Shown here in pieces: positions 1 to 7,591 of a stretch of 7,591 bases of DNA. The stretch covers positions 1 through 7,591 of the forward strand of contig JAKPQT010000193.1 of assembly GCA_029555885.1 (NCBI GenBank), given 5' to 3'. This stretch comes from Chloroflexota bacterium. GTDB lineage: Bacteria > Chloroflexota > Anaerolineae > CG2-30-64-16. The notes under the pieces are model-generated. The model searched no databases and had not been told where the DNA came from. It worked only from the letters and a program-made list of their open reading frames with translations. A program made the position numbers and the translations under genes. The first letter of the stretch is position 1. Every line of letters begins with the position of its first letter.

Positions 1-959
1 GGCCGCAAGAGCGCCGGGTCCAGGATGTCCGGCCGGTTCGTCGCCGCCACCAGAATCACGTTCGTGTCCGTATCGAAGCCGTCCATCTCGACCAGGATCT
101 GGTTGAGCGTCTGCTCGCGCTCGTCGTGCGAGCCGCCCAACCCGGCCCCGCGCTGGCGGCCCACCGCATCGATCTCATCGATGAAGATGATGCAGGGCGA
201 GTTGCGCTTGGCCTGCTCGAACAGGTCGCGCACCCGGCTGGCGCCCACGCCGACGAACATCTCCACGAACTCCGAGCCGGAGATGGAGAAGAACGGCACG
301 CCGGCCTCGCCGGAGATGGCCTTAGCCATCAGGGTCTTGCCGGTGCCGGGCGGGCCGACGAGCAGGACGCCCTTGGGAATGCGCGCGCCGAGCGAGGCGA
401 ACTTCTGCGGCTCCTTGAGGAACTCGACGACCTCCTGCAGCTCCTGCTTGGCCTCTTCTGCGCCTGCGACATCTGCAAACGTGACGGTGGGCTTGTCGCC
501 GGTGAACACGCGCGCCCGGCTCTTGCCGAACGAGATTGCCTGGTTATTCGAACCTTGCGCCTGGCGCAGGATCATGATGAACAACCCGCCGATCAGCAGC
601 AGCGGCAGCAGCGTCCCCAGGATGGTCAACCAGCCGGACATATCGTTGGGCGGAGCCACCTTGAATTCCACGGCTTCGAGCTGCTCCGGGGTCACGCCCA
701 GCTTCGTCAGCGAGGTCGTCAGGTTGACGCCGTCTTCCTTGTGCGAAGCGAACACCTGCTTATCGGTCGCCTGGACCGTCAACTGGTCGCCCGACACCAC
801 GATGCGGCTGACTGTGCCCTGTTGGATCATCGCGGCAACATCGGTCAACCCTTTTTCGGGCGGCCGTTCAGCCGACTGGGACGCGCTATAAAACAGGACG
901 GCCACCGCGACCATTATCAGCAGATAGACCAGCCCGTTCTTTCGCCAGTTAGCATTCAC
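1..959 (-). CDS. ftsH: ATP-dependent zinc metalloprotease FtsH, N-terminal 319 residues (3' end outside window)
   Basis: FtsH is a membrane-anchored hexameric AAA+ protease that unfolds and degrades membrane and short-lived cytoplasmic proteins. Translating the minus strand from 959 gives a first membrane segment at about residues 9-24, an extracytoplasmic domain at about 25-108, and a second membrane segment at about 109-131. The AAA+ domain follows: Walker A GPPGTGKT (202-209), pore-loop motif [10 protein letters not shown] (231-240), Walker B IIFIDE (257-262) and the start of the second region of homology, [15 protein letters not shown] (305-319). The sequence ends there, so the arginine fingers and the HEXXH protease domain lie outside the window. 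The start is GTG at 959-957, because GGAGG sits 8 nt upstream on the minus strand; the nearby ATG at 955 is out of frame. No frameshift is seen. It is divergent from the metal operon. Identity is essentially certain. Confidence 0.97.
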
Positions 960-1015
960 GATACTTGCCTCCGCGCGAGTTACGTTCCACGCGCTCCTCT
1001 ACTTTGCTCATACGG

Positions 1016-1051
1016 GATATGGATAGAGCGTATGTCTGCTCTATTCATATC
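1016..1051. repeat. 14-bp inverted repeat at the expected ftsH transcription start
   Basis: The arm GATATGGATAGAGC (1016-1029) and the arm GCTCTATTCATATC (1038-1051) are complementary at 13 of 14 positions; the odd pair can form a G-U wobble in RNA. The loop is 8 nt. It lies immediately downstream of the ftsH -10 hexamer, so it could be a repressor operator or a hairpin at the 5' end of the ftsH mRNA. It has no T tract on the ftsH side, so it is not an ordinary terminator. Confidence 0.6.
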
Positions 1052-1053
1052 GC

Positions 1054-1062
1054 ATTATAACA
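1054..1062 (-). promoter_or_regulatory. Extended -10 promoter for ftsH
   Basis: The minus strand reads TGTTATAAT, a perfect -10 hexamer (1059 down to 1054) with a TG extension one base upstream. No good -35 is found at normal spacing, as is common for extended -10 promoters. Transcription would start near 1048-1046, giving a leader of roughly 90 nt before the GTG at 959. Confidence 0.6.
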
Positions 1063-1137
1063 GAAGTGTATGTTAACTGCTAGGCGGCTGGCTTACAGTG
1101 ATGAACTAGCAGGATTGCAGCTTAGGTTACAGAAATA

Positions 1138-1155
1138 ATTTAGGTAAGCCTAAAT
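1138..1155. promoter_or_regulatory. MntR/DtxR-type operator palindrome
   Basis: ATTTAGG-TAAG-CCTAAAT is a perfect 7-4-7 inverted repeat 20 bp before the start codon of a DtxR/MntR-family regulator. Its core, TTAGG-N4-CCTAA, has the arm sequence and spacing of the DtxR/IdeR/MntR family box (TTAGGTTAGCCTAA-like). A further half-site, TTAGGTTA, lies at 1122-1129, with its TTAGG 18 bp upstream of the one in the palindrome. A weak promoter can be proposed with -35 TTACAG (1127-1132) and -10 TAAATA (1151-1156), which would place the operator over the spacer and -10. The operator call is firm; the promoter hexamers are tentative. Confidence 0.8.
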
Positions 1156-1175
1156 AATCTTCTGCGCGAGGCGAA

Positions 1176-1835
1176 ATGATTACGAAAACGATCGAAGACT
1201 ATCTCAAGGTCATCTTCCAGGTCGAAGAAGCGCAAGGCACAGTCAGCACGACCGACCTGGCTGCGGAGCTCGGCGTCGCGCCGGCCTCGGTGACGGGCAT
1301 GCTCAAGAAGCTCGCCGCGCACGACCTCGTCACCTACACCCCCTACCAGGGCGTCACGCTGACCGCGCATGGCCGCGCCATCGCGCTGCGCGTGGTGCGC
1401 TATCACCGGCTGGCCGAGCAATACCTGGCCGAGGTGTTGGGGATGCCGTGGGACGAGGTGCATGCAGAGGCCGAGGAACTTGAGCACGCGCTGAGCGAAC
1501 AGGTCGTCGGGCGCATCGACGCCGCGCTGGGTCGGCCAACGACGGACCCACATGGTGAACCGATTCCGACGGAAGATGGCCGGATGCCCGATTTGGATGA
1601 TGTTCCGCTGGACTCGCTGGCCGTGGGTGATAGGGCTGTGGTCGCGCGTGTCAGCAGCCGTGAGGCCAGCTTCCTGCGCTACCTGGGCAGCATGGGCATC
1701 TACCCCGGCGCGCGCGTGCAGGTCATCGCGGTCGCGCCCTTCGACGGCCCGCTGACCGCGCAGGTCGGCGAGCGGCAGTATGCTATCGGACGCACGGCTG
1801 CTGCGCAGGTGTTCGTACGGGCGGAAAAGACGTGA
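1176..1835 (+). CDS. mntR: MntR/DtxR-family metal-dependent transcriptional repressor with C-terminal FeoA/SH3-like domain
   Basis: The 219-residue product has the full three-domain DtxR layout. An N-terminal winged helix-turn-helix spans about 1-70, with recognition-helix region APASVTGMLKKL and wing ending LTAHGR. A helical dimerisation and metal-binding domain spans about 71-135, and an SH3-like FeoA domain about 145-216 (LGSMGIYPGARVQVI). Likely metal ligands by family alignment are D8, H77, H96, E100, E103 and H104. The residue matching DtxR Cys102 is Glu (E100) and the one matching DtxR Met10 is Asp (D8); both substitutions are the manganese-type pattern of Bacillus MntR, though E11 of that protein is Lys here. 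The start ATG has GAGG 4 nt upstream. It heads the transport operon behind its own putative operator, so autoregulation and metal-dependent repression of the transporter are expected. Manganese as effector is inferred. Confidence 0.92.
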   Translation: MITKTIEDYLKVIFQVEEAQGTVSTTDLAAELGVAPASVTGMLKKLAAHDLVTYTPYQGVTLTAHGRAIALRVVRYHRLAEQYLAEVLGMPWDEVHAEAEELEHALSEQVVGRIDAALGRPTTDPHGEPIPTEDGRMPDLDDVPLDSLAVGDRAVVARVSSREASFLRYLGSMGIYPGARVQVIAVAPFDGPLTAQVGERQYAIGRTAAAQVFVRAEKT

Positions 1836-2812
1836 TGGAAGTTGAGCGAGAGATGAGACGAGAGTTTAGACGGAACGTGCATCTGACGATTTTGATCCTC
1901 CTGCTGGCCTCCCTCCTGGCGGGCTGTGCGACGCCCATTGCCGCGCAGCGGCCCGAGGACCTTGCGGCCCGCAAGCTGCGCATCGTCGCGACGACCGGCA
2001 TGGTGGCGGACGCGGTCCGCAATGTCGCGGGCGAGCGTGCGGAGGTGACCGCGCTGATGGGGCCGGGCGTGGATCCGCACTTGTATAAGGCCAGCGAAGG
2101 GGACGTGCTGCGGCTGGGCACTGCGGACGTCGTGTTCTACAGCGGTCTACACCTGGAGGCCAAGCTGGGCGAGGTGCTGGAGCGGATGGGCGATCGCGTC
2201 CGAGCACGCGCTGTGACGGACGGAATGGATCGCAGTCGCCTGAGCAAGCCGGCCGCATTCGAAGGCCAGTATGACCCGCACGTCTGGTTCGACGTGGCGC
2301 TCTGGGCGCAGACGATCGATGTCATCCGCGATACGCTGATCGAGATGGACCCCGGCAGCGCCGAGCTGTACCGCGCGAACGCGGACGCATATCGTCAGCA
2401 GTTGCGCGAGCTGGATGACTACGTTCGCCAGCAGGCCGCGCGCATCCCCGCGGCCCAGCGCGTCCTCATCACCGCCCATGACGCCTTCAACTACTTCGGT
2501 CGCGCTTACGGGTTCGAGGTGCGCGGCCTGCAGGGCATCAGTACCGCGACCGAGGCCGGCACGGGGGATGTGCAGGGGCTGGCCCGCTTCATCGCTGAGC
2601 GGCAAATCCGGGCGCTCTTCATCGAATCGTCGGTGCCGGTGCGCAACGTGGAGGCCGTGCAGGCCGCCGTGCGCGCCCGTGGGTTCGAGGTGCGCATCGG
2701 CGGGGAGCTGTTTTCCGATGCGATGGGGAGCGCGGGCACGGTCGAGGGGACGTATGTCGGCATGGTGCGGCACAACATTGATACGATTGTGAGTGCGTTG
2801 CTGGGGGAATGA
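1835..2812 (+). CDS. troA: TroA/ZnuA/MntA-type metal-binding lipoprotein of an ABC importer
   Basis: This is the extracytoplasmic receptor that captures Mn2+/Zn2+ (possibly Fe2+) and hands it to the permease. A basic start and hydrophobic stretch end in the lipobox LLAGC (Cys31 from the ATG at 1835), predicting lipid anchoring. The cluster A-I fold follows. The four expected metal ligands are H82 (VDPHLYKAS), H149 (YDPHVWFD), H215 (ITAHDAFNYF) and D295 (ELFSDAMG). His at the third position is the TroA/ZnuA state; the manganese-specific PsaA/MntC group has Glu there. There is no His-rich loop, which argues against a classical ZnuA. Motifs GLQGISTATEAGT and SAGTVEGTYVGMVRHNIDTIV are strongly TroA-like. 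The ATG at 1835 overlaps the repressor stop by one base (TGATG), suggesting translational coupling. GTG 1832 and ATG 1853 are alternative in-frame starts. Confidence 0.93.
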   Translation: MEVEREMRREFRRNVHLTILILLLASLLAGCATPIAAQRPEDLAARKLRIVATTGMVADAVRNVAGERAEVTALMGPGVDPHLYKASEGDVLRLGTADVVFYSGLHLEAKLGEVLERMGDRVRARAVTDGMDRSRLSKPAAFEGQYDPHVWFDVALWAQTIDVIRDTLIEMDPGSAELYRANADAYRQQLRELDDYVRQQAARIPAAQRVLITAHDAFNYFGRAYGFEVRGLQGISTATEAGTGDVQGLARFIAERQIRALFIESSVPVRNVEAVQAAVRARGFEVRIGGELFSDAMGSAGTVEGTYVGMVRHNIDTIVSALLGE

Positions 2813-2813
2813 C

Positions 2814-2841
2814 CAGTAACGAGAAATCAGTAACGAGTAAT
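2814..2841 (+). repeat. Two tandem copies of a 14-bp repeat between receptor and ATPase genes
   Basis: CAGTAACGAGAAAT (2814-2827) is followed directly by CAGTAACGAGTAAT (2828-2841), identical at 13 of 14 positions. It begins two bases after the receptor stop and fills most of the short gap before the ATPase gene. No function is visible. Confidence 0.7.
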
Positions 2842-2861
2842 TGTCGTGAAGGTGAGGGTTC

Positions 2862-3641
2862 ATGGAACCGAAACTCAGAACTATAGCGGCTGCGGCCGCG
2901 ATCGAAGTCACCGATCTGACGGTGGCCTATAACGAGAAACCGGTGTTATGGGATGTGGACCTGGATGTACCGTCCGGTGTGCTGATGGCGATCGTGGGGC
3001 CGAACGGCGCCGGCAAGTCCACGCTGATCAAGGCCATCCTGGGCCTCGTGCCAGCCGCGGCCGGTCAGGTGCGTATCTGCGGTAAGCCCTTTGCCGAGCA
3101 GCGCCATCTCGTGGGCTACGTGCCGCAGCGCGGCAGCGTGGACTGGGACTTCCCGACGAACGCGGCCGACGTGGTGATGATGGGGCTGTACCGGCGGCTG
3201 GGGTGGGTCCGGCGTCCGGGCAAGGCCGAGCGCGAGCTCGCGCTGGAAGGGCTGCGCAAGGTCGGCATGGAGGACTTCGCCCGCCGCCAGATCAGCCAGC
3301 TCTCCGGCGGCCAACAGCAGCGGGTCTTCCTGGCCCGCGCACTGGTGCAGGATGCGCAGATTTACTTCATGGACGAACCCTTTGCCGGCGTGGATGCCAT
3401 CACCGAGCGCGCCATCATCGCGCTGCTGCGTGACCTGCGCGCGGCGGGCAAGACCGTCGTCGTTGTGCATCACGACCTCCAGACGGTGCCGGAGTATTTC
3501 GACTGGGTGACGCTGCTGAACGTCCGCCGGATTGCTAGCGGGCTGGTCGAGGAGGCGTTCACTGAGGATAATCTGCGCCGGGCCTACGGCGGGCGGATTG
3601 CGTTCCTGGGGAAGAGCCATGAACCTGCTATCGCTGCTTAA
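2862..3641 (+). CDS. troB: Metal ABC transporter ATP-binding protein (TroB/MntB/ZnuC type)
   Basis: The 259-residue cytoplasmic ATPase powers the two permeases encoded downstream. All motifs are intact: Walker [10 protein letters not shown] (46-54), Q-loop YVPQR (Q89), signature LSGGQQQR (147-154), Walker B IYFMDEP (167-173), D-loop region AGVD, and the switch histidine in VVHHD (H204). The stretch [19 protein letters not shown] after the Q-loop is typical of the Mn/Zn/Fe chelate-type importer ATPases (TroB, MntB, SitB). The start ATG has AAGGTG 7 nt upstream. The first 13 residues, ending in an Ala run, precede the usual family start near [10 protein letters not shown], so translation could begin slightly differently, but no better in-frame start is seen. 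It overlaps the next gene by 23 bp. Confidence 0.96.
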
Positions 3642-4737
3642 TGACCTGTTCTTCGATTACACCCTGCGCACCGTTGCGCTGGGCGCGGCCGTGCTGGGAC
3701 TGGTCAGCGGCGTGCTGGGCGTTTTCGCCGTCCTGCGCAGGCAGAGCCTCCTGGGGGATGCCATCTCCCATGCGGCGCTCCCCGGCGTGGCGCTGGCCTT
3801 CCTGCTGACCGGCTCCAAGGAGGCTGCCGTGCTGGTCATCGGTGCGATTGCCGCGGGCTGGCTGGGCACGCTCCTGGTCATGCAGGTGACGCAGCAGACG
3901 CGCATCAAGTCGGATGCGGCGCTCGGCATCGTGCTGGCTGTCTTCTTCGGATTCGGCCTGCTCCTGCTCACCTATATTCAACGTCTGCCGGATGCCGCGA
4001 AGGCCGGGCTCGACAAGTTCCTGTTCGGCCAGGCCGCGACGCTGCTCGGCCGCGATGTCATCACGATGGCGCTGCTCGGCGGCGCGGCGGTCGCCGCGGT
4101 CGCCCTCTTCTGGAAAGAGTTCAAGCTGTTGAGCTTCGACCCGGAGTTCGCAGGCAGCAACGGCTATCCCGTCCGGCGGCTCGATATCCTGCTGACGACG
4201 CTTACTGTCATCGCTATCGTCGTGGGCCTCCAGACGGTCGGCGTGGTGCTGATGAGCGCGATGCTCGTTGCCCCGGCCTCGGCCGCGCGCCAGTGGACCG
4301 AACGGCTCAACGTCATGGTGCTGCTGTCGGGCGCGTTCGGCGCACTCGTCGGCCTGCTGGGCGCGCTCACGAGCAGCCTCGTCCCGCGCCTGCCCACGGG
4401 ACCGACCATCGTGCTCTACATGAGCGCCGTCGTGGTCATCTCCCTGCTATTTGCGCCGCAGCGCGGTCTCGTGGCGCGCAGCCGCCAGCGCGTGCGGCAG
4501 CGGTGGCAGTTCGCGCAGGAGGCGCTGGCCGTCCATCTGCTCCAGCACGAGGGGACTGCCGCGGCCCCCGATGAATCCAGCCTCGCCCACATGGGCGACC
4601 ACATGAGCTGGGAAGCCGGGTTTGCCGCCGAAGTCGTCCAGCGCGCGGTGGATGATGGCCTGGTGGAGCGCACGGCAGACGAGTTACAGTTGACGGCAGA
4701 AGGCCGCGCGGCAGCACAGCGCGCCGTCGTGCGATAA
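3619..4737 (+). CDS. troC: Metal ABC transporter permease, ABC-3 family (TroC type), with C-terminal winged-helix-like extension
   Basis: One of two membrane subunits forming the metal channel. The ABC-3 hallmark [14 protein letters not shown] is at residues 43-56. About eight hydrophobic segments run from residue 15 to 280, and the permease core ends at [12 protein letters not shown] (277-287). [17 protein letters not shown] (166-182) is the conserved cytoplasmic stretch likely to contact the ATPase. Most ABC-3 permeases are about 280-300 residues; this one has 372. The extra approximately 85 residues are soluble and end in [17 protein letters not shown], closely resembling the LTAHGRAIALRVV segment of the regulator encoded at 1176-1835. 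The ATG at 3619 is chosen because GGGGA lies 6 nt upstream and the family N-terminus fits; an earlier in-frame ATG at 3532 would add 29 residues read out of the ATPase gene. Confidence 0.93.
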
Positions 4738-4780
4738 CGATAGCAGGCGTTCCAGAAGCAACTGGCTTGCTGAAGATTGG

Positions 4781-4846
4781 AGTCGAGGCGTCAGCCGGTT
4801 TGGTTGGCTACGCTCGCACACACCCTAACCGGCTAAAGCCTCGACT
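4781..4846. repeat. Long inverted repeat (20-bp arms) between the two permease genes
   Basis: The arm at 4781-4800 (AGTCGAGGC GTC AGCCGGTT) is complementary to the arm at 4827-4846 (AACCGGCT AAA GCCTCGACT) at 18 of 20 positions, with a 26-nt loop. It sits in the only sizeable gap inside the operon (4738-4898). No T run follows, so it is not a standard intrinsic terminator. It resembles dispersed REP-type palindromes found between bacterial genes; as RNA it could stabilise the upstream mRNA or attenuate transcription into the second permease. Confidence 0.7.
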
Positions 4847-4898
4847 TCGGCTATATCTGGTATTCCTGATCGCCATAGTGCCAATGTTGAGGTAGGCT

Positions 4899-6014
4899 AT
4901 GTTACAGGCGCAGTTTGAGATTATCCTGATTGCATCGGTCGTTGCCGCCAGTTGCGGGTTGGTCGGGACGTTCCTGGTCCTGCGGCGGATGGCGCTGATG
5001 AGCGACGCCATCAGCCACGCGATTCTCTTCGGCATCGTCGTGATGTTCTTCGTCGTCGAAAACATTACGTCGCCCTGGTTGGTCATTGCCGCGGCCGCGA
5101 CCGGCCTGCTGACGGTCGTCCTGGTCGAACTCCTGACCCGCACACAGCTGGTCAAGGAGGATGCGGCCATCGGACTGGTGTTTCCGCTGCTGTTCTCGCT
5201 CGGTGTCATCCTCATCAGCCGCTACGCCGCGAACATCCACCTCGATGTGGATGCCGTGCTGCTGGGTGAGCTGGCCTTCACCCCGTTCGACCGGCTGGTC
5301 GTCGGCGGACTGGACATCGGGCCGCGTGCGCTGTGGCTGGCGGTGGGCGTCGGCCTGCTGAATCTCGCCTTCATCCTGCTGTTCTACAAGGAGCTGAAAC
5401 TGGCGACGTTCGACGCGGGGCTGGCGATGGCGCTGGGCTTCTCGCCTGCCATCATTCACTATGCGCTGATGAGCCTGGCATCGCTGACGGCCGTCAGCTC
5501 GTTCGAGGCGGTCGGGAGCGTGTTGGTGGTGGCCTTGATGATCGCGCCGCCTGCGGCCGCATACCTGTTGACCGACCGGCTGCCCGTTATGCTGGCGCTT
5601 TCTGCCGCCATCGGCGTGCTGTCCGCGGTAACCGGTTTCTATCTGGCGCGGCTGCTGGACGGCTCCATTGCGGGCAGCATCGCGACGATGACCGGCGTGT
5701 TCTTCCTGCTGGTCCTGCTCCTTGCGCCCCAGCGGGGGCTGGTGGGGCGCTGGTCGCGCGCCCGCCGCCAGCGTTACCAGTTCGCCGGAGAGATGCTGCT
5801 GGTGCATCTGTCGCAGCACGAACATGAGCCGGCAGCGAGCGCGGAGGCGACGCTGGAGCATATGGCGCGGCACATGCACTGGCAGCCAGCCTTCGGCGCA
5901 CAGGTGGCAGACCTCCTCCTGCGGCGCGGATTGGTCACACGGCAGAACGGCGGTACGCGCCTCGCGTTGACGGAGACCGGCCGTGCGCTCGCCCGCGATG
6001 TGATGGTGCGGTGA
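4899..6014 (+). CDS. troD: Metal ABC transporter permease, ABC-3 family (TroD type), with C-terminal winged-helix-like extension
   Basis: The second membrane subunit, 371 residues, is homologous to the preceding permease, so the channel is probably a heterodimer. The hallmark MALMSDAISHAILFG is at residues 31-45. Multiple hydrophobic segments run from about 8 to 275, and the core ends at LLLAPQRGLVGRW (273-285). YKELKLATFDAGLAMALGF (163-181) is the likely ATPase-coupling region. As in the first permease, about 85 extra soluble residues follow (RRQRYQFAGEMLLVHLSQHE onward), ending in LALTETGRALARDVMVR, which fits a DtxR-like winged helix. Treponema TroD is also longer than typical ABC-3 permeases, as I recall. 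The ATG has TGAGG 6 nt upstream. It is separated from the first permease by 161 bp holding an inverted repeat, unlike the tight spacing in the rest of the operon. No terminator is visible after its stop. Confidence 0.93.
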   Translation: MLQAQFEIILIASVVAASCGLVGTFLVLRRMALMSDAISHAILFGIVVMFFVVENITSPWLVIAAAATGLLTVVLVELLTRTQLVKEDAAIGLVFPLLFSLGVILISRYAANIHLDVDAVLLGELAFTPFDRLVVGGLDIGPRALWLAVGVGLLNLAFILLFYKELKLATFDAGLAMALGFSPAIIHYALMSLASLTAVSSFEAVGSVLVVALMIAPPAAAYLLTDRLPVMLALSAAIGVLSAVTGFYLARLLDGSIAGSIATMTGVFFLLVLLLAPQRGLVGRWSRARRQRYQFAGEMLLVHLSQHEHEPAASAEATLEHMARHMHWQPAFGAQVADLLLRRGLVTRQNGGTRLALTETGRALARDVMVR

Positions 6015-6037
6015 GGGCTGTGTATGACGCAAATCAT

Positions 6038-6066
6038 TTGACAGCACGCCGGGGGTGTGGTATCTT
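6038..6066 (+). promoter_or_regulatory. Sigma-70-type promoter driving the B12 riboswitch transcript
   Basis: A perfect -35 TTGACA (6038-6043) is separated by 17 bp from TATCTT (6061-6066), which also has an upstream TG (6058-6059) as in extended -10 promoters. Transcription would start near 6073, shortly before the riboswitch aptamer. It begins 24 bp after the permease stop, so the B12 unit has its own promoter. A second TTGACA at 6075-6080 lacks a matching -10. Confidence 0.75.
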
Positions 6067-6092
6067 CATCGCTGTTGACAATCAAAAACATG

Positions 6093-6195
6093 GCGGAAAC
6101 ACAAGGGGTAAGCCGGTGCGAAGCCGGCGCTGTCCCGCAACTGTGAACGAGTGACTCGACGCGAGTCACCCGTAAGTCAGAAAACCCGGTTCCGC
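6093..6195 (+). ncRNA. Cobalamin (B12) riboswitch aptamer
   Basis: The B12-box sequence GCTGTCCCGCAACTGT (6129-6144) is essentially consensus. It is preceded by the P5 hairpin GCCGG (6112-6116) / CCGGC (6124-6128) with loop TGCGAAG. A variable hairpin follows, GTGACTCG (6151-6158) / CGAGTCAC (6162-6169), then the conserved GTAAGTCAG (6172-6180). A closing P1 helix is GCGGAA (6093-6098) / TTCCGC (6190-6195). The aptamer is compact, lacking the larger peripheral helices of long AdoCbl forms, so it may belong to the Cbl-II-like group; that subclass call is inferred. It senses a cobalamin in the nascent RNA and controls the downstream secreted protein. Confidence 0.95.
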
Positions 6196-6208
6196 TTTGT
6201 TCTCAACG

Positions 6209-6219
6209 ACCTTCGAGGT
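6209..6219 (+). promoter_or_regulatory. Regulatory P13 hairpin of the riboswitch, loop complementary to L5
   Basis: ACC-TTCGA-GGT forms a small hairpin 13 nt after the aptamer. Its CTTCG (6211-6215) is the exact complement of CGAAG (6119-6123) in loop L5. An L5-L13 kissing interaction is the known ligand-stabilised switch of cobalamin riboswitches. Confidence 0.65.
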
Positions 6220-6220
6220 A

Positions 6221-6283
6221 AAGGGAGTGGGAATCGGTCGGGACGTGCCCTTAAGGGCGCGTTTCGTCCAGTCCGCTCCCCTT
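6221..6283 (+). promoter_or_regulatory. Predicted antiterminator pairing of the riboswitch
   Basis: AAGGGAGTGG (6221-6230) can pair with CCGCTCCCCTT (6273-6283), giving ten base pairs including one G-U with a single bulged C at 6278. The right strand overlaps the left arm of the terminator (6278-6285), so the two structures exclude each other. The left strand directly follows P13. The enclosed segment folds separately, with GGACG (6241-6245) / CGTCC (6265-6269) around the palindrome GCCCTTAAGGGC. Confidence 0.6.
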
Positions 6284-6316
6284 GCTGTCCAACAGGCAAG
6301 GGGTTTTCTTTTGTTT
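6278..6316 (+). terminator. Intrinsic terminator, riboswitch expression platform
   Basis: CCCCTTGC (6278-6285) pairs with GCAAGGGG (6296-6303); the stem can continue by three pairs past a one-base bulge. It is followed by TTTTCTTTTGTTT (6304-6316). It lies between the B12 aptamer and the coding region, so B12 binding most likely favours termination. Confidence 0.88.
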
Positions 6317-6323
6317 GAGGAAT

Positions 6324-6346
6324 GCCCCTGCACGCAGGGGCGTTTT
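6324..6346 (+). promoter_or_regulatory. Second hairpin overlapping the ribosome binding site of the B12-controlled gene
   Basis: GCCCCTG (6324-6330) and CAGGGGC (6335-6341) form a perfect 7-bp stem with loop CACG, followed by GTTTT. The right arm contains the only reasonable ribosome binding sequence (AGGGG, 6336-6340) for the ATG at 6349. It may be a weak second terminator or a structure that hides the ribosome binding site. Confidence 0.55.
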
Positions 6347-6348
6347 GC

Positions 6349-7395
6349 ATGTTTGTACCGGCACATAGCCGACGTATAGCGGCCGTTGGCATCGTGGTTT
6401 TGGGCCTGATGTTGAATCTGGCCGGCGCCGTAAGGGCCGCGCCCATCACCGCGACTGATCCGGTGCAAGAAGTCATCGACCGCGCGGTGGCCTGGCTCAA
6501 GACCCAGCAGTTGCCCGACGGCGGCTTCGGCTACAAGGGTAAGAGCAATGCCGCCATGACTGCGGACGTGGTCTATGCCCTCGCCCTTGCAGGCGAGCAG
6601 CCGGATGGACCGGCGTGGACCACGGCAGGCGGTCGCAGTGCGCTCGATGCGCTGGCGGAGCTGGCCCCGGCCTACGTCGGCACTGATGCGGGCCAGGCGG
6701 GCAAAGTCGCACGGGCCGTCAGCCTGGCGGGTGGCGACCCGCGGGCCTTCGGCGGACTGGACCTGATCGCTATCATCGAGGCGGCCTACGATCCGGCGAC
6801 GGGCCGCTACCATCCGAGCTTCGCCTTTCGTCACACACTGGCCGTGGAGGCGCTGCACCGTGCGGGGGTCGAAGTGCCGCCTGCGGCCATCATGGCCCTG
6901 CGGCTGGCGCAACTGCCGGACGGCGGCTGGTTCTGGAGCTTCAACCAGGACGCCGGTGCAGAGCGGAGCGACGTGGACACTACGGGCCGCGTGCTGCTGC
7001 TGCTCGGCGGGTTGCTGGATGTGCGGGATCCGTGCGCATACAGACTGGCGGGCGCGTACCTATCCGGCATGCAACTCCCGGGCGGGTGGAACGACGGCCA
7101 AACCGAGGGTGCGCCCGCAAACGCCAATTCGACCGCCCTGGCGCTTGCAGGGCTGAACGCTGCAGGCATTGACCCGCAGGGCGCCCTGTATCAGAAGGGC
7201 GGCCAGGACGTACGCACGACGCTGTTGACCTTTCAGGAGCCCTCCGGTGCGTTCGTCTATACCCTGGACCCCACTGTGGGACAGGAAGTGCGGGTGATGG
7301 CAACGGCGGAGGCGCTCGTCGCACTGGTTCAGCCGCTCAACGCCGGTAAGGGGACGTGCAAACCGGTCCCTTATTTCCCGATGATCCTGCGCTAG
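6349..7395 (+). CDS. Secreted prenyltransferase/terpene-cyclase-fold repeat protein under B12 riboswitch control; probable cobalamin-binding protein
   Basis: The 348-residue product starts with an N-terminal signal (RR at 8-9, hydrophobic 10-27, likely cleavage after VRA, residue 30). The mature chain has four QW-like repeats: QQLPDGGFGYKG (53-64), AQLPDGGWFWSF (187-198), GMQLPGGWNDG (240-250) and TFQEPSGAFVY (294-304). Helical segments such as TADVVYALALAG and STALALAGLNAAG follow them. This pattern indicates an alpha/alpha toroid as in terpene cyclases, protein prenyltransferases and the N-terminal domain of intrinsic factor/transcobalamin. No cyclase DXDD acid motif is evident. Export plus a B12 riboswitch makes extracytoplasmic cobalamin binding the best hypothesis, not proven. 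Two cysteines (229, 337) could form a disulfide. The tail YFPMILR resembles C-termini I associate with secreted Chloroflexota proteins. ATG 6349 is preferred; in-frame ATG 6322 has GAGG only one base away and lies in the leader hairpin. Confidence 0.8.
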   Translation: MFVPAHSRRIAAVGIVVLGLMLNLAGAVRAAPITATDPVQEVIDRAVAWLKTQQLPDGGFGYKGKSNAAMTADVVYALALAGEQPDGPAWTTAGGRSALDALAELAPAYVGTDAGQAGKVARAVSLAGGDPRAFGGLDLIAIIEAAYDPATGRYHPSFAFRHTLAVEALHRAGVEVPPAAIMALRLAQLPDGGWFWSFNQDAGAERSDVDTTGRVLLLLGGLLDVRDPCAYRLAGAYLSGMQLPGGWNDGQTEGAPANANSTALALAGLNAAGIDPQGALYQKGGQDVRTTLLTFQEPSGAFVYTLDPTVGQEVRVMATAEALVALVQPLNAGKGTCKPVPYFPMILR

Positions 7396-7404
7396 GATGC
7401 ATCA

Positions 7405-7478
7405 CTATCCGAGAGTAGCATAGCCCCTTGTGGGTGCTTTGACGGGCACAAGCCCCTAGGCTACGCGGAAGCGGATAG
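7405..7478 (+). repeat. 74-nt imperfect hairpin between the B12-controlled gene and the next gene
   Basis: Nested complementary blocks: CTATCCG (7405-7411) with CGGATAG (7472-7478); GTAGCATAG (7415-7423) with CTAGGCTAC (7456-7464), one mismatch; TTGTG (7428-7432) with CACAA (7447-7451). They are separated by small internal loops and a 14-nt apical loop. There is no T tract, so it is not a plain terminator. It could be a REP-type element or a structured leader or processing site between two co-transcribed genes. Confidence 0.6.
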
Positions 7479-7509
7479 AGGTTCTCATTTCAATTTGAGG
7501 AGGAAGATC

Positions 7510-7591
7510 GTGTCTCGTCGTCTCAGCCTTGTCGCCCTGGTTGTCCTGGTTCTTGTGGCAGTGGTAGCCCCTGCCCAGGCCCAGGACGCCG
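7510..7591 (+). CDS. N-terminus of an exported protein (only the signal peptide is in the window)
   Basis: A GTG start at 7510 follows an excellent ribosome binding site, GAGGAGG (7497-7503), 6 nt upstream. The 27 visible residues are a textbook signal peptide: SRR at 2-4, hydrophobic 5-20 and cleavage site AQA (22-24) before QDA. The rest is outside the window, so the function cannot be read. It follows the B12-controlled gene by 114 bp on the same strand with no terminator between, so it is probably in the same B12-regulated transcript. It may be a partner of the preceding secreted protein, such as a second cobalamin-binding domain or transporter component; this is a guess from position. 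Both proteins have SRR before the hydrophobic stretch, but neither fully matches the Tat consensus. Confidence 0.75.
   Translation, partial: MSRRLSLVALVVLVLVAVVAPAQAQDA

Follow-up and report, generated by a model that had tools for sequence, protein, structure and literature searches.

The stretch of DNA analysed here, which we call the window, comprises 7,591 nt (positions 1 to 7,591, forward strand, of contig JAKPQT010000193.1 from a Chloroflexota bacterium, assembly GCA_029555885.1). Its downstream end carries a cobalamin riboswitch leader, a complete gene for a predicted secreted α/α toroid protein and the beginning of a further gene. At the opposite end, a divergent ftsH-like gene (3-959, − strand), read from the list of open reading frames, is cut by the window start. 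The region between them (1176-6014) encodes a DtxR/MntR-type regulator with a FeoA domain, a ZnuA-type binding protein, an ABC ATPase and two ABC-3 permeases, and is a predicted metal-uptake cluster upstream of the riboswitch. Just 5′ of the DtxR-type gene lies an inverted repeat (1135-1158, ATAATTTAGG-TAAG-CCTAAATAAT, 90% complementary), likely a metal-regulator operator. Behind the ABC-3 match, both permeases (3532-4737 and 4899-6014) carry an extra winged-helix-like C-terminal stretch, which is unusual for ABC-3 permeases; residues 300-368 of the second give a weak WH_AprA match (E 0.029). At one related locus, L039, the toroid is likewise preceded by genes of this permease cluster.

The leader is preceded by a sigma-70-type promoter-like site, TTGACA-17-TATCTT (6038..6066, +), assigned by consensus match only (10/12 positions); one such site was found versus 0.1 expected in shuffles. 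The B12 box and aptamer claimed by the initial annotation were borne out by the covariance-model score, RF00174 matching 6080..6207 (+) over model positions 1-189 with 49.2 bits, which passes the gathering score of 31.5 (E 3.3e-10). The expression platform, that is, the stretch from the aptamer to the terminator (6208..6277, +), was delineated in a fold of 6200-6352, which is more stable than shuffles (z −5.3) and in whose centroid a hairpin at 6224-6279 adjoins the terminator stem with a two-base overlap. A terminator search returned an intrinsic terminator-like hairpin (6278..6303, +) followed by TTTTCTTTT, and a second hairpin with a T-rich end (6319..6346, +), also present in the fold, which lies immediately 5′ of the revised start codon of the toroid gene; two such hairpins were found versus 0.6 expected in shuffles. 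The second could either stop transcription or mask the ribosome site. On the basis of the terminator-like hairpins, the leader would switch in a ligand-dependent manner.

The toroid gene, which encodes what we term the α component, was assigned from family and fold to 6349..7395 (+). The list of open reading frames gives 6322-7395; we moved the start because the relatives P0001, P0002, P0003 and P0006 begin at the methionine corresponding to 6349 and the hairpin at 6319-6346 ends just before it. P0001 is listed as 100% identical to the window toroid, with one substitution visible, and P0002 is 89% identical. A hydrophobic N-terminus in the translation agrees with the export proposed by the initial annotation, and its four QW-like repeats are likewise there: Q62-Q63-LPDGGFG, Q197-LPDGGWFW, Q251-LPGGW and Q305-EPSGAFVY, with Q62, Q63, Q197, W203 and G309 invariant in all 32 aligned sequences (window included). 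Near the helix starts of the predicted model, several polar residues are conserved (D217 in 45/48, N269 in 40/48 and T271 in 47/48 family members) and may face a ligand. Family toroids often end in Tyr-Leu/Phe-Pro-hydrophobic (7378-7392 in the window), a pattern found in 8 of 663 predicted open reading frames of the loci, seven of them toroids; this tail is possibly a sorting signal.

For the window toroid, Pfam returned cyclase and prenyltransferase matches alone, all below cut-offs, and NCBIfam a partial match to SCO2321 (NF053823) at 67.4 bits, below the curated cut-off of 300. The fold search proposed by the initial annotation confirmed a toroid in the predicted model; squalene-hopene cyclases were closest among the matches listed, and the toroid alone thus gave no pointer to intrinsic factor. 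No B12 carrier stood among the best 50 fold matches listed, an absence that proves nothing either way. The comparison with PF01122, proposed alongside, matched 0/32 toroids at E up to 10 with HMMER filters on, a PDB sequence search reached a best E of 0.14, and a plasmid BLAST found no match.

The RNA between the two genes (7393-7512) is no more stably folded than shuffles (z −0.66) and contains a ribosome-binding-like sequence, GAGGAGG (7497..7503, +), 6 nt 5′ of a GTG codon, as read from the sequence. With this codon begins the gene of a second component, β (7510..7591, +), of which the window edge leaves 27 residues that read as a signal peptide. These match the N-terminus of the β protein P0249 in 25/27 residues and that of the β protein P0259 in 26/27, with GTG counted as Met for P0259. 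The longest contig of P0249 measures 2131 bases, as does that of the toroid P0002, and the two probably lie on one contig. Because of the N-terminal matches and this probable adjacency, the identification of the downstream gene as β is nearly certain, judged from its translated start; its domain would lie beyond the window.

The β fold was examined in the model of a relative, the window's own β being limited to 27 residues. This model has a predicted transcobalamin-type fold, with elements H57-63, then E68-73 and E76-82, the order of which was checked against the definition in the text of Burroughs et al. 2007 (PMC1796856). The family has four invariant cysteines. PF14478 matched 0/56 β proteins, and hhalign of β against six DUF4430 segments gave 70% over 68 columns. 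SCO2322_fam (NF040672) matches 53/56 β proteins at E up to 0.1, with 0/7 genomes over its curated cut-off (28 bits versus 85 for the first β member). Pfam gave nothing on β besides PEP-CTERM and chance-level matches, and a PDB search with the β profile reached a best E of 1.5; PF28005.1 is a precomputed domain on β homologues. In the alignment used (A2), many β rows are trimmed after the domain, and C-terminal anchors therein fall outside the count.

Related toroid loci were gathered by protein only, 54 in all and spread over 53 genomes, as L002 and L006 belong to the same one. Of these, 8 + 25 were taken as returned by searches and 21 (L058-L078) were hand-picked with long contigs preferred; L009-L013 were left out as repeats of L001-L005. 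The toroid search matched 177/396 genomes, and a minority of the matches, the weaker ones least, was inspected; as the genomes are mostly MAGs, absences are soft. An Rfam scan detected a same-strand cobalamin riboswitch upstream of the toroid at 49/54 loci (46 RF00174 and 3 RF01482, of the same clan). At 48/54 it stands within 561 nt, so that the homologue survey proposed by the initial annotation found the upstream riboswitch conserved; that of L058 is 2.2 kb away. The median distance from riboswitch to matched toroid domain is 173 nt (50 values, window included). Of the five loci that lack one, two (L006 and L037) stop at a contig edge, two (L007 and L064) yielded no riboswitch at all, and at L017 nothing nearby exceeded the cut-off. 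On the longer stretch of L017 (L042), a riboswitch is found upstream of a cob cluster, and a 27.7-bit cobalamin riboswitch match, below cut-off, lies directly 5′ of the toroid.

Across 20 whole genomes, hand-picked from those with a toroid locus, at least 31 over-cut-off RF00174 matches were found in total, counts per genome being lower bounds since 76 candidates per genome were scored. Twelve of the 20 genomes yielded a single riboswitch, and in 12/12 that riboswitch precedes the toroid. With a nearby riboswitch at 48/54 loci against at least 31 matches in 20 whole genomes, the pairing of riboswitch and toroid therefore exceeds chance. A further toroid, weaker than the first, is encoded on contig G003:C261 (region 13304-16760) at 13304-14170 (−); a cobalamin riboswitch precedes it by about 0.9 kb (15036-15224, −), and a divergent riboswitch and a PF01497 gene lie beside it.

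PF14478 was found in 0/120 genomes of the class and 4/301 of the phylum. Classical DUF4430 proteins occur in other Chloroflexota (L083-L088), in L088 fused to a toroid with the motif DVDD. A cobalamin riboswitch was detected at 0/6 of these loci within stretches of about 3.2 kb, which sets the present family apart.

The α and β components are encoded together at 50/54 related loci, the window being assigned by its β N-terminus only; β was not found at L037, L058, L064 and L066. We surveyed the downstream region of 48 loci with profiles built from the loci. Among the 39 with at least 6.5 kb downstream, 37 had β, 35 EcfT, 32 EcfA, 31 an S-component and 28 all four. The ECF genes are thus known from relatives, the window ending before that region. 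Pfam and NCBIfam confirmed EcfT (PF02361) for three members, EcfA for one and the S-component (PF12822) for two; a PDB search with the S-component reached a best E of 0.36. All four genes are absent at L064, and at L008, L070 and L078 β is present and ECF genes were not found. Copy numbers vary, with one to three toroid domains and one or two β genes. Seven loci (L020, L022, L023, L032, L033, L070, L071) have two or three tandem toroid matches per frame with one or two β genes detected downstream, and at L069 (4179-5549) β and toroid share one frame, followed by a second β gene; the fusion order, β-toroid, is the reverse of that in intrinsic factor. At L042, a cobalamin riboswitch (3588-3764) is followed by a short cobT-type frame (PF02277), cobS and cobU (4615-7183), which immediately precede the toroid in the same orientation; a cobalamin adenosyltransferase is encoded downstream at L059 and L076.

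The need for B12 was gauged in the 20 toroid genomes. B12-binding domains (PF02310) occur in 20/20, CobS in 9/20, the BtuF-type PF01497 in 8/20 and CbiC (PF02570) in 1/20; ring synthesis is judged here by CbiC as a single enzyme, and incomplete genomes make single absences soft. In G003, G023, G058 and G064 the PF01497 gene, representing the classical system, stands just behind another cobalamin riboswitch.

Combining these findings, we consider it very likely that the locus opens a B12 (corrinoid) scavenging operon in which a split α + β carrier feeds an ECF importer. The aptamer, the export-type N-termini, the toroid fold, the transcobalamin-type fold of a relative's β and the operon order of relatives enter this model as computed elements. 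When coenzyme B12 is plentiful, the leader RNA would bind it and transcription would end at the terminator ahead of the genes; when B12 is scarce, the operon would be transcribed and α and β exported. A C-terminal membrane or PEP-CTERM segment would anchor β at the cell surface, where the two proteins would clamp a corrinoid between the barrel rim and the β domain, like the two single-chain domains of transcobalamin and intrinsic factor, and pass it to the downstream-encoded importer (S-component, EcfT and EcfA), the window's own operon presumably continuing as those of its relatives do. The B12-capture role suggested by the initial annotation thus gains support from the riboswitch, the transcobalamin-fold partner, the ECF operon, the cob genes and the lack of CbiC in 19/20 genomes, while its intrinsic-factor-like unit needs correction: the toroid is half of that unit and the next gene is the other. 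To the fuller proposal, an ECF B12 importer with a two-piece extracellular carrier of varying copy number that clamps the corrinoid at the surface and hands it to the S-component, we give even chances. In published descriptions of ECF importers, the S-component in the membrane is itself the binding protein.

A different division of labour, in which corrinoid binding falls to β alone and the toroid serves as scaffold or docking ring without ligand contact, strikes us as improbable. A crystal structure exists of the isolated human transcobalamin β domain with cyanocobalamin (5np4, by its entry title), and the toroid model bears no specific likeness to the carrier α domain among the matches listed. 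On the other hand, α and β stay together at 50/54 loci and are fused at L069, the conserved D217, N269 and T271 would suit a ligand-facing role, and the family HMM matches the toroid of the toroid-DUF4430 fusion L088 in one piece (90 bits, model positions 8-299), this carrier-type control being one protein, found by its DUF4430 domain.

A metal-centred rival to the split carrier has the operon take up cobalt for making B12, with secreted proteins that bind cobalt ions. In its favour, CbiQ is a cobalt-transport family, EcfT matches PF02361 (CbiQ, 'cobalt transport protein'), B12 riboswitches control cobalt uptake too, and β has four invariant cysteines. This reading is very unlikely and we rejected a cobalt ECF system: the S-component (two members tested) belongs to PF12822, which is not a cobalt family, genomes lacking CbiC (19/20) have little use for ring-synthesis cobalt, and the relative's β is predicted to have a B12-carrier fold.

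Least credible of all is a reading of the toroid as an exported enzyme, terpene/squalene cyclase-like or of another toroid type, with an incidental B12 switch; we rejected it on the missing DxDD motif and a fragmentary HMM match, and it would leave β, the ECF genes and the riboswitch unexplained. The closest listed fold is indeed a cyclase, and the catalytic acids that the initial annotation coupled to it are missing: full DxDD occurs in 0/48 family members, the last Asp being absent in 48/48 and the middle one, D219, replaced by Asn in 11/48 (the window has DVDT), versus 8/8 hopene cyclases fetched from the phylum that have it. On those cyclases the family HMM matches piecemeal, in 5-8 fragments of repeat size per protein (30.3 bits for the best fragment, 45-68 bits summed), and the window toroid stays below Pfam cut-offs. 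Some caution applies, as the DUF4430-fused toroid of L088 has DVDD; the motif is therefore not proof of catalysis and decides nothing by itself.

The split carrier has a clear precedent. Burroughs et al. (PMC1796856) describe bacterial transcobalamin-like SLBB domains, stand-alone or toroid-fused, in operons with a CbiO-like ATPase and a CbiQ-like membrane protein, at times with two SLBB proteins; the hosts usually lack key B12 synthesis enzymes, and B12 scavenging was predicted. Toroid-type B12 capture in bacteria, which the initial annotation called notable, was already predicted in 2007, and the present locus type is a variant of that kind, not a kind of its own. The likeness extends, as far as that text goes, to a secreted toroid with transcobalamin-type β-grasp domains, CbiO/CbiQ alongside and B12-synthesis-poor hosts; in our relatives, toroid and SLBB occur together at 50/54 loci, EcfT at 35/39 and EcfA at 32/39. 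That clade was described from low-GC Gram-positives, planctomycetes and less often euryarchaea, with fusion as the common architecture, and the words 'riboswitch' and 'Chloroflex' are absent from the main text. In the Chloroflexota studied here, toroid and β mostly have a gene each, PF14478 fails to detect β, nearly every locus has a cobalamin riboswitch, and most have an ECF S-component (PF12822).

Other comparisons are looser. The vertebrate carriers intrinsic factor, transcobalamin and haptocorrin are one chain and not two proteins; ours leave PF01122 unmatched, would have an anchored β and are predicted binders. The α component matches SCO2321_fam (NF053823) and most β proteins SCO2322_fam (NF040672), partially and, where shown, below curated cut-offs; these families are named without function. 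ECF-CbrT (PMC5997447) is likewise a vitamin B12 transporter of the ECF type, described there with the S-component as binding protein, whereas the present loci place genes for two candidate extracellular binders ahead of the ECF genes. Squalene-hopene cyclases share the toroid fold and QW-like repeats and differ in DxDD (0/48 here), in the predicted secretion of our toroids and in the operon. Sun et al. 2013 (PMC3766115) describe cobalamin regulons with a riboswitch-regulated B12 transporter in Chloroflexi, in a main text from which 'toroid', 'squalene' and 'transcobalamin' are absent. In open-licence PMC we found no experimental report on a split-carrier system.

These bacteria thus probably scavenge B12 with a two-piece counterpart of human transcobalamin, and the parts whose fusion gave animal intrinsic factor and transcobalamin may have looked like this two-piece arrangement. 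Secreted proteins at present annotated as hypothetical or terpene cyclase would thereby gain a possible function, and a predicted clamp whose halves are two polypeptides offers a testable bacterial counterpart of the human B12 carriers. The system also raises the question of whether some ECF transporters have extracellular binding proteins, and points to a way in which B12-using Chloroflexota, which often have neither BtuF-type proteins nor CbiC, may obtain the vitamin.
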